Positions 1-64,000 of a stretch of DNA of 64,000 nucleotides are shown here, in pieces. The stretch comes from Thermococcus onnurineus NA1 (GTDB lineage Archaea; Methanobacteriota_B; Thermococci; Thermococcales; Thermococcaceae), in NCBI RefSeq assembly GCF_000018365.1, contig NC_011529.1, positions 806,001-870,000 on the forward strand. The letters run 5' to 3'. How positions within the stretch are numbered: the first letter of the stretch is position 1; each line of letters opens with the position of its first letter. The notes beneath the pieces are model-generated. The model was not told where the DNA came from. It did not search any database and worked only from the letters and a program-made list of their open reading frames with translations. The position numbers were made by a program, and so were the translations under genes.

Positions 1-172
1 GTTTTTCTACATATATAAACTTTTTCCCGGTATAAAATCCGACCTTGTCTACTTTTGCTTTTCAGTCTCATGCTGGGATGGAGCATTTTTTAATAAGATC
101 AAAAAATTTAGGTAAAGTATAGCATCCCCAGCATTCCGGGCTTATGTTGTATGAGTGACGTGAACGGGGAGC

Positions 173-766
173 TCAGAAGTTGAAGTTTATATCTTTCATG
201 AGCTGGTCGTAAAACTCCTCCTTGTAGACGTCAGGATAGCGCATTATGTAGTCGTACTGCTTCCTCAGCATATTGTAGTGGTTCCTCTCCATGTCAGCGA
301 GCATCTCAAGGAGAAGTTTGGTCTTTTCGGTGGCTGCATAGCCAGCCAGTTCCTTGTAGAGCTTCTCGCTGATGAGTTCAGCCTGCATGGAAATCTCATA
401 AATCTCGTCAATGTTTATATCGGGCTTGCTTATAGCTTCAGCCATCTTCTCGGCTACGACCTTGAACTCCCCCATTATGTCTATCTCTATCTTCTTGGGC
501 TCAACGTTTTCGCCCGTGAACTTTTCGGCCATTCTCTCTATGATTTCCCTGTGTTTGTCCTCCTCCTTGGCCAAGAAAAGGAGTTCGTCCCCTATTATGT
601 CGCTCTTGACGAGAGAAGCAAGCTTCTCATAGGCCTCCTTGGCCCTAATCTCAGAGTTTATGGCAATCTCAAAAACTTCCTTGTCTGTTATCTCCACGCA
701 AATCACCATATCTATCTCGCTTTCAAGTCTATTAACATTTTCGATTACATTTTTCGGAAGACCCAT
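173..766 (-). CDS. Ferritin-like / rubrerythrin-type diiron domain protein
   Basis: A mostly helical protein of up to 197 residues with the Glu/His spacing of ferritin-like four-helix bundles: SEIRAKEAYEKLA, then EEDKHREII, then a second pair including AELISEKLY and MERNHYNML. Such proteins bind two irons and act in oxidant or iron handling in the cytoplasm; the exact reaction cannot be told. The frame opens with ATG at 766, but a TATA-like element (minus strand, about 780-788) lies only 15-20 nt from it. A GTG at 697 has a good GGTGATT ribosome site, so the true start may be 697 (174 residues). It is a single gene, divergent from the his operon. Confidence 0.8.
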   Translation of the reverse strand: MGLPKNVIENVNRLESEIDMVICVEITDKEVFEIAINSEIRAKEAYEKLASLVKSDIIGDELLFLAKEEDKHREIIERMAEKFTGENVEPKKIEIDIMGEFKVVAEKMAEAISKPDINIDEIYEISMQAELISEKLYKELAGYAATEKTKLLLEMLADMERNHYNMLRKQYDYIMRYPDVYKEEFYDQLMKDINFNF

Positions 767-826
767 AGGCGGTCATTTTGGATATATCTACTAAGTTCCT
801 CGCGCAGTTTTTAGATATTATGACAA

Positions 827-862
827 GATTTTCACGCATTGCAGACATCTTGACAGAAAATC
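827..862. promoter_or_regulatory. Inverted repeat upstream of the his promoter
   Basis: GATTTTC at 827-833 and its exact complement GAAAATC at 856-862 are 22 nt apart. The right arm ends 9 nt before the his TATA box. The position suits an activator or repressor site. It is only 7 bp per arm in an AT-rich region, so chance is possible. Confidence 0.3.
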
Positions 863-870
863 ATTGGATA

Positions 871-880
871 GGCTTAAATA
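871..880 (+). promoter_or_regulatory. his operon TATA box
   Basis: GGCTTAAATA fits the Thermococcales TATA consensus. A start site about 25 nt downstream would fall near 903-906, about 17 nt ahead of the small open frame at 922. The small frame would therefore be inside the his transcript. Confidence 0.6.
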
Positions 881-921
881 CTGTAACAAACACTCCTCAA
901 TCTCAGACTGGGGTGATCAAC

Positions 922-1023
922 ATGAAAGACAGGAAAGTGCCCAAAAACTCGAAAATTATATCCACCAAGTTGAACTACTGTAACATATCCGCTTTTCTGG
1001 TGAGCTACTGCCATCATCATTGA
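922..1023 (+). CDS. Candidate histidine leader peptide (33 aa)
   Basis: A 33-codon frame begins with ATG at 922, preceded 4 nt upstream by GGTGAT (912-917), the usual ribosome site in this genome. It ends with FLVSYCHHH: three CAT codons (1012-1020) followed directly by the TGA stop. It lies between the his TATA box and hisZ, leaving 78 nt untranslated before hisZ. Bacterial hisL attenuation peptides have the same logic (runs of His codons near the end), but an archaeal case is not something I know to be described. The ribosome site, promoter and His run are visible; a regulatory role is inference. I saw no strong terminator hairpin or oligo-T run between it and hisZ. Confidence 0.6.
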   Translation: MKDRKVPKNSKIISTKLNYCNISAFLVSYCHHH

Positions 1024-1101
1024 CTGTTCTGGGACATTTAACCAAGTTATGATCTATTTAGCAGGGGATGTTCTCATTCAAAAGTTCTCGGAGGGGTTAT
1101 T

Positions 1102-1989
1102 GTGAAGAAGGATTTGCTTTCCGAATCAGAGAGGTTAGCGGATATTACAAAATATCTAAGGCGAACATTTGAGCTGTGGGGCTACAGGGAAGTGTTCCTG
1201 CCAACGATAGAGGAATTCAGCGAGGAGCTGAGGAAAGGGACAAAGTTCGTCTACGACAATGAGTTCTACGTAATAAAACCCGATTTAACCTCCCAGATAC
1301 TTGCAAACCTCAAGGAGCCAAGGAGGCTCAAGCTATACTACATCAGCGAAGTGTTGGACGGAGGGATTAGAGGGAAGTGGCAGGCTGGAGTTGAGTTCAT
1401 TGGCGGAGAAGACATCAAAATGCAGGTTGAGGTTCTTTTAACTGTTATAACTTCCCTCGAGGCGCTCGGCATTGAGGACTTTTACATCGACGTCGGCAGC
1501 CTGAAAATCTGGGAGAGCGCCATTAAAGGAATTGAAGAATTTAGGGCAGAGATCTTCAGAGCCCTGACGAGGAGGAACTTCGAAATTATTGAGAGGCTAC
1601 CCATAAGTGAAGAAAAAAAGGAGGAGCTCTGGCAGCTGTTCAACTTCAGAGGAAAGAGCTGCGGATATAAAAAGCTCAACAAAATCATCGATGCCCTTGA
1701 CGACAGGAGGGTCTTCATAGATTTCGGCACGATAAGGCCCCTGCCCTATTACAGTGACGTGATCTTTGAGGTCTATTCTCCAGAGATTGGCAAGCCCTTG
1801 GGTGGCGGAGGCGAGTATATATTCAAGGGTAAAAAAGCCTTTGGATTCGCCTTTGACTTAAATGCACTCTCAAAGCTCTTTAACGGCAAAATAGAGAAGA
1901 ACAGGAAGAGAATTCAGGGGGAGCTAAAGGAAACGTACAAGCTTGCAAAGGAGCTTGTTAAGCTCGGCATTCCAGTGGAGGTGGAATAA
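1102..1989 (+). CDS. hisZ: ATP phosphoribosyltransferase regulatory subunit HisZ
   Basis: A histidyl-tRNA synthetase paralogue of 295 residues that lacks the anticodon-binding domain. It resembles the class II catalytic core ([15 protein letters not shown] near residue 27-41; a glycine-rich [12 protein letters not shown] near 232-243). HisZ pairs with short-form HisG to catalyse and feedback-control the first step of histidine synthesis. The downstream HisG is the short form (205 aa), which requires HisZ. The start is GTG 1102, with GGAGGGG at 1090-1096. It is the first structural gene of the operon; its stop overlaps hisG by one base. Confidence 0.9.
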
Positions 1990-2606
1990 TGAGGTTTGTT
2001 CTGCCCAAAGGAAGATTGTTCAAAGGCTCTCTTGAAATCCTCAAAAAAGCAGGCATTGAGCTCAAACCACCAGAGACCCGGGAACTGATAGTGAGAAACG
2101 GCAGGTATGAGCTTCTCCTTGCGAGGGCTTTTGATGTGCCCGTGTATGTAGAGCACGGCATAGATGTCGGCATAGCCGGAAGCGACGTCGTGGAGGAAAG
2201 GGGAAGCGACGTCCTCGTTCCTCTTGAGCTGCCTTTTGGGAAGTGCCGCCTGAGCCTGGCGATGCCCAAAGAGAGTGCAGTCAGCGTTGAAGAGATGGAC
2301 GGGTTCAGGATAGCCACCAAATATCCAAACCTTGCGAGGAAGTTTTTCGAGAGGAATGGAGTTGAAGTTGAAGTGATAAAGCTCCACGGGAGCATTGAGC
2401 TCGCTCCAAAGATTGGGGTTGCAGATGCCATCGTTGACATAGTCGAGACTGGAAACACGTTGAGGGCTAACGGCTTAGTTGAGGTAGAGAAGATTATGGA
2501 TGTTTCGGCTTTGCTCTTGGTGAACAGAATCTCCCAGAAGACGAAGTTTGACGAAATTAACGAACTCGTTTTAAAAATTAAGGAGGTTGTTAGAGATGGA
2601 TTTTGA
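1989..2606 (+). CDS. hisG: ATP phosphoribosyltransferase, short form
   Basis: Joins ATP and PRPP to give phosphoribosyl-ATP, the committed step of histidine synthesis. Its 205 residues match the short HisG that works with HisZ. Visible signatures are the N-terminal [14 protein letters not shown] and the PRPP-binding loop [19 protein letters not shown] near residues 145-165. ATG 1989 overlaps the hisZ stop (TAATG), so the two are probably coupled in translation. The 3' end overlaps hisD by 11 nt. Confidence 0.95.
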
Positions 2607-3729
2607 GCTGGAAAGCTACGTGGCTGGAATTTTGAGGGATATAAGGGAGAGGGGCATCGAAGCGGTGAAGGAATACTCAAAGAAGTTCGACGGCTACGAG
2701 GGCGAATTCCTGGTAAGTGAGGAGGAGTTCGAAGAAGCTGAGAGGCTGATTCCAGAAAAAGACAAGGAGATCATCAAGCGTACAATAGAGAGAATCCGCT
2801 TTTACCACGAGAAGCAGCTTGAGAACGATAAGCTCTACATAAAGAACGCCTCGCTTTACGGCATAATCTACAAGCCAATTAGGAGGATAGGAATCTATGT
2901 CCCAGGAGGAAAGCCTCTGCCCTCGACGCTCATGATGGTCGGGGTTCCGGCAAAAATAGCGGGCGTTAAGGAGATAGCGGTTACAATACCACCCAAAAAT
3001 GGCAAAGTTAACCCCTACGTCCTCTACGTGGCAAAGCTCCTCGGCATTAAAGAGGTCTACAAGCTCGGCGGGATTCAGGCGATTGGAGCAATGGCTTATG
3101 GCATTGGCATGAAGAAAGTAGACAAAATCTTTGGTCCGGGCAACAAGTTCGTGAACGAGGCAAAGAGGCAGGTTTTCGGTGTTGTGGGAATTGACAGCTT
3201 GGCTGGACCGTCGGAGATAGCAGTTATAGCCGATGAGAGCGCAAACAAAGAATACGTCCTCTACGATTTACTCTCCCAGCTTGAGCACGGAAAGGACAGC
3301 AAGGCCTGGCTCCTGACGACTTCAAGAGAGCTGGCAGAGTACTGCAACAGGGACGGGATCGAGGTCGTTCTCTGTAAGAGCCTTGAGGAATGCGCCGAAA
3401 AGGCTAACGAGATAGCTCCGGAGCACTTGGAAATAATCACCGAGAACCCAATGGGACTGGTTGACCTCATAGACAACGCGGGAGCGATATACCTCGGGGA
3501 GTACACGCCAGTGCCAGCGGCTGACTACTTCCTCGGCGTCAACCACGTCCTTCCGACGGGAGGAGCAGCGAAGTTCAGCGGAGTTTTAACAGTTATGGAC
3601 TTCATGAAGAGGATTAGCTTAGCCTACGTCAGCAGAGAGGAGTTCTTGGCGGAGAGATATCTAGGAATTCGCCTGGCCGAAATTGAAGGACTTGAGATGC
3701 ACAAAAGGAGCATGGAGGTTAGAAGATGA
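2596..3729 (+). CDS. hisD: Histidinol dehydrogenase
   Basis: Zinc enzyme that oxidises histidinol to histidine with two NAD+. Of 377 residues, recognisable parts are [36 protein letters not shown], the zinc/catalytic region SQLEHGKDS, the APEHLEI motif and HVLPTGG. An upstream TTG at 2587 is in frame, but the ribosome site AGGAGGT (2581-2587) touches it and lies 8 nt before ATG 2596, so ATG 2596 is chosen. It ends in an ATGA overlap with hisB. Confidence 0.95.
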
Positions 3730-4256
3730 GGCGCAAAACGAAAGAGACCGACATAGCTGTGGAGATTGGCGTTGAGGGAGGCATAGAGACGGGAGACAGA
3801 GTGTTCGACCACCTCCTCACCGCTTTATTCTTTTACATGGAGCAGAATGTCAGCATCAGGGCGAGCTACGATTTGAGGCACCACCTATGGGAAGACCTGG
3901 GTATAGTCCTTGGAGAGGAGCTTAGGGAGAAAATTAGGGGCAAAAAGATAGCGCGCTTCGGAAATGCCGTAATGCCCATGGACGATGCACTGGTTCTGGT
4001 CGCTGTGGACATATCAAGGCCCTACCTCAACCTTGAGCTTGACGTGAAGGAGAGCGAAGAGGGCTTCGAGGTTACGCTCGTCAGGGAGTTCCTCTGGGCG
4101 CTGGCGAGGACGCTGAATGCAACAATCCACGTGAAGCAGCTGGCTGGAATAAACGCCCACCACATAATCGAAGCGACCTTTAAGGGACTCGGCATTGCTT
4201 TAAAACAGGCTTTGAGAGAGAGTGAGCGTTTGGAGAGCACAAAGGGGGTGCTGTAG
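3726..4256 (+). CDS. hisB: Imidazoleglycerol-phosphate dehydratase
   Basis: Dehydrates imidazole glycerol phosphate to imidazole acetol phosphate. The 176-residue frame is a dehydratase alone, without the phosphatase half found in enterobacteria. Metal-binding histidine motifs are visible as [20 protein letters not shown] and [15 protein letters not shown]. The N-terminus is short and lacks much of the usual first strand. It overlaps hisD by 4 nt and hisH by one base. Confidence 0.95.
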
Positions 4257-4843
4257 TGATTGCAATAGTTGATCTTGACATAGGCAACTTGGCCAACGTG
4301 AGGAAAGCCCTCGGAGGAGTAATTACGAGCGACCCCTATGAAATAGAAAAAGCCGAGAAAATAGTCCTGCCCGGGGTTGGAAACTTTGGAGCTGTGATGG
4401 AGAAGCTTGAGCCTTTGAGGGGAGTTATCTTGGATGCTATAAACGACGGAAAGCCGTTCCTTGGGATATGCCTTGGACTTCAATTGCTGTTTGAGTGGAG
4501 TGAAGAAAGCAGGGGTAAGGGCTTAGGTGCCTTCGAGGGTAACGTTGTGAGGTTTAGAGGAGTCAGAACGCCGCACATAGGCTGGAACCAGGTGTGGCAG
4601 AAAAAAGAATGCAAGCTCTTTGAGGGCATAAAGGACGGAGCTTACTTCTACTTTGTCCACTCCTACTACGCCCAGCCAGCGGACGAGGGCATAATCGCCG
4701 GAGTTACCGATTACAAGTCCAAGGGGAACGAGGTCGTCTTTACCTCAGCAGTCTGCAGGGACAACGTCTTCGCGGTGCAGTTCCACCCTGAAAAGTCGAG
4801 CAGAAACGGGTTGAGACTTTTAGCAAACTTCAGGAGGTTGTGA
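4256..4843 (+). CDS. hisH: Imidazole glycerol phosphate synthase, glutaminase subunit
   Basis: Class I glutamine amidotransferase that supplies ammonia to HisF. The nucleophile is Cys72 in FLGICLGLQLLF; the His/Glu of the triad are in AVQFHPEKSS near the C-terminus. The oxyanion strand VLPGVGNFGAVM is at 37-48. The start is GTG 4256, overlapping the hisB stop (TAGTG). 195 residues is normal length. Confidence 0.95.
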   Translation: MIAIVDLDIGNLANVRKALGGVITSDPYEIEKAEKIVLPGVGNFGAVMEKLEPLRGVILDAINDGKPFLGICLGLQLLFEWSEESRGKGLGAFEGNVVRFRGVRTPHIGWNQVWQKKECKLFEGIKDGAYFYFVHSYYAQPADEGIIAGVTDYKSKGNEVVFTSAVCRDNVFAVQFHPEKSSRNGLRLLANFRRL

Positions 4844-4844
4844 G

Positions 4845-5534
4845 ATGAGAATTTATCCAGCCATTGACCTCATGGGTGGAAAAGCCGTGCGCCTCTACAG
4901 GGGGCAGAAGGAGAAAGTGAAGGTCTACGGCGATCCCGTGGAAATAGCAAGCAGATTTACGGAGCTCGTTGATAAAATCCACGTCGTGGACTTAGACGGA
5001 GCTTTCACAGGGAAGCCACAGAACCTTGACGTTGTGAAGGAGATAATAGAGGAAACAGGGCTTAAAGTCCAGGTCGGAGGGGGCTTCCGCTCCTATGAGA
5101 GCATAGCAAAAGCATACGAAATCGGCGCCGAGAACGTCATAATCGGCACGAAGGCCTTCGACCTCGAGTTCCTGGAGAAGATAACGGACAACTTCGACGG
5201 GATAACTGTCAGCCTAGATGCAAGGGGCGGGAAGATCGCGGTTAAGGGATGGCTCGAGGAGAGCTCGCTTAAGGTCGGGGAAGCCTACGAGATGCTCAGG
5301 GAGTACGTGGACAGGTTCATCTACACCTCAATCGAGAGGGACGGCACACTGACGGGGATAGAAAGTATAGAGCGGTTTTGGAAGGATGAGGAGTTCATCT
5401 ACGCTGGGGGAGTTTCGAGCGTGGATGATGTGCTCAAGCTGAGGAGGGTCGGCTTCTCTGGAGCCATAGTCGGGAAAGCCCTTTACGAGAGTGAAGTCAG
5501 CCTGAAAGAGCTTCTGGAGGTTCTGGAATGTTAG
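4845..5534 (+). CDS. hisA: ProFAR isomerase HisA
   Basis: Amadori isomerase converting ProFAR to PRFAR, a (beta/alpha)8 barrel related to HisF. The catalytic N-terminal aspartate is in [16 protein letters not shown], the phosphate loop is VQVGGGFRS, and the second catalytic aspartate lies in [10 protein letters not shown]. It starts 1 nt after the hisH stop and overlaps hisF by 7 nt. Confidence 0.95.
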
Positions 5535-6286
5535 CCAAGAGGATTATAGCCGCTCTTGACATAAAAGAGGGGAGAGTCGTCAAGGGAATAAAGTTCCAGA
5601 ACATTAGAGATGCTGGCGACCCAATAGAGCTCGCCAGGAGATACGAGGAAGAAGGGATAGATGAGATCGTCTTCCTCGACATCACAGCATCGTTTGAGAA
5701 GAGGAAAATCCTGCTCGACCTCGTTAAACGGATAGCGGAGGAAATATACGTCCCCTTCACTGTCGGAGGCGGGATAAAGAGCGTTGAGGAGATAAGAGAG
5801 ATAATCAAAAGCGGCGCGGATAAAGTTTTTCTCAACACTGCCGCAGTGAACAACCCCGAGCTCGTGAGGGAAGCAGCAAAGGTTGTCGGCTCTGCGAATT
5901 TAGTGATAGCGATTGATGCAAAGTGGAACGGGGAGTACTGGGAGGTCTACACCCACGGGGGAAGGAAGGCGAGGGGGATTAACGCAGTAGAGTGGGCCAA
6001 GGAAGTCGAGAGGCTCGGTGCCGGCGAGATACTGCTCACAAGCATGGACACTGATGGGACCCAGGAGGGCTTTGACATTCCCTTAACCAAAGCTATCGTT
6101 GAAGCAGTTGATATCCCAGTCATTGCTTCTGGCGGCGCTGGAAGTCCAGAGCACTTCTACGAGGCTTTCAAGATTGGAGCAGAGGCTGCTTTGGCAGCTT
6201 CAATCTTCCACTACGGGAAATACACGGTCAGGGAGCTGAAGGAGTATTTGGCTGAAAAGGGCATACCCGTGAGGCTGAACTACTGA
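5528..6286 (+). CDS. hisF: Imidazole glycerol phosphate synthase, cyclase subunit
   Basis: Uses ammonia from HisH to close the imidazole ring, releasing AICAR. Barrel signature: [15 protein letters not shown] at the first strand, [11 protein letters not shown], and [12 protein letters not shown] carrying the second catalytic aspartate. The usual CLDVKDGRV start reads ALDIKEGRV here, with the Asp retained. 252 residues. It overlaps the hisA 3' end, and hisIE follows 9 nt later. Confidence 0.95.
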
Positions 6287-6295
6287 GGTGGTATC

Positions 6296-6922
6296 ATGGA
6301 TGAGCTGATTAATAGGGTCAACTGGGAAAAGAATGGTGGAATCGTTCCCGTAATCGTTCAGGACACGAGGGGAGAAGTTTTAACGCTGGCCTATATGAGC
6401 AGAGAAGCATTGAGGAAAACGCTTGAAACGGGTTATGCTCACTACTACTCGCGCTCACAGGACAGAATTAGGATGAAGGGGGAAGTCAGTGGCAACGTCC
6501 AGCTCGTGAAGGAGGTGAGGGTAGACTGCGACAACGATGCGTTGCTTTTAATCGTCGAGCCCAAAGGACCTGCCTGCCACACGGGGAACTATTCCTGCTT
6601 TTACCGGAAGCTTGGCGAGCCTGAGAGGATAGCAGAGGAGATAGACTACTCGCTCACAATCCTAAGAGAGCTTGAAGAACTGATAAAGCAGAGAAAGGAA
6701 AAGCTTCTCGATGGATCTTACACCTCAAAACTCTTTGCTGAAGGGAAAGAGAAGATTTACAAGAAATTCGGGGAGGAAGCCATCGAGGTCCTCGTCGCAG
6801 AGGACAGGGAAAGGATAATCTACGAGACCGCTGATATGCTCTACCACCTCCTGGTTCTCTTAGCATACAACGACATAAGTTTGGGCGAGGTTATGACCGA
6901 GCTGAGGAGGCGCAGGAAATGA
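6296..6922 (+). CDS. hisIE: Bifunctional phosphoribosyl-AMP cyclohydrolase / phosphoribosyl-ATP pyrophosphatase
   Basis: Residues 1 to about 110 are HisI (RVDCDNDALLLIVEPKG and the ACHTGNYSCF zinc ligands). Residues from about 115 are HisE, an all-helical MazG-like pyrophosphatase (KFGEEAIEVLVA, YETADMLYHLLVLL). Together they carry out the second and third steps of the pathway. ATG 6296 follows GAGGTGGT at 6285-6292. It overlaps hisC by 4 nt. Confidence 0.95.
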   Translation: MDELINRVNWEKNGGIVPVIVQDTRGEVLTLAYMSREALRKTLETGYAHYYSRSQDRIRMKGEVSGNVQLVKEVRVDCDNDALLLIVEPKGPACHTGNYSCFYRKLGEPERIAEEIDYSLTILRELEELIKQRKEKLLDGSYTSKLFAEGKEKIYKKFGEEAIEVLVAEDRERIIYETADMLYHLLVLLAYNDISLGEVMTELRRRRK

Positions 6923-7926
6923 GGATTAGGCCTCTTGTTAAATCCTTCCAGCCATATAAAGTCTTGGAGGGAGATTACAGAATATGGCTTGACAAGAACG
7001 AGAATCCCTTCGATTTATCACCGGAGATAAAGGAGGAGATTTTTGAAGAGCTAAAGCGGGTTCCCTTCAACAGATACCCTCACATCACCGCTGACCCGCT
7101 GAGGGAAAGGATAGCAGAGTTTTTAGGGATTGACAAAGAAAACATAATCGTTGGAAACGGGAGTGATGAACTGATAAGCCTAATTTTGAAGCTCTTTGAT
7201 GGGGATCACATAGTCATAAGCTCCCCCACCTTTGGGATGTACGGCTTCTTTGCAAAGTTCGAGGGAATCAATTTAATCGATGTCCCACTGGATGAGAACT
7301 TCAGACTTCAGAACGTCGAGGAGTATGCGGAAAACGCCAGGGCACTCTTTATCTGCTCCCCAAACAACCCCACGGGCAACACTCAAGATAGAGAAAAGAT
7401 AATAAGCGTCCTTGAAACCGGTGCTCCTGTCGTCTTGGATGAAGCGTACGTAGAGTTTGCAAAGGGCAGCAACGTGGATCTAATCAGTGAGTACGACAAT
7501 TTAATAGTCCTGAGGACGTTCTCAAAGGCCTTCGGGCTTGCAGGAGTCAGAGTTGGCTATGCAGTCGGGAGTGAAGAGATAATAGACCACCTCCATCGAA
7601 TCAAACCGCCCTTTACTCTAGACTCCATCTCAATGAAGATAGCAGGGCTCATGCTCGACCACTACGATCTAGTCAAACGGAACATCGATTACATAATCAA
7701 GGAGCGTGAGCGAATTTATCGGAAGTTCAAGGACTACGCGTATCCGAGCGAGGCCAACTTCATCCTGATGAAGCTTAATGCTTACGAATTTTTACTCGAA
7801 AAGGGCATCGTGGTAAGAAAGCTCGGCGGAAGATTGACGGGGCACATAAGGGTTACCGTCGGCAAAAGGGAGGAGAACGACGAGCTGATTGGGGCGTTGA
7901 AGGAGTTCATGGAGGGGAGAGGATGA
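6919..7926 (+). CDS. hisC: Histidinol-phosphate aminotransferase
   Basis: PLP enzyme, fold type I, transferring an amino group from glutamate to imidazole acetol phosphate. Seen: WLDKNENPFDLS at the N-terminus, VGNGSDELISL, CSPNNPTGN, VVLDEAYVEF and the Schiff-base lysine in TFSKAFGLAGVRVGYAVG. 335 residues is slightly shorter than bacterial HisC but usual for archaea. ATGA overlaps join it to both neighbours. Confidence 0.95.
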   Translation: MRIRPLVKSFQPYKVLEGDYRIWLDKNENPFDLSPEIKEEIFEELKRVPFNRYPHITADPLRERIAEFLGIDKENIIVGNGSDELISLILKLFDGDHIVISSPTFGMYGFFAKFEGINLIDVPLDENFRLQNVEEYAENARALFICSPNNPTGNTQDREKIISVLETGAPVVLDEAYVEFAKGSNVDLISEYDNLIVLRTFSKAFGLAGVRVGYAVGSEEIIDHLHRIKPPFTLDSISMKIAGLMLDHYDLVKRNIDYIIKERERIYRKFKDYAYPSEANFILMKLNAYEFLLEKGIVVRKLGGRLTGHIRVTVGKREENDELIGALKEFMEGRG

Positions 7927-8645
7927 AGTGGATCATCTTCGACGTTGACGGCGTTCTGATTGACGTCCGCGAGAGCTACGACCTAGCCACAAAGCTCACG
8001 GTGGAGTACTTCCTCAGACTCTTCGAGGTTAAGAAGAGAATCAAGCTAGAGTGGATAAGGAAGCTTAGACGGAAGGGAGCTTTTGGTGATGACTTCAAGG
8101 TCAGCGAGGCGCTGATACTCTTTGCGATAGCCGGAGACGTTGAAGGGCTCATAGAGGAGTTTCCGGAGGGCGAAGGAATAAACTGGGTTCGCGAAAGATT
8201 CGGGATTGGACTCTTCAACGGAAGCATTGAGCAGGTTTTTAACACATTTTACCTGGGCGAGCACTACCCGGGAAGGCTCTTCGATTTCGACGGCCTCTGG
8301 AAGAAGGAGAGGCCAATAGTAAGGACGGAACTGCTCGAGATGGCCAAAAAGCGGTTCAAGCTCGGCGTTATAACGGGGAGAAGCGCATTGGAGCTTGAGC
8401 TGGCGGAGAAGCTCATAGACTTCCACTTCGAGAAGGCTGTGACGAGGGAGCTCTACGTGAAGCCCGATCCGAGGGCAATATGGCACCTCACCAGGGGTGA
8501 AGACGGGGTTTACATAGGGGACACCGTGAACGACGAACTGCTCGTGGAAAACTACAGAAAGGAATACGGAAGGGATTTTGACTTTGTCTTGGTTGGAAGA
8601 GATATTGAAAACGTTAATGAATTATTGGAGAACTTATTGGGGTGA
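7923..8645 (+). CDS. HAD-family phosphatase, probable histidinol-phosphate phosphatase
   Basis: A 240-residue HAD hydrolase with FDVDGVLID (nucleophile and acid/base Asp), ITGRS (motif II), KPDP (motif III Lys) and YIGDTVND (motif IV Asp). The operon otherwise lacks the enzyme that removes phosphate from histidinol phosphate, and HisB is not fused to one, so this gene fills the gap. From memory, a DDDD/HAD-type histidinol-phosphate phosphatase was characterised in T. onnurineus; whether this is its orthologue was not tested. It overlaps hisC and proC by a few bases. Confidence 0.8.
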   Translation: MKWIIFDVDGVLIDVRESYDLATKLTVEYFLRLFEVKKRIKLEWIRKLRRKGAFGDDFKVSEALILFAIAGDVEGLIEEFPEGEGINWVRERFGIGLFNGSIEQVFNTFYLGEHYPGRLFDFDGLWKKERPIVRTELLEMAKKRFKLGVITGRSALELELAEKLIDFHFEKAVTRELYVKPDPRAIWHLTRGEDGVYIGDTVNDELLVENYRKEYGRDFDFVLVGRDIENVNELLENLLG

Positions 8646-8650
8646 TCAGC

Positions 8651-9439
8651 TTGAAGGTGGCGGTTATAGGTGCCGGAACAATTGGTGGGGCGGTAGCAAA
8701 GGCTCTGGCCGAAGCTGGCCACTCGGTAATCGCAACACGGAGGAGCGTCGAAAAGGCCATGTGGTTAGAGGAACACGGCGTCAGGGTCATCAGGAATAAC
8801 GTCGAGGCCGCGGAATGGGCGGAGGTAGTTTTTATCGCGGTCAAGCCAAACAAAGTGCCTGGAGTCCTCAGAGAGATCAATAAAGCAATAGGCGGTAAGC
8901 TTGTAATTTCACTGGCTGCAGGAATTCCCCTTAAGAACCTCAAACGGCTAGCACCCAAAGCCAAGTTCGTGAGGGCAATGCCCAATATAGCCATCTTAGT
9001 CAAGGAGTCATTTACGGCATACACATCGGATGGGCTGAGCGAAGAAGATATAACAATCGTTGAGAATCTCTTCAGCTCATTTGGAAAGTGCCTTAGAGTT
9101 GATGAGGAGCACATGGATGCCATAACTGGTTTAAGTGGTTCAGGACCGGCCTATGTTTCCGTGTTCTTGGAAGCAATGATTTATGGTGGACTCAGGGTGG
9201 GTCTTCCGAGGGATGTTGCAAAGCTCGCCGCAGCGCAGACCTTGCTCGGGACAGCGAAGCTTCTCTTAGAGAGCGAAAACCATCCTGCGGAAATCAGAGA
9301 CATGGTTATAACGCCAGGAGGAACCACAATAGATGGTATCTTTGAGCTGGAGGAGGGAAAGATAAGAACGGCAATAATGAAGGCCGTTGACGCTGCGACA
9401 AAGAAATCTAAGATACTCTCAGTAGAAATCAAAAAGTAG
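8651..9439 (+). CDS. proC: Pyrroline-5-carboxylate reductase
   Basis: NAD(P)H-dependent last step of proline synthesis. The Rossmann loop VIGAGTIGGAVAKALAEAG is at the N-terminus; AVKPNKV, the MPNIAI strand and the C-terminal signature GSGPAYVSVFLEAM and ITPGGTTIDGI are present. A GTG at 8642 is also in frame, but GGTGATC (8641-8647) is best placed for TTG 8651. It is the last gene of the his transcript; proline synthesis joined to the his operon is a notable arrangement. An oligo-T stretch follows. Confidence 0.9.
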   Translation: MKVAVIGAGTIGGAVAKALAEAGHSVIATRRSVEKAMWLEEHGVRVIRNNVEAAEWAEVVFIAVKPNKVPGVLREINKAIGGKLVISLAAGIPLKNLKRLAPKAKFVRAMPNIAILVKESFTAYTSDGLSEEDITIVENLFSSFGKCLRVDEEHMDAITGLSGSGPAYVSVFLEAMIYGGLRVGLPRDVAKLAAAQTLLGTAKLLLESENHPAEIRDMVITPGGTTIDGIFELEEGKIRTAIMKAVDAATKKSKILSVEIKK

Positions 9440-9456
9440 TCTTACTTTTATTTCTC
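9440..9456 (+). terminator. Possible oligo-T terminator after proC
   Basis: The sequence just past the proC stop reads TCTTACTTTTATTTCTC. Archaeal termination commonly uses such T-rich tracts without a hairpin. Position after the last gene of the his-proC unit is the main support. Confidence 0.4.
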
Positions 9457-9616
9457 AAGCATATAACTCATTTTTGGTCTTTTCGAAGATTCATAAACCA
9501 ATAGTGGGAGCCAGCGATTACCTCCAATACATGCCAAAAAATTGCCATATGCTCACAATATGTACGGGATATTAGATCATAAAGGACATATTTTATGTAG
9601 AGCCATGGCCATCAAT

Positions 9617-9631
9617 AACATATATATACTA
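9617..9631 (+). promoter_or_regulatory. Promoter of the KaiC-like gene pair
   Basis: AACATATATATACTA contains a strong TATA box about 50 nt before the ATG at 9677. It separates this pair from the his operon. The rest of the 237-nt intergenic region shows no gene. Confidence 0.5.
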
Positions 9632-9676
9632 TTACTACCAAGTTCCTTATTAGGTGAGTAGTTTTAGGTGAACATA

Positions 9677-10381
9677 ATGGAGAGAATATCTACAGGAATA
9701 AAAGGACTTGACAAGATGCTTGAAGGTGGCCTAATCCCCGGGAGAACGTACTTGGTTAAAGGTGGCCCGGGAACGGGAAAAACCACTCTCACCATTCAAT
9801 TCCTCACTGAAGGCGTGAAAAACGGTGAAGACGTCCTCTACGTGACACTTGAGGAATCCCTTAAAACCCTAAAAGAGGATATGTCAAAGCTGGGGTTTAA
9901 CTTGGACGACCCTAAATTCGATGCAATAGATGCAACTCCCGTTACAGATAAGGCACATAACATCTTTGCTGGTACATTCTACGAGACGTTTGGAAAGAGT
10001 TTCGAAAAATTAACGAGTGCAATTCAAGACAAAGTCAAATCTAAACATTATTCAAGGGTGGCTATTGATCCTTTAACAATGCTAAAGCTCACAGTGAAAG
10101 ATGAACTGGATTACAGGACAACGTTCATAGGTTTCTTGAAGTCACTATCCGAGCTTGGTGCCACTGTCATTTTAACTTCTGATTTAAAGACCAGTGATGT
10201 GGAGGAGTACCTGGTAAGTGGGGTCATAGAACTTAAGACCCTTGAAGTAAACGGACGGCTGTTAAGGGGGATTATGATACGAAAATTCCGAGGAAGCTCT
10301 TTTGATGAACAAATTAGGCCCTACAGGATAACCACCGGCGGAATTAAGGTCTACAATAATGAGAACATCTTTGTTGAGTGA
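9677..10381 (+). CDS. KaiC-like RecA-superfamily ATPase
   Basis: Single-domain KaiC/RAD55-like ATPase of 234 residues. GIKGLDKMLEGG is the KaiC-type N-terminus, GGPGTGKTT the Walker A (about residues 28-36), LYVTLEES the catalytic Glu pair region and RVAIDPLTML the Walker B. Such stand-alone proteins are numerous in Thermococcales and mostly uncharacterised; signal transduction or regulation is a guess. ATG 9677 follows GGTGA at 9667-9671; an in-frame GTG at 9668 is within the ribosome site. It pairs with the next gene, 6 nt downstream. Confidence 0.85.
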   Translation: MERISTGIKGLDKMLEGGLIPGRTYLVKGGPGTGKTTLTIQFLTEGVKNGEDVLYVTLEESLKTLKEDMSKLGFNLDDPKFDAIDATPVTDKAHNIFAGTFYETFGKSFEKLTSAIQDKVKSKHYSRVAIDPLTMLKLTVKDELDYRTTFIGFLKSLSELGATVILTSDLKTSDVEEYLVSGVIELKTLEVNGRLLRGIMIRKFRGSSFDEQIRPYRITTGGIKVYNNENIFVE

Positions 10382-10387
10382 CTGGAA

Positions 10388-10990
10388 ATGAAAACAGGAA
10401 TAAAAAAGCTCGATAAATTGCTGGGCGAAGTCCCTGAAGGCAGTGTGATCCTAATAGAGACAGTAGGCACTTTAGGCGAGGAGATAGCGGCAAGTATGCT
10501 ACAGACCAACAAGGAAAAGGCCGTTGCGTTCGTTACACCCCAGCTCAAGGAAGAGTTCGAGAAACGCTTTAATCTACGGAAAATAGGGATGGTAGTTCTT
10601 GGAGGGGACATATATCAGGAGGAACTTTATAAGATATCCCACATTCTTAGAAACGTCCCAGAAGGCTCAAGTGTGGGGTTCTTCCTTCTTCACCCACTCC
10701 TCGTTTTCCAGTCTTCGAGCATTGTGTTCAGACTGTTTTCAGAACTCGTTATGATAGTTCAAGAAAAGAAGGCGGTCATGGTAGTTCTGCTTGACAAAAG
10801 GCTCATCAACAGTAAAAGTCTGGCCGTGTTCGAGGACTATGCCACCCATGTTATAGATATTATTGAGGAAGTCAATGAATTCAAAATAACCCGCGGTCTC
10901 AGGATAAAGAAGTCTCCTGGAGGAGGAACAGATTTCTACGAGTTTGATATCATAAATGGAGAGGTTATTATAGGTAATCCGATTACATAA
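10388..10990 (+). CDS. KaiC-like paralogue without Walker A
   Basis: A 200-residue relative of the preceding ATPase: it opens with GIKKLDKLLGEVPEGSVILIE, which lines up with GLDKMLEGG...GRTYLVKGG. Where the P-loop should be it reads ETVGTLGEE, lacking the GK[ST] triplet. The strand equivalent to Walker B (VGFFLLHPLL) also lacks the Asp. It probably does not hydrolyse ATP and may act as a partner or regulator of the first protein. It is in the same operon, 6 nt after the upstream stop. Function unknown. Confidence 0.7.
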   Translation: MKTGIKKLDKLLGEVPEGSVILIETVGTLGEEIAASMLQTNKEKAVAFVTPQLKEEFEKRFNLRKIGMVVLGGDIYQEELYKISHILRNVPEGSSVGFFLLHPLLVFQSSSIVFRLFSELVMIVQEKKAVMVVLLDKRLINSKSLAVFEDYATHVIDIIEEVNEFKITRGLRIKKSPGGGTDFYEFDIINGEVIIGNPIT

Positions 10991-11327
10991 ACCCACTTCG
11001 ATACACTTCACTCTCAGAACAGCAACGTTGGTGTTGGTGGTCTATACTGTCTGCCCTTTTCCATGTCCAGATTTCAAATAAATGGAAAGGACTGGTAGCT
11101 CTACAGCCAAGGGCAGCAGTTTTTATCTCCATTGAGTTTTCGGTTTGCTCTTAGACACATAGAAGATAACGTGCCCGCGGTACCTAGTATGGCTGAACTG
11201 TCACTCTACATAACCGACAGTTTCCTCCACGTTGGGGATGTAATCTTGCTTCTGCTTGCTATTATGAAGCCCATATCCCGGTAAAGTCCGGCGGCAAATT
11301 TTTAAAAGAAAGGATAAAGCGACCAAT
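10991..11327. other. Intergenic region before trmG10
   Basis: 337 nt without a convincing gene. A 31-codon hydrophobic frame (11189-11284, M...[15 protein letters not shown]) has no ribosome site and is not called. TTTTTAAAA at 11296-11304 looks like the TATA box for trmG10, about 25-30 nt before its ATG, so that mRNA may be nearly leaderless. Confidence 0.5.
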
Positions 11328-12323
11328 ATGCTCTACCTGGAGATACTCGGAAACCTTCCAGAGATGGCCAGAGATGAAGTTAAAGCTATGCTCGAGCTCT
11401 CGGGCGGTGAAATAGCGGGTCAGGATTATCTGTTCCTCAAGCTCGACGCCGATAAGAGGGCTTTCCATTACCTGAACCGCCTTGGCCTGTCCCATGAGTA
11501 CGGGGAACTCTTAATCGAGGCCAACTCCCTAGAGGAACTCCTGGAAAAGGCCAAAGAAATTGAGTGGCCGATAAGCGGAACCTTCAAGGTGGACACAGAG
11601 ACCATGGCTAACTGCAAATACAATGTTATAGACCTCCCGAGGAAGCTGGGGGCCGTGATACACGGCAAAGGTTTCCGTGTGAACCTTTCGAAACCGGACA
11701 CCCTTGTGAGGGTCTACTGCGGCGAAAAGCTCTATGCCGGGATAAGATACCGCTTTTTCGACCCCAAAGACTTCGAAAGGAGAAAGGCCCACCACAGGCC
11801 GTTCTTCCGGCCGATTTCACTCCACCCAAGGATTTCAAGGGCGCTGGTAAACCTGACGAAGGCAAGGGAGGAAATCCTCGACCCCTTCATGGGTGCCGGC
11901 GGGATTCTGATGGAGGCCGGCTTGATAGGCCTGAAGGTCTACGGCGTTGACATAAAACCCGAGATGGTTGAAGGGGCAAGGCTCAACCTCGAGCACTTTG
12001 GTGTTAAGGACTACGAACTCAGGCTCGGCGACGCGACAAAGCTGGAGGAGCTTTTCCCGGACAAGAAGTTTGAAGCCGTAGCAACGGACCCGCCCTACGG
12101 GACTTCGGCAACTCTTGCCGGAAGGGCGAGGGACGAGCTTTACAGGAAAGCCCTGAGGAGCATCTACAACGTCCTTGAAGACGGCGGCAGGCTGGCGATA
12201 GCGTTCCCCACGAGCTTCGATGGGGAAGCCGAGGCTGAGAAGGTCGGCTTTAAGCTGGTCGGCAAGTACTACCAGCGCGTGCACAAGAGTTTAGAAAGGT
12301 ATTTCTACGTGTTTGAGAAGTGA
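11328..12323 (+). CDS. trmG10: tRNA (guanine-10,N2) methyltransferase Trm-G10
   Basis: 331 residues: an N-terminal THUMP-containing RNA-binding half (to about 150) and a Rossmann methyltransferase half. SAM motif I is [18 protein letters not shown] and the amino-methylating motif IV is [13 protein letters not shown]. The length and the DPPYG-TS motif match archaeal Trm-G10, which makes N2-(di)methylguanosine at tRNA position 10. Single gene with its own promoter. Confidence 0.85.
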
Positions 12324-12815
12324 GAGGCTGTCGCCCTGAAATTATACCCTATCATATTTTATGCCCCGTTTTTGGCGCTTTGAGGGTTTTACAGGGACTA
12401 CATCCCCGGAAAAGGGCAGACAACCCCGTGGAATTCAGAAAGCATTACTTACAAAACATAACAAGAAGTTACATTATATGCCACATAGTGTAACCAATTT
12501 CCGGGCGGAATGTCAATCAAGCCCGCTCGACGGCCGAAAAGTACCGATCCCCGATATAATTGAACGTTTTTGACAGTCTTGCCGCATTCGGGCAGACACT
12601 CCAAAATACAGGCCGCTTCGGGCTCTGGAACTCTCATGCACTGCAAAGTACATTGAGAATTTCGGCCCCAGAGAAAAGGCACTCTCCCCAGAAAAGGCCG
12701 AAAAAGCGGCAGATTCCAGGGCTTTCAGGGGTCCCACAATAAGGCTTTCCAAAAACACTTAAATATCCGGGGTTACAGAGTATTCTGTTAGAAAAACAGG
12801 GTGAAAAAGTGTCCT
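12324..12815 (+). promoter_or_regulatory. CRISPR leader and pre-crRNA promoter (array 1)
   Basis: About 490 nt between trmG10 and the first repeat without a credible gene. CACTTAAATAT at 12756-12766 is a good TATA box; transcription would begin near 12788-12792, just before the first repeat at 12816. The perfect repeats lie next to this side and the damaged ones at the far end, so this is the leader end. Confidence 0.7.
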
Positions 12816-13903
12816 GTTCCAGTAGGACAGAATTGTGTGGAAAGGCCCACGACTTTTTAGCGGCGACCGCCGCGAGTTCTTCCGTTCCAGTAGGACAGAA
12901 TTGTGTGGAAAGGAGGGGCCGGGCCTCAAAATCCCCCAAAGTCCCCCGTTCCAGTAGGACAGAATTGTGTGGAAAGTGGCCCGAAACCCTTCCGGGAGAG
13001 TGAGGACCCTCGAGTTCCAGTAGGACAGAATTGTGTGGAAAGTGTGGGTTTCACCGGCGAGGAATCCGAGAGAGAATGTAAGTTCCAGTAGGACAGAATT
13101 GTGTGGAAAGATGAAGAGGGAAGAGTTCATCAAAACCCTCCTTGACGGTTCCAGTAGGACAGAATTGTGTGGAAAGTTGAGTTTTCCCGAGCTCGACGCG
13201 GTTATTACGCTGGTTCCAGTAGGACAGAATTGTGTGGAAAGTTGGTGGCCTTCTGGTTCATTGGGCGCTGACGAACAGTTCCAGTAGGACAGAATTGTGT
13301 GGAAAGCCGTTTCCACCGAGACCGGCCATCCAACCGAACATTTGTTCCAGTAGGACAGAATTGTGTGGAAAGCTTAGGTCTCTGAAAAGACTCCTTTCGC
13401 TCTTATAGGTTCCAGTAGGACAGAATTGTGTGGAAAGATCAGTCGCTCCGGTAAGCTGCTTGATTATTGTGTTGTCCGTTCCAGTAGGACAGAATTGTGT
13501 GGAAAGCTCGACCTTACCCCGCGTCCAGAACTGAATACAAAACGTTCCAGTAGGACAGAATTGTGTGGAAAGCTCGCGAGGTAGTAGAACCCGCCTCTCG
13601 CCCTCTCGAGTTCCAGTAGGACAGAATTGTGTGGAAAGCACCCTGAAGGGGGAACAACTCACGGAGGAGCAATAGAAGTTCCAGTAGGACAGAATTGTGT
13701 GGAAAGCCTGGTAAACCTTCAACAAACTCATCAACGGCCTCCAGTTCCAGTAGGACAGAATTGTGTGGAAAGGTCAAACCACCCAAAATCGCTCTCATCT
13801 CCAACCGACGTTCCAGTAGGACAGAATTGTGTGGAAAGTTAATTCTGTATTGCGTTGCCAATGTTCCGTAAATGTGTTTCAGTGGGACAGAATTGTGTGA
13901 AAG
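12816..13903 (+). CRISPR. CRISPR array 1, 17 repeats
   Basis: Sixteen identical 29-nt repeats (GTTCCAGTAG...GTGTGGAAAG) starting at 12816, 12884, 12948, 13014, 13082, 13148, 13213, 13278, 13344, 13409, 13478, 13544, 13610, 13678, 13744 and 13810, then a damaged 28-nt copy at 13876-13903. The 16 spacers are 35-40 nt, mostly 36-37. The base just after each repeat varies, which fixes the repeat at 29. The repeat's last eight bases, GTGGAAAG, would form the crRNA 5' tag after Cas6 cleavage. The adjacent Csm genes make this a type III-A array. Confidence 0.98.
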
Positions 13904-13920
13904 CCCCATTATTGCCCCTT

Positions 13921-13949
13921 GTTTCCGTAGAACGGCTCGTATGGCAAGA
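13921..13949 (+). repeat. Decayed CRISPR repeat beyond array 1
   Basis: GTTTCCGTAGAAC...CGTATGGCAAG matches the repeat at most positions but is clearly degraded. Only 17 nt separate it from the previous repeat, so part of a spacer has been lost. It marks the old, trailer end of the array. Confidence 0.6.
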
Positions 13950-14070
13950 GCGGGAGCTAACGAACGAGCTGAAAGCCTGACCGGAACGTTTCTTTAGAGT
14001 CAGCGGATATTCAAAAAGGAATAAAATCTGATTTCCACGGGATTAGAAGAAAAAGGCATTCAACAATAAG

Positions 14071-14081
14071 AGTTATAAAGA
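14071..14081 (+). promoter_or_regulatory. Promoter of the cas6-csm operon
   Basis: AGTTATAAAGA is a TATA box about 50 nt before the cas6 ATG. The ribosome site GGGGAGG lies at 14114-14120. Eight tightly packed cas genes follow without another clear promoter, suggesting one transcript. Confidence 0.5.
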
Positions 14082-14127
14082 TAGAGCATGCACGTTAAAG
14101 ACGGTAACCTTCCGGGGAGGATAGATT

Positions 14128-14841
14128 ATGCGCATTAAGGTCAGTTTTTATTCCCCTGATGGTGGGTTTATTTATCCCAACAAGCACGCCGTTCAGGGGT
14201 TCATCTACAACATGCTGAAGGGCACGGAGTACGGGGAAAACCACGACGCACCGAGGTTCAAGTTCTTTACATTCTCGGACTTTTTCATAGACTCCCTGGG
14301 AAGGCCGACCTTCTTGGTCTCCTCCCCGGACGAGGGCTTCATCAGGGCACTCCACTCCAGCCTGAAGGACAGGGTCAGGGTATACATAGGGACGCAGGAG
14401 CTCATTATAGACGAGCTGAAGAAGTTCAGGCTCCCCCTGAAAAAACGCTTTCAAACGGGCTCCCCGGTGGTGTTATACCGGGACTCGCGGAAAAACGAGT
14501 ACTTCAAGCTCCACGCCCATAGAGACCTGAACTTCTTCCTGAGACGGCTGAAGGAGAACGCGGAGAAGAAATACAACGCCTTCTACGGGGACGAGTTTAC
14601 ACTGGAAGGGCCGATATTCGACAGGATGATACCCAAGCTGAGGAGAAACGGCAAGCTCGACGTTTACGTCAAGGTCGTCAAGCAGGGAGTTCCGTTTCCC
14701 GTTATCGGCTCCAACTGGGAGCTTCTCGAAAAGGAGCGCATAAAGCCCGGGGAGCGGAGGTTCTACAGGTTCATAATGGAGACCGGGCTGGGCGAGAAGA
14801 ACAGCCTTGGATTCGGCTTTTTGAACCCAATAAGGGGGTGA
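14128..14841 (+). CDS. cas6: CRISPR endoribonuclease Cas6
   Basis: 237-residue RAMP protein that cuts pre-crRNA within the repeat to leave an 8-nt 5' tag. The C-terminal glycine-rich loop is GLGEKNSLGFGFL. The N-terminal ferredoxin-like fold contains HAVQGFIYNML, with a histidine and tyrosine in the region where archaeal Cas6 carries its catalytic residues. It is the first gene after array 1 and the start of the cas operon; cas10 begins 4 nt after its stop. Confidence 0.93.
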   Translation: MRIKVSFYSPDGGFIYPNKHAVQGFIYNMLKGTEYGENHDAPRFKFFTFSDFFIDSLGRPTFLVSSPDEGFIRALHSSLKDRVRVYIGTQELIIDELKKFRLPLKKRFQTGSPVVLYRDSRKNEYFKLHAHRDLNFFLRRLKENAEKKYNAFYGDEFTLEGPIFDRMIPKLRRNGKLDVYVKVVKQGVPFPVIGSNWELLEKERIKPGERRFYRFIMETGLGEKNSLGFGFLNPIRG

Positions 14842-14845
14842 GTTG

Positions 14846-17179
14846 ATGGAAATCGATGAACTGACCGCCTTGGGCGGGCTTCTCCATGACATAGGGAAGC
14901 CCGTGCAGCGGGCAGGTCTTTACTCCGGGGATCATTCCACACAGGGTGCGAGGTTCCTCAGGGACTTAGCTGAGAACACCGGAAGGGCGGAATACGAGCT
15001 TCTCTCCCTTTTCTCCGAGTTCCATCACAAAGGGCACATGAAAAACGATGAACTGATGATAAGGAGAATAAAAGAGCTTTCCCCCGAGCGTTTTGGCCTC
15101 ACGATGGAAGATGTCCTCAACGCCCTCTGGATAGTGTACGAGGCCGACAACCTGGCATCGGGCGAGAGGGAAGAGGGGCAGCCGCAGGCGTCGAGACCGC
15201 TGTACTCAGTGTTCAATCCAGGAAAAGCCTATCCCTGGGCGGAGCTGGACTTCGAGAAAGAACTTCCAGTCCCTGGGGACGTCTTTTCCATCAGGTCCCA
15301 GGACTATAGGGAGCTTGTCAAGAGACTCTGGGAAGAACTTTCCAAGGCCAAGCTTAGGAGCGACAGACTCTTGCCGGTTCTCGAAAAGTACCTGACCTTC
15401 GTCAGCTCCGTGACGAGCGAGGGGAACATCATCTCGCTGTATGACCACATGAGAATGACCTCGGCAATAGCCCTCGCGATGCTCCGCGCCGGGTGCACCG
15501 CCGAGGACGTTAGGTCTGGGAGATGCAGGAAAGAGAAACGCTTCCTCCTCATTGAGGGGGACTTTTCCGGAATACAGGACTTCATCTACCGCGTGAGCGG
15601 AAAGGGAACCCTCAAGTACCTCCGCGCGAGGAGTGCATACCTCGAACTCATCGGCTGGGACGTCGTGCTTGAGATACTCTCAAGGCTGGGCCTCACAAGG
15701 GCCAACGTGGTCTTCAACGCCGGCGGCCACTTCATGATAATCGCCCAGAACACCCCCGATGCCGTAAAGGAGCTGGAAGAGATAAGGGCGAAGGCCGTAG
15801 AGTGGCTTTATCGCGAATTTGAGAGTGACCTATACCTTGCCATAGAATGGGAGCCTGTTTCCGGCAGGGAGTTTGGAAGAGAAGGTGGGAAAAACCTCTT
15901 TGCGGAGGCCAGAAAAAGGCTCAAGCACAAGCTCACTGTGAGAAAGCTCAAGCGCTTCGGCGAGATAAAGGGCCTCTTCGAGCACGGGCACACCGAAAGG
16001 CTAGCGGAGTGTCCCGTATGCGGCCGAGAGCTTCCTGAGGGAAAACTCGAACCTTCTGCCTCTGACCCCGAGACCAAAGTATGTCCCACGTGCAACAGGC
16101 TCGTCAGCCTCGGGGGTAACCTTCCAAAGCTGCTCGGATTTGGGCGGACCGCCAAAAACGACGCTGGAGTCCTCGTTGAGGGGCCGTTCTCGGGCTTCGT
16201 CCCCTACCTTCAGGGAGGCAGGCCCGTCGGAGAACAAATTCTGGTTAAGAACACGCTCAACCCCGGTGAAATCCCCGAAAGTGCCCAGTTCGTCCCGTAT
16301 TTCGTGGCGGACTACTTCAAGAAAGACCCTAAGGGCGGAGTCGCGACGTTTGAAGAGCTTTCAATGGCGTCAACCGGTACGAGAAGGCTTGGCGTTATGA
16401 AGGGCGATGTGGACAGGCTTGGGGAGTTCTTCAGCTCAATGGACAGCCCGTCGAAGCTCGCAACGGCGTCGAGATTCATGGACTACTTCTTCAAGGGCTA
16501 CATCGGGGCGATAATTGAAGGAAAGTTCGGCTACATCATAGGAGACGTCCCCTCTCTGAGGGACTGGCCGGAGGAACCTGATATTGTCGTCGTCTATGCC
16601 GGCGGCGACGACTTCTTCATCGTTGGGGCGTGGGACCAGATATTCGAGCTCGCATTCAGGGTGCGTAGGGCGTTCAATGCCTACACCGGCGGAAAGCTGA
16701 CGCTCTCGGTTGGCCTCGGCTACTTCGACGAGCGCACGCCGATATACAGGATGGCGGATGTTGTAAGTGAAAGGCTTGACACGGCCAAAGATGAAGGCAG
16801 GAACAGGGTCTTCGTTGTCGGGAGGAGCAGGCCGCTTGATGGGAAGCACAAGCTATCCTACGAGTGGAACCATTACGAGGAACTCTGGAGAACCTATGCC
16901 CCGAGGATATACGCCGGAAACGGAAGGCTGAAAGGAAAGCTGGAGTCCAAGAAGGGTCTTCTCTGGAAGCTCCTTGAAATAAGAGAGCTTTACGTCAGAG
17001 ACCCGAACGACGTCCGCTGGGCTTACTTGACCGCATACCTGCTCGGAAGGCACGGTCTCTCTGATCTGTTCCCGGAGCTGGTTGGCATAGACACAAAGGC
17101 CGTCGAGAGGAAAGAACCCCAGCCGGTTTACTGGGTTGATGGGGTTTTGAAAATCGTGCTCATGGCGGTTAGGAGGTGA
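14846..17179 (+). CDS. csm1: Cas10/Csm1, large subunit of the Csm effector
   Basis: 777 residues. An HD nuclease domain opens the protein (LLHDIGKPV, His14-Asp15; FHHKGH near 60). A zinc site has CPVC near 389 and CPTC near 413. The Palm 2 cyclase motif AGGDDFF has Gly-Gly-Asp-Asp at about 586-589. Both activities therefore look intact: single-strand DNA cleavage by HD and cyclic oligoadenylate synthesis by GGDD, which would activate the Csx1 encoded downstream. Start ATG 14846 follows GGGGGTGAG; a TTG at 14843 is less likely. Confidence 0.96.
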   Translation: MEIDELTALGGLLHDIGKPVQRAGLYSGDHSTQGARFLRDLAENTGRAEYELLSLFSEFHHKGHMKNDELMIRRIKELSPERFGLTMEDVLNALWIVYEADNLASGEREEGQPQASRPLYSVFNPGKAYPWAELDFEKELPVPGDVFSIRSQDYRELVKRLWEELSKAKLRSDRLLPVLEKYLTFVSSVTSEGNIISLYDHMRMTSAIALAMLRAGCTAEDVRSGRCRKEKRFLLIEGDFSGIQDFIYRVSGKGTLKYLRARSAYLELIGWDVVLEILSRLGLTRANVVFNAGGHFMIIAQNTPDAVKELEEIRAKAVEWLYREFESDLYLAIEWEPVSGREFGREGGKNLFAEARKRLKHKLTVRKLKRFGEIKGLFEHGHTERLAECPVCGRELPEGKLEPSASDPETKVCPTCNRLVSLGGNLPKLLGFGRTAKNDAGVLVEGPFSGFVPYLQGGRPVGEQILVKNTLNPGEIPESAQFVPYFVADYFKKDPKGGVATFEELSMASTGTRRLGVMKGDVDRLGEFFSSMDSPSKLATASRFMDYFFKGYIGAIIEGKFGYIIGDVPSLRDWPEEPDIVVVYAGGDDFFIVGAWDQIFELAFRVRRAFNAYTGGKLTLSVGLGYFDERTPIYRMADVVSERLDTAKDEGRNRVFVVGRSRPLDGKHKLSYEWNHYEELWRTYAPRIYAGNGRLKGKLESKKGLLWKLLEIRELYVRDPNDVRWAYLTAYLLGRHGLSDLFPELVGIDTKAVERKEPQPVYWVDGVLKIVLMAVRR

Positions 17180-17184
17180 TTTTT

Positions 17185-17745
17185 GTGGCATACCATCAGA
17201 AGCATGGTGGATATGGGAGGGGCGGATACGGGAGGCAGGACCGCCCCCAGGTCGATGCTTCCAGACTATTCGGGGAAAGTCCCGACGTTGTCGGGATTAA
17301 GAAGATGTTAGAGGGCAAAGGGAAACAGTGGGAGGCCATACAGCCGTATTTTGACAATGTGGTTAGGGAGGCTAAGAACTTCCTAGAGTGGAGTCCAAAC
17401 AAGAGGCTGGCCAACGCCGTAACGGTTGCGGCGTACCTGACGTCGCAGGGCCTGAAGACCAACCAGGTAAGAAAGATCCTCGACATGGCCCGAACCACGG
17501 AACTCAAGGTTAAGAGGGGTGAGGGGGACATAAAGGACGACCTGGTAAAGATGCGTTATCTCCTGGCCTACACCGTTGGAAAGGCCACGGGACAATCAAA
17601 GTATTCGCTGGACGCTTTTCACCGCATTCTCGACCCGATGCTTGAGGTTTTGATGGGCAGTCCCAAAAAGGAGAACTTTGAAAAGTTTTACGACTTCCTT
17701 CAGGCTGTTGTTGCCTATCACAAGTTCTTCGGAGGCGGTGACTGA
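17185..17745 (+). CDS. csm2: Csm2, small helical subunit of the Csm effector
   Basis: A helical protein of 186 residues placed exactly where csm2 belongs, between csm1 and csm3. NKRLANAVTVAAYLTSQGLKTNQVRKILD and YDFLQAVVAYHKFFGG are typical of small subunits that line the crRNA-target duplex. Unusual is the N-terminal tail of about 20 residues (HGGYGRGGYGRQDRPQ), Gly/Arg/Tyr-rich and likely disordered. GTG 17185 sits 6 nt after GGAGGTGAT; the in-frame GTG 17176 lies within that site. Confidence 0.88.
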   Translation: MAYHQKHGGYGRGGYGRQDRPQVDASRLFGESPDVVGIKKMLEGKGKQWEAIQPYFDNVVREAKNFLEWSPNKRLANAVTVAAYLTSQGLKTNQVRKILDMARTTELKVKRGEGDIKDDLVKMRYLLAYTVGKATGQSKYSLDAFHRILDPMLEVLMGSPKKENFEKFYDFLQAVVAYHKFFGGGD

Positions 17746-18617
17746 TGGACAGGCGGTTTTACGGCAAGATTGTAATTAAGGGCAAGATAAAGGCCGTTAC
17801 CGGACTCCACATAGGTTCACAGAGGGACATCTCGGAGATCGGCGGTATAGACAACCCTGTTATAAAAGACCCCCACACCGGACTGCCATACATCCCGGGC
17901 TCGTCCCTCAAGGGCAGGTTAAGGTCTCTCTTTGAAATCCTTGTCAACTCCAGACTGGGCGAATGGAGGGAGAAATATCCGTCACTGGCGAATTACTCAC
18001 CCGGTAGCTGCAGGCCAGATAACCAGGAGAACTGCGGCAAGTTCTTCAACAGAAAGATAAACAGGGGATGGATACACGTCTGTCCTGACTACGAGACTGC
18101 CCTCGCATGTCCAGTGTGCAGACTCTTTGGTGCCAGCGGTAAAGAGAGCAACTTCCCATCGAGGATCATCGTCAGGGACGCGTTCCTCACCAAGGAGTGG
18201 GAGGAGAAGTGGCGCGCTGGAGAGGCAATAACCGAGGCGAAGATTGAGGTCGGCATAGACCGCGTTACATCCCAGGCGAACCCCAGAACCAACGAGCGCG
18301 TCGTCGCCGGCGCGGAATTCGAGTTCGAGATAATCTACAACGTGGAGAACACCACACACTGGAGGGACGACATCAAGAACCTCCTAACTGCCATGGCACT
18401 CCTCGAAGACAGCTATCTCGGCGGTTCCGGTTCGAGAGGCTACGGAAAAGTGAAGTTCATCTTTGATAGCTTTGAGTTCAGGCCTCTGGACTACTACAGG
18501 ACGGGCAAAGATGAGGACATCGTTTCAATTGACGCCAGGGAGAAGTCAGTTAGTGATATACTCAGCGGATTTGATTCCCTCTTCTCGGAGGTGGAGGGCA
18601 AGCTGGAGGCAGGGTGA
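17745..18617 (+). CDS. csm3: Csm3, backbone and target RNA nuclease
   Basis: 290-residue RAMP protein, Cas7 family. The conserved aspartate for target RNA cutting is Asp36 in IGGIDNPVIKD. PYIPGSSLKGRLRSLFE is the glycine-rich RNA-binding signature, and CRPDNQENC with CPVCRLFG supplies cysteines of a zinc site. Multiple copies form the filament along the crRNA. One-base overlaps join it to csm2 and csm4. Confidence 0.95.
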   Translation: MDRRFYGKIVIKGKIKAVTGLHIGSQRDISEIGGIDNPVIKDPHTGLPYIPGSSLKGRLRSLFEILVNSRLGEWREKYPSLANYSPGSCRPDNQENCGKFFNRKINRGWIHVCPDYETALACPVCRLFGASGKESNFPSRIIVRDAFLTKEWEEKWRAGEAITEAKIEVGIDRVTSQANPRTNERVVAGAEFEFEIIYNVENTTHWRDDIKNLLTAMALLEDSYLGGSGSRGYGKVKFIFDSFEFRPLDYYRTGKDEDIVSIDAREKSVSDILSGFDSLFSEVEGKLEAG

Positions 18618-19486
18618 TGCCGAAGTTCATTGCAGTAAAGCTCATCCCGAAGGGGCCGTTTCGGGACATCCCAAGGGCTGACACACTGTTCGGAGCAATA
18701 GGAAACGCAATCTCAGCCATCCATGGACAATCGGCTGTCGAGGAACTTGTGGATGCCTTCGTGGGCGGTGCGAGGATAAGCTCCGCGTTCCCATATTCCG
18801 GAGACACCTACTACCTACCAAAGCCCCTGAGCGTTGAGCCGGCTCTGGAGGGAATTCTCACAGGGCTCGATGAGGAGGAGCGCTATACAACGGCGAAGAG
18901 GCTCAGAAAGGCAAAGTACCTAGACCTCAAAAACTTCGAGCTTGCACTCCGGCTGCGGCCCTTCACTATCCCAGAAGAAATTCCCTACGCCAGAGTGGAC
19001 GTGCCCAGAGTTGTCCTTGACAGGGTTACACAGGATTCTTCGATATACTTCTGGGAGGAGATCAGGTTTAGAGAGAAGAGCGGAGTCTACTTCCTCTATT
19101 CAGGCCCGCGGGAGGTGTTCGATGGATATATAGCACCGGCCATGAGGTTCCTCGGCGACACGGGCATAGGTGGGAAATCGACCTGGGGGGCAGGGCTGTT
19201 TGAGGTCGAGTTCCACGAGATGAAAATAGACGCACCTGGAAGCGAGTACAGCGTTACCCTCTCGAATGCCCTCCCGACCAAAACCCCCGTGCTCTGGAGG
19301 CTCCTCAGGAAAGGCGGCTGGAGCTTCGGCAGGAGGAAGCCGCGGATGACGTTCATCGCAGAGGGCTCAATCGTGAAAAATGATCCGGGAGGGATGGAAA
19401 GGCTTGAGCTGGGTTTAAGCCATGAAGTTTACGTCTACGGTCTCACCTTCCCGCTGGGCGTTGAACTCCCGGAGGGTCTGGAATGA
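18617..19486 (+). CDS. csm4: Csm4, crRNA 5'-tag binding subunit
   Basis: 289-residue RAMP protein, Cas5 group. LFGAIGNAISAIHG near the N-terminus and the glycine-rich GDTGIGGKSTWGAGLFEVE are characteristic. In Csm complexes it caps the tag end together with Cas10. ATG 18617 overlaps the csm3 stop by one base (TGATG); a GTG one codon earlier is possible. Confidence 0.92.
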   Translation: MPKFIAVKLIPKGPFRDIPRADTLFGAIGNAISAIHGQSAVEELVDAFVGGARISSAFPYSGDTYYLPKPLSVEPALEGILTGLDEEERYTTAKRLRKAKYLDLKNFELALRLRPFTIPEEIPYARVDVPRVVLDRVTQDSSIYFWEEIRFREKSGVYFLYSGPREVFDGYIAPAMRFLGDTGIGGKSTWGAGLFEVEFHEMKIDAPGSEYSVTLSNALPTKTPVLWRLLRKGGWSFGRRKPRMTFIAEGSIVKNDPGGMERLELGLSHEVYVYGLTFPLGVELPEGLE

Positions 19487-20676
19487 CCGAGCGAACACTC
19501 AAAGTTCTCTCGCCACTTCATATCGGAACCGGGAACGAGCTGACGCCGGTGGACATCTACCCTCGGGAAAACATCATCCATGTCCTTGACACTGAGAGGC
19601 TCGTGAACGACCTCATGAACCTTGGGGTGGAGCTGAACGAGATACTCGCCCTGCTCAAGAATCCTCCCGGGGACGCATACATCTGGAAGGGTTATATCGA
19701 GGAGTTCCACCTCGATCCCTCGGACTATTCCATATACACCCTAAAAATCCATGGAAAGATTGGGAGAAAGAGCATGCAGATAAAGGAATTCATCAAGCTC
19801 AACGGAAGGCCCTACATTCCGGGCTCGTCCCTCAAGGGGGCGATAAGAACCGCGGTGCTTTACAAAGCCCTAAAGGAGTGCGGCGATGCCCGGGCGGTCA
19901 TGAGGGTCGTCTCAAAGGTAAACGGTGATGTTGCGAGAGACATTGGACGGAGTGAGGACGTGCTCGACTACTACATGAGCTTCCTTTCAAGGGCCAGGAT
20001 AGACAGAAAACGCGCTGACGATCTGCTCGAAGCCATAGTCTTCGGGATGGAGCCTGATAGACGGTCTAAGATCCGTTACGAACCGAAGCGCGACCCGATG
20101 AAAGCGCTCATCGTTCGGGACAGCAAACCAGTAGGCCGAAAGCACCTGGCGGTCTACCACGTTGAGGTCATCGGCAATCCGCAACCCATACCGATATGGG
20201 TCGAAGCCATTGAACCTGGAGCGGCTACGGACGTCGAGATACATGTGGACACCGAGGCCCTCAGGCTTAACGCCGACTACTTCAACGGTCTCCTCTGGGA
20301 GTGCCTTAAAGAGAGAGGAGAACCGGGGGAGGTCTTCGAAGACTTCCTGTGGGAGGCCGTCGACGAGTTCTACACTGCGGTAATGAAATACGAGACCATA
20401 GAGGTTCAAAAGTTTGGGAGGTACACCTCTCAGGTCCGGTCGTTCTACGCCTCCCTGGAAGATCACTCGGGGCACGTTTTGAGGCTTGGATGGGGGAGCG
20501 GTTGGCTGGCGATGACGATAGGACTGCTCCTTGTTGAGAAGGGCTACAAGTGGGAGAATGTGAGGAAAAAACTCGGACTCGGAAAGAAGCCCGGTGGGAG
20601 TGGTTTCTCAAGGGAGTTCCCCAAGACCAGGAGGCTGGCCGACGGAATGCCCATGGGGTGGGTGGTGCTGGAATGA
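19483..20676 (+). CDS. csm5: Csm5, RAMP protein at the crRNA 3' end
   Basis: 397 residues, opening with TLKVLSPLHIGTGNELTPVD and carrying YIPGSSLKGAIRTAVLY, both RAMP signatures close to those in csm3. Csm5 binds the 3' end of the complex and recruits trimming nucleases in studied systems. A glycine-rich LRLGWGSGWLAMTIG segment near the C-terminus is typical. 4-nt overlaps join it to csm4 and the csx1-type gene. Confidence 0.93.
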   Translation: MTERTLKVLSPLHIGTGNELTPVDIYPRENIIHVLDTERLVNDLMNLGVELNEILALLKNPPGDAYIWKGYIEEFHLDPSDYSIYTLKIHGKIGRKSMQIKEFIKLNGRPYIPGSSLKGAIRTAVLYKALKECGDARAVMRVVSKVNGDVARDIGRSEDVLDYYMSFLSRARIDRKRADDLLEAIVFGMEPDRRSKIRYEPKRDPMKALIVRDSKPVGRKHLAVYHVEVIGNPQPIPIWVEAIEPGAATDVEIHVDTEALRLNADYFNGLLWECLKERGEPGEVFEDFLWEAVDEFYTAVMKYETIEVQKFGRYTSQVRSFYASLEDHSGHVLRLGWGSGWLAMTIGLLLVEKGYKWENVRKKLGLGKKPGGSGFSREFPKTRRLADGMPMGWVVLE

Positions 20677-21971
20677 AGCTCCTCGTTGTCTCCTGGGGCG
20701 ACTTTGAAAGATGGAAAGAGACCAAGTATCGCTTTGGGGGAGAGACCTCAGTAGGGCCCTCAACACTCCCGATACTTCAAAAGGTCATCAAACCGGACTG
20801 GACCGTCATAGTTCTCTCGGACACTATTGGGAAGGACTTCTCCTCGGTGGAGACTCTGAGAGAGGACGTGAGGAATAGGGTTATGGATTTCCTCGACAGG
20901 ATAGGAGCCGGCAGAGAGGTAGACGTCATTATCGCCCCCGGGATAGGCGAATTCACCCACGGGAGCTTCAGGGGAAGTGCTATGGATGCCTACTACTACG
21001 TTCTCCACGCCCTCTCTGAGATAATCCCAACCAAAGGCGATCTCGAAGTCCACTTTGACTCGACGCACGGGCTCAACTACGTAACCCTGCTGACGTATAG
21101 GGCGCTCAAAGACCTCCTGGGCATCGCGGCGGTAATGAACACCGTCACCTTCTACGCCTACAACTCCGACCCGTTCGTTCCCAAAATAACGAAGGAGCTG
21201 AACATAAACACGATAGAAACGACGATGGTCAAACCAACCCCCCTATCTGAGCCTTTGCCCGGCTTTGATGAGTACCTGTGCCCGTACTCAATGGAAAGGG
21301 CCGAGTTCGTAAGGCTCAAGGGCTCTCTGAACACTTTAAAGAACCTGAGAAAGGAGAAGAAAAAGCTTGAGGCGTGGATTGGCTCTCTGCTCTTCGGGCT
21401 TCCCCTTCTTTTTCTGGAGGAGTTCCCCGACATTGGAAGGCTGGAATCATACATTGAGGAGCTCGCCGAAACGTGGGGGGGAGCGATAGCCGTTAACGCC
21501 GAAGAAAAGGCAGTAACACGAAGACTGGCCTTTGGCAGTGGCTTTGGAACGCTCGTCAAGCTCCTCTTCCAAGCGAGGATAACCAGGGGCCTGCTTGTCG
21601 AAGAACCCTACTCCATCGAGAAGCTTTACAGCGTCTCGGATAGGCTCTTCCGAGGAAGCACCCTGCAGAGGGTAAGAGTGGAGCTCGGTAAGATTGAGGA
21701 TAAAGCAATAAAATACGCAAGGAAAGGGGCATTTCCGCGGGACATTCCCCTGCGGGATTTCCTTGGGTTTGACGCCGCCAACCGGGAGGTGAGTCCAAGG
21801 AACGTGCTCGCCCACGCCGGCCTCGAAGCGAACGTCGTCGAAGTATCGATGGAGGCCTGGGAGCCCAAACGGCCCGAGGAAGAGGCAGGAAGGCACACTC
21901 ACCTGAAGTACACACCGGTGGGACTCAAAAAGGTGGAGGACATCGTAAGCAGGGCGCTGAAGGAGAGCTAA
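20673..21971 (+). CDS. csx1: Csx1-type CARF-HEPN ribonuclease
   Basis: 432 residues. The N-terminal half is a CARF-like Rossmann domain (LLVVSWGDF, IIAPGIGEFTHGSFRGSAMD, VHFDSTHGLNYVTLL), expected to bind cyclic oligoadenylate made by Cas10. The C-terminal half is helical and holds the HEPN motif RNVLAH, Arg376 to His381. Activated enzymes of this family cut RNA non-specifically. The csm-operon position is that of csm6, but the sequence looks more like Pyrococcus Csx1. Start ATG 20673 overlaps csm5 by 4 nt. Confidence 0.88.
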   Translation: MKLLVVSWGDFERWKETKYRFGGETSVGPSTLPILQKVIKPDWTVIVLSDTIGKDFSSVETLREDVRNRVMDFLDRIGAGREVDVIIAPGIGEFTHGSFRGSAMDAYYYVLHALSEIIPTKGDLEVHFDSTHGLNYVTLLTYRALKDLLGIAAVMNTVTFYAYNSDPFVPKITKELNINTIETTMVKPTPLSEPLPGFDEYLCPYSMERAEFVRLKGSLNTLKNLRKEKKKLEAWIGSLLFGLPLLFLEEFPDIGRLESYIEELAETWGGAIAVNAEEKAVTRRLAFGSGFGTLVKLLFQARITRGLLVEEPYSIEKLYSVSDRLFRGSTLQRVRVELGKIEDKAIKYARKGAFPRDIPLRDFLGFDAANREVSPRNVLAHAGLEANVVEVSMEAWEPKRPEEEAGRHTHLKYTPVGLKKVEDIVSRALKES

Positions 21972-22032
21972 GGTGTGTTACTAACTATGGGCTCACTGGG
22001 TGTCAGCAAACCAGACAGGATGTCCCTGACGG

Positions 22033-22821
22033 GTTTCCGTAGGACAGAGTTGTGTGGAAATGGCTCCGGCCCGCCGTACTGGGGGAAGAACCTGTAAATG
22101 TTTCAGTGGGACAGAATTGTGTGGAAGCTTGACGTAGATGGTCGTGGTGTTCGTGCTCAGGTCGAGTTTCAGTAGGACAGAATTGTGTGGAAACTGTCCG
22201 GTGCCCGCCCAAACTGTGACATGGTGCTCGGTTTCAGTAGGACAGAATTGTGTGGAAACTAATGCGGCGACCTCTAACCTAACGAAGCCCGGTGAAGTTT
22301 CAGTAGGACAGAATTGTGTGGAAACAGATCCTCGACCAGGTCGCTGATGAGCTTCGGGCCGGACTCCAGGGTTTCAGTAGGACAGAATTGTGTGGAAATG
22401 TCTCCTGCTTTTGCTCTTCGCTGAGCCACTCGCTTTTGGTTTCAGTGGGGACAGAATTGTGTGGAAACACGTATTCTGTCAACAGCCGATACGTTACTAC
22501 TATATACGTTTCAGTGGGGACAAAATTGTGTGGAAACTCGATCGTGTCTGTGTTATAGTCAGCGAGGTAGTCAACTTTTAGTGGGGACAGAATTGTGTGG
22601 GAAGTACCTTGCCGTTATTGTTCCGTAAGGGTCATTTTTCAACGCCTTAATGTTTCCGTAGAACAGAGTTGTGTGAAAACAACTGAATCTTGTCGGCGCT
22701 ATACCAGTAGTGGCCCTGATATTTCCGTAGAACATAATTGTATGGAAACAGCTAGCTCGGCAGGCTTGCCTCATCGCCACAGTAGAACGCCCGTTTCTGT
22801 AGAACGTAATCGTGTGGAAAC
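22033..22821 (+). CRISPR. CRISPR array 2, 12 increasingly degenerate repeats
   Basis: Repeats of the form GTTTCAGTAG...GTGTGGAAAC begin at about 22033, 22100, 22166, 22231, 22297, 22371, 22439, 22508, 22575, 22652, 22721 and 22793. Copies 3-6 are nearly identical; copies 7-9 carry an extra G (AGTGGGGACA), and copies 10-12 have several changes (GTTTCCGTAGAAC). The first two are also altered. Spacers are about 36-48 nt. It begins 61 nt after csx1 with no leader-like region, so any transcription probably comes from the cas operon. It differs from array 1 at repeat position 4 and at the last base. Confidence 0.93.
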
Positions 22822-22942
22822 TCACTGCTTTAAGCCGGTCAGCCTTACGAGCGGGGCCATAAAGCTGCTCTCCGAGAAAAGTCCCTGTAACAGGGAATGG
22901 AAAAGAACGGCCCTAGAGCATAATCTAAAACTCAAAGAGACC

Positions 22943-23587
22943 TCAGTCCTCAAGCCAGATCTCAAGCCTCTGCTTGCCCTTTCCGAGGCTGGAGCGCTTG
23001 AGCTTCTTGAGGTGTCCTATCTCCTTTATGTCCTTCACGTGCGTTCCGCCACAAGGGATGACCTCGAAGTCCCTTATCTGAGTGTATCTCGTCTCTCCTT
23101 CCCACCATATCTTCATCTCGCCGCCTTCGTCGACGTATTTGTTGAACAGCTCTATGATCTTCTCCTTGTACTGGTTAACGTTTTCCGGATAGAGGATGTC
23201 GTACCTACCTTTCTCAGCGCTCATCCCACTGCCATAGAGCTCCCAGTTGCCTTCCCCAAGAACCTCATTGAGGACGTGCTCGAGGAGGTGCATGGCCGAG
23301 TGGATGCGCATGAGCTTGTACCTGTAGTCCCAGTCTATTTTGAGCTCGACCTCGTCACCTGGCTTGAACTTCCCCGGCTCAGCAACGGCGTGCCAGACGT
23401 TTCCAGCATCGTCCTTATAGACGTCCAGAACTTCGACGCCGTTTATCGTCCCCCTGTCGTGGGGCTGACCGCCGCCGGTAGGGTAGAAAATCGTCTGGTC
23501 AAGGAGGAGTGCACCCTCCCTAATCTCAAGAACCTTCGCTTTTGCTTCCTTAAGGTAGGCGTCCTCATAGTAGAGCTTCCTCGTCAT
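22943..23587 (-). CDS. alaX: Alanyl-tRNA editing protein AlaX (medium form)
   Basis: 214-residue free-standing editing domain that hydrolyses mischarged Ser-tRNA(Ala) or Gly-tRNA(Ala). The zinc site is HSAMHLLEH plus CGGTHVKDI. FYPTGGGQPHDRGTI is the family's glycine-rich signature, and the N-terminal beta-barrel marks the AlaX-M type. ATG 23587 is preceded by AAGGTGGT; a GTG at 23596 lies inside that site. It is single and reads toward CRISPR array 2. Confidence 0.92.
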   Translation of the reverse strand: MTRKLYYEDAYLKEAKAKVLEIREGALLLDQTIFYPTGGGQPHDRGTINGVEVLDVYKDDAGNVWHAVAEPGKFKPGDEVELKIDWDYRYKLMRIHSAMHLLEHVLNEVLGEGNWELYGSGMSAEKGRYDILYPENVNQYKEKIIELFNKYVDEGGEMKIWWEGETRYTQIRDFEVIPCGGTHVKDIKEIGHLKKLKRSSLGKGKQRLEIWLED

Positions 23588-23648
23588 TAAGACCACCTTA
23601 GAAAAGTTGGAAAGCAGGTTTAAATGAATATCGAAAAGAAAGAAATGC

Positions 23649-25103
23649 TCAGTGCTTCTTCCAGATGAAGATGGCCAGACCTATAAGCACAAACGCACCG
23701 ACGATGCCCGCTATCTGAGTTGTACTCAGATTTGACTCAGTGCCTTTCTGAACATCGAGTGTATAACGAACCTCAAGCTGGTCATATCCCTCCAGAAGGT
23801 TCATAATATCCTGCCGGGATGCACCATAGCGGATGAACGTATTGGCTGTTATGATTATCTTATTTCCTGACCGGGTGACGTTCAGGGTGAAGTAGTTGCC
23901 GTGCAGCTCTCTTGAGACCGGCTCAGGAACGGAAACAAACTCTCCATTATCTGGAAGAACAACCTCCGTGGTAAACGTATAGTTGTACTCGGCTAATGCC
24001 CTGATAGTCTCGAGGGATGATAATCCCATAGTAGGATTGAATATGTAAACGTAGGTTCCGTTTTCAAGTTTAGTGTAGTTTTCGAGAAGATAACTGAGAC
24101 CTATAACAAGAGGGCCAGTTTCATTGAGTCCCTCAACGTAAGCACTCGCGTTGTATATCACAGCCCCCATTCCTACAAATCTCTGTGCGTACTCCGAGAT
24201 CATCAAGCTCTTGAAGTTATCAACCCCATACGAAGCAACTAGGCTTTTCATGTCGTCTATCTCGTCTTGTGGATTTAGATAGACCTCTCTCATTTTTAGT
24301 TCTGTCTTACCATCAGAAAAGACTGTAAGCGTGACATACTCATGTGTAGCTCTCTTCTGGAAAGTCTCTTCACCTTTGTAAGGTGTTTGATAAGTTATTG
24401 AAAAGTCATTATACTCATCAAAAAGGCTTCCGAATCCTTCGAGGGACAGATACGGCTCCAGCTTTATCGTGGAGGCAACTGTTACTGTGTCGTCCGTTAT
24501 CGTTGGAACGACCTCGAAGAGGCTCTGATTAAATGTCTTCTTGTAAGGCAACGGATAGGAAAGCAGTGTAGCGTCAGGCGGAAGATGGATTACAAACTCA
24601 TTGTGCATAATAACCCAGTAGGGATATCCGGTATCCGGATAAGACGCCCCTATAAGCCCTCTGGTTGGGTCTATGATGATCTCCCAGAAGTCCCCATAAG
24701 AGTAGTACTTGGCCATTCCGACGGCTATTGCATTGAAAACCACCGTGATGTTGTCTCCGTTGGGAATCCCATACACCTTTACTGTCGCGTTATTTACATC
24801 AATCCCGATCTGTTCTATGATTTGGACATAGTAAGCAAGCTGTTGCTCTTCAGCTAGTTTTATGGCGTCTTCAACGCTACCGTTTGTTTGGTTGAGGTAA
24901 TATTCAATCTGCTCTTGAATTTTATCTTTGGGGCGGAGCCATACACTTATCAGCGTGATGTTTGCGTCCCCATTCTCGAACAGTCTGATTTTGAAGGTAA
25001 AGCTCTCCTCATATATTTCAACAGTCGTGGTTGCCCCTACACTTCCAAACATAGGAGCTAGGAGCATAAAGATAAGGAGACCCCCTAAAACGTTCCTTCT
25101 CAT
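23649..25103 (-). CDS. Secreted, membrane-anchored protein of unknown function
   Basis: 484 residues from ATG 25103, which follows GGGAGGTAGATGG. An N-terminal signal peptide (NVLGGLLIFMLLAPMFGSVGA) and a C-terminal transmembrane helix (IAGIVGAFVLIGLAIFIWKKH) bound a beta-rich extracellular region with several N-x-S/T sites. Two halves each begin with a similar theme (FKIRLFENGDANITLISVWL and VTLTVFSDGKTELKMREVYL), both followed by a Pro-x-D/E segment, so the ectodomain may be an internal duplication. No catalytic motif seen. TATA-like GTTAAATA lies near 25150-25158 on the minus strand. Confidence 0.8.
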   Translation of the reverse strand: MRRNVLGGLLIFMLLAPMFGSVGATTTVEIYEESFTFKIRLFENGDANITLISVWLRPKDKIQEQIEYYLNQTNGSVEDAIKLAEEQQLAYYVQIIEQIGIDVNNATVKVYGIPNGDNITVVFNAIAVGMAKYYSYGDFWEIIIDPTRGLIGASYPDTGYPYWVIMHNEFVIHLPPDATLLSYPLPYKKTFNQSLFEVVPTITDDTVTVASTIKLEPYLSLEGFGSLFDEYNDFSITYQTPYKGEETFQKRATHEYVTLTVFSDGKTELKMREVYLNPQDEIDDMKSLVASYGVDNFKSLMISEYAQRFVGMGAVIYNASAYVEGLNETGPLVIGLSYLLENYTKLENGTYVYIFNPTMGLSSLETIRALAEYNYTFTTEVVLPDNGEFVSVPEPVSRELHGNYFTLNVTRSGNKIIITANTFIRYGASRQDIMNLLEGYDQLEVRYTLDVQKGTESNLSTTQIAGIVGAFVLIGLAIFIWKKH

Positions 25104-25223
25104 TATCCATCTACCTCCCGCACATGTGTAGATAGCATTAGACCCCTGGGTATTTAACTTTATCTCAGAAAAGCCAGAATAAAAGGCCATCTAAAACTAG
25201 AAAAAGTGAAAGGAGCAAAGAGT

Positions 25224-26498
25224 TCAGCTCGTCCACTTGGAAGAGTCCATTTCGCCTTCGGTCTTGGCGACTATGGTGGTTCCAGCCAGATCGCCGGTGA
25301 CGTTTACCATAGTTCTGCCCATGTCAAGTATTGCGTCGATTCCGAGTATCATGGCATAAGCCAAAGCTACAGGACTTCCCTCCACGAGTTCGAGGCCAAC
25401 GCTCTGGAGCACCATGGCCAGCATTATAGCCCCCGCACCCGGAACGCCAGCGGTTCCAATCGAGGCAAGTACAGCCGTGAGGATGACCACGAGCTGCTGC
25501 TCAAGTGTCAGCGGCTGGCCTATTGCGTTCGCAACGAAGAGCACCGTGACACCCTGGTAGAGCGCAGTTCCGTCCATGTTTATCGTCGCGCCAAGGGGCA
25601 GGGTGAAGGAGAATATGCCCTTGTCAACGCCCATCTCCTCCTCGGCAACGCGCATTGTGACGGGTAAAGTTCCGCTGGAGCTCCTAGTAACAAAGGCAGT
25701 AATCATAGCGTCCTTTGCCTTCTTAAGGAACTTAAACGGGTCGATGCCGAAGACCTTGAGCAGGACGCCGTAGACCAAGAGTATCTGGAGGATGAGGCCA
25801 AGATAAACCGCTACGACAACCTTGACGAGTGGTCCGGCGACGTTCGGGCCGAACTGGCCGATGACGTAGTAAATCAGGGCAAAGACACCTATTGGAGCGT
25901 ACTGCATGACACCGGCGACTATCTTGTACATCGCCTCGGCGGCGGCATCCATAACTCTGAAGAGCGTCTCAGCTGAGCTTCTGATCCTTTCATCTTCACT
26001 GTTCATGAGGTAGCTGATGGCTATTCCAAAGACTATGGCGAAGAATATCGTAGGCAGAACCTGGCCACTTGAAAGGGCTGCGAAGGGGTTGGTCGGAACG
26101 ATGTTGAGGAGCGTCTGGACGAGTGACGGAGCCTCTGCCTCTATAGCCTTTCCAGAGCCTGTTCCGAGCTCGATTCCAGTTCCTGGCTTGAAGAGGTTGC
26201 CCATCAGCAGGCCAAAGAACACTGCGAATGCCGATGTGGCCAGGTAATAGAGGATTATCTTGACGCCAACCCTTCCGAGCCGCGATGGATTGATACTGGC
26301 GGCGCCAACTATCAGTGAGAACAGTATTATGGGCATCACTAGCATCTTCAGGAGTCTCACAAATAGGTCTCCGAGCGGCTTTAGGGCTGCTGAATACTCT
26401 GGAAGCAGCATACCGAAGATAACACCCAGCACGAGCCCAGCGAGGATCTTGTAAAGCACAGGAATTTCAAGATATGTTCTCAATATCCCCCTTCCCAT
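25224..26498 (-). CDS. Sodium-coupled aspartate/glutamate symporter (GltPh/GltTk type)
   Basis: 424-residue DAACS/SLC1 carrier with eight membrane segments and two re-entrant hairpins. Diagnostic motifs are all present: [11 protein letters not shown] in HP1, NMDGT in TM7, the HP2 loop GTAGVPGAG and [12 protein letters not shown] in TM8, whose Arg and Asp contact the substrate side chain and amino group. Archaeal homologues take up aspartate with three sodium ions. ATG 26498 follows GAGGTGAAGCC; TATA-like sequence lies around 26546-26557. Confidence 0.93.
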
Positions 26499-26601
26499 TG
26501 GCTTCACCTCTTTAAGAATGACGTCGAAATAGCATTAATAGCGACATTATATTAACTTTTACCAAAAAAAGTTGACAATATGACAGAAAATCGTGGAAAA
26601 T

Positions 26602-27336
26602 TTAGAGAAATCTGAGAGAAACGTCGCCATGGAGCACCCGCACTCTGCCCTTTGGTGTTTCGAGGATCAGCGCGCCGTCCACATCTATGTCCACAGCCCT
26701 GCCGACGAGTTCTGTTTCATCGTCGATTATCTTGACTTCCTTCCCGAGGACAATGCTCCTCTCCTTCAGCGCGGATATTATCTCAGCATATCGTCCATTG
26801 AGAAAGAGTCTGTACCAGTGGTCGAGATTCCTAATAAGGGCGTGGAAGACTTCTGACAGAGAAACCTCACGGCCGAGGAACTCTCTCATCGAGGTCGCCA
26901 TTTTCCTGAGCTCCTCAGGGGCGTCGTTGTTCACGTTGAGGCCTATCCCGAGAATAACGAACTCCCCGATCCTTCCCTCAGTAAGAACCCCGCAGATTTT
27001 TCTCCCGTTTACCCAGACGTCGTTGGGCCATTTTATACCCGCTTCGATTCCAAATTTCCAGAGAGTATCGACAACGGCCAAGGCTCCGATGAAGACGAGC
27101 TTGGAAAGGTGCTTGGGCTCAGCCTTAGGCTTCAGGATGACACTCATCCAGAGGCCTCCCTCCGGGGAGGCCCAGGTGCGACCTTTTCGCCCCTTTCCGG
27201 CGGTCTGTCTGTCCGCCACCACCACCGTCCCCTCACGCTCGTCCAGAGCGATAAGCTTGGCGTACTCGTTGGTTGAATCCACTTCGTGGAAGTGAATTAT
27301 TTTACGGCCGATAATTTCACTCCCCAGTCCCGACAT
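26602..27336 (-). CDS. birA: Biotin protein ligase BirA
   Basis: 244 residues, catalytic domain only, without the DNA-binding domain of E. coli BirA. Seen: [10 protein letters not shown], the adenylate-binding [39 protein letters not shown] and the SH3-like C-terminus ending HGDVSLRFL. It attaches biotin to a carrier lysine; the likely substrate is the biotin domain encoded at 28406-30190. Start ATG 27336 has GGTGG upstream. Divergent from FBP aldolase with 97 nt between. Confidence 0.93.
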
Positions 27337-27433
27337 TAAACCACCGGCCGAACTTCTCATCCTGGACTTAAACAACTTTCCATCAAAGAAAACCTTAAAT
27401 CCCCCAAACCATATATCACCCAAGGTGATTAGT

Positions 27434-28279
27434 ATGGATGCATACCAGAGTATTGGAATTAGAAGAAGAATGAAAAGGTTCTTCCGCAGAAACGGAAGGA
27501 CGCTCATATTTGCGATGGACCACGGCTTCGAGCACGGACCGACAGATTTTGAGGAGCACTGGGAGCACGTGAACCCGAAGATAATCATTAGAAAGGTTAT
27601 GCGCGCCGGTGTTGACGGCGTCATGATGCTCCCCGGCCTCGCCAGGTTCGCCGGCGACGAAGTGAAGCCTGACAGAGGATTGATGATAAAGCTCACCAGC
27701 AAGACCAACCTCAGACCAAAAGATGAGCAGCTCCTCCAGAGCCAGCTCGGCTACGTTGGGGATGCCGTCAAACTCGGCGCCGACGCCATAGCGGCGACTG
27801 TTTACTGGGGCAGCCCGCAGGAGGACGTTATGATGCGCCAGTTCGCCGAGATAGCGAGCTACGCCCACGACATGGGCTTCCCGGTTGTGCAGTTCGCCTA
27901 TCCGCGCGGCCCGTACATCAACAAGAAGTACGGCAAAAAGGAGGACTACCGTGTTGTTATGTACGGCGCGAGGGCGGCCGTTGAGAGCGGTGCGGATATG
28001 ATAAAGACCTACTGGACTGGCTCGAAGGAGACCTTTGCCAAGGTAGTCGATGCCGCAGCGGGAGTCCCAGTCCTTCTGAGCGGCGGCGCTAAGACGGAGA
28101 ACCCAGTTGACTTCCTCAGGGTGGTTTACGACGTCATCGAAGCTGGAGGGGCCGGTGCCGTAGTTGGCAGAAACATCTTCCAGCGCGAGAACCCAGAGCC
28201 TCTAATCAAGGCCCTTATCAGGGTCATTCACCGCAATGAAGAGCCGGAAGAGGCTGCCAAGGCTGAGGGGCTTCTCTGA
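27434..28279 (+). CDS. fba: Fructose-bisphosphate aldolase, archaeal class I
   Basis: 281-residue DhnA-type Schiff-base aldolase, which acts mainly in gluconeogenesis in archaea. Seen: [11 protein letters not shown] near the N-terminus, [25 protein letters not shown], the Schiff-base lysine in [10 protein letters not shown] and phosphate loops LLSGGAKT and [12 protein letters not shown] 27434 has GGTGATT upstream; an in-frame GTG at 27425 is within that site. TATA-like CCTTAAAT near 27393. Confidence 0.95.
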
Positions 28280-28337
28280 ATCCCTTCTACTCATTCTTTT
28301 CGACGTTTGTCGTAATATATCTCCTCTAACGTCGGAA

Positions 28338-28347
28338 CTTTTTTAAG
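28338..28347 (+). promoter_or_regulatory. Promoter of the carboxyltransferase gene
   Basis: CTTTTTTAAG is a TATA-like element about 60 nt ahead of ATG 28406, flanked by TAACGT-type sequences on both sides. The GGTGATCAC ribosome site is at 28396-28404. Confidence 0.4.
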
Positions 28348-28405
28348 GTAACTAACGTTTAGGTGGGCATATACTAAGTGACCAACAAGAAGGCAGGTGA
28401 TCACA

Positions 28406-30190
28406 ATGGTGGAAATAGTAGATACCACATTTAGGGACGCACACCAATCGCTCATAGCAACGCGCCTCAGGACAGAGGACATGCTTGCCGTAGCCGAGAA
28501 GATGGACAAGATAGGCTTCTACTCCATGGAAGTCTGGGGAGGAGCAACTTTCGACGTCTGCATTCGCTACCTCAAGGAAGACCCCTGGGAGAGACTTAAA
28601 CTTTTGAGGGAGCACATAAGGAAGACGAAGCTCCAGATGCTGCTCAGGGGGCAGAATGTCGTTGGCTACCGCCATTACCCGGACGATGTCGTCGAGAAGT
28701 TCGTTGAGCTGGCCCACAAGAATGGCATCGACATTTTCAGGGTCTTTGACGCTCTGAACGATGTTAGGAACATGGAAGTTGCGATAAGGAAGGCCAAAGA
28801 AGTGGGTGCTGAGGTTCAGGGTGCCATAGCTTACACAACCGGACCAATCTTTACCCTTGAATATTACATGAAAAAGGTGGAGGAGCTCCTAAAGCTGGAC
28901 GTCGATGTAATTACCATCAAGGACATGGCAGCCCTACTGACACCCGAGAAGGCCTACGAACTGGTGAGTGAGATAAAGGAAACCTACGGCATCCCAGTTA
29001 ATGTTCACACCCACTCGACCACTGGAATGGCCGTCGCGACTTACCTGAAGGCTGTCGAGGCCGGGGCAGACTTCATTGACACAGCTATAAGCCCCCTCGC
29101 CTTTGGAACGGCCCAGCCTGGGATACAGACGATATGGCACGCGCTACCCAAAGCAGTCGGCTCTCACCTCGACAGGGAACTGATCCATCAGGTCTCGCGC
29201 TACCTCAAAAAGCTGCTTGAAGAGAGGTACTACGGCCTGCTCCACAAGGAGACCCTCATGGTGAACCCATACGTCTTAAAGTACCAAGTTCCAGGAGGAA
29301 TGTTCTCCAACCTTATAGCCCAGCTCAAGGAAATGAAAGCTCTGGACAAGCTCGACGAAGTTCTCGAGGAGATTCCGCATGTGAGAGAAGATCTGGGATG
29401 GCCGCCACTGGTGACACCAACAAGCCAGATAGTCGGCACTCAAGCTGTTCTCAACGTCCTCTTCGGAAGATACGAGAGGATAACCAACGAGGTCAAGAAC
29501 TACATCAAAGGCCTGTACGGAAGGCCTCCAGCAGAGATAAACCCCGAGCTAAGGACGAAGGTTCTTGGAGATGAAGAACCAGTATCAGCGAGACCGGGTG
29601 AGCTTCTAGAGCCTGCATTAGAGAAATGCAGAAAGGAGCTTGAAAAACTCGGTTATCTGGAGAAGGAAGAGGACGTCCTCACATACTGTCTCTTCCCGCA
29701 GATTGCACTGGAGTTCTTCAAAGCAAGAAAGGAGGGAATCAGAAAACCGGAAATTCCAAAGACAGCCCAAAAGTTTAAGCTGTACATTGACGGTGTAGAA
29801 TTCGAAGTTGGTATTGAAGGGGTTGACCTGAGCGCCCTCAAGTATCTGCCTCAGATAGCAAGTACCGGTACTCCCACCCCAGCAGTTCCGAGTGTTCCAA
29901 GCATCCCTGCTAGCGTCCCGACTCCGGCTCCCGCTCCTGTCCCGGCACCAGCAGTACCAACTCCAGCTCCTGTTGGTGAGGGGGTTGTGACGGCTCCCAT
30001 GCCGGGTAAGATTCTTAGAATACTCGTTAAAGAAGGTGATCAAGTCAAAACCGGTCAGGGACTACTCATCCTCGAGGCAATGAAAATGGAAAACGAAATC
30101 CCAGCACCAAAAGACGGAACAATAAAGAAAATCCTCATCAAAGAAGGCCAAACCGTCGACACCGGACAACCACTAATCGAACTTCAGTGA
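28406..30190 (+). CDS. oadA: Biotin-dependent carboxyltransferase (oxaloacetate decarboxylase alpha / pyruvate carboxylase B type) with fused biotin carrier
   Basis: 594 residues. Residues 1 to about 450 form the carboxyltransferase barrel and conserved extension: DTTFRDAHQSLIATR, FRVFDALND, the metal region VITIKDMAALL and VHTHSTTGMA. A Pro/Ala/Val-rich linker (about 490-525) leads to the biotinyl domain with LEAMKMENEI; the biotinylated Lys is residue 560. The partner membrane decarboxylase or biotin carboxylase subunit is not in the window, so direction (decarboxylation or carboxylation) is unclear. BirA lies 1 kb upstream. Confidence 0.88.
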   Translation: MVEIVDTTFRDAHQSLIATRLRTEDMLAVAEKMDKIGFYSMEVWGGATFDVCIRYLKEDPWERLKLLREHIRKTKLQMLLRGQNVVGYRHYPDDVVEKFVELAHKNGIDIFRVFDALNDVRNMEVAIRKAKEVGAEVQGAIAYTTGPIFTLEYYMKKVEELLKLDVDVITIKDMAALLTPEKAYELVSEIKETYGIPVNVHTHSTTGMAVATYLKAVEAGADFIDTAISPLAFGTAQPGIQTIWHALPKAVGSHLDRELIHQVSRYLKKLLEERYYGLLHKETLMVNPYVLKYQVPGGMFSNLIAQLKEMKALDKLDEVLEEIPHVREDLGWPPLVTPTSQIVGTQAVLNVLFGRYERITNEVKNYIKGLYGRPPAEINPELRTKVLGDEEPVSARPGELLEPALEKCRKELEKLGYLEKEEDVLTYCLFPQIALEFFKARKEGIRKPEIPKTAQKFKLYIDGVEFEVGIEGVDLSALKYLPQIASTGTPTPAVPSVPSIPASVPTPAPAPVPAPAVPTPAPVGEGVVTAPMPGKILRILVKEGDQVKTGQGLLILEAMKMENEIPAPKDGTIKKILIKEGQTVDTGQPLIELQ

Positions 30191-30251
30191 GTGAAAAAGA
30201 CTTCTCCTTTCCCCATTTTTCATAGTCATTCCGCCTAAAGGTTTTTTTCTC

Positions 30252-30272
30252 AGAAACAGAGGTAGTGTTTCT
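30252..30272. promoter_or_regulatory. Inverted repeat upstream of cstA
   Basis: AGAAAC and GTTTCT form a perfect 6-bp inverted repeat 9 nt apart. It lies about 45 nt before the cstA TATA element (CATTTATATG, 30319-30328). It might be an activator site; support is positional only. Confidence 0.25.
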
Positions 30273-30373
30273 AACTTTTAGTTGAAAAGCGAAAAATTTT
30301 CAGGCCATTGCCGAAAAACATTTATATGAACACAATTTTACACTACTGCGAAAACTTCCTCGGAGGTGCAACC

Positions 30374-32074
30374 ATGAACTCCGCTGTAATAATATTGATA
30401 GCGGCTGCCATATACGTTGGGATGTACATGGCCTACGGAAGAAAGCTACAGAGTAAGGTCGTCAAGGCCGATCCCAACAGACCCACCCCGGCACACAAGC
30501 TCTACGATGGGGTTGATTATGTCCCAGCACACCCAATGGTTCTCTACGGCCACCACTTCGCTTCAATAGCAGGTGCAGGACCTATCGTCGGTCCAGCCGT
30601 GGCAATGGCCTGGGGATGGTTGCCAGGACTCCTGTGGGTCTGGTTCGGAAACGTCTTCATCGGTGCTGTCCATGACTATCTGGCATTAATGTCATCGGTA
30701 CGCTACGATGGTAAGTCCATCCAGTGGATTGCCGGAAAGCTCATGAGCAAGAGAACCAGCATGGCCTTTGAGCTTTACGTTTGGTTCGCTCTGGTACTTG
30801 TAATAGCAGCATTCGCAGCAGTTATATCCGGAATTTTCGTTGGAACTCCAGAAGCTGCGACAGCCTCGCTGCTCTTCCTGGTAGTTGCTGTGATCCTCGG
30901 ATACCTCCTCTACAAAGTGCAGATAGACTTTAAAGTCGGTACAATCATTGGAATAGTACTTCTCATCATAGCGATATGGATTGGCTTCCAGTTCCCGATA
31001 GTCGCCAGCAAGCAGACCTGGTACATCGTTCTTGGACTCTACATCATCGTGGCCTCCTCACTGCCGGTCTGGATTCTGCTCCAGCCGAGAGACTACCTGA
31101 ACGCCTATATCCTGTGGTTTGGCCTTATCCTTGGTGGTCTGGCGTTCATAGTTGTCGGCCTTAAGGGTGTTGGAACCTTTACAGCCCCAGCCTTCACCAC
31201 TTGGTCTGCCAACGTCGTCGGTGGCAAGCCCTCGCCGTTCTGGCCAACAATACCGCTCGTCATCGCGTGCGGTGCGCTTAGTGGATTCCACTCCATTGTC
31301 GGTTCTGGTACCACATCCAAGCAGCTTGACAATGAGCTTCACGGCCTTATGGTCGGCTACGGCGGTATGTTCACCGAGGGCTTCCTCTCAACCATCGTCA
31401 TAGCTTCCATCGCCATATACGGACTCCAGGTCTTCCAGACCATGAACATCCCTGTTGACGTCAACAACTGGGGACAGCAGTATGCCATCCAGGTCGTCAA
31501 GAACGGAATAAAGGTCGGAATATTCTCCAAGAGCTACGCCTACGGTCTTGAAGATGCATTTGGAATCCCGTTCAAGACCGGCGCAGTCTTCGCCAGCCTC
31601 TGGGTCTCGGCTTTCGCTCTCACGACCCTCGACACTGCTACCAGGCTTGGCAGGTTCGCCTGGCAAGAGATCATGGAGATGGTCCACGGACCCGAAATCC
31701 TCAAGAACAAGTGGATCGCATCAATAATCCTTGCCATTTTCGGTATCTACATGGCCTGGGGCGGAAGCTGGCTTATCATCTGGCCGGCTTTCAGCGGTAT
31801 GAACCAGATGCTGGCAAGCATTGCGATGATGACAGCTTCCCTGTGGGTTGCAAAGGTTCAGAGGCCAGAGGGAGCATGGAAGTGGGCAGTGGTCATCCCC
31901 GCGCTCTTCCTGTGGATTACAGTGACGGCAGCACTTGTCTGGTTCCTTGTCGTCATCAAGCCTGGATTCTGGGTGTCCCTTATCACCATCGTCGGCCTGC
32001 TCCTCAACCTGCTCCTCGTCGTCGACTGGTACGCCGCCTGGAAGAAGCCGGCCGAGGAGTACGCGACCGCTTGA
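30374..32074 (+). CDS. cstA: Carbon starvation protein CstA, peptide/amino-acid transporter family
   Basis: 566-residue integral membrane protein with about 16 hydrophobic helices. Signatures are GRKLQSKVVKADP, HKLYDGVDYVP, the glycine-rich FASIAGAGPIVGPAVAMAWG and GFHSIVGSGTTSKQL. CstA proteins are linked to peptide or pyruvate uptake in bacteria; the substrate here is unknown, though peptides fit a peptide-fermenting thermococcal lifestyle. The ATG at 30374 follows GGAGGTGCAACC; earlier in-frame ATGs have no ribosome site. T-rich sequence follows the stop. Confidence 0.9.
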   Translation: MNSAVIILIAAAIYVGMYMAYGRKLQSKVVKADPNRPTPAHKLYDGVDYVPAHPMVLYGHHFASIAGAGPIVGPAVAMAWGWLPGLLWVWFGNVFIGAVHDYLALMSSVRYDGKSIQWIAGKLMSKRTSMAFELYVWFALVLVIAAFAAVISGIFVGTPEAATASLLFLVVAVILGYLLYKVQIDFKVGTIIGIVLLIIAIWIGFQFPIVASKQTWYIVLGLYIIVASSLPVWILLQPRDYLNAYILWFGLILGGLAFIVVGLKGVGTFTAPAFTTWSANVVGGKPSPFWPTIPLVIACGALSGFHSIVGSGTTSKQLDNELHGLMVGYGGMFTEGFLSTIVIASIAIYGLQVFQTMNIPVDVNNWGQQYAIQVVKNGIKVGIFSKSYAYGLEDAFGIPFKTGAVFASLWVSAFALTTLDTATRLGRFAWQEIMEMVHGPEILKNKWIASIILAIFGIYMAWGGSWLIIWPAFSGMNQMLASIAMMTASLWVAKVQRPEGAWKWAVVIPALFLWITVTAALVWFLVVIKPGFWVSLITIVGLLLNLLLVVDWYAAWKKPAEEYATA

Positions 32075-32077
32075 GTT

Positions 32078-32099
32078 CTTTCATTTTTATTTCGTTTTT
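32078..32099 (+). terminator. T-rich tract after cstA
   Basis: Just past the cstA stop the sequence is TTCATTTTTATTTCGTTTTT. Such tracts serve as terminators in archaea. The next gene starts only 14 nt later, so readthrough is also possible. Confidence 0.35.
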
Positions 32100-32112
32100 G
32101 GAGGTGAAACCA

Positions 32113-32379
32113 TTGGAACCACTAAGGCAGTTTCTTAAAGGATTCGTGGAGTCTTTCAAACAGCAGTCAACTGAATACATCGAATTCGAGCTGAGAGAGC
32201 TTGAAAACGTATTTGCGCTGGTGCTAATGGGAGCCTTCGTTGGCATACCATCTCCACCAACGACGCTCGTTATAAGACTGATGCCCCATATGGTACGGGA
32301 GATTCACGTCATGCAGCAGAGGGCCGTCAATTTAGATGACATCTTTGCGGAAATTGCTGGAATGTTCGATATAGACTGA
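32113..32379 (+). CDS. Small helical protein next to ArsA-type ATPase
   Basis: 88 residues from TTG 32113, 5 nt after the strong ribosome site GGAGGTGA (32100-32107). It is helical, with a hydrophobic middle (VFALVLMGAFVGIPSPPTTLVIRLMPHM) and an acidic end. It precedes the ATPase gene by 9 nt and probably works with it. Family not recognised. GTG at 32104 is an alternative start but lies in the ribosome site. Confidence 0.7.
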   Translation: MEPLRQFLKGFVESFKQQSTEYIEFELRELENVFALVLMGAFVGIPSPPTTLVIRLMPHMVREIHVMQQRAVNLDDIFAEIAGMFDID

Positions 32380-32388
32380 GGTGGGAAC

Positions 32389-33381
32389 ATGAGAGAGTAC
32401 CTGCTTCCAAAAGAGGATTTCAGGACAATATTCGTCATTGGAAAAGGTGGCGTCGGCAAGACAACGACGAGCGCCTCTTTAGCTGTTGCCCTGGCGAAGA
32501 AAGGATATAAAACACTCATTATATCACTCGATCCCGCCCACAACCTTGGCGACGTGTTTATGGTAAGACTGAATGACAAGCCCAAAAAGCTGATGGAAAA
32601 CCTTTACGCTAGCGAGCTTGATATGGATAAGTTAATTAAAGCTTACCTCAAGCACCTAGAGAAAAACCTTAAGCATATGTACCGCTATTTGACTGTCATA
32701 AATCTAGAAAAGTATTTTGAGGTTCTAAGTTATTCTCCCGGCATAGAGGAGTATGCAACGCTGGAGGCCATAAGGGAGATACTAATCGAGGGAGATCATT
32801 GGGATGTAATAGTGTTTGATACACCTCCCACTGGCTTAACCTTGAGAGTTCTCGCTTTACCGAAGATATCCCTCATCTGGGCGGACAAACTGATAGGGAT
32901 AAGGAAAAAGATACTCGAAAGAAGGCGCGCGATAGCCAAAATACAGGGAGAGCAGAAGTTCACAATTGAAGGTGAGGAGTTCACCCTACCCAAAGAGGAG
33001 GAAGAGGACGCTGTCATGCAAGAGCTAAAGGCATATCGCGAGGAAGTTGCCTTTGTCGAGAAAGTCATAACTGACCCCAACAAAACGAGTGTTGTCGCAG
33101 TCATGAATCCTGAAACGCTCCCACTCTATGAAACGGAGAGAGCCTACGAAAGCCTGAAGAAGTTCAGGGTGCCCTTTAACCTGATAGTCGTAAACAAAGT
33201 CATAACGCTGGGGAAGGACATACCAGAGCTGAAGGTCAAACTTGAAGCCCAGGGGAGGGTTTTAAAGGAGATCGAGAGGAAATTCAAAGGAATTGACGTC
33301 GTGAGGATACCTATGTTTGCGGAAGAGCCCCGGGGAATGGAGTGGCTCGAAAGGCTTGGAGGTATGGTACTTGAGACCTGA
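32389..33381 (+). CDS. ArsA/Get3-family ATPase
   Basis: 330-residue deviant-Walker-A ATPase. The P-loop is IGKGGVGKTTTSASLAVALA with the second lysine of the MinD/ArsA class; switch I is SLDPAHNLGDVF and switch II is FDTPPTGLTLRVL. No arsenite-binding Cys triad was seen, so it is not clearly an arsenite pump subunit; Get3-like targeting of tail-anchored membrane proteins or metal handling are alternatives. It sits between a small helical protein and a MIP18-like protein. Confidence 0.85.
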   Translation: MREYLLPKEDFRTIFVIGKGGVGKTTTSASLAVALAKKGYKTLIISLDPAHNLGDVFMVRLNDKPKKLMENLYASELDMDKLIKAYLKHLEKNLKHMYRYLTVINLEKYFEVLSYSPGIEEYATLEAIREILIEGDHWDVIVFDTPPTGLTLRVLALPKISLIWADKLIGIRKKILERRRAIAKIQGEQKFTIEGEEFTLPKEEEEDAVMQELKAYREEVAFVEKVITDPNKTSVVAVMNPETLPLYETERAYESLKKFRVPFNLIVVNKVITLGKDIPELKVKLEAQGRVLKEIERKFKGIDVVRIPMFAEEPRGMEWLERLGGMVLET

Positions 33382-33664
33382 TGGAATACTGGAACTCCTA
33401 AGGACAGTTAAAAATCCCTTTACAGGACAGGACATAGTCAGTGAAGGCCTTGTCACTAAAATAGTTGCGGAAGAAGACAGAACCACTATCTACGTGGCCT
33501 TCGCAAGGAACACTCCCCCCAAACCTTTTGCCATGGCCATCACCTGGCCGCTTCAGGCGAGAATTGTTAAGGACATGGTAAAGGTTTTAGAGGATAAGTT
33601 GGGATACTTTGAGATAGTTGATGATATGACTTTGCAGCGCTATTACCCGATCGAGGAGGTCTAA
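33371..33664 (+). CDS. MIP18/DUF59-family protein
   Basis: 97 residues from TTG 33371, overlapping the ATPase gene by 11 nt, with GGAGGTAT at 33358-33365. RPDGILELLRTVKNPFTGQDIV, then DRTTIYVAFA and WPLQARIVKDMVKVLE, are typical of the MIP18/DUF59 fold used in iron-sulfur protein maturation. No conserved cysteine is present in the short form here. Its linkage with an ArsA-type ATPase suggests a shared metal or cluster delivery role; this is inference. Confidence 0.8.
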   Translation: MRPDGILELLRTVKNPFTGQDIVSEGLVTKIVAEEDRTTIYVAFARNTPPKPFAMAITWPLQARIVKDMVKVLEDKLGYFEIVDDMTLQRYYPIEEV

Positions 33665-33666
33665 TT

Positions 33667-34323
33667 ATGGAGATAACGTCCGGATTTATACTGGCGATTA
33701 TGGCCCTTGCGGCCGTTTCATCTATACAATTTTTCAAAGGCAGAAAGCTGAACCTCCAGATAATGCAGCACTACCTGAGAAGCATTGAGGACGTTGTTAA
33801 GCCCGAGGACAAGGACTACGTCTGGCTCGGCGGCTACATCGGTTTCAGGGCTTACTACAAGGTGAACCGCGACAACATCAGGAAGTTTGAGTACACGCTG
33901 ACGCTTTTGCCGAGACAGAGCATCCTCTACTTCCCCATAGCACTCCTCACAAGCAGGCACGACAAGCTCTACATTGTAATAAAGCCAGAATCCAAGATAA
34001 AGCGTGAGGCCCACCTCATACAGAAGGGCTACTACCGCATAAAGCCCAAGATTGAAGACGAGGAACTCCTTCAGAAGGAAATAGTGGAGATAGCTGGCAC
34101 GAAGTACGAGGCACTTTACGAAAAGAGACGTGACGTTGAACTGCTCAAATACCTCGTCGAGAACCTCTCCAAGCCAACAAACGTCAAGCACATCTCGCTC
34201 ACGCCGAAGACCAACGTGTTCTATGTGCTGATGAAGCCCGAACCGGATACGATAGAGGACGACATCAAAAAGATCGTAGAATTCGCCAAGGAAAAACTGA
34301 AAGAAGGTCCGTTTTCTTCTTAA
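33667..34323 (+). CDS. Membrane-anchored protein of unknown function
   Basis: 218 residues with one N-terminal hydrophobic segment (ITSGFILAIMALAAVSSIQFF, residues 2-22) followed by a positively charged turn and a soluble alpha/beta region facing the cytoplasm. No family motif recognised. It begins 3 nt after the MIP18-like gene, so it is likely the last gene of the ArsA-type operon. Confidence 0.75.
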   Translation: MEITSGFILAIMALAAVSSIQFFKGRKLNLQIMQHYLRSIEDVVKPEDKDYVWLGGYIGFRAYYKVNRDNIRKFEYTLTLLPRQSILYFPIALLTSRHDKLYIVIKPESKIKREAHLIQKGYYRIKPKIEDEELLQKEIVEIAGTKYEALYEKRRDVELLKYLVENLSKPTNVKHISLTPKTNVFYVLMKPEPDTIEDDIKKIVEFAKEKLKEGPFSS

Positions 34324-34397
34324 CCATTTGTTTTCAGAATCTCGGCACTGGAAAATGTTAAATTCTCCTTTTCCCAATTTTCTAACTGGCGGTGGCT

Positions 34398-35192
34398 ATG
34401 GTGAGGGTTTACAAAGCCAAGTTCGGTGAGCCAAGGATTGGATGGGTTGTTCTGGTTCATGGATTGGGGGAACACAGTGGAAGATACAAGTGGCTGGTAA
34501 AGATGCTTAATGAGGCAGGCTTTGCCGTCTACACCTTCGACTGGCCGGGACACGGAAGAAGTGGTGGCAAAAGAGGACATACGAGCGTTGAGGAAGCTAT
34601 GGAGATTATTGACAGCATCATTGAGGAGATTGGAGAAAAGCCGTTCCTCTTCGGCCATAGCATGGGTGGTCTAACCGTGATCCGCTATGCCGAGACGAGG
34701 CCGGATAAGATAAGGGGGATCGTCGCTTCCTCGCCAGCACTCGCTAAGAGCCCAAAGACGCCGGACTTCATGGTCGTCCTCGCGAAGTTCCTCGGAAAAA
34801 TCGCGCCGGGGGTAACGCTAAGCAACGGCCTCGATCCAAAGCTCCTCTCCAGAAACCCCGATGCAGTCGAGAGGTACATCAAAGATGAACTCGTCCATGA
34901 CAGGATTTCGGCAAAGCTCGGGAGGAGCATCTTCGAGAACATGGAGCTGGCACACAAAGAGGCTGAAAAAATAACGGTGCCGATTCTGCTCATTGTTGGT
35001 ACGGGAGACATCATAACCCTGCCAGAAGGAGCGAGAAGGCTTTTCAGGGAGCTTAAGGTCAAAGACAAGGCCTTGAAGGAGTTTGAAGGGGCCTACCACG
35101 AGATATTCGAGGATCCTGAGTGGGGGAATGAGTTTCACAGAACGATAGTTGAGTGGTTAGTGGCCCACGCGGGAGGAAGAAAAGAGAATTAG
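34398..35192 (+). CDS. Alpha/beta hydrolase, monoacylglycerol lipase / lysophospholipase type
   Basis: 264 residues. Oxyanion strand [16 protein letters not shown], nucleophile elbow FGHSMGG (Ser within GHSMGG), acid residue in [10 protein letters not shown] and catalytic His in YHEIFED. The arrangement is that of serine esterases acting on monoglycerides or lysophospholipids. ATG 34398 follows GGTGGCT; a GTG at 34392 is in the ribosome site. It converges with purA; their 3' ends overlap by 4 nt. Confidence 0.88.
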
Positions 35193-36208
35193 AGAGTATC
35201 CCTCCTATCAATCACGTGCTCAAGCTCAGGACCAGTCTTGATTATGCCGACCGGAATACCAACCCTTTCCTCTATTTCTTCTATAAACTCCTTGGCCTTC
35301 CTTGGCAGCTTGTCGTAGTCGGTAACGCCGAAGGCCCCTTTGTCGTACTTGTCGAGCATTGTTATAGCCAGCATCGTCGCCCCGTTGAGCCTCGCCGAAT
35401 AGCGCGCGAACTCGAAGTCGAACCAGCCGACGCGCCTGCGCCTTCCTGTGACAGTGCCGTACTCGACGAGACCGAGCCTCTCAGCTTCCTCAGCACTCAT
35501 CTCCGTCGGGAACGGACCCTCTCCAACGCGCGTCGGAAAGCTTTTGAAGACGACTATAACATCGTCGACCCTCGTGGGCCCGATTCCGACGTCGCTGGCT
35601 ATGGCTGAAGCGGTTGTATCCTTCGAGGTCACGTAGGGGTAAGTACCGTAGTAGAGGCTCAGTCCAAAGCCCTGTGTGCCCTCGATGAGAACCAGCTTGC
35701 CTTCATCGAGCGCGTCGTTAATTTCTTGAGCAACGTCCGTGAGATATGGCTCCAGCTCCTTGATGTCCTTCGCCTGTTTTGCCATACGCATGACCCTATC
35801 AGCGTTTGCCGGCCCACAGCCGGAACCCGTGGTTCCGATTTTGTCGTGCAGATAGCTGCTCGCTCTATCGCGCTCCTTGTGTCTTGGCTCTATAATGGCG
35901 CAACGGTAATCAATGCCAACTCTTTCGGCAACATTGAACTCCTTCAGGTGTTCAAGCTCATGGAAAAAGACCCCTGGATCAACAAGAACTCCAGCCCCAA
36001 CAAGAAGCCTAGCTTTAGTCTGCATAAAGCCCGTTGGGAGCTGTCTGACTGCGTATTTCCTACCGTTGATGAAGACGCTGTGGCCCGCGTTTGTCCCAAC
36101 GCCGCCGCGTGCTATGATTTGAGGCTCATCCTTCAAGGCAAGGTAGGCTATAAGAGACCCCTTACCCTCGTCTCCCCATTGACCACCAACAACTATGTAG
36201 CTCGGCAT
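35189..36208 (-). CDS. purA: Adenylosuccinate synthetase
   Basis: GTP-dependent first step from IMP to [16 protein letters not shown] is the catalytic N-terminal loop with the essential Asp; GTNAGHSVF, the IMP-binding [13 protein letters not shown], and [14 protein letters not shown] are visible. 339 residues, shorter than the 430 of bacteria, is the usual archaeal form. The minus-strand TATA-like GTTATAAGG is at about 36239-36247. PurB for the second step is also in this window. Confidence 0.95.
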
Positions 36209-36342
36209 GGCTCCTTACCCAAGTTTAAGTCAATAGGGGCCTTATAACAGTTTCTAATCAGACAAAAGTTTGTCAAAATCCCACGGAAAGAGACAGCAAA
36301 AGGTTAAAACCCACGGCAAACACTACTTACGGGGGTAGAGAA

Positions 36343-37269
36343 ATGAGAAACAAGTTGGTCGTGGTTACTGGAGGGGCAGGCTTCATCGGCTCTCATATTG
36401 CCTGGGAACTGAGCAAAGATAACGAGGTAATCGTCATTGACAACCTCCACACTGGAAAGAGGGAAAACGTTCCGCCGGCGGCGAAGTTCGTTCGGGCCGA
36501 CATCAGGGACTACGAATCGATAGCCGAGCTGATAAGCCACGCCGATTACGTTTTTCACGAGGCTGCTCAGGTCAGCGTCGTCGAGAGCGTTAGGGACCCG
36601 ATTTTCACGGAGGAAGTCAACGTTATAGGCACGCTCAACATTTTGAGAGCCCTGATGGAAGGTCATGGAAAGCTGATTTTTGCATCCTCTGCGGCGGTTT
36701 ATGGCAACAATCCAAATCTGCCGCTCAAAGAGACGGAAACGCCGAGACCCCTCTCTCCTTATGGCGTCACGAAGCTAACGGCAGAGCAGTACCTTAGAGT
36801 TTTCAACGAGCTCTACGGGATACCAGCAGTTTCCCTGCGCTACTTCAACGTCTTCGGTCCGAGGCAGAGTGCCAACCAGTACGCAGGAGTTATAAGCATT
36901 TTCATCAACCGTGCGCTGAAGAACGAGCCGCTCGTAATTTTTGGCGACGGAAAGCAGACGAGGGACTTCATCTATGTCAAGGACGTTGTCAGAGCCAACA
37001 TCCTGGTTGCAGAGAGCAGAAAAGCCAATGGAAGGGTCTTCAACGTCGCAACTGGGAGGCAGACAACTATTCTTGAGCTAGCGATGAAGATAATTGAAAT
37101 AACCAACGCCACCAGCTCGATACTCTTCGACAAGCCAAGGCCAGGAGACATAAGACACAGTCAGGCAGACATAAGCGAGATTAGGAAACTCGGTTTTGAG
37201 CCGGAATGGACACTGGAGGATGGGCTGAAGAAGACTGTGGAGTGGTATCAGGCTCAGGGTTTAAAGTAA
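36343..37269 (+). CDS. galE: NAD-dependent sugar-nucleotide epimerase (GalE-like)
   Basis: 308-residue extended SDR. The NAD loop is VTGGAGFIGSHIAWEL at the N-terminus; the catalytic Ser/Tyr/Lys set is FASSAAVYG and SPYGVTKLTAEQY. QTRDFIYVKDVVRA and RPGDIRHSQADIS are typical of UDP-glucose 4-epimerases and UDP-N-acetylglucosamine epimerases. It likely feeds glycosylation. TATA GGTTAAAACC at 36302-36311. The 3' end overlaps the convergent secreted-protein gene by 16 nt. Confidence 0.88.
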   Translation: MRNKLVVVTGGAGFIGSHIAWELSKDNEVIVIDNLHTGKRENVPPAAKFVRADIRDYESIAELISHADYVFHEAAQVSVVESVRDPIFTEEVNVIGTLNILRALMEGHGKLIFASSAAVYGNNPNLPLKETETPRPLSPYGVTKLTAEQYLRVFNELYGIPAVSLRYFNVFGPRQSANQYAGVISIFINRALKNEPLVIFGDGKQTRDFIYVKDVVRANILVAESRKANGRVFNVATGRQTTILELAMKIIEITNATSSILFDKPRPGDIRHSQADISEIRKLGFEPEWTLEDGLKKTVEWYQAQGLK

Positions 37270-38801
37270 ATCCTAAAGGTGTAGCTACCAGAGGTCTGGC
37301 CTACTACCTGCACTTCGGGTTCAGGGTAAATGTAGGGCCGTACAAGTATCCAGTCATAGATTGAGGTCGTGTTTATTATCGAGGAGAGGGTAAGCTGGGG
37401 GTTCCTCCGTGGACCAGTTATAGTGTAGTTGTACTCATACCACTGACCAAGGCCCAAGGGTTCACTCTGTTCGGGGGAGTAACCTTGAGTGAAGGTTGCT
37501 ATGAGTGAGCCGTTTTCATAGAGGTAGAACTCGGCCTGAGTGCTAGTGACATTAATGAGCGTGGTTATTAAGATGTCTTTTCCAAATATCGGACTCCTAC
37601 TACCACCATCTGGATAATAAAATGCTCCCCACGAGCCATCTGCCAAGTTAAATCCTCTTATTGTTACATTGTTGAGTTGATAAGTTGTAGCTCCCCATGT
37701 TGCGAGGGAAGTATTTAGTAGTATGGCCCAGCCATAGTTCGTGCTGTCCACATAAAAAATTGGAAATGCCGTGGAGTCCAGGGAATTCGCGTACAAATCG
37801 ATGATGAATGAGCCACTGAAATTCTGCTTAGTCCAGAGCCACTGACCACCTTTAAGCTCAAGCAGGCCATTAGAAACAGTGTAGTTGGAGGGATTCTGAA
37901 GGGTAGGGATGTTCCATTTTGAAAGGTTTAATGTGACGCCGTTGAAATCATCAAAAAACCAAAACACTTTGTCTGGATTAAAGTATGTCGCATCGTAAGC
38001 AGACTGGTTTCCGTAAAATAGGTATATCGTGTTAACCTGATTAGCACTTAGATTCATTTTGACCCAGAACCACGTCTTCTGAGAGGCAGCGTCGTAAAAG
38101 TACCAGTAGTACAGACGGTTGCCATTTTCATCGGTAACGTAAGGGTATAAAGAACTCCAGTCTCCACCCAAAGTAAAGTTGATAACATAGTCCCTCAGAT
38201 CCTGTCCACTCCGTTCCGTAACGTCGATGGGAACGTTTCCACTTCCAGAGGGAGCAAACGACAGTGTAGCTACACCAATCTTCTGAACCTCTATATAGAT
38301 AGGAAGTATCGTGCAGTTATTGCTACCCCCCACAAGAACTATTTTTATGTCGACGATTTCCGGAGGCGAAATTCCAAAAAAGGAACTAACATAATACGAG
38401 TACTGTGTATCCTTGTTTGTTATAATATATGGCAGTGCAGCACTCCATCCACTAGTGAACACCGTGAAGTTCGTAAAACTGTCACTCTGGTACTGCCCAG
38501 TATTGGAATTGTATCCGTAAATCGTGACATTGATGTACATTGTAGTTCCCGCTGGCAGAGAATCTGAGAAATTTATGATCACCTCATTCAGGGTATATTC
38601 ATACAGGTCCCGTATACCCCAACTGTAATCAGTGATGTTCCAAGTAATCTGAACATCCGCCCAGTTCGCAGGACTCACCACATCACAGCTCCCCACTCCA
38701 ATCTCCTGTACGGAAACGTTAATGCTGGGGACAGCTAACCCAAGCGTCGCCAGAAGAAGCACGAGTGCAAGCATGGCTGATGTCAATCTCAACTTTCCCA
38801 T
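37254..38801 (-). CDS. Secreted protein with DUF2341 domain
   Basis: About 515 residues. A signal peptide (LTSAMLALVLLLATLGLAVP) is followed by an N-terminal beta domain and, from about residue 190, a DUF2341-type region (YPYVTDENGNRLYYWYF, FWVKMNLSANQVNTIYLFYGN), then a laminin-G-like beta sandwich. Many N-x-S/T sites suggest heavy glycosylation. Such modules bind carbohydrates or form surface structures; no enzyme motif seen. A minus-strand TATA (ATTTTAAAC, about 38829-38838) favours ATG 38801 over 38813. Confidence 0.8.
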   Translation of the reverse strand: MGKLRLTSAMLALVLLLATLGLAVPSINVSVQEIGVGSCDVVSPANWADVQITWNITDYSWGIRDLYEYTLNEVIINFSDSLPAGTTMYINVTIYGYNSNTGQYQSDSFTNFTVFTSGWSAALPYIITNKDTQYSYYVSSFFGISPPEIVDIKIVLVGGSNNCTILPIYIEVQKIGVATLSFAPSGSGNVPIDVTERSGQDLRDYVINFTLGGDWSSLYPYVTDENGNRLYYWYFYDAASQKTWFWVKMNLSANQVNTIYLFYGNQSAYDATYFNPDKVFWFFDDFNGVTLNLSKWNIPTLQNPSNYTVSNGLLELKGGQWLWTKQNFSGSFIIDLYANSLDSTAFPIFYVDSTNYGWAILLNTSLATWGATTYQLNNVTIRGFNLADGSWGAFYYPDGGSRSPIFGKDILITTLINVTSTQAEFYLYENGSLIATFTQGYSPEQSEPLGLGQWYEYNYTITGPRRNPQLTLSSIINTTSIYDWILVRPYIYPEPEVQVVGQTSGSYTFRIYFKP

Positions 38802-38894
38802 CTTAAAATGCATTGTAGCGGAGAAAGTTTAAAATATTATCTCCCAATTTTGCTTTTCAAACCCATAAAGTGGAGGAGAAGAAGCTCAAAAACA

Positions 38895-39338
38895 TTACTC
38901 CTTTACACTAAAACGCATCGCAGCCTCCTGCTGGAGCTTCTGTGCTTTCTGAGCGAGCTCCTGGAGCTGACCCTCAAGCTTTGCCAGAGCCTCCTGCGTT
39001 TTCCTTATTGCCTCGTCGTACTCTTTTATTCTAGCATCAAGGTAGCCTATAGCGTCGTCGAGGCTCTTCTCGGTAGCATAGCCAGAACCGACGCTGACTA
39101 TCGCGCTGTTCTTATCCACTATCATACCTTTCAGGAAGGAGCCTGCACCGATTGGCACCAGAATTTCCGGCTTCTCATCCTCGACCTTTTTGAGCTCCTC
39201 GAGGGTCTGCTTAACGGCCTGGAACTCGTTCCTTCCGAGGGTTAGGAGCTCAAGATTCTGGGCTAAAAGCTGAGCCTGAGCCTGCAGGAGCTGATACTCG
39301 TAAGCGAGCCTTTCAAGCTGCTCGTTTCTCTCCGCCAT
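38895..39338 (-). CDS. pfdA: Prefoldin alpha subunit
   Basis: 147 residues with two long coiled coils (residues 1-50 and 90-140) and a central beta hairpin ([34 protein letters not shown]), the archaeal prefoldin alpha design. With the beta subunit it forms a hexameric holdase that passes unfolded protein to the thermosome. ATG 39338 follows GGTGGTGC. Extra upstream frame is not conserved-looking and lacks a ribosome site. Confidence 0.93.
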
Positions 39339-39482
39339 TTTGCACCACCGATTGGATTTGGATGGGAGGCTTTTAAGGTTTGGGTTGCCTCGCCACAAAC
39401 CACGAAAGGTTATAGAACCAGCCACGCACGAGCTCTAACTAAGGATAAGATGGGAAGAGTGGAAATTCCACGAACTGTGGCT

Positions 39483-40370
39483 TCATTTCAGTATCTCAGC
39501 CTTAATTCTCTCAGCAATCTCTTTTATCGCCTGGGATGCCTTTGAGTCTGGAAAGGCCTCCACAACAGGCTTAAGCATCGCCATGCTCTTTGGTACCGCC
39601 TTGTCGTAGGGAACCTCGCCAAGTATCGGGATTCCCTCGCTCTCTGCCCACTCGTGGAGGGCTCTAAATCCAGGGTTGAAGTCGGCCTTGTTGATTATAA
39701 GGTAAGCCGGCTGCCTGAAGTGCTGGATGACCCTATAAGCCCTCTGAACATCGCTGAGGGAGGCTGGCGTCGGCTCGGCAATGAGTATTGTCAAATCTGC
39801 ACCGCCGATGCTCGCTATAACCTGACAGCCTATTCCAGCTGCGCTGTCCACTATCATGTGCTTAAGGCCAAGCTCCTTCATCAGGTTCTTCGCCCACTCC
39901 TTCTCCTCAGTTACGAGCTTGCCGCTGTTGGGCCTGCCGACGTCGAGCTGGGCTGAGATTAGCGGGAAGCCGTACTTCGTGGTGGTCTTCCTTATTATCC
40001 CAGAGCGGACTTCCTCGAGGGTTATGGTTCCTGGAACCGGGCAGACCAGACTGCAGACGTTGCAGCCTTCACAGGTGAGTTCACTCACAACGTAGTCGCC
40101 GTCGATGACCTTGATACAATCGTAGGGGCAGCGCTCCTGACAGATGCCACAGCGTATGCAGCTCTCCGTGTTTATGTGAGCGACCTTGGCGCCAACCAGC
40201 TCCATCTCCTCTTCCCAGCGCTCGACGCCAAGAAGGAGGTCGAGGTTCGGCGCATCTGCGTCCGCATCCACCGCCACAAAGTTGTACTCATCCTTTAGAA
40301 GGTAGAGGAGCGAAGCAGTTACGGTGCTCTTTCCTACGCCGCCCTTACCGCTCGCTATGACGAGTTGCAT
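39483..40370 (-). CDS. MinD/ParA-type ATPase with inserted ferredoxin domain (copy 1)
   Basis: 295 residues. Deviant Walker A ASGKGGVGKSTVTASL at the N-terminus. An inserted 2[4Fe-4S] ferredoxin module at about 58-100 has eight cysteines (CIRCGICQERCPYDC and CEGCNVCSLVCP). The switch regions are IVDSAAGIGC and AEPTPASLSD. The family is common in anaerobes next to NifX-like and hydrogenase genes and is thought to take part in cluster assembly. It follows its paralogue with a one-base TGATG overlap. Confidence 0.88.
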   Translation of the reverse strand: MQLVIASGKGGVGKSTVTASLLYLLKDEYNFVAVDADADAPNLDLLLGVERWEEEMELVGAKVAHINTESCIRCGICQERCPYDCIKVIDGDYVVSELTCEGCNVCSLVCPVPGTITLEEVRSGIIRKTTTKYGFPLISAQLDVGRPNSGKLVTEEKEWAKNLMKELGLKHMIVDSAAGIGCQVIASIGGADLTILIAEPTPASLSDVQRAYRVIQHFRQPAYLIINKADFNPGFRALHEWAESEGIPILGEVPYDKAVPKSMAMLKPVVEAFPDSKASQAIKEIAERIKAEILK

Positions 40371-41239
40371 CACTCACCACCCCCGATGAATTCGACAACC
40401 CTCTCGGCAATCTTCCTGAAGATTCGGGCCTCAGGATAGTCGCTCAGAACTATCGGCCTTCCTTCCACGTAGCTTCGTATGACGTTCTCGCTGTAGGGGA
40501 TCTCGGCTATTATCTCGGCGCTATAGCGCTCGGCAATTTCCCTGACCTTTCCAACGTCACCCAGATCGGAGCGGTTAACGATTATCATAGCCGGAATGTC
40601 CATGAGCCGAGCCAACCGGAGGATAAGTTCGCTGTCATGAAGCCCGAGCGGTGTCGGCTCGGTGACGGCTATGATGAGCTTAGAATCTTCAAGTGCCTTC
40701 GAAACGGTATTGCTCGTTCCGGCAGCAGTGTCAACGAGCAGAAGCTCCTTATTTAAGCTCTGGGCCCTCTTCTTCGCTCTTGAAACGATGGGCATGGCCC
40801 TCTCCTCGCCCTCCAAAAGCCTGCCCGTAACGAGCGGGAAGCCGTAGGGCGTCTCCGTTAGATATGTGTGGCCCATAAGCTTCTTGCCGGGCAGTATCGC
40901 TCCGGGAACCGGGCAGACTATCTCACAGGCTGCGCAACCAGAACAGAGGTTGGGCATCAGGAAGGGAGTTCCGTCACGCATGGTTATTATCGCGTGCTCC
41001 TCACAAACTTCTGCGCACTTTCTGCAGTGAGTACACTTGGAGTAGTCAAAGCGCGGCATGAAGAGCTCAACGGGCTCCTCGTTCTGGAGCTCAACTCCAA
41101 GAAGCAGATGGTCGTTTGGTGCCTCAACATCCAAATCGGCCAGAACAAGATCAAAGTGCTCTTTAAGGGCTATCGCGAGATTTATCGCAATGGTGGATTT
41201 TCCGGTTCCACCTTTTCCTCCGCTCACTGCGATCTGCAT
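40370..41239 (-). CDS. MinD/ParA-type ATPase with inserted ferredoxin domain (copy 2)
   Basis: 289 residues, same design as its neighbour: VSGGKGGTGKSTIAINLAIAL, ferredoxin cysteines CTHCRKCAEVCEEHA and CSGCAACEIVCP, then LVDTAAGTSN and TEPTPLGLHD. The second cysteine group keeps four Cys. The two proteins probably act as a heterodimer. ATG 41239 follows GGGGGTGAGG. It diverges from a NifX-like gene; the 71-nt gap holds a shared control region. Confidence 0.88.
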   Translation of the reverse strand: MQIAVSGGKGGTGKSTIAINLAIALKEHFDLVLADLDVEAPNDHLLLGVELQNEEPVELFMPRFDYSKCTHCRKCAEVCEEHAIITMRDGTPFLMPNLCSGCAACEIVCPVPGAILPGKKLMGHTYLTETPYGFPLVTGRLLEGEERAMPIVSRAKKRAQSLNKELLLVDTAAGTSNTVSKALEDSKLIIAVTEPTPLGLHDSELILRLARLMDIPAMIIVNRSDLGDVGKVREIAERYSAEIIAEIPYSENVIRSYVEGRPIVLSDYPEARIFRKIAERVVEFIGGGE

Positions 41240-41255
41240 TACCTCACCCCCAGAA

Positions 41256-41300
41256 TTAGGCTAACCTAAAAGTTTTTAAGCTTTGTGCATATGCTCACAC
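41256..41300. promoter_or_regulatory. Control region between MinD pair and NifX-like gene (block A)
   Basis: From 41256 the sequence reads ATTAGGCTAACCTAAAAG, then a TATA element TTTTTAAGC, then TGTGCATATGCTCACA. This 45-nt block is about 80% identical to the one at 42871-42906 upstream of the IssA-like gene. TTAGG...CCTAA forms an inverted repeat with 4-nt spacer just before the TATA element. It serves the NifX-like gene at 41311 and may also control the divergent MinD pair. Confidence 0.6.
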
Positions 41301-41310
41301 GGTGATGGTC

Positions 41311-41709
41311 ATGAGGTGCCTGAAAGTTGCCTTTGGGATGGAGAACGATGAGACACTCATAGATGCTCACTACGGCGATTCTGAGTTCTTTGCAATATAC
41401 GAGGTTTGTGAAGACGGGAGCGTTAAGCTCCTTGAGGAAAGGGACAACAAAGCCAGAAATGTGGAGGAGCACGACGAAGGACACGGCGATCCGAGGAAGT
41501 TCAGGGCGATAGTGAGTCAGCTTATAGACGTCGACGTTCTGGCTGCCTTTAGAATGGGGCCGAACTTTCTAAGGATAAGAGACCAGAGCGACAAGGTGGC
41601 CTTCTTCACGAGAACGAGGGACCTAAAGCTCGCCCTCCAGAGGGTTGCCGAGAACTTCGATGACCTATGGGAGCAAGTGCAGAAAAAGAGGGCCAAGGCA
41701 AGAGTATGA
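41311..41709 (+). CDS. NifX/NifB-type iron-cofactor binding family protein
   Basis: 132 residues of the dinitrogenase Fe-Mo cofactor biosynthesis fold (RNase H-like): VAFGMENDETLIDAHYGDSEFFAIYEV, then a conserved FRAIVSQLIDVDVLAAFRMGPN. No nitrogenase genes occur here, so a general iron-sulfur carrier or storage role is more likely. ATG 41311 follows GGTGATGG; GTG 41302 and ATG 41305 are alternatives. It lacks the Gly/Arg tail seen in the related genes at 42.9 and 43.8 kb. Confidence 0.8.
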   Translation: MRCLKVAFGMENDETLIDAHYGDSEFFAIYEVCEDGSVKLLEERDNKARNVEEHDEGHGDPRKFRAIVSQLIDVDVLAAFRMGPNFLRIRDQSDKVAFFTRTRDLKLALQRVAENFDDLWEQVQKKRAKARV

Positions 41710-42075
41710 GCTTTTGGGAGTCTCTCGCGCAGGTGAAGTTCATAATCCCTTGCGCCCTCCACTATTTTCATCGATTACAGCCTCAACCTCCTAACGTTCA
41801 GGTACTATTCCCATGGCTTGCCCCCCTTCTGTCTGGCATCCTCTCTGGTTAGTCTTCCACCTCCAAGTGCCAAAAGCATGAGAGAGACCATCTCTTGGCT
41901 TCAAGGTACTATCCAATGGCCAGACATCCAGTATATCCTATCGAGACACTCTAATAGTTCCAGGCCTTTCACTGATCCCATGTGAACCGTTCACACTAGC
42001 AATCCACTTGTCTACTGGTAGTCATGACAAGGTTCATAATGTTATGAAAGAATACCCCCACATGGAGGTTCGGCG
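41710..42075. other. Intergenic stretch with possible gene relics
   Basis: 366 nt. A 48-codon frame beginning ATG 41706 (overlapping the previous stop) and a 34-codon frame from 41880 are open on the plus strand, but neither has a clear ribosome site or recognised family. The DUF2250 gene's ribosome site GGAGGTT is at 42064-42070. The area looks like decayed sequence. Confidence 0.4.
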
Positions 42076-42615
42076 ATGGGAGATGCGAATACACGAAAAG
42101 AACGGCCCGCCCCGTATCGAAGCCTTGAGCTTCTTCCCATCCATCTGTACGTCCTAGTTCACCTCAAGAAGGCCAATGTTGAGTATGCCAAGATGATAGC
42201 AAGGATGACAGAACTTCCACTTGAGATGATCAATAGCGCCATAATGGATCTAATGGAAGCGGGCCTCGTTGAACGCGACTCTGGAAGCGCAGTAAAGAGG
42301 AGCAAAGCTCGCTTTAAGAAGGCCTTCGAGGTTCACAAGCATCATACCTACTACCGCCTTTCGAGGGAGGGAGAGCTCTTTGTCCGCTCGATTGATGAGA
42401 AATGGTTGAAATGCTACTTCAACGCCATCTTTCCAGATGGATGGAAGTTCATTGGGGTCCTCATCAAGAGCAGAGACTTTGAAGACGCATGTAAAAAGGC
42501 AAAGGCTAAGAACTGTGCAGGATTAAAGGAAGAACTTATTCTCCACCGTTTTATCACGTCTACTGGGAGGAAGACGAGGTTCTTTAAGCTGTTCTGTAAG
42601 TTTCTTGGACTCTAA
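42076..42615 (+). CDS. DUF2250 winged-helix protein
   Basis: 179 residues. An N-terminal winged helix-turn-helix (IHLYVLVHLKKANVEYAKMIARM, LPLEMINSAIMDLMEAGLVERD) is followed by a basic region and HTYYRLSREGELFVRSI, then a Cys/Lys-rich C-terminal part (KAKAKNCAGLKEELILH). DUF2250 proteins are probable transcription regulators. Its placement between two NifX-like genes that share promoter sequences makes it a candidate regulator of them. Start ATG 42076 with GGAGGTT 5 nt upstream. Confidence 0.75.
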   Translation: MGDANTRKERPAPYRSLELLPIHLYVLVHLKKANVEYAKMIARMTELPLEMINSAIMDLMEAGLVERDSGSAVKRSKARFKKAFEVHKHHTYYRLSREGELFVRSIDEKWLKCYFNAIFPDGWKFIGVLIKSRDFEDACKKAKAKNCAGLKEELILHRFITSTGRKTRFFKLFCKFLGL

Positions 42616-42870
42616 TGAGAGCAAAGTTTTCCCAAGAGCGCGTAGAGCTTGGCCATATGCTGAAATGGACAGATTAATGTCCTAGAGTCCAATGTCAGGC
42701 TGTTGAAAAGGCCTCAAGATTAGTGGCCAGTGTTCCGACGACCCTACCATCTATAATTGCCCTGTTTGGTAATTCTCTTCCAGTGGAGAGCAAAGAGCAG
42801 CGTTGAACCTATTGAGTCACCAATCCCCCAAGCTAAGAGCACGAACCAGAATATGGATCCCAATTAGGAT
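42616..42870. other. Intergenic stretch with minus-strand gene relic
   Basis: About 255 nt ahead of the IssA-like promoter. On the minus strand, 42808 to 42695 stays open for 37 codons and reads like protein (LLSTGRELPNRAIIDGRVVG near its middle) before TGA, but has no proper start and is preceded by a stop. It may be the end of a lost gene. Nothing else recognised. Confidence 0.35.
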
Positions 42871-42906
42871 AACCGAAAAGTTTATAATCATGTGCATATG
42901 CACAAA
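42871..42906 (+). promoter_or_regulatory. IssA-like gene promoter with 14-bp palindrome (block B)
   Basis: ATTAGGATAACCGAAAAG (42872-42889 region) precedes the TATA element GTTTATAATC. The perfect palindrome TGTGCATATGCACA at 42891-42904 follows, between TATA and the expected start of transcription. That position suits a repressor. Block A at 41256-41300 is a near copy. Confidence 0.65.
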
Positions 42907-42934
42907 ATAACAGAAGGAGTGAGAGGTGGTGAAG

Positions 42935-43528
42935 ATGAGGATCGCAATACCCACCAATGGGGGAGGCCTCGAGGATACTGTCGCCCCAGTCTTTGCAAGA
43001 GCTCCAGCTTTCGTCATAGTCGAGGTAGATGAAAAGGGTAACGTTACCAATAGCAAGGTTATTCAGAACGGCGCCGCCATGGCAGGTGGAGGAGCAGGAC
43101 CATTTGCTATCCAGACCCTCATCAATGAGGGCGTCGAGGCCGTCATTGCACCACAGGTTGGTCCCAACGCCCTTGGAGCGCTTCAGGCTGCAGGCATAAG
43201 GCTTTACCAGATCGCCCCAGGAACTCCGGTTGAAGAGGCAATTAAAGCCGTCACCACCGGAAGCGTTCAGCAGCTTAGCACTCCGGCCCCAGCAACCCCA
43301 GTTGCGCCAGCAGCTCCATCGCCAGCTTACGGCCCATATGCTCCGGCGTATCCAGCCTACCCGGCTTACGGTTACGGCTGGGGCCGCGGCGGCGGATGGA
43401 GCAGAAGCCGCGGCTTTGGACGCGGATGGGGCAAAGGCGGAAGAGGCTGGGGAGTCCGCCTGGGCTACTGTCCCTGGACAGGACGACCAAACAGAAGAAC
43501 CCTTCGCTGGCTCTACGGCTGGTGGTGA
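42935..43528 (+). CDS. NifX-family protein with Gly/Arg/aromatic tail, IssA/SipA-like
   Basis: 197 residues. Residues 1 to about 110 are the NifX-type domain (RIAIPTNGGGLEDTVAPVFARA, AVIAPQVGPNALGALQAAGI). An Ala/Pro/Tyr-rich linker (about 118-150) leads to a cationic tail with GWGRGGGWSRSRGFGRGW and a Trp-rich end. From memory, Pyrococcus IssA (SipA, PF2025) has a NifX-type domain with a cationic glycine-rich tail and stores iron-sulfur as thioferrate particles; this is a plausible homologue but identity was not tested. ATG 42935 has GAGAGGTGGTG before it. Confidence 0.75.
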   Translation: MRIAIPTNGGGLEDTVAPVFARAPAFVIVEVDEKGNVTNSKVIQNGAAMAGGGAGPFAIQTLINEGVEAVIAPQVGPNALGALQAAGIRLYQIAPGTPVEEAIKAVTTGSVQQLSTPAPATPVAPAAPSPAYGPYAPAYPAYPAYGYGWGRGGGWSRSRGFGRGWGKGGRGWGVRLGYCPWTGRPNRRTLRWLYGWW

Positions 43529-43561
43529 GTTATCTTCTTTTTACTTTTGGAGGCATGAGCG

Positions 43562-43789
43562 ATGCCAAGAGGGGCAGGAAGAGGATACAGCAGGGGTTTT
43601 GGTAGGGGCTACTACCGAAGATCTTTTGGATTCTACGGGCTGATAGACCTGCTGTTCCTCATTGGGATACTGTACTTCTTTGTCAAGCTGTTCATCGTGG
43701 CTGCTCCCTATGCAGTCGGCTTGATAGCCCTGCTCATCCTGCGGGAATTTCTGAGACCAAGACTCTGGGGATGGAGAAGACCATTTTGA
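43562..43789 (+). CDS. Small membrane protein with Gly/Arg-rich N-terminus
   Basis: 75 residues. The first 20 (RGAGRGYSRGFGRGYYRRSF) are Gly/Arg/Tyr-rich and share the SRGFGRG string with the tail of the upstream IssA-like protein. Two hydrophobic segments follow (LIDLLFLIGILYFFVKLFIV and APYAVGLIALLILREFL). It might anchor the iron-sulfur storage protein at the membrane; this is inference. GGAGGC lies 9 nt before ATG 43562; same transcript as the upstream gene. Confidence 0.7.
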   Translation: MPRGAGRGYSRGFGRGYYRRSFGFYGLIDLLFLIGILYFFVKLFIVAAPYAVGLIALLILREFLRPRLWGWRRPF

Positions 43790-43844
43790 GCTTATGCAAA
43801 CTTTTTTAAGTTCGGCTTCCCTAATCCATGCTGGGGGTGAAAAA

Positions 43845-44252
43845 ATGAGGATTATAGTCTCAACTATCAACGGAGGAATTGATGACAGGGTCAATCAGGC
43901 CTTCGGAAGGACACCGACTTTCACCATAGTCGACGTCGAGAATGAAGAGATCGTGGACGTCCAGGTTGTCCAGAACCCTGGCTATAGCCAGCCGAGAGGA
44001 GCTGGAGTTACGGCGGCACAGTTCTGCATCGACCAAGGCGCCGAGGTCGTCATAGCGGGTCACTTCGGACCGAACTCCTACGGCGTTCTCCAAACTGCTG
44101 GCATAAGAATGGTCTCGGCACCGCCAACAATGACCGTTAGAGAGGCAGTCGAAGCCTTCCTCCGCGGCGAGCTCCAGGGTGCAGTCACGAGCCCTGGCAG
44201 ACACGGTGGCAGCCACGGCAGAGGCATGGGGCGCGGAATGGGCGGTCGATGA
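43845..44252 (+). CDS. NifX-family protein with Gly/His/Arg tail
   Basis: 135 residues. The NifX-type domain spans about 1-110 (RIIVSTINGGIDDRVNQAFGR, CIDQGAEVVIAGHFGPNSYGVL), with a short tail GRHGGSHGRGMGRGMGGR that could bind metal or anionic clusters. A tract AACTTTTTTAAG at 43799-43810 suggests its own promoter. ATG 43845 follows GGGGGTGA; the longer upstream frame lacks a ribosome site. It is a shorter relative of the IssA-like protein. Confidence 0.78.
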   Translation: MRIIVSTINGGIDDRVNQAFGRTPTFTIVDVENEEIVDVQVVQNPGYSQPRGAGVTAAQFCIDQGAEVVIAGHFGPNSYGVLQTAGIRMVSAPPTMTVREAVEAFLRGELQGAVTSPGRHGGSHGRGMGRGMGGR

Positions 44253-44365
44253 TTATTTTTCATTTCATAAACTCTGTCCAGCTGGCAGAAACAGGGACAG
44301 GGGCATTGAGTTTTGGTCGTTAGTTTTTTTATCATTTCGACGCGAATTTTAATACGGTGGTTTCC

Positions 44366-45156
44366 ATGCTCAAAATAGACCTTTCGGGGAAACTAGCCTT
44401 TGCCACCGCCTCGAGCAAAGGCATCGGCTTTGGGACAGCGAGAATTCTGGCAAAGGCTGGTGCAGACTGATACTCCTCTCGAGAAGCGAGGAAAACCTGA
44501 AGAGGGCAAGGGAGAAAATAAAGGCCGAGAGCAACGTCGAAGTGAGCTACATCGTTGCTGACTTAACGAAGCGCGAAGATCTGGAGAGAACCGTGAAGGA
44601 GCTCGAAAACATCGGCGAGCCAGATATATTCTTCTTTTCCACCGGTGGGCCCAAGCCAGGCTACTTCATGGAGATGAGCATAGAAGACTGGGAAGGCACA
44701 GTGAATTTGCTCCTCCGTCCGGCGGTTTACCTAACTAGGGCCTTAGTTCCAGCAATGGAGCGCAGGGGCTTTGGTAGGATAATCTATTCAACAAGTGTCG
44801 CCATAAAGGAGCCAATACCCAATATAGCCCTCAGCAACGTTGTGAGGATTTCGATGGCCGGCCTCGTGAGAACGCTCGCCAAGGAGCTGGGACCAAAGGG
44901 AATAACGGTGAACGGCATAATGCCCGGCATCATAAGGACGGGTAGGATGATTCAGCTGGCCAGGGATAGGGCGAATCAGGAAGGGAAAAACGTCGAGGAA
45001 GCCCTCAACGACTATGCAGAGCCCATACCTCTCAGAAGACTTGGCGAGCCGGAAGAGATAGGCTACCTAGTGGCGTTCCTTGCGAGCGATCTCGGAAGCT
45101 ACATAAACGGCGCGATGATTCCCGTTGATGGAGGAAGGTTGAACTCAGTGTTCTGA
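44366..45156 (+). pseudogene. Short-chain dehydrogenase/reductase with a frameshift
   Basis: ATG 44366 (after GGTGGTTTCC) opens an SDR: LSGKLAFATASSKGIGFGTARILAKAGAD, then TGA at 44468-44470. The matching continuation (LILLSRSEENLKRAREKI) is in the frame shifted by one base from 44467 and runs to 45156, ending in the SDR tail GAMIPVDGGRLNSVF. One lost base near 44467 explains it. Where YxxxK is expected the protein reads ALSNVVR, as in a divergent SDR subgroup. It is either a recent pseudogene, a sequencing error, or recoded. The intact protein would be about 263 residues. Confidence 0.75.
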
Positions 45157-45458
45157 CGTTTTATCTTATCCCTTTCCATGCACCTTGATGACTACACATG
45201 AGCATCAACAAAAGACACTTCTGGCCCACACCGGCCTCGCTAGCGTCCCTCAACCCTTTACCCGTTCTTCTCTATATGATGGCTCCTTGTTATCCTCTCG
45301 CTCTACGAGCTCCATACGCTCGTTTAGCTTTGATAGAGTTCATAATAATCGCCGCTCTCTGGCTGGTAGCGAGCCTTACCGGACTAGTCAGCTTCATCGA
45401 GAGCCCAATAGGCGTTAAGATTATAGATGAAGGAGAGAACATTAGAACGGTGATATCA
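45157..45458 (+). other. Upstream open frame before DUF998 gene
   Basis: 302 nt between the SDR remnant and the likely DUF998 start. From ATG 45198 a frame is open in phase with DUF998 and contains a hydrophobic stretch (LALIEFIIIAALWLVASL), but its N-terminus looks unlike a protein. It could be the fused relic of another membrane protein or a genuine extension. GTTAAGATTATAG at 45413-45425 may be a promoter. Confidence 0.35.
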
Positions 45459-46040
45459 TTGAGAAAAAGCCAGCGACTGGCGGGCCTCTGTGCACCCCTG
45501 ATTGGGTTAGGTGGGATTTTCATTGCAATAATCATAAACCGCTCCTGGTGGAGCCTGACTGACAACGCCATAAGCGACCTTGGAAAAGTTGGACTGCCTT
45601 ACAACTGGGTGATGAACCTTGCACTCATTGCAACTGCGATTTTGAGCACATACTACGCGATCGGCCTCTTCGGAGAGCTCAGAAACGTAGTAGAGAAGAT
45701 AGGAGCCGGAGTATTCATTGTCGCTCTCCTATTTCTGGCTGGAATCGGCCTCTTTCCCGAGGGAGCAGATCCGCACTACTACGTCAGCTGGGGTTTCTTC
45801 ATAACAGGTAGCATAGGACTTCTGATAGCCGGCCTCGGCCTCTGGCTTGAGGGAAGAGGGAATATCGGAATTTTTACAGTTACCGTCTTTGTGGTCGCGT
45901 GGATTCTGGCGAGATGGGCCCTCGGGAATTTCGAAGGTGTGGCCATCGCAGAGTTCATCGGAATTTTTGGGATTATAATCTGGCACTACACAGTGCTATG
46001 GGCAAAATTCTACAAAACAGAAAAGCAGAGGAAAAATTAA
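45459..46040 (+). CDS. DUF998 membrane protein
   Basis: 193 residues from TTG 45459, after GGTGATATCA. About six membrane helices; the family opening RLAGLCAPLIGLGGIFIAI and the signature DNAISDLGKVGLPYNWVMN are present, with EGADPHYYVSWGFF in a later loop. Function of DUF998 proteins is unknown. The frame is open back to 45198, so a 280-residue version is possible. It converges with the PPC-domain gene (4-nt overlap). Confidence 0.75.
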   Translation: MRKSQRLAGLCAPLIGLGGIFIAIIINRSWWSLTDNAISDLGKVGLPYNWVMNLALIATAILSTYYAIGLFGELRNVVEKIGAGVFIVALLFLAGIGLFPEGADPHYYVSWGFFITGSIGLLIAGLGLWLEGRGNIGIFTVTVFVVAWILARWALGNFEGVAIAEFIGIFGIIIWHYTVLWAKFYKTEKQRKN

Positions 46041-46456
46041 GACTCTTCGTCCCACAGTGCCAGCCCACTTTCCTGAGGCTTCCTTTCAAGCGGCTCGCCG
46101 AGGAGCTCTTGGATGTAAACCTCCGCGACAAAGACTTCCCCTTCAACAAGATGACCGCCCCAGAGCCTCCCCTCCGAATCGCCGAGTGCGACGTGGATGT
46201 GGGTAAAAGGTTCACCATCCTTAAGGCTTATGTTCCCAGAGAGTGAAACGAGCTCGTAGATGCCTTTCAGCTCAATAACTTTGTACCGCCCTTCCGTTTC
46301 CACAAAGTAGCCAATTCTGGGATTTCTGAGACTTCCAATGGCACTCACCGTCCCAATTAAAACGTTATTTTTTCTCGCAAATTCGTTGATGAAGCTCAGC
46401 AGTTCCTTGCCCTCAGGAACCCTGAACAGAAAATTCCTCCCCCTTGAGAATCTCAT
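46037..46456 (-). CDS. PPC/DUF296-domain DNA-binding-like protein
   Basis: 139 residues. The PPC (DUF296) fold is indicated by FARKNNVLIGTVSAIGSL, THIHVALGDSEGRLWGGHLVEGEVF. The His residues HIH and GGH form the metal site seen in bacterial and archaeal members. In plants the domain occurs with AT-hooks; alone in prokaryotes its role is unknown. ATG 46456 follows GGGGGTGATAG. Confidence 0.82.
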   Translation of the reverse strand: MRFSRGRNFLFRVPEGKELLSFINEFARKNNVLIGTVSAIGSLRNPRIGYFVETEGRYKVIELKGIYELVSLSGNISLKDGEPFTHIHVALGDSEGRLWGGHLVEGEVFVAEVYIQELLGEPLERKPQESGLALWDEES

Positions 46457-46512
46457 AACTATCACCCCCAAAACTAATAAGACAAGCAGGATTTAATAGT
46501 TTGGGTGAGAGA

Positions 46513-47088
46513 ATGAACATCAAAGAAGCTGTCGTAAAAATATTCCCTGAGATTCCTGAGTTAAAGGATGTTGATTTCTCTCAGTACGCCACTCCCTACA
46601 CTCCACTTCTCACCAAGTTTGAAAAAAGCGATGGCAAGGGCCTACTGGAGTTCCAGAGGTTCGTTGAAGAAAACGGTGGCGAGAGAGCAGTAGTTGGAAG
46701 ATTCATTATATCGCTCCTCCAGTATCTGCTCATAAGGTACCGCAGGTACGGTGAACAGGAGGTAATCATTCCGTCAGTGAAAATCTTCATAACCCTAAAG
46801 GGCTGGCTGATTGAGAACGATTACGAGAGAGACTGGCTCAACATCTTTCACAACTTCCTAGGTTACTTGGTGGACATGATGCCACACATAGCAGAATCTG
46901 AAGACTGTGGCATGGCCAACGCGTACCTCACGCTAATTCACAGCCTAACGCTCGAAGCAAAGGAAACGTTTTCGGAGGAGTATTTCCAGGAGCTGGCAGC
47001 AACGGCGGCAAAACACCTCAGAGACCTGAGGGAAAAATGCAGTATCGAGACACCCGTGCCAGAGAAGAAAAGAAAGAATCCCTGCTAA
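46513..47088 (+). CDS. Helical protein of unknown function
   Basis: 191 residues, predicted all-helical (FQRFVEENGGERAVVGRFIISLLQYLLIRY, LNIFHNFLGYLVDMMPHIAE, CGMANAYLTLIHSL), ending in a basic stretch with two Cys. No family recognised. ATG 46513 has GGGTGAG upstream and the TATA-like GGATTTAATAG at 46490-46500. The 3' end overlaps queD by 4 nt on the opposite strand. Confidence 0.7.
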   Translation: MNIKEAVVKIFPEIPELKDVDFSQYATPYTPLLTKFEKSDGKGLLEFQRFVEENGGERAVVGRFIISLLQYLLIRYRRYGEQEVIIPSVKIFITLKGWLIENDYERDWLNIFHNFLGYLVDMMPHIAESEDCGMANAYLTLIHSLTLEAKETFSEEYFQELAATAAKHLRDLREKCSIETPVPEKKRKNPC

Positions 47089-47543
47089 CGCTCCAGTGTT
47101 ACTTCTGCGTAGCTCCTCGGGTCTTCCCAGATTTTCACTCTTATCTTTCTCACGTTGTTCCCAGCTTTTTCAGCTATCCTCTCCGCGAACCACTCGGCTA
47201 TGTATTCCGCAGTAACGTTGGGCTTGTCAAGGACGACTGCTTCGTTCTCGGGAAGCTCCAGACGCTTGCCGTTCTTTTCGATAACTACCAGACCGTTTTT
47301 TCTTTCTATAACCCACTCCTCGCTCACGAGAATCCTGTGGTCCAGGAGCTTAATGAGATTGCTGAGGTGGTTGAAGTCGAATATCATACCGCTTTCATTG
47401 ACATCGCCCCATATCTCCACGTCAACGTTGTAGGTGTGACCGTGAATTCTAAGGCACTTGCTTTCGTATGGAAGAGCGAGGAAGTGCGAGCTATCGAAGT
47501 CCTTGTGCCAGCCGATCTTTCTCTCAGTTAAACGAAATCCCAT
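47085..47543 (-). CDS. queD: 6-pyruvoyl-tetrahydropterin synthase family / QueD
   Basis: 152 residues of the tunnelling T-fold. The catalytic and zinc motif CLRIHGHTYNV has the CxxxHGH spacing of QueD (6-carboxy-tetrahydropterin synthase), and the first zinc His is in DSSHFLALP. FDFNHL and LDHRIL are also typical. Likely job: the 7-deazaguanine route to archaeosine in tRNA; a pterin role cannot be excluded. ATG 47543 follows GTGGTGGG. Confidence 0.82.
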   Translation of the reverse strand: MGFRLTERKIGWHKDFDSSHFLALPYESKCLRIHGHTYNVDVEIWGDVNESGMIFDFNHLSNLIKLLDHRILVSEEWVIERKNGLVVIEKNGKRLELPENEAVVLDKPNVTAEYIAEWFAERIAEKAGNNVRKIRVKIWEDPRSYAEVTLER

Positions 47544-47648
47544 TTTTCCCACCACTTCCGAGTAGAGCAAATTGGTTATAACAATTACTGAGCAGCTTTG
47601 GGATAGGAAAACCTATAAACCAGGGCTACATTAAGGCCATTGATAATC

Positions 47649-48005
47649 ATGCCAATGGGAATGGGACGCGGTTGGGGAAAAGGGCGGGGCAGAAGAAAAA
47701 AGATGAGGATGATAGGCTTCATCCCTCAGGTTAGACATTTCTATCCTGCATTACCGCCCATTGGACAGCCAAAGCCACCGATTTTCATGACTTATGAGGA
47801 GTTCGAAGCTCTGAGGCTGGTTGATTTTGAAGGGTTGACCCAGGAGGAGGCCGGAAAGCGAATGGGGGTTTCAAGAGGAACAGTCTGGAGAGCTCTGAGC
47901 TCAGCCAGAAAGAAAGTTGCTCAGATGCTGGTTGAGGGCAGAGAGCTGATAATCCTTCCTCAAGGAAATGAGGTCCCAAAGGACATTGCTGAAGAAGGCC
48001 CATAA
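47649..48005 (+). CDS. DUF134 (UPF0251) helix-turn-helix regulator
   Basis: 118 residues. A Gly/Met/Arg-rich start (MGMGRGWGKGRGRRKK) is followed by YEEFEALRLVDFEGLTQEEAGKRMG and the helix-turn-helix VSRGTVWRALSSARKKVAQML, typical of DUF134. This family is often found beside NifX-type and MinD-ferredoxin genes in anaerobes, and here the cluster is 4-8 kb away. The start is ATG 47649 or TTG 47640; the ribosome site is weak. TATA-like CCTATAAAC at 47611-47619. Confidence 0.82.
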   Translation: MPMGMGRGWGKGRGRRKKMRMIGFIPQVRHFYPALPPIGQPKPPIFMTYEEFEALRLVDFEGLTQEEAGKRMGVSRGTVWRALSSARKKVAQMLVEGRELIILPQGNEVPKDIAEEGP

Positions 48006-48109
48006 TCTGTTTGTTCGATGAAATATCTTCTTTTATTTGAGTATTGCGTTATCGGGGACGTTTTATGATTGTTTCACCTTTTAGAAAAGCCTAATTTTTG
48101 TATCGAGTG

Positions 48110-48124
48110 ATCTCTCAAATTTTT
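48110..48124 (+). repeat. Left arm of long-range inverted repeat
   Basis: ATCTCTCAAATTTTT, preceded by TCGAGTG. Its exact complement AAAAATTTGAGAGAT lies at 49561-49575, followed by AAATTCGA. The TCGA outside each arm extends the match to an imperfect 22-nt terminal repeat. Confidence 0.5.
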
Positions 48125-48426
48125 CAGCAGATTTTTACTTTTTAAAATAGATAAAATCAAACGAATTTATAAAGTTTTTATTAGATTATTTTGAAGATTA
48201 AATTTCTTGTTGAATTTTAGGACGTAGTTTAATACAATAATTTAAAAGAAAAATATCACTTTTTAAAATAGTTAAAATTTCAAAAAGTCTACCACTCCAG
48301 AAAGAAATTATTAGACAAAAAGAACATATTCAGAACATTGGCAGAAGGATGGCACAGCGACCTCAACACCTCGCAAAATCCACAATCAGCGCCGGTAGAC
48401 GGGCTATCTTGGATCCAATATTGGGC

Positions 48427-48443
48427 TACAATTAAAGGTAGTA
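48427..48443 (+). repeat. Direct repeat copy 1 within the island
   Basis: TACAATTAAAGGTAGTA; a copy with one mismatch is at 49268-49284. Similarity continues weakly for about 15 nt beyond. The role is unknown. Confidence 0.4.
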
Positions 48444-49267
48444 CTAGATCCTCGTGCATAGGTATCATAAATTAAGAGAGCCCAAGAAGATAACTACTTC
48501 CCTGACATTCACAAGAAAAATTAACCGAAATTGACTAATGCCCAGAGCCCTAAGAAAGGCAAAGCTACCCATATGTTCCTTTGTCAGACCAATACTTGGA
48601 ATTGAACCAGCAGACTTTGAAGGGCACTACAAAGAACAGGGCGTTTGCTGACGTCCTTTACGCCAGATACTACGAGTTGAGTCCAGGCAGCATCCTCTGA
48701 TATTTGAGCTGGAAACACCGCTCGCCACTACATGAAACTTGTCATTTCAATATACAACAATGTACATAAATTTTAGATATAAGACACATTATATCTAAAA
48801 TTCACGAACATGTTTGAACATTAACCTGAGGCAGAAATAGATCGCCGATGAGTGCACTGTATAGGAAGGCTCCCTACATGCCCAAAGCTTTTGTTTTAGT
48901 TAAAGGCACCCATGCTGTCTGAAACAGCAGTTATTCATGGAAGATAGAGGAGACCGAATACACAAATGCCAAGACAGGTTGAAGTGATAATCATCTGCCG
49001 TGAGTATAAGGCATTGGAGGGATACAAAACTCTCCAATTTGCACCCCCAGCTTTGCTCCGAAACAAAGTTACAGCTGCCATAAGCTGCAAATAAAATGAT
49101 CACGATGTACTTAGGAAAGATAATAGACAACACAAATAAATATCCATAGACAATCCCCGTGGCCAGACTATCCCCCCCAATTGGGAATGATGGTGTAACC
49201 ATGGACATCCTTTCTGAATCAGGGATTTTTATCGATAAGATCGGGCTTCTACAGACCAAAAAATGAT

Positions 49268-49284
49268 TACAATTAAAGGTGGTA
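49268..49284 (+). repeat. Direct repeat copy 2 within the island
   Basis: TTACAATTAAAGGTGGTA region, same orientation as copy 1, 841 nt downstream. It may reflect an internal duplication in the decayed element. Confidence 0.4.
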
Positions 49285-49560
49285 TCAATTCCAGTCGATA
49301 GAGACTATTGGTGAACTAGACTCAAAAACATTGGTGGGGGTAACTTCATTCGTCGGCATACGCCAGTCAAACATCTTGCCACACTAAAAATCATTGTGAA
49401 AATTACGCTAAGAAAAAGTTAAAAATTTGAATTTTTTAATACTTTAAAGAGTAATTTTTGAGATATATAAACAAGTATCTAATTTATATTGAACTTTTAC
49501 ATAAATAACACTTAAATAAAAAGCATAAAAATCACTATAATTAAACGTAGTAATTCGCCC

Positions 49561-49575
49561 AAAAATTTGAGAGAT
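49561..49575 (-). repeat. Right arm of long-range inverted repeat
   Basis: AAAAATTTGAGAGAT, the complement of 48110-48124. The two arms are 1.44 kb apart and enclose the gene-poor island. It lies 66 nt from the end of purB, so the insertion would be just outside that gene. Confidence 0.5.
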
Positions 49576-49640
49576 AAATTCGACGAAGTGGACAAAACAA
49601 CAAAAACGATGTAGAGAATAAGAGACAATAAATTAAAGCC

Positions 49641-50996
49641 TTACATCCCTTCTTTTCGCTCTTTCTCCCCTATATAAGCAATTACGTTATCAACTATCTG
49701 AGGCGCGATGCCAATATAGTTCTCCGGCTTCAGGCTCTCAAAGTCTTCCTCACTGAGGAACTTTCTGACTTCCTCACTCTCCTTCGCGATCTCCATGAGG
49801 TCCCTCTTCTCGTAGAACGCCTTCATTGCCAGTCCTCTCACCAATTCATGCGCCTCCTGCCTTCCCATGCCCCTTTCAGTAAGCTCGAGCATAAGCGGCT
49901 CGGCCATTATGAGGTTGTGGGTCATGTAGAGGTTCCTCTTAATGTTCTCCGGGAAGAATTCAAGCCCCGAGAGAACCTTCTTCATGCTCTTGAGCATCTC
50001 GTCAAGTAGGACAAAGCTCTCAGGAAGAATAACGCGCTCGACAGAGGAGTTCGTCAGATCCCTCTCGTGCCATAGGGGGTTGTTGAGCAGTGCAGGAATG
50101 ACATTGGAGTAGAGAACCCTCGCCAAGCCACTCACCTTCTCGCTCCGTATGGGGTTCCTCTTGTGGGGCATTGTCGAGGAGCCCACCTGCTTCTTTCCGA
50201 AGGGCTCGCTCACTTCAAGGATTTCAGTTCTCTGGAGGTTTCTGATTTCGAGGGCTATCTTGTCGAGAGTGGAAGCTATAAGCGCGAGAACCATCATTAG
50301 TTCCGCGTAAACGTCGCGCTGGATTACCTGGCTGCTTATTCTGGCAGGCCTGAGACCGAGATCCTCCATGACGAGACGCTGAATTTCGAGGCCCTTATCG
50401 CCGAAAGACGCCATCGTTCCAACTGCACCGCTCATCTGGCCAACCAAAACTCTTTCCTTCAGCTCCTCTATCCTGTCTATGTGTCTCTGTATCTCATCGA
50501 GCCAGAGGGCAAACTTCATGCCGTATGTTGTAGGAACAGCATGTTGCCCGTGGGTTCTCCCGACACAGACCGTGTACTTGTGCTCCTCCGCGAGCTTCTT
50601 GAGAATTGAGCGGAGCTCCCTAAGATCCTTCTCGATTATCGCAAGGGACTCCTTGATGAGAAGAGCGTTAGCCGTGTCGATGATGTCGTTTGAGGTCGCA
50701 CCTAGATGAACGTACTTGCCATGTTCGCCGCAGACCTCACTCAGGGCCTTAACGACGGCCATTATGTCATGGTGTATCTCGTTCTCTATCTCCTTAACGC
50801 GTTCGAGCTTAACCCACTTGGTGTTAGCTCTCTCGGAAATAACGCGGGCGCTCTCTTCGGGGATGTTGCCGAGCTTGGCGTGAGCCCTAGCCAAGGCAGC
50901 CTCAACATCGAGTAGCTTCTGAAGCTTGTTCTCCTCATCCCAAATTCTCCTCATCTCCTCGCTACCGTAGCGATAATCAATCGGATGAACGGCCAT
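49641..50996 (-). CDS. purB: Adenylosuccinate lyase
   Basis: 451 residues, fumarase/aspartase superfamily. It splits SAICAR and adenylosuccinate, releasing fumarate. The signature GSSTMPHKRNP contains the catalytic serine loop; TKWVKLERVKEIENEIHHD and GRTHGQHAVPTTYG carry the catalytic histidines. Normal length. The minus-strand TATA (GTTTTAAGCC) lies near 51025-51035. With purA at 35-36 kb it completes IMP to AMP. Confidence 0.95.
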   Translation of the reverse strand: MAVHPIDYRYGSEEMRRIWDEENKLQKLLDVEAALARAHAKLGNIPEESARVISERANTKWVKLERVKEIENEIHHDIMAVVKALSEVCGEHGKYVHLGATSNDIIDTANALLIKESLAIIEKDLRELRSILKKLAEEHKYTVCVGRTHGQHAVPTTYGMKFALWLDEIQRHIDRIEELKERVLVGQMSGAVGTMASFGDKGLEIQRLVMEDLGLRPARISSQVIQRDVYAELMMVLALIASTLDKIALEIRNLQRTEILEVSEPFGKKQVGSSTMPHKRNPIRSEKVSGLARVLYSNVIPALLNNPLWHERDLTNSSVERVILPESFVLLDEMLKSMKKVLSGLEFFPENIKRNLYMTHNLIMAEPLMLELTERGMGRQEAHELVRGLAMKAFYEKRDLMEIAKESEEVRKFLSEEDFESLKPENYIGIAPQIVDNVIAYIGEKERKEGM

Positions 50997-51131
50997 CCTA
51001 TCACCAGGCCTATGGCAATCCTTACGGCTTAAAACATTTTACTTTAACAGAAACATGCAGGAGCAGAGATGGATATTCGATAAATTCATTAAAGCCATAG
51101 GACTGTCCAATAACGTCAGGAAAGACCGAAA

Positions 51132-51141
51132 AGTATTTAAC
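51132..51141 (+). promoter_or_regulatory. albA promoter
   Basis: AGTATTTAAC is a TATA element with purine-rich sequence before it (GACCGAAA). It lies about 50 nt ahead of ATG 51189. A strong ribosome site GGAGGTG is at 51177-51183. Confidence 0.5.
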
Positions 51142-51188
51142 CGAAATCCCTCGAGATGCTAACGACAAAATTCCTGGAGGTGCCAAAG

Positions 51189-51464
51189 ATGGCAGAGGAG
51201 CATGTTGTCTACATTGGAAAGAAGCCGGTTATGAACTACGTCCTCGCCGTGATAACCCAGTTCAACGAGGGCGCTAAGGAGGTCAGCGTCAAGGCTCGCG
51301 GTAGGGCCATCAGCAGGGCCGTTGACGTCGCCGAGATCGTCAGGAACAGGTTCCTCCCAGAGGTCAGGGTCAAGGAGATCAAGATCGGTACCGAGGAGCT
51401 CCCGACTGCCGACGGCAGGACTGCCAACACCTCGACCATCGAGATCATCCTTGAGAAGCCGTGA
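51189..51464 (+). CDS. albA: Alba DNA/RNA-binding chromatin protein
   Basis: 91 residues, typical Alba length. [20 protein letters not shown] is the N-terminal signature, with the lysine of GKKPV that contacts nucleic acid; [23 protein letters not shown] is the second helix and [10 protein letters not shown] the closing strand. Alba dimers coat DNA and RNA in archaea. The upstream in-frame ATG at 51156 is ahead of the ribosome site and not used. Confidence 0.97.
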
Positions 51465-51575
51465 ATTTGACTTCCTTTCCTTTTACTATCGTGCGTTTCT
51501 AGATTGACTTCAACTCAGTTTGAAGCTGTGAAAAGCTTTAATATCTGCTCACAGTATTCTCCGTAGGTGGCTCCT

Positions 51576-52205
51576 TTGGACTACGAGACCATAGATATAC
51601 ACGATGAGAGAGCGAAAGAGCTCGCTCAGATTCTAATGAACGATAAAGCTATAGCCATCCTGCACCTGCTGGAAGATAGAGCCCTTTCAATGAGCGAGAT
51701 AGCGAGGGAGCTGAACCTTCCCATCTCAACGGTCTCGTACCATATCGACAAGATGCTCAAGGTGGGACTCGTTGAGGTCGCTGGCAAAAAGTACGGCAAG
51801 CGTTTGCAGGAGGTAAAGCTGTACAGTGCCTCAGACAGACCTATTCTGCTTGTTCCCAGGAAGAACGTGGCCAAAGTTAAGAAGAAGGCCGTGCCCGGCT
51901 TTGAGAAGCTTCACGTGATAAGTTTGACCATCGCGGGAATGATGGCGGCCGGCGTCTACAAGGCCTCGACGGATTTGCTGAGTCCAAAGGACATACCCAC
52001 TTATAGCAATACGACTCAATCGGGGAACTTTACTGTGATGGAAGCGGGCAGGGAAATAACCGTGCTCACAGCCAACACCACGCAGGGAATAACTACCACA
52101 CCATTAATGCAGACTTCTGCTTCGGCCCTTCCAGTGATGTTATCTCTTGCGGCGTTCATCTTAACGTTTCTCCTCGTTTCGTATCTTTTGGAGCGCAGGC
52201 GCTGA
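51576..52205 (+). CDS. Membrane-bound ArsR-type winged-helix regulator
   Basis: About 209 residues. The N-terminal half is a winged helix (IAILHLLEDRALSMSEIARELNLPISTVSYHIDKMLKVGLVEV). The C-terminal half has a hydrophobic segment HVISLTIAGMMAAGVYKA, a Thr/Asn-rich loop of about 60 residues with N-x-T sites, and a membrane helix PVMLSLAAFILTFLLVSYLL. It probably senses something outside the cell and binds DNA inside. Start TTG 51576 after AGGTGG, or GTG 51567. TATA GCTTTAATAT near 51535-51544. Confidence 0.8.
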   Translation: MDYETIDIHDERAKELAQILMNDKAIAILHLLEDRALSMSEIARELNLPISTVSYHIDKMLKVGLVEVAGKKYGKRLQEVKLYSASDRPILLVPRKNVAKVKKKAVPGFEKLHVISLTIAGMMAAGVYKASTDLLSPKDIPTYSNTTQSGNFTVMEAGREITVLTANTTQGITTTPLMQTSASALPVMLSLAAFILTFLLVSYLLERRR

Positions 52206-52254
52206 GGAAAGGTTTTTAAGTTTCCCCTCTAACCCCCGTTAGCGAGGTGGTAAA

Positions 52255-52800
52255 ATGGCACCGAGAATCGCCGTGGGACAAGTAGTTAAAAGGAAGGCAG
52301 TCATAGTCAAACCAGACGACACAGTCCACAGAATCGCCAGAATTCTCTCAAGAAACAAGGTCGGAAGCGCTGTCGTCGTCAAGGACGACGAAATCGTTGG
52401 AATAATAACCGACAGGGACATACTCGACAAGGTCGTGGCAAAAGGTAGGGATCCCAAAGACGTTAAAGTCGAGGAGGTAATGACCAAGAACCCTGTAACG
52501 ATAGAGGATGACTACGAGGTACAGGACGCCATCGACAGGATGATGGACAAGGGCATAAGGAGGCTCCTTGTTACCCGCCTTGGAAAGCCGATAGGGTTCG
52601 TAACTGCTGCGGACCTTCTCGCGGCGCTCAATACATACGCTACCGAAGCCGATGAAGCCGCTGAGGAGGAACCCGAGCCAGAGGCGGACGTCTATGGAAT
52701 CTGCGAGCTCTGTGGTCAGTACGGTTCGCTCTACAAAGTCTACATTGAGGGCGGCGAGAAGTGGATCTGCGAGAGCTGCAAGGACTCCTTGAACCTTTAA
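52255..52800 (+). CDS. CBS-pair protein with C-terminal zinc ribbon
   Basis: 181 residues: two CBS repeats (VIVKPDDTVHRIARILSRNKVGS with IITDRDIL, and VTIEDDYEVQDAIDRMMDKGIRRLLVT with FVTAADLL), an acidic linker (EEEPEPEAD) and a zinc ribbon CELCGQYG...CESC. CBS pairs bind adenine nucleotides or SAM; the ribbon suggests nucleic-acid or protein contact. A regulator is likely, but the target is unknown. GAGGTGG precedes ATG 52255; TATA-like GGTTTTTAAG at 52211-52220. Confidence 0.85.
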   Translation: MAPRIAVGQVVKRKAVIVKPDDTVHRIARILSRNKVGSAVVVKDDEIVGIITDRDILDKVVAKGRDPKDVKVEEVMTKNPVTIEDDYEVQDAIDRMMDKGIRRLLVTRLGKPIGFVTAADLLAALNTYATEADEAAEEEPEPEADVYGICELCGQYGSLYKVYIEGGEKWICESCKDSLNL

Positions 52801-53315
52801 CCGCCCCTTAGCTCTTTCATAACTTCATCCATTACCCCAGTGAAGACTCTGTTTCTGTTCTCGACGCTCAGTGTGTAGAGTTTTCCAAGCGGCCTGAACT
52901 TGTCCACAAAGCGTCTGTGAACAACCGCCAGAAGAGGCTTTTCTGACCTCAGGGCTTCTCCAACAACCCTTACAAACTCGTCGCTCATGTACTCCATCGG
53001 GCCGATTTCATCTATGACGATTAGGTCGGCCTCAATTAAAGCTCTCCTTATCGCGGAAACGCCAACGCGATTGAGCTCGTCAACATGGACTACGTATTTT
53101 CCTATCCTCGGCCTTCCGTTGCCTATCCACGCGAGAGTTCCCTCCTCGCCCGTGTCGAGGGCAGTGATTTTAAATCCCATCCTCCTCCCACGCTGGCGAA
53201 CCTCCTGAGTTATCATGCCGCCGACGATGTAGCCCCAGCGGTCGACTTCCCTAGCAACTCTGCTCACAAGCGTTGTCTTCCCAACTCCTGCCGGGCCGGT
53301 TATGAATATCCTCAT
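52797..53315 (-). CDS. THEP1-type nucleoside-triphosphatase
   Basis: 172 residues. Walker A FITGPAGVGKTTLVSRV at residues 3-19 and Walker B LIVIDEIGPMEY near 96-107; GGMITQEVRQRGRRMGFKI between them is the THEP1 signature. Aquifex and human relatives hydrolyse NTPs; the cellular role is unclear. ATG 53315 follows GGTGGTGAC. It diverges from mtnA with 55 nt between, and its end overlaps the CBS gene by 4 nt. Confidence 0.88.
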   Translation of the reverse strand: MRIFITGPAGVGKTTLVSRVAREVDRWGYIVGGMITQEVRQRGRRMGFKITALDTGEEGTLAWIGNGRPRIGKYVVHVDELNRVGVSAIRRALIEADLIVIDEIGPMEYMSDEFVRVVGEALRSEKPLLAVVHRRFVDKFRPLGKLYTLSVENRNRVFTGVMDEVMKELRGG

Positions 53316-53370
53316 TGTCACCACCGAACGAGTTTTAAGCTTCCTCCTTAAACCCTTTAGGGTGGTCGTG

Positions 53371-54441
53371 ATGGAGCTGAAGTATAAACCGGAAGAGCTC
53401 ACGAGGCTACCGAGGAGCGTTATCTACGAGAGCGGAAAGGTTAAGCTCATAGACCAGCGTCTTCTTCCAAGGGAGTTTAAGGTCATCGAGCTAACGACGG
53501 TTGATGAGGTTGCGAGGGCGATAGTTACGATGCAGGTGCGCGGGGCGCCGGCGATAGGGGCGGCCGCAGCCTTTGGCCTGGCCCTCTACGCTGAGACGAC
53601 AAAGGCAAAGACTAAAGATGAGTTCATGGACGGCTTTTACGCCGCCTACGATAAGCTCAAGAACACAAGGCCAACGGCCGTAAACCTCTTCTGGGCCCTC
53701 AACAGGGTTAAAAAGCTGGTTGAGGAGCACAGAGAGGATTCACTTGATGAGATAAAGCACCTTATAGTTGAAGAGGCCCAAAAGATAGCGGACGAAGACG
53801 TGGAAGCAAACCTCAGGATGGGGCACTATGGAGCAGAGGTTCTTCCCGAGGGGAACGTTCTGACCCACTGCAACGCCGGAAGCCTGGCAACGGTTCACCT
53901 GGGAACGGTTGGTGCCGTGTTGAGGGTCATGCACAAGGAAGGAACCCTAAAGCTCCTCTGGGTGGACGAGACGAGGCCCGTCCTTCAGGGCGCGAGGCTC
54001 TCAGCATGGGAGTACCACTACGACGGCATTCCGCTTAAGCTCATAAGCGACAACATGGCGGGCTTCGTGATGCAACAGGGAAAGGTTGACGCGATTATAG
54101 TCGGCGCGGACAGGATAGTGGCAAACGGCGACTTCGCCAACAAGATAGGAACCTACACCCTCGCGGTTCTGGCCAAGGAGCACGGGATACCGTTCTTCAC
54201 CGTCGCGCCCCTCTCGACAATAGACATGAGCCTCAAGAGTGGAAAGGAGATACCAATAGAGGAGCGCAGCAAGGAGGAGGTTCTCACCTGCGGTGGCTGC
54301 AGGATTGCCCCAGATGTCGATGTCTACAACCCTGCCTTCGACGTGACACCGCACAAGTATCTGACGGGCATAATCACAGACAGAGGAGTCGTTTATCCGC
54401 CCTTCGAGAGAAACCTCAAGAGGCTCTTCAAGCGGGAGTGA
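53371..54441 (+). CDS. mtnA: Methylthioribose-1-phosphate isomerase (MtnA / eIF2B-like)
   Basis: 356 residues. GAPAIGAAAAFGLAL, the catalytic cysteine in THCNAGSLAT, RPVLQGARLSAWE and the catalytic Asp in VGADRIVANGDFANKIGTY match MtnA, which opens methylthioribose 1-phosphate in methionine salvage. Archaeal ribose-1,5-bisphosphate isomerases are shorter relatives and remain a lesser alternative. ATG 53371 follows GGTGGTCGTG. The 3' end overlaps the opposite-strand gene by 49 nt. Confidence 0.88.
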   Translation: MELKYKPEELTRLPRSVIYESGKVKLIDQRLLPREFKVIELTTVDEVARAIVTMQVRGAPAIGAAAAFGLALYAETTKAKTKDEFMDGFYAAYDKLKNTRPTAVNLFWALNRVKKLVEEHREDSLDEIKHLIVEEAQKIADEDVEANLRMGHYGAEVLPEGNVLTHCNAGSLATVHLGTVGAVLRVMHKEGTLKLLWVDETRPVLQGARLSAWEYHYDGIPLKLISDNMAGFVMQQGKVDAIIVGADRIVANGDFANKIGTYTLAVLAKEHGIPFFTVAPLSTIDMSLKSGKEIPIEERSKEEVLTCGGCRIAPDVDVYNPAFDVTPHKYLTGIITDRGVVYPPFERNLKRLFKRE

Positions 54442-54674
54442 CTCTTCTCCTCTTTTACTTCCTCCACGAAGACTCCCTGAATCTCCCCGAGCTCTTCTTC
54501 AAGGGACGGCAGCAGGAGGCCGAGGAGCTCTAGTGGCTCGAGGCAGGGACAGTCGATTGAATAAGTAAAGTCCTCATCTCCAAGCTCTACCCTGACGCTA
54601 ACACCACCCTTGTCTTTGCGCACCACGAAGGGAGCGCTGTAGTTCTTTCCGACGATCTTACCTCTCACGAGCAT
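54393..54674 (-). CDS. Small conserved-looking protein of unknown function
   Basis: 93 residues, beta-rich N-terminus (GKIVGKNYSAPFVVRKDKGG), DCPCLEPLELLGLLLPSLEEEL in the middle, and a basic C-terminus. A minus-strand TATA element (CGCTTTAATC) lies at 54697-54706, about 30 nt before ATG 54674, supporting a real, nearly leaderless gene. The last 49 nt overlap mtnA antisense. Family not recognised. Confidence 0.6.
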   Translation of the reverse strand: MLVRGKIVGKNYSAPFVVRKDKGGVSVRVELGDEDFTYSIDCPCLEPLELLGLLLPSLEEELGEIQGVFVEEVKEEKSHSRLKSLLRFLSKGG

Positions 54675-54829
54675 CGATGGAGAAAAAGAGCGCGAAGATT
54701 AAAGCGTTTCCCAATCCAAAGGTTAAAAACCGGAAGTTCAGGAAATAAAATGCCTGCAACTAATTCAATCCATGTTTAAGAAGCGAGAACGTTAAAAGCA
54801 CTTGAGCATAGGGAATCACGGTGGTGCCC

Positions 54830-55963
54830 ATGTTCTGGCTGAAGACGAAGATAGTCGAGGGGGATGGGAGCCTGAGCTACCTCTCCAAGGCTGCAAAGGG
54901 TCACGAGCGCGTTTTAATCCTTTCATCAAGCTCGATGAAGAGACACGGCTTTCTAGAGGAGGCCGAGGACTACGTGAGGGACGCTGGAGCAGAGGTTTTC
55001 TCGATAGTGGGCCTTCCAGCCGAGCCGAGTGTGGAAGTCATCGAGGAGTTCCTGCCGAAGGTAAGGGAGTTTAACCCGGATCTTCTGGTGGCATTAGGTG
55101 GCGGAAGCGTCATAGACACTACCAAGGCGCTGAAGGTCTTCTATGATGCTCCAGAAGTTGAGTTCGAGGAGATAGCCTTCATCGACCGCTTCTCCAAGCC
55201 GAAGCCTGTTCCTAAGCTTAAAACACCGCTGATAGCCATACCTTCAACAAGCGGCGCCGGAAGCGAAGTCTCTGCCGCGAGCGTCCTCAAGAAGGGTGAC
55301 GTGAAGTACAACATCGTCACTCCCGAAATAGCGCCGGATATAGCTATTCTCGATCCGAGGTTACCGAGAACAATGCCGGCCGAGGTTGCGAGAAACTCCG
55401 GGTTAGACGTACTCGTCCACGGAATAGAGGCCTACACGACGAAGGTCGCAAACCCCTTCAGTGACGCGATGGCGATAAAAGCGATAAAGACTGTCTACAA
55501 GTGGCTGCCCCTGTCGGTTAAGGGCGACGAGGACGCGAGGGCAAAAGTTCATTACGCGGCCACTATGGCCGGCATAGCATTCCTCAACGCTCGCCTCGGC
55601 CTCTGCCATGCCATGAGTCACAAAGCTGCTTGGATAGGCCCGCACGGCCTGCTCAATGCGATATTCCTGCCGTACGTCATGGAGTTCAACATGAGGAACG
55701 ACTACGCGAGGAAGCGCTACGCGGAGATAGCGAGGGAGCTGGGCTTCTCGAGTGCCAAAGATTTAGTGGAAGTCGTTAAGGAGCTAAACGAGATGCTCGG
55801 CGTTCCGAAGCTGAGCGAGCTGGTTGACGAAGAAACTTTCGTGAGCAGGGTCGAGGAGATGGCGGAGAAGGCCTACCGCGACGGCCTGGTTTACTTCAAC
55901 CCGGTGGAGCCCAAGCCCGAGGAGATAAGGGAGCTGTATCTAAAAGCCTTCTACGGGGAGTGA
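54830..55963 (+). CDS. Iron-dependent alcohol dehydrogenase
   Basis: 377 residues, group III metal-dependent alcohol dehydrogenase. The NAD(P) loop is ALGGGSVIDTTKAL; the iron ligands fall in GLDVLVHGIEAYTT (Asp, His), CHAMSHKAAW (His) and GPHGLLN (His). Thermococcal relatives reduce aldehydes with NADPH. PSTSGAGSEVSAASV is also typical. ATG 54830 follows GGTGGTGCCC; TATA-like CGTTAAAAG at 54789-54797. Confidence 0.9.
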   Translation: MFWLKTKIVEGDGSLSYLSKAAKGHERVLILSSSSMKRHGFLEEAEDYVRDAGAEVFSIVGLPAEPSVEVIEEFLPKVREFNPDLLVALGGGSVIDTTKALKVFYDAPEVEFEEIAFIDRFSKPKPVPKLKTPLIAIPSTSGAGSEVSAASVLKKGDVKYNIVTPEIAPDIAILDPRLPRTMPAEVARNSGLDVLVHGIEAYTTKVANPFSDAMAIKAIKTVYKWLPLSVKGDEDARAKVHYAATMAGIAFLNARLGLCHAMSHKAAWIGPHGLLNAIFLPYVMEFNMRNDYARKRYAEIARELGFSSAKDLVEVVKELNEMLGVPKLSELVDEETFVSRVEEMAEKAYRDGLVYFNPVEPKPEEIRELYLKAFYGE

Positions 55964-55973
55964 TTTATAAACC
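55964..55973 (+). promoter_or_regulatory. Promoter of the Lhr-like helicase
   Basis: TTTATAAACC lies 20-29 nt before ATG 55993, so the transcript probably starts at or just before the initiation codon. This supports ATG 55993 over the upstream in-frame start at 55960. Confidence 0.55.
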
Positions 55974-55992
55974 TCCCCTACCTTCTTTCACC

Positions 55993-58770
55993 ATGCACCT
56001 TCTCCTCAAGAAGACCATCAGGGAGCGCTTTGGAAAGCTCAACGAGCTTCAGATGAAAGCTTTTCGTGAGGTTAGCTCCGGGAAGAGTGTTCTCATAATC
56101 GCCCCCACTGGCTCTGGTAAGACAGAAGCAGCCGTTCTGCCCGTCTTTAACGCCATCCTTGAGGAAGGCCTCAAGCCAATCTCCGCCCTCTACATCGCTC
56201 CCCTAAAGGCCCTCAACAGGGATCTGCTCGAGCGCCTGGAGTGGTGGGGAAAGAGGCTTGGAATAAGCGTCGAAGTTAGGCACGGGGACACTTCTGCCTA
56301 CAAAAAGGCCAAACAGACGAAGAATCCACCTCAGATGCTCATCATTACCCCCGAGACTCTTGGCGTTATTCTAACGGTAAAATCACTCCGAAAAGCTCTG
56401 GAGAACGTCAAGTTCGTCATTGTTGACGAGATAGCCGAGCTGGTCGACAACAAGCGTGGGGCACAGCTCCTGCTGAACCTTGAGAGGCTGGTGGAGATAG
56501 CGGACTTCAAACGCATCGGAATGACCGCAACGGTCGGCAACGAGGACGAGGTGAGGGAGTGGCTCGGGGCGGAAACGATAGTCAAGCCCAGCTGGAGAAA
56601 AGCGTACCGCTTCCACGTGCTCTATCCAAGGCCGGAGGAGAAGGACTTCAAGCTCGCGGAGGAGCTGAGTCTGGCCCCCGATGTGGCCGCCCGTCTCAGA
56701 ACTCTTTGGGAAATAGTCGAAGAGCATGGAAAGGCGCTGATATTCACCAACACCAGGCAGTTTGCCGAGATTCTGGCCCACCGTCTGAAGGCCTGGGGCA
56801 AGCCAGTTGAAGTCCACCATGGGAGCCTCTCGAAGGAGGCCCGTATAAAAGCGGAAAGGGCCTTGAAGGAGGGCAAAATCAAGGCTCTAATCTGCACGTC
56901 CTCGATGGAGCTGGGAATTGACATAGGCGACGTGGACGTTGTCATTCAGTACATGAGCCCGAGACAGGTGAACCGCCTGGTTCAGCGTGTTGGGAGGGCG
57001 AAACACAGGATTGGCGAGGTCAGCGAGGGATACGTCATCACCTCCAACGTCGAGGACTACCTTCAGAGTCTAATCATAGCCAGGCGCGCGCTGGAGGGAA
57101 GGTTTGAGGCCGTAGAGCCGATTGGCGGCCTCGATGTTTTGGCCCATTTCCTCGTTGGGCTTCTTATCGAGTACAAACGCATGCCGAGGGAGAGGCCCTA
57201 CGAGATAGCGAGGCGAGCTTACGTTTACAGGGAGCTTAAATGGGAGGAATATCTCGATGTTTTGGGAATCCTCGAGGACGCTCGTCTAATTGGCTACGAC
57301 AAAGAAAAGAATCTCCTCTATCTCCGCCGCGGGGCTTTCCAGTACTACTACGAGAACCTCTCGACGATCCCGGACGAGGTTTCCTGGCGCGTCTTCGACT
57401 CAGGGAGCGGACACATAATCGGACGGCTCGACGAGAGCTTCGTTATGGACCTGGAGGAAGGAATGGAGTTCGTGATGAACGGGAGGAGCTGGATAGTGCT
57501 CAAGATTGACGAAGAGGCGAAATTGCTGAGGGTGCGCGAGAGCAAGAGCCTAGAGAGTGCAATACCAAGCTGGGAGGGTGAGATGATTCCCGTTCCCTTC
57601 GGCATTGCCCTTGACGTGGGAAGGTTGAAGCGGGAGCTGACCTTTGACTTCAAACGGGCTTTAGAGCTTCTGGAAGGCGTGGACTTCAGCGAGGTGGAGC
57701 TCAGACGGGCTTTTGAGGAGATAAAGGATGGGCCATTCTCAACCGACAGGGATATCGTGATAGAGAGCACGCCGAAAGCGCTCGTAATCCACGCTGACTT
57801 TGGCAACAGGGCGAATGAAGCCCTCGGTCGGCTGGTTCATTCCTTCTTGATCCTGCGCTACGGCAGGGTCTTCTCCGTGAGAAGCCAAGCCCACGCTATA
57901 GTATTCAAGACGCCCTTCCAGCTGAACCCGAGCGAGGTCAAGCGCTACCTCTACCAGGAGCCAGAGGCACTGGAGTTCATAGTTGCGCGCTCGCTGAGGG
58001 ACTCCCACGCCTATCGCTGGAGGATGATGAACGTCGCCAAACGCTTTGGCGCACTTAGGAGGGACGCAAAGATAAGGAGAATCGAGCGGCTCTTCGAGGG
58101 GACGGTAATCGAAAGGGAAGCCCTGAACGAGCTGTACCACGACAAGGTTGATGTTAAGAGAGGTGAACTCGTTCTAAGCATGCTCAAAGCTGGAAGCCTG
58201 CGCGTGAAAACTGAACTGAGGAGAGAGCCGTCAAGGCTGGCGAGGCTTAACATGAGCGTCGGAGGCGAGTTCTTGATCGGAGGGGAGCTGGAGAGAGACG
58301 AGATACTTGAGCTGTTCAAGAGGAGGCTCCTTGACCATGAGGTTGTCTTGGTCTGCACCAACTGCGGATGGAGCTCAAAAACAAGAGTTTCACGCCTGAG
58401 GGAAAGAATCAAGCACTGGGAATGCCCGAAGTGCGGCTCGAGGATGCTGGCAGTTGCCCATCCGATTGACGCGGAGGAGTTCATGCCTATTCTCAAAAAG
58501 GTCAGGCACGGCGAGAGGCTCGAGCGGAAGGAGGAGAGGGCTTACAGGAAGCTCCTGAAGGCCGCTGATCTGATTGATTCCTACGGCTTTGACGCGGTTC
58601 TTGCCCTAGCGAGCTACGGAACAGGCCCGGACACTGCGGCGAGGCTGTTGAGCCAGTACCGGGGAGAGGCCTTACTGGTCGCCCTGATGGAGCGCGAGAG
58701 GCAGTTCATAAGGACGAGGCGCTTCTGGGTGGATGCAAAGAAGGAAGAAGAGAAGAAGTCTGAGGAATAA
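55993..58770 (+). CDS. Lhr-type ATP-dependent superfamily 2 helicase
   Basis: 925 residues. RecA-like domains 1 and 2 contain the Q motif region, APTGSGKTEAAVLPV (motif I), APLKALNRDL (Ia), VDEIAEL (II), GMTATVGN (III), CTSSMELGIDIGDVDVV (V) and QRVGRAKHR (VI). A winged helix and the large Lhr-type C-terminal core follow, with a zinc ribbon CTNCGW...CPKCG near residue 800-830. Probable DNA-repair helicase. Motif II reads DEIAE rather than the DEIHE common in Lhr proteins. Confidence 0.88.
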   Translation: MHLLLKKTIRERFGKLNELQMKAFREVSSGKSVLIIAPTGSGKTEAAVLPVFNAILEEGLKPISALYIAPLKALNRDLLERLEWWGKRLGISVEVRHGDTSAYKKAKQTKNPPQMLIITPETLGVILTVKSLRKALENVKFVIVDEIAELVDNKRGAQLLLNLERLVEIADFKRIGMTATVGNEDEVREWLGAETIVKPSWRKAYRFHVLYPRPEEKDFKLAEELSLAPDVAARLRTLWEIVEEHGKALIFTNTRQFAEILAHRLKAWGKPVEVHHGSLSKEARIKAERALKEGKIKALICTSSMELGIDIGDVDVVIQYMSPRQVNRLVQRVGRAKHRIGEVSEGYVITSNVEDYLQSLIIARRALEGRFEAVEPIGGLDVLAHFLVGLLIEYKRMPRERPYEIARRAYVYRELKWEEYLDVLGILEDARLIGYDKEKNLLYLRRGAFQYYYENLSTIPDEVSWRVFDSGSGHIIGRLDESFVMDLEEGMEFVMNGRSWIVLKIDEEAKLLRVRESKSLESAIPSWEGEMIPVPFGIALDVGRLKRELTFDFKRALELLEGVDFSEVELRRAFEEIKDGPFSTDRDIVIESTPKALVIHADFGNRANEALGRLVHSFLILRYGRVFSVRSQAHAIVFKTPFQLNPSEVKRYLYQEPEALEFIVARSLRDSHAYRWRMMNVAKRFGALRRDAKIRRIERLFEGTVIEREALNELYHDKVDVKRGELVLSMLKAGSLRVKTELRREPSRLARLNMSVGGEFLIGGELERDEILELFKRRLLDHEVVLVCTNCGWSSKTRVSRLRERIKHWECPKCGSRMLAVAHPIDAEEFMPILKKVRHGERLERKEERAYRKLLKAADLIDSYGFDAVLALASYGTGPDTAARLLSQYRGEALLVALMERERQFIRTRRFWVDAKKEEEKKSEE

Positions 58771-58850
58771 TGGGTTCCACAAATTATCTGTTGGTGGACC
58801 AGTTATATAAAGGCCATAATACGAAGGGAAAGTAAAAAGAAGGGAGAACC

Positions 58851-59903
58851 TCAGCTCTTTCCAAAAATCTCATTCAAGGCCTTCAAAAACTCACTTGCTG
58901 TAACCACGTCCCTCACATCGATGTGCTCGTTCTTTGTGTGTGAGATGTCGAGGTTGCCTGGGCCGAAGACTATCGTTCTCGTTCCGTTGTACACGAAGTT
59001 TATCGCGTCCGTCCAGCTTCTCATGCCACCGAACTCGTCTATTTCTGTTGCTTCCATAGCCTTTTTAGCGAGAACGACTATCTCCTCATCGGGTTCAAGC
59101 TCGTAACCGTCCCATATCTCCGTGTACTCGTACTTGAGGGTGTACTCCTCAAATATTGGCTCCATAAGGTCAAGGATGTCCTCGACTTCCTGATCTGGCA
59201 GAAGGCGAGCCTCCACACGACCACGGCAGAGGGCAGGGATAAGGTAGTATGGGTTGTCGCAGACTAGCTCCTGAAGGCCGATGTGGGCGTCGAAATACTT
59301 GCCCTTCGCGTTGAAAGGTTCGAGCTTCTTGAGTTCCTCAAGCATCTTGAAGGTCTGATCTATGGCGTTGATTCCACTCTCAGGGCAGGCTCCGTGGGCC
59401 TCCTTGCCGTCGACCTCAAAGTAGGCCTCTATGTTGCCTGCGTGGGCTATGTGGACCTCTAGATCAGTGGGCTCAAGCACAACGGCCATCTTGGGCCTGT
59501 ACCGCTCCATAAAGAGTGCCGAGCCTCTTCCGCCGTGCTCTTCGTCGCTGACGAAGACAATGCCGACGTTGAGATCCTTATCCTCTTTCTTGAGTTCTTC
59601 GAGCATAAGCAGAATCGCAGCTATGCCGCCCTTTATGTCGCTCGCGCCGGTTCCGTAAACGATGTTACCCCTTACAAAGGGCTCGGCCCTCATCGGTATC
59701 GTGTCCATATGGACCTCGTAGAAGAGCTCAGCGTCGGGATTGACGACGAGGTCGATTATCTCGCCGTCACTCTCAATGTGGACGTCGTAGTCCAGCTTGT
59801 GGAGGAACTCCATGATGTGAAGGGCTATACGATCCTCGCTCCCTGAGGGGGACGGAATTTTGAGGAGGTTAAGAAGGATTTCCTTTGCTCTCTCAGTTTT
59901 CAT
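58851..59903 (-). CDS. M20-family metallopeptidase / deacylase (ArgE/DapE/LysK type)
   Basis: 350 residues. Metal ligands and catalytic residues: EVHMDTIP (His, Asp), GTGASDIKGGIAA (bridging Asp), VSDEEHGGRGSA (catalytic Glu), VLEPTDLEVHIAHAG and ISHTKNEHID (final His). Candidates are an acetyl-lysine/ornithine deacetylase of lysine or arginine synthesis or a peptidase; no biosynthetic neighbours help decide. ATG 59903 follows AGGTGACC. The palindromic GTTTATAAAC at 59934-59943 may serve as TATA for this gene and for the opposite unit. Confidence 0.85.
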   Translation of the reverse strand: MKTERAKEILLNLLKIPSPSGSEDRIALHIMEFLHKLDYDVHIESDGEIIDLVVNPDAELFYEVHMDTIPMRAEPFVRGNIVYGTGASDIKGGIAAILLMLEELKKEDKDLNVGIVFVSDEEHGGRGSALFMERYRPKMAVVLEPTDLEVHIAHAGNIEAYFEVDGKEAHGACPESGINAIDQTFKMLEELKKLEPFNAKGKYFDAHIGLQELVCDNPYYLIPALCRGRVEARLLPDQEVEDILDLMEPIFEEYTLKYEYTEIWDGYELEPDEEIVVLAKKAMEATEIDEFGGMRSWTDAINFVYNGTRTIVFGPGNLDISHTKNEHIDVRDVVTASEFLKALNEIFGKS

Positions 59904-59962
59904 TTGGGTCACCTAATAAAGCTCTGTGGTTGGGTTTATAAACCTCCCCCGCATAGATTGAA

Positions 59963-60036
59963 GGGGCGATGAAGAGATTCATCCCTCCTGACGAGACTCG
60001 CTCCCTCGGATGAGGACGCGGTCCCCCCTGGAGCCC
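59963..60036 (+). ncRNA. Candidate C/D-box sRNA in the 5' region of the MBL gene
   Basis: Starting about 25 nt after the TATA element at 59934-59943: box C-like CGATGAA (967-973 of this kb), a 14-nt guide-length segment, box D' CTGA (59988-59991), box C' GGATGAG (60008-60014), 13 nt, then a D-like CTGG (60028-60031). GGGC (59964-59967) and GCCC (60033-60036) could form the closing stem, followed by TTTT. Against it: D is CTGG, not CTGA, and the D'-C' gap of 16 nt is long for Thermococcales. Confidence 0.35.
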
Positions 60037-60052
60037 TTTTGGAGGGAAAGTC

Positions 60053-60754
60053 ATGCTGGAAGAATTTCCGAGAAACATAATTCCCATAGAGATTCCACCA
60101 CATACAGTCATGCTCCGCGGGATTAGCTGGGATTCTAACGTTTACCTGCTCCGCGACGGAGAGGAGGCTCTGGTCATTGACACCGGAACCGGCGTGAACT
60201 GGCACGTTTACACAGAAATCTGGGAAAAGGAAGGCTATCTCCAGGGGATCAAGCGAGTTATAATCTTCAACACTCACGAACACTTTGACCACGTCGGGGG
60301 CAATCTCATCCTGAAGCACTATTTTGAGAACAAGGGAATGGAGGTTCTCTTCGCGGCCCATGATGTCACTGCGAGAGCCCTTGAAAAGGGCGACGACTAT
60401 ATCATACTCGCGTACTCATATGGACGGCGTTTTAAGGCGCATTCCGTCGATATAAAGCTGAAGGGCGGGGACACACTTAGAATCGGCTCGCTTAAGCTGG
60501 AGCTTATTCACACGCCAGGCCACACCGCCGGGAGCTCATGTCTCTATGAACCGGAGGAAAAGCTGATGTTCACGGGCGACACCGTCTTCAAAGGCACCGT
60601 AGGGAGGACAGACCTCCCGACCGGAAGCGGATGGCAACTCCAGGAGTCACTGGAGAAACTTTTAGAGTTCGACGTCAGCTTCGGCCTCCCCGGGCACGGC
60701 TGGGTGATAAAAGACTGGCGTGGAAACCTCACTGAAATCCTGGGGTGGCTCTGA
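60053..60754 (+). CDS. Metallo-beta-lactamase-fold hydrolase
   Basis: 233 residues with the full MBL metal set: NTHEHFDHVGG, HTPGHTAGSSC, FTGDTVFKG and the final His in GLPGHGWVI. GlyII-like hydrolases share this pattern; the substrate is unknown. ATG 60053 follows GGAGGGAAAG. It begins a four-gene run in which the stop of each gene overlaps or nearly touches the next start. Confidence 0.85.
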   Translation: MLEEFPRNIIPIEIPPHTVMLRGISWDSNVYLLRDGEEALVIDTGTGVNWHVYTEIWEKEGYLQGIKRVIIFNTHEHFDHVGGNLILKHYFENKGMEVLFAAHDVTARALEKGDDYIILAYSYGRRFKAHSVDIKLKGGDTLRIGSLKLELIHTPGHTAGSSCLYEPEEKLMFTGDTVFKGTVGRTDLPTGSGWQLQESLEKLLEFDVSFGLPGHGWVIKDWRGNLTEILGWL

Positions 60755-61017
60755 TGCGGAAGGGTTCGGTGAAGGAAGTCCTCGCCAAGCTCAAGTACGA
60801 CCCGCGCGAGGACGAGCGGGATTACTACATCATCATCGAGCACCGCGGTGCCTACGGCGACGTCAAGAAAATCCCAGTCGAGCTGATAGAGCTTGGGCAC
60901 GGCTACTTCTTCGTCGGGGATGCCCAGATTCCATATCACCGTATTCGGAGGGTCGTGAAGAAGGATGGGAAGGTAATCTGGGAGACAAGAAAGGATAGGA
61001 GGGGAGAGAGTGATTGA
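60754..61017 (+). CDS. DUF504 (UPF0248) family protein
   Basis: 87 residues. DYYIIIEHRGAYGDVKKIPVELI, GHGYFFVGDAQIPYHRIRRVV and GKVIWETR match the small archaeal DUF504/UPF0248 family. The family's RGxxGD-KxI pattern hints at nucleic-acid or nucleotide binding, but no function is established. ATG 60754 overlaps the MBL stop by one base with GGGGTGGC upstream. Confidence 0.82.
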   Translation: MRKGSVKEVLAKLKYDPREDERDYYIIIEHRGAYGDVKKIPVELIELGHGYFFVGDAQIPYHRIRRVVKKDGKVIWETRKDRRGESD

Positions 61018-61768
61018 CGCTCATGCTCACTTCGAGTTCTACAAGAAGGAAGTACCTCAGGTAATAGAAGAGTGCAGAAAGGAGCTCAAAGCTGTGGTTG
61101 ATTCCATAACCGAGTACAGAAAAACCCACGTCTGGAAGAGCTGGGAGCTGCTCAAGCCGTACTTCGGCTTTCTCTTCCCGACGCTCGGCTACCATCCGAA
61201 CGAAGCACGCAGGGGCAACTGGGAAAAGGTGAAGCGCGTTGAGGACTTCATCCGGGAGCACAGGAACGAAATTGTGGCGGTGGGCGAGATAGGCCTCGAC
61301 TACCACTACGCTGAAAACGAAGCCCAAAGGGAAAACCAGAGGGCGATATTCCAGCATTTCCTCGAGCTGGCGGCTGAGCTTAAGCTTCCCGTGGTTATCC
61401 ACGCAAGGGATGCCGAAAGGGAAGCCTTTGAGCTGGTTCAGAGATACGGTGTTAATGCCTATTTCCACTCCTTCACGGGGAGTCCCGAGCTTGCTAAGGA
61501 GATTGCTGAAAACGATCATCCAATAGGGATAAGCACCGGGATAGTCTTTATCCCGGAGATTAGGAAGACAGTAGAGGCTCTTGAGCTGGAGGATATCCTC
61601 GTGGAAACCGATTCACCATATATGAGCCCATTCAAGGGACAGAGGAACAAGCCCTACTACGTCAGAGTGGCCATTGAAGAAGTGGCAAAGCTTAAGGGGC
61701 TGGAATTTGGTGAGGTTGAACGGATAACAGAGAAAAATACGATCGAGTTTTTCAGGCTGGAGGTGTGA
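61010..61768 (+). CDS. TatD-type metal-dependent hydrolase
   Basis: 252 residues, amidohydrolase barrel. Metal ligands are IDAHAHFEF (HxH), GEIGLDYHY (Glu), VIHARD (His), YFHSFTG (His) and ETDSPYMSP (Asp). TatD proteins are 3'-5' DNA exonucleases or related phosphodiesterases. Start GTG 61010 overlaps DUF504 by 8 nt, with GGGGAGAG upstream. Confidence 0.87.
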   Translation: MIDAHAHFEFYKKEVPQVIEECRKELKAVVDSITEYRKTHVWKSWELLKPYFGFLFPTLGYHPNEARRGNWEKVKRVEDFIREHRNEIVAVGEIGLDYHYAENEAQRENQRAIFQHFLELAAELKLPVVIHARDAEREAFELVQRYGVNAYFHSFTGSPELAKEIAENDHPIGISTGIVFIPEIRKTVEALELEDILVETDSPYMSPFKGQRNKPYYVRVAIEEVAKLKGLEFGEVERITEKNTIEFFRLEV

Positions 61769-61771
61769 GAG

Positions 61772-62065
61772 ATGAACGTTCCGGAGATTGAGGAGCTTAA
61801 GAAGCTCTGCGAAGAGCTCGGCGAGAAAGAGCTGATAGCAAGGATAGATTCATTCGTGGCCCTTAATGAAGGGCTGGAGAGCAAGAAGGGGAAAGAGTTC
61901 ATAGAAGTCTCCATACTGGGCTTTGCCGAAGGCATGCTGACGAGCCTAAGGGCCAAGTATCCTGGCGATGAGAGGGTTGTGAAACTCCTGGAAAGGGTCA
62001 GTGCAAGGAGAGCAGAGCTTGACGAGCAGTTCAGGAAGGCGAAGCCACCGATTTTCGAGGGCTAA
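61772..62065 (+). CDS. Small helical protein of unknown function
   Basis: 97 residues, predicted helical with many charged residues (IEELKKLCEELGEKELIARI, RRAELDEQFRKAK) and one Cys. It follows the TatD-like gene by 3 nt with GGAGGTGTG upstream, so it is co-transcribed. No family recognised. Confidence 0.75.
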   Translation: MNVPEIEELKKLCEELGEKELIARIDSFVALNEGLESKKGKEFIEVSILGFAEGMLTSLRAKYPGDERVVKLLERVSARRAELDEQFRKAKPPIFEG

Positions 62066-62087
62066 GGATCAGCCCTGGCTGTAGTCA

Positions 62088-63668
62088 TCATCGGGAGCCC
62101 TCAGGAGAGCTCCGCTCATCACTTCCCTTGTTCTGAAGGTAGAAGTCCTTAAAAAGCTCGACCTCCTGGACATAGCTTCTCCTCAGTCTCAGCGCGGTGT
62201 AGGCCTTCTCCAGCTCCCTGCCGAGGTAAAAGGCGTGCCTCGGGCTTATCTCAAAGCACTCAAGGATTGTGTCGATTATCGCGTTCGGCTCGTCTCCGAC
62301 GATGGTTAAGACGGCCTTTGTTCCGTGGTGAGCGTTCACCCATATTTTCCCATCTTCAAGCCAGATGCGGAAGTAAACGGGTTCGAGCTCAACTGGCCTC
62401 TCCTCGGCCTTGACGATTTCTTTGGCAGGCTCAAAGCGCCAGTCATTGGTCCTCTTCTCTTTGAGTATCAGCAGGTCAAAGCCGAGGTCCTTTGGCATCT
62501 CAAAGAGGTTCATGTCCAGGGCTCTCCGCAGCTCCCTTATCGAGCCCCTGGCCTTGGCGCTTGTCTCCGTCGTTAGGAGAAGGCCTATAGAGAGCTCCTT
62601 GGCCATTCCAGCAAGAAGGGCGTTCATCCCGACGCTGTCGGCGTCGTAGAGCTCGACGACGTTTCCGACGCCGGCAAGGAGAACGTCGTCCGGGTTCCTC
62701 TCACGGTAGAGCTGGAAGGCCGTTATCGAGCGCGCCAGATGGGGCACGTGCTCCAGGATTAGGTCCGAGATTATCGTTTTGTAACCCAGATCAAGGGCCC
62801 TGGCCTTAAGCCCCTCAAGAAATTCAACTCTCTTCGCAGGTCTCGTTGGAAAATACCCTTTCGCCTGGTTGGTTGGGATGAGAACGACGGGCTTATCGGT
62901 AACAAGGCTCTCCAGGTTGCTATCATCGACGCTGAGGAACAGATCAGCGTAATCAAGGGCCCTTTCGATTTCAGCGGTGTTTAGAGAGTCAAAGCTTATG
63001 GGCACGTCGAAACCGTTCTCCCTCAGCCTCTCGCGTATTTCGGGGATGAGCTCGACGAAGTCAAGGTTCGTCTCGCCCGCGATCATACCGATATCAATTA
63101 TATCCGCCCCCTCACGGAGGTAGTAGAGGGCCTTTTGCACGGTTCCTTCGACGCCCAGCCTCGGGGCATCGACGACCTCGCCGAGGATTCTGGTGGGAAA
63201 GTCCCTCCCCGCGGGCAGGTTCCCTACAAGGACGTTCCACGGCCTTTTGAGGGCCTCCTCCATGTAGCGCTTGTTTCTCGTCCGGTTCCTTATGTCCTCA
63301 ACGCGCTTTAGAGCATCGAAGGAGAAGAGGTCATCCGCCGGAACCTCTTTGCTCAGATTGAAGCCTTCTCTTACCGCCTTCAGCACCTGAGGAAGGTCCA
63401 TCGCGTTCCTCGGCCCCTTGAATGTGGGAATGCCCAGCTCTTCCTCGATTTCTTGGGTCGAGCCCCTCACGAGGCCAGGAATGAGAATAAGGTCGTACTC
63501 CTCGCTTTTGATTTTAGCCTTCTTCAGATAGCGAACTATCATCTCGGGAGTCAGAAAAGCCGCTACGCTCAGGGGCGTAACGAAAACGTCGCAGCCCTTA
63601 CCGTACTTTCGAACAAGCGGTTCGGCGAGCTTGCCGGTGACGAGGAGGATTCGCTCGGGAGGGCTCAT
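62088..63668 (-). CDS. Dihydropteroate synthase-like protein
   Basis: 526 residues. The middle third is a DHPS-like barrel (REGADIIDIGMIAGETNLDF, DVPISFDSLNTAEIERAL), preceded by a domain (LLVTGKLAEPLVRKYG, LILIPGLVRGST) and followed by a region of about 150 residues (IWLEDGKIWVNAHHGTKAVLT). Archaea use modified folates or tetrahydromethanopterin, so this may make the pterin-arylamine bond, though the architecture is not that of bacterial FolP. Convergent with the preceding operon. Confidence 0.8.
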   Translation of the reverse strand: MSPPERILLVTGKLAEPLVRKYGKGCDVFVTPLSVAAFLTPEMIVRYLKKAKIKSEEYDLILIPGLVRGSTQEIEEELGIPTFKGPRNAMDLPQVLKAVREGFNLSKEVPADDLFSFDALKRVEDIRNRTRNKRYMEEALKRPWNVLVGNLPAGRDFPTRILGEVVDAPRLGVEGTVQKALYYLREGADIIDIGMIAGETNLDFVELIPEIRERLRENGFDVPISFDSLNTAEIERALDYADLFLSVDDSNLESLVTDKPVVLIPTNQAKGYFPTRPAKRVEFLEGLKARALDLGYKTIISDLILEHVPHLARSITAFQLYRERNPDDVLLAGVGNVVELYDADSVGMNALLAGMAKELSIGLLLTTETSAKARGSIRELRRALDMNLFEMPKDLGFDLLILKEKRTNDWRFEPAKEIVKAEERPVELEPVYFRIWLEDGKIWVNAHHGTKAVLTIVGDEPNAIIDTILECFEISPRHAFYLGRELEKAYTALRLRRSYVQEVELFKDFYLQNKGSDERSSPEGSR

Positions 63669-63767
63669 GGTCGGAGATTGGCGTTCCCGCTATTTAGAGC
63701 TTTCGTACAAACTTTGCCTTCACGAAAGGGTTAAATGCTCCCAGGACAAATTCTCTCCGGCGATGTT

Positions 63768-64000
63768 ATGATCCACGTGGGGACCTGCGGCTTCTGCGAG
63801 GCAAGGGCGAGGTACTTTCAGGACTTTGACACGGTTGAGATACAGCAGACCTTCTACCGCATTCTCCAAGAGAAGACCCTAGAACGCTGGCGGAAGGAAG
63901 CGCCGGAAGGGTTCATCTTCTCGATGAAGGCCTTTCAGGGAGTCACCCATCCTCCGAACAGCCCCACCTGGAGGAGGAGCAACGTGAGGCCGTCTAAGGA
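63768..64000 (+). CDS. DUF72 family protein, N-terminal part
   Basis: The first 77 residues before the window ends. HVGTCGFCEARARYFQDFDTVEIQQTFY followed by ERWRKEAPEGFIFSMKAFQGVTHPP matches the DUF72 barrel (G-T-[SC]-G-F start, then F-x-[FM]-K). The function of the family is unknown. Start ATG 63768; TATA-like GGTTAAATG at 63730-63738. The gene is cut by the window edge. Confidence 0.82.
   Translation, partial: MIHVGTCGFCEARARYFQDFDTVEIQQTFYRILQEKTLERWRKEAPEGFIFSMKAFQGVTHPPNSPTWRRSNVRPSK

Follow-up and report, generated by a model that had tools for sequence, protein, structure and literature searches.

The promoters of issA and of its nifX and minD neighbours in Thermococcus onnurineus NA1 are, as read from their sequence, composed of two separate predicted operators placed around one TATA box: a half-site of the known DtxR/IdeR kind and the palindrome TGTGCATATGCACA, a previously unassigned site that apparently belongs to the DUF134 family. 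We propose, with a probability of about 0.7, that Fe(II)-loaded DtxR and the DUF134 protein both restrain these iron-sulfide storage genes, and that sulfide would relieve the block when iron is present. Such a compact two-operator promoter would let one TATA box integrate iron with what is probably an iron-sulfide signal, and the model supplies a candidate regulator for the induction of issA by sulfide in the presence of iron, a response reported in 2010. It would also give an operator, a regulon and a role to a widespread family, DUF134/UPF0251, that to our knowledge is without an assigned function. Nearly every member of the Thermococcaceae has DUF134, and in two bacterial phyla the family occurs in 166 of 249 and 87 of 247 of the genomes sampled.

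Composite promoters of the issA cluster

The features of the cluster are collected in Table 1; positions refer to the window, which is the whole 64,000-nucleotide stretch that was analysed, unless they are given as genome positions. A preliminary description had reported two near-identical promoters alignable over about 45 nt at roughly 80% identity, the second with a perfect 14-bp palindrome between TATA and the expected start, and both were found where it placed them. The copies at 41254–41302 and 42862–42909 align with 38 of 49 columns identical (78%) and one gap, each containing TTAGGnTAACCnAA, a TATA box and TGTGCATATGC(A/T)CA, and the palindrome of the second lies between the issA TATA box and the expected transcription start. 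The TTAGG...CC-AA element that had been noted before TATA is likewise present in both; it is not part of the palindrome motif and is better read as a separate operator of the known DtxR/IdeR type. A third, degenerate copy 5' of nifX3 (43787–43824) had been missed. It has the order seen at minD1, with 24 bp from half-site to degenerate palindrome as compared with 25 bp in relatives.

Table 1. Genes and predicted promoter elements of the issA cluster (window positions)
Feature	Positions	Strand	Basis
minD2, second MinD/Mrp-type ATPase, 4Fe-4S motifs, operon with minD1	39483-40373	-	ORF, Pfam
minD1, MinD/Mrp-type P-loop ATPase, 4Fe-4S motifs	40370-41239	-	ORF, Pfam
DtxR/IdeR-type half-site TTAGGCTAACCTAA (TTAGG-N4-CCTAA, exact)	41256-41269	.	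motif scan, literature match
AT-rich core GTTTTTAAG, putative TATA of nifX1 (+) and, reversed, of minD1 (-)	41272-41280	.	assigned from sequence
Candidate DUF134-type palindromic operator TGTGCATATGCTCA, 1 mismatch	41284-41297	.	motif scan, conservation
nifX1, NifX/Nitro_FeMo-Co domain protein (PF02579)	41311-41709	+	ORF, Pfam
DtxR/IdeR-type half-site TTAGGATAACCGAA 5' of issA, one change (CCGAA)	42864-42877	.	motif scan
Putative issA TATA box GTTTATAA, BRE CGAAAA directly 5'	42880-42887	+	assigned from sequence
Candidate DUF134-type operator, perfect palindrome TGTGCATATGCACA	42891-42904	.	motif scan, conservation
issA (sipA) orthologue, PF02579 domain and Gly/Arg-rich tail	42935-43528	+	ORF, Pfam, literature
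Small Gly/Arg-rich hydrophobic protein, between issA and nifX3	43562-43789	+	ORF
Degenerate third palindrome TGAGCTTATGCAAA, 5' of nifX3 TATA	43787-43800	.	motif scan
DtxR-like half-site TTCGGCTTCCCTAA of nifX3	43811-43824	.	motif scan
nifX3, third PF02579 protein of the cluster	43845-44252	+	ORF, Pfam
DUF134 (PF02001) HTH protein, sigma-70 region-4-like fold, proposed palindrome reader	47649-48005	+	Pfam, predicted model

The genes minD1 and nifX1 diverge from one region of ∼45 bp (within 41237–41311) with one operator on each flank, and the shared core probably constitutes a compact bidirectional promoter. The half-site in this region is 5' of the BRE for nifX1 and, for minD1, between TATA and start. 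Between nifX1 and the DUF2250 gene, ∼360 bp (41710–42070) contain no convincing gene. The small Gly/Arg-rich protein encoded after issA has a hydrophobic stretch, and its gene is kept beside issA in many relatives.

In the genome-wide search for both motifs that the preliminary description had suggested, the palindrome at ≤1 mismatch occurred only at the two window sites in the whole 1.85-Mb genome, and the TTAGG element recurred at genes that include feoA and NBP35. The genome's third site, with two mismatches (genome position 337338), falls within the coding frame of an apparent methionine aminopeptidase and was rejected as a further regulatory site because it is intragenic. Among 94 Thermococcaceae genomes the palindrome is present at ≤1 mismatch in 90 and as the exact 14-mer in 85, and a reversed control sequence gave no match in any of them; the exact 14-mer is also absent from 21 genomes sampled elsewhere in the class. 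The rarity of the motif within the genome, together with its exact occurrence in 85 of 94 relatives against zero for the reversed control, indicates that the two-copy promoter is not due to chance. The titles and abstracts retrieved with the motif core TGCATATGCA included no relevant prokaryotic paper.

The palindrome marks a predicted regulon that is family-wide in Thermococcaceae. In the ∼27 genomes whose sites were annotated, it stands at the promoters of issA (nearly all genomes), minD1-minD2/nifX1, nifX3, a further nifX paralog divergent from an FmdE-like gene (two loci), a sufC gene divergent from nifX3 and, in several Thermococcaceae, a CDF cation transporter gene (six loci). From the window a single regulon had been suggested for the two NifX-family genes and perhaps also for the divergent MinD pair, and the recurrence of the site at issA, minD1 and nifX promoters across relatives supports it for both. 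Conservation 5' of orthologues, whose absence had been named as refuting evidence, was found for 41 of 42 issA-type promoters in the case of the palindrome and for 36 of 42 in the case of the TTAGG box; where both elements are present they are 25–29 bp apart, with one exception. At minD1 promoters the palindrome (12 of 13) and the TTAGG box (13 of 13) occur in reverse order, 27–30 bp apart.

The TTAGG element as a DtxR/IdeR half-site

Among the known sites of IdeR is the half-site TTAGG-N4-CCTAA (PMC10317159), and the same TTAGG element is found elsewhere in this genome 5' of feoA (genome position 611442), a gltA-like gene (656260) and others, while TTAGGAAAACCTAA is directly 5' of the gene for the Mrp/NBP35 Fe-S carrier (1357434). 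Boxes with one mismatch are near genes for a CDF transporter, a ZIP transporter and a DtxR-family regulator (1835717). FeoA, NBP35 and DtxR (PF01325/PF02742) were confirmed by Pfam and the other target names were read from sequence. The agreement with the known half-site and the occurrence of the element at feoA, NBP35 and the DtxR gene mean that this half of the promoter is an operator of a known kind, with a box at an iron-uptake gene and, at one mismatch, at a DtxR-family gene, as is typical of DtxR/IdeR regulation. TTAGG-N4-CC(T/G)AA is thus the predicted DtxR operator of a metal regulon. P. furiosus DtxR has been cited as an iron regulator.

The promoters resemble the DtxR/IdeR iron box (TTAGGTTAGSCTAACCTAA) in the exact half-site sequence and spacing and in having feoA and the DtxR gene in the set, but differ from it in that a single half-site is paired with an unrelated second operator across one TATA box. 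At 41251 the full 19-bp box is incomplete, with 15 of 19 positions matching. NBP35 is an apparent member of the DtxR regulon, as TTAGGAAAACCTAA directly precedes it, and one NBP35 of Palaeococcus pacificus has been reported as sulfur-induced. Where the DtxR box is directly 5' of the BRE, as in issA, activation could also occur.

The overlap of the 3' end of the element, CCGAAAA, with the BRE in issA and nifX1 would also be expected if TTAGG...CC-AA were only an extended BRE and no operator. This is very unlikely, however, given that minD1 and nifX3 have the element on the opposite flank of the TATA box and that it is also found at feoA, NBP35 and DtxR.

DUF134 as candidate reader of the palindrome

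The preliminary description had put forward two proteins encoded in the window, DUF134 (47649) and DUF2250 (42076), as candidate regulators. The HTH gene DUF2250 is between the two promoters, and it separates nifX1 and issA in several relatives as well as here. Nevertheless, it is highly improbable that DUF2250 reads the palindrome: it was not found in a 20-kb region of P. pacificus with three palindromes, and Pfam describes the family as archaeal whereas related operators occur in bacteria together with DUF134. On the basis of that absence and that distribution DUF2250 was rejected. SurR also answers elemental sulfur in Thermococcales, but was rejected as regulator on reading the sequence; the site had been said not to fit GTTnnnAAC, and this motif is indeed absent from both promoters.

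DUF134, by comparison of operators and proteins, is very probably the reader of TGTGCATATGCACA. The window protein is a clear member of the family (87.9 bits against a Pfam gathering cut-off of 27 for PF02001), and its predicted model (pLDDT 78) has an HTH of the sigma region-4 type. Sigma region-4 domains were the nearest matches in a fold search with this model, all with E values above 0.01, and a PDB sequence search gave no significant match. In the Thermococcaceae DUF134 is present in 85 of 94 genomes, nearly always as a single gene, and is ≤10 kb from a palindrome in 30 of 42 genomes. Matches in three genomes have one in-frame stop inside the matched range. The portions of the DUF134/UPF0251 literature that were retrieved contain no report of a regulator role.

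The most telling evidence lies outside the archaea. In a set of 140 DUF134 loci sampled from two bacterial phyla, CATATG is the most enriched of the 64 palindromic hexamers in the 150 bp 5' of the DUF134 domain, with 44 occurrences where the average over the loci predicts ∼5, and 41 of the 44 are within 100 bp. Control palindromes showed little or no enrichment except TTATAA, which is part of the extended motif, the consensus of the bacterial sites being TTATGRGCATATGCYYATAA. RCATATGY occurs in 30 of 140 DUF134 upstream regions versus 15 of 496 for other ORFs of the same loci, with p = 2.5e-11, a value that ignores kinship and overstates significance because related genomes are treated as independent. 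In the Desulfocapsa group, IssA-like NifX genes are in operons of the order DUF302 - SBF permease - NifX - DUF134, and the sigma-70 promoter of these operons has TTGTGCATATG(T/C)TCA, also TGTGCATATG(T/C)TCA, over -10/+1. A universal stress protein is sometimes encoded between SBF permease and NifX.

The operator also co-varies with the recognition helix of DUF134, S-R-X-T, as judged from a few independent SRGT lineages. Every protein scored from the Thermococcaceae (30) and from the Desulfocapsa group (22) has G as X, and half-sites with TGTGC are those of groups with an SRGT protein, while P and Q proteins accompany ATGAA/ATTGA and ATGAG/ATAAG half-sites. TGTGCATATG was present at 1 of 4 further SRGT loci and at 0 of 138 non-SRGT loci. 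Hence a CATATG-centred palindrome is linked to DUF134 across lineages, and its half-site changes with the helix, two observations that lend weight to DUF134 as originally proposed.

Several observations are less easily accommodated. None of the Thermococcaceae DUF134 promoters examined has the palindrome, DUF134 is far from the palindrome sites in Pyrococcus-like genomes, and most bacterial DUF134 genes have no CATATG within 100 bp of the assigned start. Relatives at the class level have DUF134 with an HTH that is not SRGT, and the exact 14-mer is absent from them. Some genomes without a detectable DUF134 keep palindromes, which we attribute to gaps in fragmented metagenome-assembled genomes; presence and absence in Thermococcaceae are uninformative, as the gene is nearly universal and the exceptions are such assemblies. 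The lack of linkage in Pyrococcus-like genomes and of a site at Thermococcus DUF134 promoters would be consistent with some other conserved HTH protein reading the palindrome, DUF134 being only a functional neighbour. We consider this unlikely, since bacteria of two phyla have a related CATATG palindrome directly 5' of DUF134, and the half-site varies in step with the recognition helix of this protein.

A two-input model and the response to sulfur

In the proposed mechanism, TTAGG-N4-CC(T/G)AA would be bound by the Fe(II)-dependent repressor DtxR and TGTGCATATGCACA by a DUF134 dimer through its sigma-70 region-4-like HTH. Because the sites flank the TATA box, either could block TBP/TFB or RNA polymerase, and between minD1 and nifX1 a single pair would serve the promoters of both divergent genes. 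Reduction of elemental sulfur to sulfide would lower free Fe(II) and release DtxR, an iron-sulfide signal would release DUF134, and with both released IssA, the NifX paralogs and the MinD carriers would be made, so that FeS could be stored and moved. What the genomes show directly is the two operators with their conservation, spacing and target genes, and the association of the palindrome with DUF134; direct binding, repression as the sign of control and the nature of the signal are what we infer.

DUF134 might instead be an activator that recruits TFB from sites abutting the BRE at minD1, nifX3 and a fourth nifX, where the palindrome is immediately 5' of the TATA region, the usual place of an archaeal activator. 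This is possible but doubtful: the issA/nifX1 palindrome is between TATA and start, a typical repressor position, and so are the bacterial sites, over -10/+1 or -35.

The signal could tentatively be assigned to the store itself. None of 30 Thermococcaceae DUF134 proteins contains cysteine, whereas most bacterial members have cysteine-rich C-terminal tails, and some fuse DUF134 to a NifX (PF02579) domain (three loci). The contrast suggests a NifX-family sensor acting in trans: FeS-loaded NifX-family/IssA proteins may signal to the cysteine-free thermococcal DUF134, in which case the circuit would be the same as in the bacterial fusions and the FeS store would report its own filling to its own promoter.

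The 42891 site precedes the orthologue of P. furiosus issA/sipA, a gene that is reported to respond to sulfide only when iron is sufficient (PMC5524996). The double release would explain this requirement, and the palindrome and DUF134 supply a candidate regulator for a response to which the literature searched, as far as its accessible text goes, attaches no named regulator.

Published RNA-seq data for P. pacificus were compared by matching genes by gene order, PAP_06515 being nifX3 by position. The five most sulfur-induced genes are issA, PAP_06515, a CobQ/4Fe-4S pair and HypF, with log2 values of 6.23 for issA, 4.29 for PAP_06515 and 3.74 and 3.41 for the pair (PMC6981617). Four of the top five belong to the operons of issA (75-fold), nifX3 (20-fold) and minD1-minD2 (13- and 11-fold for the pair), each of which has its own palindrome. 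The sufCB genes are without sulfur induction (PMC6981617), and none of the four P. pacificus palindromes (≤1 mismatch) was traced to suf genes. Expression of feoAB rises with sulfur (PMC6981617), as expected if sulfide lowers free Fe(II) and releases DtxR. PAP_08665, which is 8-fold sulfur-induced, may be ∼5 kb or less from the fourth palindrome, according to its interpolated position.
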